This document shows, piece after piece, positions 1 to 7,468 of a stretch of 7,468 bases of DNA. The position numbers were made by a program, and so were the translations under genes. Numbering within the stretch: position 1 is the stretch's first letter; each line of letters begins with the position of its first letter. The notes under the pieces were generated by a model. The model saw only the letters and a program-made list of their open reading frames with translations. It was not told the origin of the DNA and did not search any database. Origin of the DNA: Alphaproteobacteria bacterium (GTDB taxonomy: Bacteria; Pseudomonadota; Alphaproteobacteria; UBA9219); the NCBI GenBank assembly GCA_028716765.1, contig JAQUPC010000106.1:1-7468 (forward strand). Reading direction: 5' to 3'.

Positions 1-967
1 CGCTCCGCAAAACGGACATGCCTTTGTGCCTAAGCCGCGCCTGATGGCCGGACTGCGTGCCGGACGGCACCTTAACCTCCGCCGTCGTGCCGTCGATAAC
101 CGGCACCTCGACCTCACCGCCGAGCGCCGCGAGCGTCATCGGGATCGGCACCCGGCAATAAAGGTTGGCGCCTTCGCGCTGGAACAACGGATGCGGCGTG
201 ACGGACAAAATGACGTAAAGATCGCCCGGAGGCCCGCCGTGCTGGCCCGCTTCGCCTTCGCCCGCCAGACGGATGCGCGTGCCGTCGTCGACGCCCGGCG
301 GAATGTTGACGGCCAGCGTGCGCTCCTTACGCACACGGCCGACGCCGAGGCAATTTTTGCACGGATCCTTGATGACTTTTCCCGCGCCCTGACACGTAGG
401 ACATGTGCGTTCGATCGTGAAAAAACCCTGCTGCGCCCGCACGCGGCCATGCCCCTCGCAAAGCGAGCATGTCACGGGCGATGTCCCGGGCGCCGTGCCC
501 TGCCCCTTGCAGTCGGCGCAGGCGATCAGGGTATAAAGCTTGATCGTTTTTTCCGTGCCGTGAAAAGCGTCTTCGAGCGAAATCGACAGATCATGACGTA
601 AATCGGCGCCGCGCGGGCTGTGCTGCTGCCTTGCGCCGCGGCGGCCGCCGCCCAAAATCTCGCCGAACATTTCCTCGAAGATATCGCCGAAACCCGAGGC
701 GAAATCGAAACCGCCAAAGCCCGGACCGGCGCCGTTGTTCTCGAACGCCGCGTGGCCGTAACGGTCGTACGCCGCGCGGCGTTGCTCGTCGCGCAAAATA
801 TCGTAGGCCTCGTTGATTTCCTTGAACTTCGCCTCGGCGGTCTTGTTGCCGTGGTTCTTGTCCGGATGATGTTGCATCGCCAGCTTGCGATAGGCTTTTT
901 TGATGTCGTCAGGCGACGCGTTGCCCGGCACGCCGAGAAGCTCGTAATAATCCGTCTTGTGCGCCAT
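1..967 (-). CDS. dnaJ: Chaperone protein DnaJ (Hsp40), 3' end beyond the window
   Basis: DnaJ is the cytoplasmic J-domain co-chaperone that delivers unfolded substrates to DnaK and stimulates its ATPase. I translated the minus strand from 967 to the left edge: 322 codons with no stop or frameshift. The J domain is residues 1-70, with the HPD motif at about 34-36 (QHHPDKN). A Gly/Phe-rich stretch follows (about 75-115). The zinc-binding region has all four CxxCxGxG repeats: [24 protein letters not shown] and CKNCLGVG. The first substrate-binding beta domain follows. Type I DnaJ proteins are usually about 370-385 residues, so roughly 50-60 C-terminal residues lie outside the window. The ATG overlaps the TGA of the Nudix gene by one base and has a GAGGA ribosome site 9 bases upstream, which fixes the start and suggests coupling. 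It is the last visible gene of a dnaK-nudix-dnaJ run. Confidence 0.97.
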
Positions 968-981
968 CAGTCATTGTCCTC
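965..981 (-). promoter_or_regulatory. dnaJ ribosome binding site and TGATG stop/start overlap
   Basis: On the minus strand GAGGA (977-981) lies 9 bases before the dnaJ ATG (965-967). That ATG shares its A with the TGA stop (967-969) of the Nudix gene. The ribosome site is inside the last codons of the Nudix gene. This layout usually means terminating ribosomes reinitiate on the next gene, so Nudix and DnaJ output are probably linked. The coupling itself is inference. Confidence 0.75.
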
Positions 982-1500
982 GTTCGCCGACAGGCCCAAC
1001 TCCGGCAACAGGTCCTTTACCGCCAGCCAATGCGCACGGTTCATCCTTGATTCCTGCAGCCTTGCGAGCGGCTCCCACCCGGCAAGATCGCCTTCGGAAT
1101 TGGGCCATTTGTCGTGGGTCGTGACCGACATGACGAAGTCGAAAAGCTGGAAGGTCTGGTCGTAGATCCAGAATTCATCGAGATCGTCGGCGAAAAACCC
1201 GCGCACGTGGCGGTATTCCTTTACCGGGCCGTGCATAACCGACATATCGATGCCGACTTCCTCGCGCCATTCGCGCTCCATCGCCTGATCGACGGTTTCG
1301 CCTTCCTTGATTCCGCCGCCCGGCAATTCCGGTATGCCGTTCGTGACTTTCGGCCAGACCATAAGGACCGCCGTGCCCGTCGTCACCAGCGCGAAAACGC
1401 CGCGCCGCGGCTTAATCACCGCCCCTTCGGACGGAATGACCTGATGCCCGTGACGGGTAAAGAACGGCACGGTGAGATTTTGTTTGTTCGGTTGAGTCAT
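967..1500 (-). CDS. Nudix hydrolase, between dnaK and dnaJ
   Basis: This 177-residue protein carries a textbook Nudix box, G-x5-E-x7-R-E-U-x-E-E-x-G-U, at residues 62-84 (G62, E68, R76-E77, E80-E81, G83, I84). The glutamates of the REWREEVG core bind the divalent metal used to cleave nucleoside diphosphates linked to another moiety. The substrate cannot be read from the sequence: ADP-ribose-, NTP- and nucleotide-sugar-type enzymes all share this box. No signal peptide or membrane segment is visible, so it should be cytoplasmic. The ATG at 1500 has only a weak GGA six bases upstream. The gene starts 105 bases after the dnaK stop with no clear terminator between them, so it is probably partly cotranscribed with dnaK, and it overlaps dnaJ by one base. 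A Nudix gene is not a standard member of dnaK-dnaJ operons. Confidence 0.93.
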
Positions 1501-1605
1501 TCTGTATCCGCATGGGCTTGGGGTGCCGTGGGAGGGGGACGCAGAATAAGGAAAGAACGTTAAACTTTAATTTCTCATCCCTGATCCCGGCCTCCGAATC
1601 CCCGT

Positions 1606-3516
1606 TTATTGTTTTTTATCGTCTTTGACTTCGCTGAACTCCGCGTCGACGACGCCCGGCTCCGCCGGAGCTTCGCCGCCCGGGGCCCCCGTTGCGCCTG
1701 CCGCCTCGCCTTGCGGACCCTTATACATGGCTTCGCCAAGCTTCATGGACACCTGCGACAACGCGTCCGTCTTGCCGCGGATAACGGCGGCATCGCCGGA
1801 ATCCAGCACGCCTTTCAAATCGGCGACCGCCTGCTCGACGGCGGATTTGTCGGACGAACTGACTTTGCCGCCAACTTCATTCAGCATCTTTTCCGTGTTG
1901 TGGATCAACGCATCGGCATGATTGCGCGCGTCGACGGCCTCGCGCCGCTGTTTGTCTTCGGCGGCGTGCGATTCCGCGTCCTTGACCATTTGCTGGATAT
2001 CGGCTTCCGAAAGGCCGCCCGAGGCCTGAATGCGGATTTGCTGTTCCTTGTTCGTGGCTTTGTCCTTTGCCGTGACGCTGACGATGCCGTTGGCGTCGAT
2101 ATCGAACGTCACCTCGATCTGCGGAACGCCGCGCGGCGCAGGCGGGATGCCGACGAGATCGAACTGGCCCAGCATCTTGTTGTCGGCGGCCATTTCGCGC
2201 TCGCCCTGAAACACGCGGATCGTCACGGCATTCTGGCCGTCTTCGGCGGTCGAGAACACCTGACTTTTCTTCGTCGGGATGGTCGTGTTGCGGTCGATCA
2301 GACGCGTAAACACGCCGCCCAGCGTCTCGATGCCGAGCGACAACGGCGTCACGTCGAGCAGCAAGACGTCTTTCACGTCGCCTTTCAGCACGCCGCCCTG
2401 AATCGCGGCGCCCACGGCCACAACTTCGTCCGGGTTGACGCCACGGTGCGGTTCGCGCCCGAAGAATTGCTTCACCGTTTCGATGATCTTCGGCATGCGC
2501 GTCATGCCGCCGACGAGGATAACCTCGTTGATGTCGGAAGGCTTCAATCCTGCGTCCTTAAGGGCCAGCCTGCATGGCTCGACCGTGCGCTGCACGAGGT
2601 CTTCGACGAGCGATTCCAGCTTCGCGCGCGACAATTTGACGCTCAGGTGCTTCGGTCCGGCCTGATCCGCCGTGATGAACGGCAGGTTGACCTCCGTCTG
2701 CATGGAGGATGACAGTTCGATCTTGGCCTTTTCCGCCGCTTCCTTGAGGCGTTGCAGCGCCAGCTTGTCCTGCCGCAGGTCGATCGCCTGCTCGCGCTTG
2801 AACTCGTCGCACAGAAAATCGATGATGCGCGCATCAAAATCCTCGCCGCCGAGGAACGTATCGCCGTTGGTCGACTTCACTTCGAACACGCCGTCGCTGA
2901 TCTCCAAAACGGAAACGTCGAACGTGCCGCCGCCGAGGTCGTAAATGGCCACGGTGCCGGTTTTCTTTTTCTCCATGCCGTAGGCCAGCGCGGCGGCCGT
3001 CGGCTCATTGATGATGCGCAGCACCTCGAGGCCCGCGATCTTGCCCGCGTCCTTCGTGGCCTGACGCTGGCTGTCGTTGAAGTAGGCGGGAACCGTGATG
3101 ACGGCCTGCGTGATTTTTTCGCCGAGATAGGCTTCGGCCGTTTCCTTCATCTTGATGAGGATGAAGGCGGAAACCTCGCTGGGACTATAAGCCTTTCCGT
3201 TCGCCTCGACCCAGGCGTCGCCGTTGCCGTTCCTGACGATCTTGTAGGGAACAAGGTTGATATCTTTTTGCACCATGGGATCGTCGAACTTGCGTCCGAT
3301 AAGGCGCTTGATGGCGAAAAGGGTATTGGAAGGATTTGTCACGGCCTGGCGCTTTGCGCTCTGGCCGACGAGGCGCTCGCCGTTCGCCGTGAAGGCGACG
3401 ATGGACGGCGTGGTGTTCCCCCCCTCGGAATTGGGGATAACCTTCGCGGTGGAGCCTTCCATGACCGCGACGCACGAGTTGGTGGTGCCGAGATCGATGC
3501 CGATAACTTTTGCCAT
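1606..3516 (-). CDS. dnaK: Chaperone protein DnaK (Hsp70)
   Basis: DnaK is the ATP-driven cytoplasmic Hsp70 that binds exposed hydrophobic segments of client proteins with DnaJ and GrpE. The protein is full length (636 residues; family about 610-640). The nucleotide-binding domain (1-382) shows phosphate-1 motif [11 protein letters not shown] (5-15), phosphate-2 motif [12 protein letters not shown] (191-202) and the third Hsp70 signature [11 protein letters not shown] (333-343). The interdomain linker DVLLLDV is at 383-389. The beta substrate-binding domain follows to about 505, then the helical lid. A Gly/Ala/Pro-rich tail ends in EVKDDKKQ, a style common in alphaproteobacteria. A purine-rich GGAAAAGGAAAAG lies just upstream of the ATG. 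A sigma-32-like promoter and a leader hairpin lie upstream. grpE is further upstream on the same strand but is separated by an opposing small gene. Confidence 0.99.
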
Positions 3517-3545
3517 GAGGTCTTTTCCTTTTCCATCAAACGATT

Positions 3546-3565
3546 AGCAGACCGGGAAGTCCGCT
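3546..3565 (-). other. Hairpin in the dnaK 5' leader
   Basis: In the minus-strand transcript AGCGGAC (3565-3559) pairs with GTCTGCT (3552-3546) across a six-base loop, giving a 7-bp stem with one G-U wobble. It lies between the predicted promoter and the dnaK ribosome site, 29 bases before the ATG. The wobble pairs only in the dnaK-sense RNA; on the other strand it would be an A-C mismatch. It could stabilise the leader or tune translation. It does not cover the ribosome site, so a simple thermometer is not obvious. Confidence 0.4.
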
Positions 3566-3583
3566 GTACTATCTCAGGGGGTA

Positions 3584-3611
3584 ATATAGGGAGGATTTTT
3601 ATGGGCGCAAT
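3584..3611 (-). promoter_or_regulatory. Sigma-32 (RpoH) type heat-shock promoter of dnaK
   Basis: On the minus strand ATTG (3611-3608) is followed after exactly 17 bases by CCTATAT (3590-3584). This fits the alphaproteobacterial heat-shock consensus CTTG-N17/18-CYTATnT with one mismatch in the upstream element. The same sequence reads as a sigma-70 site (TTGCGC, 16 bases, TATATT), so both holoenzymes might use it. Transcription would start near 3577, leaving a leader of about 60 bases. No CIRCE element is present, which agrees with activator-sigma rather than HrcA control of dnaK. Confidence 0.6.
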
Positions 3612-3647
3612 GGCGCCATGCTCTTTTTCAGGGGAAAAAAGGCTTTA

Positions 3648-3676
3648 TTTTCAATCCTTCTTCCTGCGTCTAGTAT
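3648..3676 (+). promoter_or_regulatory. Possible promoter of the small exported-protein gene
   Basis: TTTTCA (3648-3653) and TAGTAT (3671-3676) are separated by 17 bases, each with two mismatches to the sigma-70 hexamers. They lie 37 bases before the ATG at 3713. The match is modest and other placements are possible. Confidence 0.3.
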
Positions 3677-3712
3677 GGCAGACTGGATAGCCGGGCTTTC
3701 GGGGAGGGAATC

Positions 3713-4024
3713 ATGGGCAAAAATTTGGGACTAAGCAGGGCCGCCGCCGGACTTACCTTGCTATTGGTGAGCGTGTTTTTGTGTTCGGCCGCCGAGGCAA
3801 ACGACGCCGTTGTCCTTAAATATTCCGGGGGCAAACTTGTCTTTGCCGGTGTTGCCGAGAATATTCAGTTCACGCCGGATCAGGGCTTTCTTTCCGTCGA
3901 TTCCCAAATTTTCGCCTTTCGCGACAAATGCTCCGGGCTTTTTATGCGCGTGGCCGACGACTTCATCATTGAACTCAGCAAAGAGCCCGTGAATTGCGGC
4001 GATTTGCCGAAAACGCAAAACTAA
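3713..4024 (+). CDS. Small exported protein of unknown function
   Basis: This 103-residue protein is not recognised. It starts with a clear Sec-type signal peptide: Lys4 and Arg9, then a hydrophobic core (about 10-24) and an AEA cleavage site after residue 29. The expected mature product is about 74 residues in the periplasm or outside the cell. Cys24 (VFLC) is a poor lipobox, so a lipoprotein is less likely. The mature part looks beta-rich and has two cysteines (C73 and C95) that could form a disulfide. A strong GGGGAGGG ribosome site (3701-3708) lies five bases before the ATG, which supports both the gene and its start. The gene is divergent from dnaK and convergent with grpE, whose stop is 22 bases away. 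It separates two chaperone genes that are often close together. No function is inferred. Confidence 0.82.
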   Translation: MGKNLGLSRAAAGLTLLLVSVFLCSAAEANDAVVLKYSGGKLVFAGVAENIQFTPDQGFLSVDSQIFAFRDKCSGLFMRVADDFIIELSKEPVNCGDLPKTQN

Positions 4025-4046
4025 CTGAAGTTACGGAACTTAAGGC

Positions 4047-4700
4047 TTACGCCGACGTATCGACCTTGCCGGCTAGCGGCCCGCCTTTGGCGACGGCGAC
4101 GAGGGCTTCGCGCAACAGCCGATCATGGATCATGTAGCCGGGCTGAATGACCTGCACCACCGTTCCCGCGGGGTGATCGGTGTCGTCAATCTCCATCATC
4201 ACCTGATGGAAATGAGGATCGAACGGCTGGCCCATCGGGTTGAGCTTCTTGATGCCGAAACGATCGAAGCCCGCCAACAACTGCCGCTCGGTAGCCTCGA
4301 CGCCTTCCACAAGCTGTTTCAGCGAATCATTGCCCGCGCCATCTTTTGGCACCGCATCCAACGCGCGGCGGAAATTATCCGCCACCACCAGCATTTCCTT
4401 GGCGAAGTTGCCGACGGCATATTTGCGCGTGTCCTCAAGCTCCTTGTTCAGGCGGCGGCGCGTATTTTCGGCCTCGGCCATCGCGCGCAGCATCTGGTCC
4501 TTGAGGTGCTCCACCTCCGCCGCCAAATCCTTTGCGTCCACATGCTCGGTCGTACCCGGATCCCCGGTTTCCAGAGGCAAGGCTTGTTCTTTCGCGGCGT
4601 TTTCCGCTCCGGAATCCGGCGTGGAAATGTGGATCTTGCCCGTTTCGTTCGTTTTGCCGTGATGTTTGCTCATGTTGAAACCCGAAATGTTTAGGCGCAT
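4047..4700 (-). CDS. grpE: GrpE, nucleotide exchange factor of DnaK
   Basis: GrpE dimers release ADP from DnaK and so reset the chaperone cycle in the cytoplasm. The 217-residue length is typical. Residues 1-55 are a polar, probably disordered N-terminus. About 57-105 form the long dimerisation helix (AEVEHLKDQMLRAMAEAENT). The C-terminal beta domain holds the family signature: FDPHFHQVMM (160-169) and VVQVIQPGYM followed by RLLREALVAVAKG (181-206). The ATG at 4700 is preceded by GGAAG with a seven-base spacer. An in-frame ATG at 4673 (residue 10) has no ribosome site, so the longer form is preferred. The gene is divergent from the glycosyltransferase, and no hrcA is adjacent on the visible side. 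Confidence 0.98.
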   Translation of the reverse strand: MRLNISGFNMSKHHGKTNETGKIHISTPDSGAENAAKEQALPLETGDPGTTEHVDAKDLAAEVEHLKDQMLRAMAEAENTRRRLNKELEDTRKYAVGNFAKEMLVVADNFRRALDAVPKDGAGNDSLKQLVEGVEATERQLLAGFDRFGIKKLNPMGQPFDPHFHQVMMEIDDTDHPAGTVVQVIQPGYMIHDRLLREALVAVAKGGPLAGKVDTSA

Positions 4701-4720
4701 CTTTTATCTTCCGCCGCGTA

Positions 4721-4750
4721 ATGATACAAGCTTTCCGGACAGGTTGCCAT
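4721..4750 (-). promoter_or_regulatory. Possible grpE promoter
   Basis: On the minus strand ATGGCA (4750-4745) and TATCAT (4726-4721) are separated by 18 bases. The match to sigma-70 is four of six and five of six. Transcription would start about 14 bases before the ATG, just ahead of the GGAAG ribosome site. A sigma-32 site as good as that of dnaK was not found here. Confidence 0.35.
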
Positions 4751-4807
4751 GTTGGAGGGCTTTTCCGGCTTTTCAGGCAGGGTTTTTCCTTATTTTTCGT
4801 GTTTATC

Positions 4808-5881
4808 ATGTCTAAAAACGCTCCCCCGGCCTTTAACACCATCGGCGTCATCGTGGGGCTCGACCTCGTCGGCGACGCGCTTATCAAGCTGCCGTTTCTC
4901 CGCGCGCTGCGCTCGGCTTTTCCCGAAGCTGAAATCCACTGGATTGCCAGCAAGGGGCCGACAGCCTATAACGGCCCTCTCCGCGAAGTGACGCAGCATT
5001 TGATAGACGTCATTCATGAAGAGCCGGTTTGGATGCCGGAACAAGAGGTACGGGGTGCGGGGTACGGGGTACGGGAAATAAAAAAAGTACTTAACCCGTT
5101 TCCCGTATCCCGTATCCCGTGTCCCGTGTCCCGTTTCGACATCCTCATCGACACCCGCAACCGCTGGGGCGAAGCACGGCTTGTCCGCAAAGGCGTTCCC
5201 CACGGATTGTTTCTTGCGCCCGCCGCGCGCTATCTCGCATCGGATCGCCGCCCCTTCCTGTTTAAGGCGCGCCCGGCGCATCTTGTGGACAGGCTGCTGC
5301 AGCTGGTTGAACTTGCGGCGGGACAGGTTCCTTCGACGACGGGCCGCCTGCCCGTCTCCGATGTCCTTCTCGCCAAGGCAAAGCAGCTGTTGCCCAAAGG
5401 AAAGATTTATGTCGGCCTTGCGCCGGGGGCCGGGAATCCTGTCAAAATCTGGCCGCGCGAGCGTTTCATCGAACTCGCTGCGCTTCAGGCCGCGGAAGGC
5501 CGCGTTCCCGTTTTTCTTCTCGGGCCGCAGGAAGCGGAATGGTTGCCTGATCTTAAAGAGGCCGTGCCTTCCGCCCTGTTTCCGCTTCAGGCCCGAAAGG
5601 TTTGGGGAACGCCGGACATCAGCATCGAGGAAACGCTGGCCACCGGAAGTTTGCTAAACATAGCCGTCGCCAACGACAGCGGAACCGGCCACATGCTGGC
5701 CGCCGTGGATTGCCCGCTCATCAGCCTCTTCGGACCGACCTCGCCCGCCAAGCTGGCGCCGCGCGTAAGCCGGGGCATTGTTGTCCAGGCGCAGGATTTC
5801 GGCGGCGAAGCCATGGACGCCATACCGGTTGCAAGCGTGAACGAAGCCGTGAGAAATCAGATAGCCGCGGCCAAGGGTTGA
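4808..5881 (+). CDS. Glycosyltransferase family 9 (heptosyltransferase-like), with an in-frame repeat insertion
   Basis: The 357-residue product has the two-domain layout of ADP-heptose:LPS heptosyltransferases (GT-B fold). The N-terminal domain has the Gly-Asp-Ala-Leu acceptor-side motif (GDALIKLPFLRALR, 22-35). The C-terminal domain has the nucleotide-sugar side: LAPGAGNPVKIWP (204-216), then NDSGTGHMLAA (289-299) and LFGPTSPAKLAP (307-318). Members transfer heptose or a related sugar to lipid A core at the inner membrane; the exact acceptor is not readable. Residues about 81-109 are encoded by a palindromic heptamer repeat, lie in a variable linker before FDILIDTRNRW, and are not typical of the family. 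The ATG at 4808 is chosen because family homology begins right after it. An in-frame ATG at 4721 would add a Phe-rich tail running almost into grpE. Neither start has a good ribosome site. The 3' end overlaps the convergent minus-strand gene by 25 bases. Confidence 0.92.
   Translation: MSKNAPPAFNTIGVIVGLDLVGDALIKLPFLRALRSAFPEAEIHWIASKGPTAYNGPLREVTQHLIDVIHEEPVWMPEQEVRGAGYGVREIKKVLNPFPVSRIPCPVSRFDILIDTRNRWGEARLVRKGVPHGLFLAPAARYLASDRRPFLFKARPAHLVDRLLQLVELAAGQVPSTTGRLPVSDVLLAKAKQLLPKGKIYVGLAPGAGNPVKIWPRERFIELAALQAAEGRVPVFLLGPQEAEWLPDLKEAVPSALFPLQARKVWGTPDISIEETLATGSLLNIAVANDSGTGHMLAAVDCPLISLFGPTSPAKLAPRVSRGIVVQAQDFGGEAMDAIPVASVNEAVRNQIAAAKG
5048..5136 (+). repeat. Palindromic heptamer-repeat element inserted in frame in the glycosyltransferase gene
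   Basis: The left arm (5048-5075) is four tandem heptamers GTRCGGG: GTACGGG, GTGCGGG, GTACGGG, GTACGGG. The right arm (5095-5136) is six heptamers CCCGTNT: TTT-, TAT-, TAT-, TGT-, TGT- and TTT-ending units. In the sense RNA positions 5048-5078 pair with 5129-5099 as an unbroken 31-bp stem, seven of the pairs being G-U, with an A-rich loop of about 20 bases. It encodes about 30 residues (VRGAGYG... to ...IPCPVSR) in the only forward frame without a stop. The span is about 90 bases, so the gene frame is kept. Coding genes rarely hold such a structure. It looks like a mobile or expanding palindromic repeat similar in habit to Rickettsia palindromic elements. No second copy is in the window. Confidence 0.9.
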
Positions 5882-7095
5882 GGGCGGCGTACGCCGGGGA
5901 TAGCCCACGCTTCCCGTTGCGGCGAATGTTTTCCCGGAGGAATAGGGCGCGACACCGATTCCAGAAAGTACGTTTTTTCTTCAATATTAAATGCAAGTTT
6001 TCTTATCGCCTTGTCCTTAAGCGTACATTCCGTAAGTTCGTCTATAGCTTCGGACACAACGGGAATCATGCCCCGGATGACCCGGAAGCGCTCTACACGT
6101 TCCTGTTCGATCATGGAGGGGTCTATAAGTCCTTGCCCATCATAATCAAGATTTTTCCAGGGCCCCGTCATGGCACCATTAAAACCCGGATCGCCAACAA
6201 GATGGATTATCCTGCCCGGACCCGGCCGTTCTTGACAGCGCCTTTCCCATAATTTGCACAACATCTCATCAAATTGAGGACGTTCGTTAACGGGGGAACA
6301 AACGAAGACGGCATTGGCTTTGAACAAGGTCTCGTATTGATAAAGGCTTTTCTCTTCCGGAACAATGGAAAGAGCCGCTTTCATGTCCAAATTATTCAAA
6401 CCGTTTTGGAGCGACGGAAAGTCGGACCAATTCACAGGCGTCAGAATGATGTTTCCCGGCGTATTTCTTTTTTTATGGCCGAGCGCGCCGATAAGATCGC
6501 GCGTGAGTTGGCTGTCGCCGCCGAAGACAAGGGCCGTGTGTTTCGGCGACATGCGAGCGAGTTCTATAGCAACTTTTATTTTTTCCGGACGCTTCAGCAA
6601 GAAAGAAGGAAGCGCCTCTCTTATTCTCCGCCCATCCCGAAAAACCGTTTGCATGTAAGCGGCCAAATCTTTTTGAAGATAACCACCGCTCTTATATCTT
6701 CTTAAAGCAACTTTCATCTGGGACATTATGTTGTCTTCAAATGAATGCTTCCGGCTTTTCAGGCCGCAAAAAAATTCTACGAGAAATTTGTGAGCCGCAG
6801 GACCACGATGCAAAAAGGTGCTCTCGTCGCGAAAAACATGATCAAGTAGTTTATGGAATTGCAAAGAAGGCTTACAGGAGCCGGGTTGTCCCGGGCCTTT
6901 GTTTTCCCGTTTCTTGTTCCCGGGAAATCCCGGATAATCTTCGGGAAATTGTTCGGCTAAGCAAACATAGGTGTGGCGCGAGCAAGTTTCGATGGCTAAA
7001 AATCCATTTTCCTCAAATGTCTTCCATTTCCACCCCGATCTTTCGGGAAGTGATGCTCTCGTTTCCAAAACAATGAGACGATTCATATCCAACAT
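5857..7095 (-). CDS. Hypothetical protein of about 412 residues, family not recognised
   Basis: This is a long open frame on the minus strand in a region visibly richer in A and T than the chaperone genes. I do not recognise a family. The protein looks soluble: no signal peptide or membrane segment. The N-terminus MNRLIVLETRASL looks like a first beta strand. Residues about 55-73 are a Gly/Pro/Lys-rich linker (PGFPGNKKRENKGPGQPG). About 115-170 are helical and basic. About 173-300 alternate strands and helices (KVAIELARM, TALVFGGDS, GNIILTPVNW, ANAVFVCSPV, GRIIHLVGDPG), which suggests an alpha/beta Rossmann-like core, though no catalytic motif is clear. ATG at 7095 has GGGTG six bases upstream; GTG at 7104 and ATG at 7086 are alternatives. 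The last eight or so residues overlap the end of the glycosyltransferase gene. The 184-base gap upstream (7096-7279) has no clear promoter or terminator, only weak AT-rich inverted repeats. Confidence 0.75.
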   Translation of the reverse strand: MLDMNRLIVLETRASLPERSGWKWKTFEENGFLAIETCSRHTYVCLAEQFPEDYPGFPGNKKRENKGPGQPGSCKPSLQFHKLLDHVFRDESTFLHRGPAAHKFLVEFFCGLKSRKHSFEDNIMSQMKVALRRYKSGGYLQKDLAAYMQTVFRDGRRIREALPSFLLKRPEKIKVAIELARMSPKHTALVFGGDSQLTRDLIGALGHKKRNTPGNIILTPVNWSDFPSLQNGLNNLDMKAALSIVPEEKSLYQYETLFKANAVFVCSPVNERPQFDEMLCKLWERRCQERPGPGRIIHLVGDPGFNGAMTGPWKNLDYDGQGLIDPSMIEQERVERFRVIRGMIPVVSEAIDELTECTLKDKAIRKLAFNIEEKTYFLESVSRPIPPGKHSPQREAWAIPGVRRPQPLAAAI

Positions 7096-7279
7096 AGCAA
7101 ACACCCACTAAAAAATTATGGGTAAAGCTAAGAGATTCGCTGAAAGGAAGTAAAGTTAAGAAACGCCTTAAAATACTTTCATGGAAACTTTTTTAGCGGC
7201 TGAGACGAAATAACACGAGGGCAGCCCCACAACGATTCGCAATCCTATATCTGGCTTGTGCGAAGATTTTCCCGGCCGG

Positions 7280-7468
7280 CTATCCCGGCTTCATTCTCCG
7301 GCAACTTCTGCCGCTCGCGGGTGGTTTTCTTTGCCTCTTGGCCGCACAAACGCGCTCAGCAAGCAAGTTAACCTCTTGATATAATAGAATTAATTCCTTT
7401 GGCACGGAGTCTGCATCATACACCCCGGGAATGTGCGCATTCCCGGCATCGTGCGTTTGGAAAATCAG
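7280..7468 (-). CDS. C-terminal end of a hypothetical protein, start beyond the right edge
   Basis: Reading the minus strand from the right edge, one frame is open for 62 codons before a TAG at 7280-7282. It gives a protein-like sequence: LIFQTHDAGNAHIPGVYDAD, then a helix-like SVPKELILLYQEVNLLAERV, then a basic tail rich in Lys and Arg ending in RRMKPG. The other two minus frames and all plus frames meet stops in this stretch. The acidic/hydrophobic patterning and basic C-terminal tail argue for a real gene, but 62 codons is too short to be sure and no family is recognised. It would lie upstream of, and in the same direction as, the 412-residue gene, so the two may form an operon. Confidence 0.5.
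   Translation of the reverse strand: MIFQTHDAGNAHIPGVYDADSVPKELILLYQEVNLLAERVCAAKRQRKPPASGRSCRRMKPG

Follow-up and report, generated by a model that had tools for sequence, protein, structure and literature searches.

A heptamer palindrome within a glycosyltransferase gene

The genes and frames of the window (the whole stretch of 7,468 nucleotides that was analysed) are, in order, a dnaJ-like frame (a name based on its translation), a NUDIX gene, dnaK, a small frame with no Pfam match, grpE, a glycosyltransferase family 9 (GT9) gene and then one that matches GlutR_N weakly. An Rfam scan of the window gave no matches and a tRNA scan of it found none. The open frame of the GT9 gene begins at 4721, and the ATG at 4808, chosen by alignment, was taken as its start. 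Within this gene lies a palindromic element with a total length of 89 bp (5048-5136). The features concerned are as follows.

4808..5881, + strand: GT9 gene (Pfam PF01075), in which the element forms residues 81-110
5047..5131, + strand: predicted RNA hairpin of the coding strand, 33 pairs
5048..5075, + strand: left arm, four G-rich heptamers (GTACGGG, GTGCGGG, GTACGGG and GTACGGG)
5076..5094, + strand: A-rich centre AAATAAAAAAAGTACTTAA, 19 bases, 89% A+T
5095..5136, + strand: right arm, six CCCGTNT heptamers, C-rich and oriented towards the left arm

On the + strand of the window, GTRCGGG occurs at positions 5048, 5055, 5062 and 5069 only. The units of the right arm begin at 5095, 5102, 5109, 5116, 5123 and 5130, and five further single copies of CCCGTNT are scattered through the window. 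Both arms were recovered as period 7 arrays by TRF. Rotated so that G comes first, the units read GGGGTAC, GGGGTGC, GGGATAC, GGGACAC and GGGAAAC. A sequence-only reading had described four GTRCGGG and six CCCGTNT units around an A-rich centre, and its units, coordinates and frame were found to be correct. It had also claimed that one forward frame of the element is free of stops and that GT9 uses it. This is the case (one of three forward frames), with the addition that the reverse strand has two open frames out of three.

RNA of the coding strand is predicted to fold into a single hairpin of -56.2 kcal/mol (z -6.7) whose 33 pairs include 7 G-U, and that of the opposite strand folds more weakly (-44.1 kcal/mol, z -3.9). 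Arm mismatches on the coding strand of the window element comprise 8 G-U against 1 A-C. However, over 35 elements (see below) the corresponding counts are 64 and 47, with no clear overall bias. Selection for a hairpin in the mRNA thus leaves no general signature, and it was dropped as an explanation.

The frame that follows GT9 (415 aa, window 5857-7104, - strand) matches GlutR_N, the N-terminal domain of glutamyl-tRNA reductase, at 31.9 bits, a weak score against the cut-off of 27, and looks like a divergent hemA product. Positions 6881-6949, within this frame, contain short repeats (CCCGG/CGGGAAAT) and an imperfect inverted repeat of 15 nt. The repeats there are not heptameric, and the stretch may be a second in-frame palindrome, of a different kind.

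In-frame insertion in GT9 and other protein genes

Alignment with GT9 orthologues revealed that most homologues have a much shorter linker at this point and that the insert is not universal. One measurement puts the linker at 40 aa in the window GT9 and at 15-24 aa in 11 distinct relatives, so that the net gain is about 16-25 residues. The earlier estimate of roughly 30 residues added in frame therefore holds for the span of the element but overstates the gain in length. Linkers could be measured in 110 of the 120 homologues listed, with a median of 18 aa and a length of at least 33 aa in 12 of them (37 aa in P0001). P0001, an orthologue with 94% identity, is of equal length and carries the same insert. 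That the insert is just an ordinary linker of low complexity, or that it arose in assembly, is scarcely credible, even though the length of the GT9 linker varies across homologues: P0001 is a separately sourced sequence whose copy has acquired substitutions, and 2000 first-order Markov windows yielded four comparable arrays and no facing inverted pairs. Substitutions between the two proteins fall at 4/30 positions of the insert and 17/327 of the remainder; with p = 0.09, faster change within the insert than outside it is not claimed. In an AlphaFold2 model (mean pLDDT 88.2) residues 81-93 and 95-102 score below 50, and in this predicted structure the insert is an unstructured, flexible loop.

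Linker peptides were also scored, against 60 shuffles each, for whether facing arrays of a single heptamer could encode them. The set comprised the window GT9 and the 20 longest of the 110 measured linkers. Ten of these 21 linkers beat all 60 shuffles and 11 did not, and all four positive controls passed. The passing linkers were those of the window, P0001, P0003, P0010, P0011, P0014, P0024, P0037, P0041 and P0042, of which the weakest were P0010 (rich in proline and with an elevated null) and P0042 (10, with the null reaching 9). The same GT9 linker has probably been struck more than once, a reading based on peptide sequences.

The nearest GT9 genes come from non-rickettsial metagenome-assembled genomes with titles such as Alphaproteobacteria, Rhodospirillaceae and Micavibrio. 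Many of these belong to one order, from which 33 genomes were examined. One of them, G015, has in-frame palindromes in ubiE (one), plsC (one) and hemW (two), genes identified by conserved motifs in their translations and by alignment. The plsC palindrome is absent from all 28 other genomes compared. That of ubiE is absent from the 27 others aligned (29 fetched), several of which have somewhat longer linkers. For hemW, 30 loci were fetched, a motif filter removed 4, and 25 others entered the alignment; the first site is empty in 25/25 of them and the second in 23/25. Since most GT9 orthologues lack the insert, the 94% orthologue has it and there are these four further in-frame cases in G015, in-frame insertion by a palindromic repeat, as the sequence-only reading had proposed, is supported by the sequences compared.

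A closer inspection of hemW showed different inserts at the loop of the second G015 site in two other genomes, at L233 (G016) and L234 (G027), the latter coding for SPLPPQGGEG. A further different insert, SSSRGAQRRGDP..., lies downstream of the second-site loop at L258 (G034). As the hemW inserts differ across genomes, several kinds of repeat may settle in frame in this gene.

Palindromes and IVP genes with arms of the same design

The window unit was sought in several collections. It was found in none of 385 other genomes of the class when up to 2 mismatches were tolerated in 24 bases. A search of 11 genomes reached via loci, tolerating up to 3 mismatches in 17 bases, yielded scattered sites, and a reversed control yielded more. 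The exact 17-mer occurs in 13 viral stretches, none of which the detector scored as a facing pair. No other facing pair of the exact window unit was found among these class genomes, loci-linked genomes and viral stretches. Plasmids and phages gave partial matches to the element, mostly to a single arm, in 33 and 2 records respectively (best plasmid E-value 9e-8, at a limit of 10). A search for the inserted peptide, which scored 4 candidate proteins of similar length, recovered the 94% orthologue alone. Unpaired CCCGTGT / CCCGTTT arrays that resemble the right arm of the window element occur at L001:2959-3046 (Paroceanicella) and L002:2996-3044 (Vibrio).

Palindromes of the same design recur within the order with many different units. 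Matches to a loose pattern, four G-triplets with spacing, were present in 24/33 genomes, often as facing pairs; poly-G runs make up part of them. From loci fetched around such sites, and from others fetched for different reasons, 36 distinct facing period-7 pairs were collected: the window element and 35 from related genomes, 19 of the 36 coming from G015. These ORF-less palindromes are referred to as solos. The pair finder is blind to polarity, yet the G-rich arm comes first in 36/36, so that the G-strand points inward. In a looser scan of G-triplet arrays, those less than 100 bases apart were ordered G-then-C in 23 cases and C-then-G in none; at 100-600 bases apart the counts were 8 and 3. 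Among 76 mixed loci, facing pairs numbered five at period 7 (one listed twice) and one each at periods 6, 8 and 9. In 124 kb of G015 chosen regardless of repeats there were three pairs of period 7, two of period 8 and none at periods 4-6 or 9-12. By a rough ORF call, 5 of the 36 lie in genes, 20 in gaps between tandem genes, 7 in convergent and 3 in divergent gaps, and 1 at an edge; many abut the neighbouring frames. Two palindromes overlap the ends of frames named from their translations, L180:2746-2868 the start of a pflA-like frame and L003:4487-4573 the end of a xerC-like frame, and these palindromes possibly add residues at the protein ends.

One way to obtain such arrays with no mobile element would be replication slippage in steps of seven bases with fold-back in place, or retention of the arrays for a DNA or RNA structure such as a G-quadruplex. 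Slippage has been proposed for the abundance of heptamers, and G-quadruplexes have been described in vitro for Xanthomonas and Nostoc repeats, in the account of PMC4692102. A few of the elements do have mirrored arms (L003:4487), and 400 kb of G022 contained unpaired arrays of periods 6, 9 and 12 besides its one facing pair, of period 7. However, this origin appears improbable. One genome repeats one unit at many unrelated sites; the units of G015 include GGGACTG/A, GGCGTTA, AGTAGTG, GTAATCA/GAAGTCA and GGTTACA types. Orthologous sites are mostly empty, and the G-U and A-C counts given above show no clear bias. Mirroring of one arm by the other is not significant once arms are trimmed, as 58/1000 permutations reach the observed value over 28 elements. 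Fold-back copying of arm into arm, which had looked strong in a first test, was discarded when the signal lost significance with this edge trimming. The G-quadruplex was likewise rejected as a general reason, because units without a G-run (AGTAGTG, GCATTTA and GTAATCA) keep the same design.

Two facing pairs have centres of about 390 bp that enclose frames of the 23S rRNA intervening-sequence protein (IVP, S23p, PF05635), a four-helix bundle; one is Pfam-confirmed and both are among the family matches. The order holds 18 IVP matches, in 11/33 genomes (one of them in G015), and 17 of these loci were used, one being cut by a contig end. A strict detector found inverted period-7 arrays on both sides of 10/17 IVP genes and 0/97 control genes, 4 of the controls having a one-sided array (gene ends were set at locus length minus 1500). 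The inverted-flank score exceeded the maximum of the 97 controls in 16/17 order loci and equalled it in the remaining one. Of those 16, 14 had a best period of 7, and the other two had 8 and 10.

Three further samples were drawn. Plasmids gave 26 matching records, from which 17 loci were fetched, mostly cyanobacterial; 14/17 exceeded 100 shuffles, with period 7 in 13 and period 8 in 1. Viral contigs held 19 IVP loci, of which 4 were set aside as presumed duplicates, and 12 of the 15 examined exceeded 60 shuffles (period 7 in 10, period 8 in 2). Within the Pseudomonadota, 62/398 genomes had an IVP match, and among 29 new loci taken from high-scoring matches 23 exceeded 60 shuffles (period 7 in 21, period 8 in 2). 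Pooling the four samples, 65/78 IVP loci have inverted flanks above their own control and 13/78 do not, where about one chance pass in 78 is expected at 60 to 100 shuffles per locus; the 78 are not independent trials, owing to related genomes, near-copies (L407/L408; L385/L386) and a choice of mostly best-scoring loci. Among the 65, the period is 7 in 58 and 8 in 6, and the G-strand points inward in 64. Under the strictest control, a score above 13.6 (the top of the 97 control genes), 61/78 loci remain. Arms of the same design as those of the window element bracket PF05635 genes, and this is the main new result, which the earlier reading did not foresee.

Period 8 is the sole other period to recur at IVP genes (L347, L364, L374, L384, L400 and L414). 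In CRISPR operons of three cyanobacterial plasmids an IVP gene sits between cas6 and cas4 twice and between cas10 and cmr3 once (L354, L362 and L364); the flanks of L362 are not above shuffles. Avd proteins of diversity-generating retroelements are related to the IVP family in fold, and the bAvd model here scored only 20.9 bits (cut-off 40). Relatives of the IVP family in the PDB are 2gsc (XCC0516) and 2rld, a third and weak match being a coiled coil. The S23p of Xanthomonas is described as a toroidal homopentamer (PMC4990558), which was taken to be 2gsc.

Solos and IVP elements of one genome appear to share their units. In genomes with an IVP element, 30 solos were compared with the left arms of 15/17 IVP loci, and their match to the arms of their own genome scored 371.5 against 203 +/- 22 for random draws, a value reached in 0/5000 draws; the test is weakened by the fact that most solos were gathered via a GGG-based pattern, which biases the units. 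The best match lay in the solo's own genome for 15/30, two of these being ties. Cases outside the G-triplet bias are GCATTTA (G009), the CAGG-AT types (G001) and GGATCTA (G008). Several solos of G015 (AGTAGTG and GGCGTTA units) are unmatched by the sole IVP element found in that genome. With these caveats, the sharing of units within a genome is shown by the sequences compared.

The palindromes might instead form an independent MITE-like family, comparable to the Rickettsia palindromic elements (RPE), into which IVP genes have merely moved. In-frame insertion in exposed parts of conserved proteins is given as a hallmark of RPE in PMC2229807 and PMC3767692, and solos outnumber IVP elements, G015 having one IVP match and 19 solos. 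Against this, arms of this period and polarity flank IVP genes in each of the four samples. Moreover, G015 solos that share one unit have centres that are dissimilar by eye, which is unlike plain copy-paste. An independent family of this kind is therefore unlikely, if the strongest of the alternatives.

Scars of DNA breaks were also considered, in which a templated polymerase would extend both 3' ends with a G-rich heptamer before they are joined, much as in head-to-head telomere fusions. Such scars would account for the G-strand being inward in all 36 solos, for common units without common centres and for a period of 7 or 8 whatever the sequence. However, end extension alone does not explain the frequent IVP filler, and as a full account of these palindromes the proposal is very improbable.

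Relation to known elements and proposed origin

Inverted G-rich heptamers have been described before. Rehm et al. (2015, PMC4692102) report GGGAATC in Xanthomonas and GGGGA[C/T]T in Nostoc, mostly as four units; convergent pairs of arrays number 70 and 75 in two Xanthomonas genomes. Those repeats are dispersed, and 11% and 7% lie at least partly in genes; their role is left open there, with G-quadruplexes stressed. Tandem G-rich heptamers in a convergent pair are common to these repeats and the window element. However, the Xanthomonas unit (GGGAATC or GGGANTN) differs from the window units, several units of the present class cannot form the G-quadruplexes that PMC4692102 stresses, and the excerpted text of that paper describes neither in-frame insertion with empty orthologues nor a link to IVP.

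For the IVP side, Warrier et al. (2016, PMC4990558) describe a 23S intervening sequence in Coxiella with an S23p/IVP ORF inside an inverted-repeat stem, an element that they term selfish, and present S23p/IVP proteins as having no known function. Three tandem heptamers (GACAGAT) lie just upstream of the Coxiella S23p ORF, which agrees with the link between arms and IVP. Searches of open-licence PMC papers turned up none that links heptamer palindromes in general to IVP genes. The inverted period-7 (or 8) arms and inward G-strand of IVP elements are found in the window element too. In contrast, IVP elements carry a PF05635 ORF, and the window element has a 19-base centre with no IVP remnant; 23S intervening sequences sit in rRNA, and the window element in a coding frame.

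RPE, as set out in PMC2229807 and PMC3767692, are families of palindromes of 105-146 bp that lie in frame in solvent-exposed parts of conserved protein genes in Rickettsia, with relatives in Wolbachia. Like them, the window element is in frame in a conserved gene and absent from most orthologues. At 89 bp and with non-rickettsial relatives, however, it falls outside the size and hosts given for RPE (PMC2229807), and RPE as described in the two papers are not heptamer arrays. It is likely a family apart, distinguished by its anatomy and host. The P6b stem of the Nostoc trnL intron (PMC4476775) is a hairpin made of one of two 7-base motifs that have repeatedly replaced each other; it resembles the window element, by description, in its 7-base hairpin, but sits in the intron of a tRNA gene.

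The presence of such arms around IVP genes changes the probable identity of the window element, which is most likely an ORF-less (solo) relative of the heptamer-armed IVP elements, tolerated in frame. The arms of this putative class would be facing heptamer arrays with the G-rich strand inward, and its fuller members would hold an IVP gene between them. Solos would derive from IVP elements or spread by the same process. By such an event the window copy may have arrived in the GT9 linker, which tolerates changes in length, in the sole stop-free forward frame, where it would be translated as a flexible loop. An open frame together with a tolerant linker would have allowed it to persist, and the insert would predate the divergence of the window sequence and its 94% orthologue, having been retained ever since. 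Arms appear to be made from a common heptamer rather than by copying of whole elements, as units shared between elements with differing centres, and arms that are not clear mirrors, fit the former better.

A wider proposal, whose chances we consider evenly balanced, is that these elements represent a widespread and unrecognised class defined by the period (7, sometimes 8) and polarity of its arms and not by their sequence. The full form would carry IVP, 23S intervening sequences would be a special case, and the ORF-less forms would be the inverted heptamer repeats of bacteria, able to settle in frame, with arms built from a per-genome heptamer by templated or IVP-guided end extension.

The in-frame cases indicate that protein genes outside Rickettsia absorb such palindromes too, probably repeatedly at the same loop. 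This bears on the origin of new loops and on the share of annotated linkers that are relics of mobile DNA. The window element may also shed light on the spread of such elements and on their tolerance by genes. If heptamer repeats and IVP are one element, both the function of IVP and the role of the repeats would become testable in laboratory strains.
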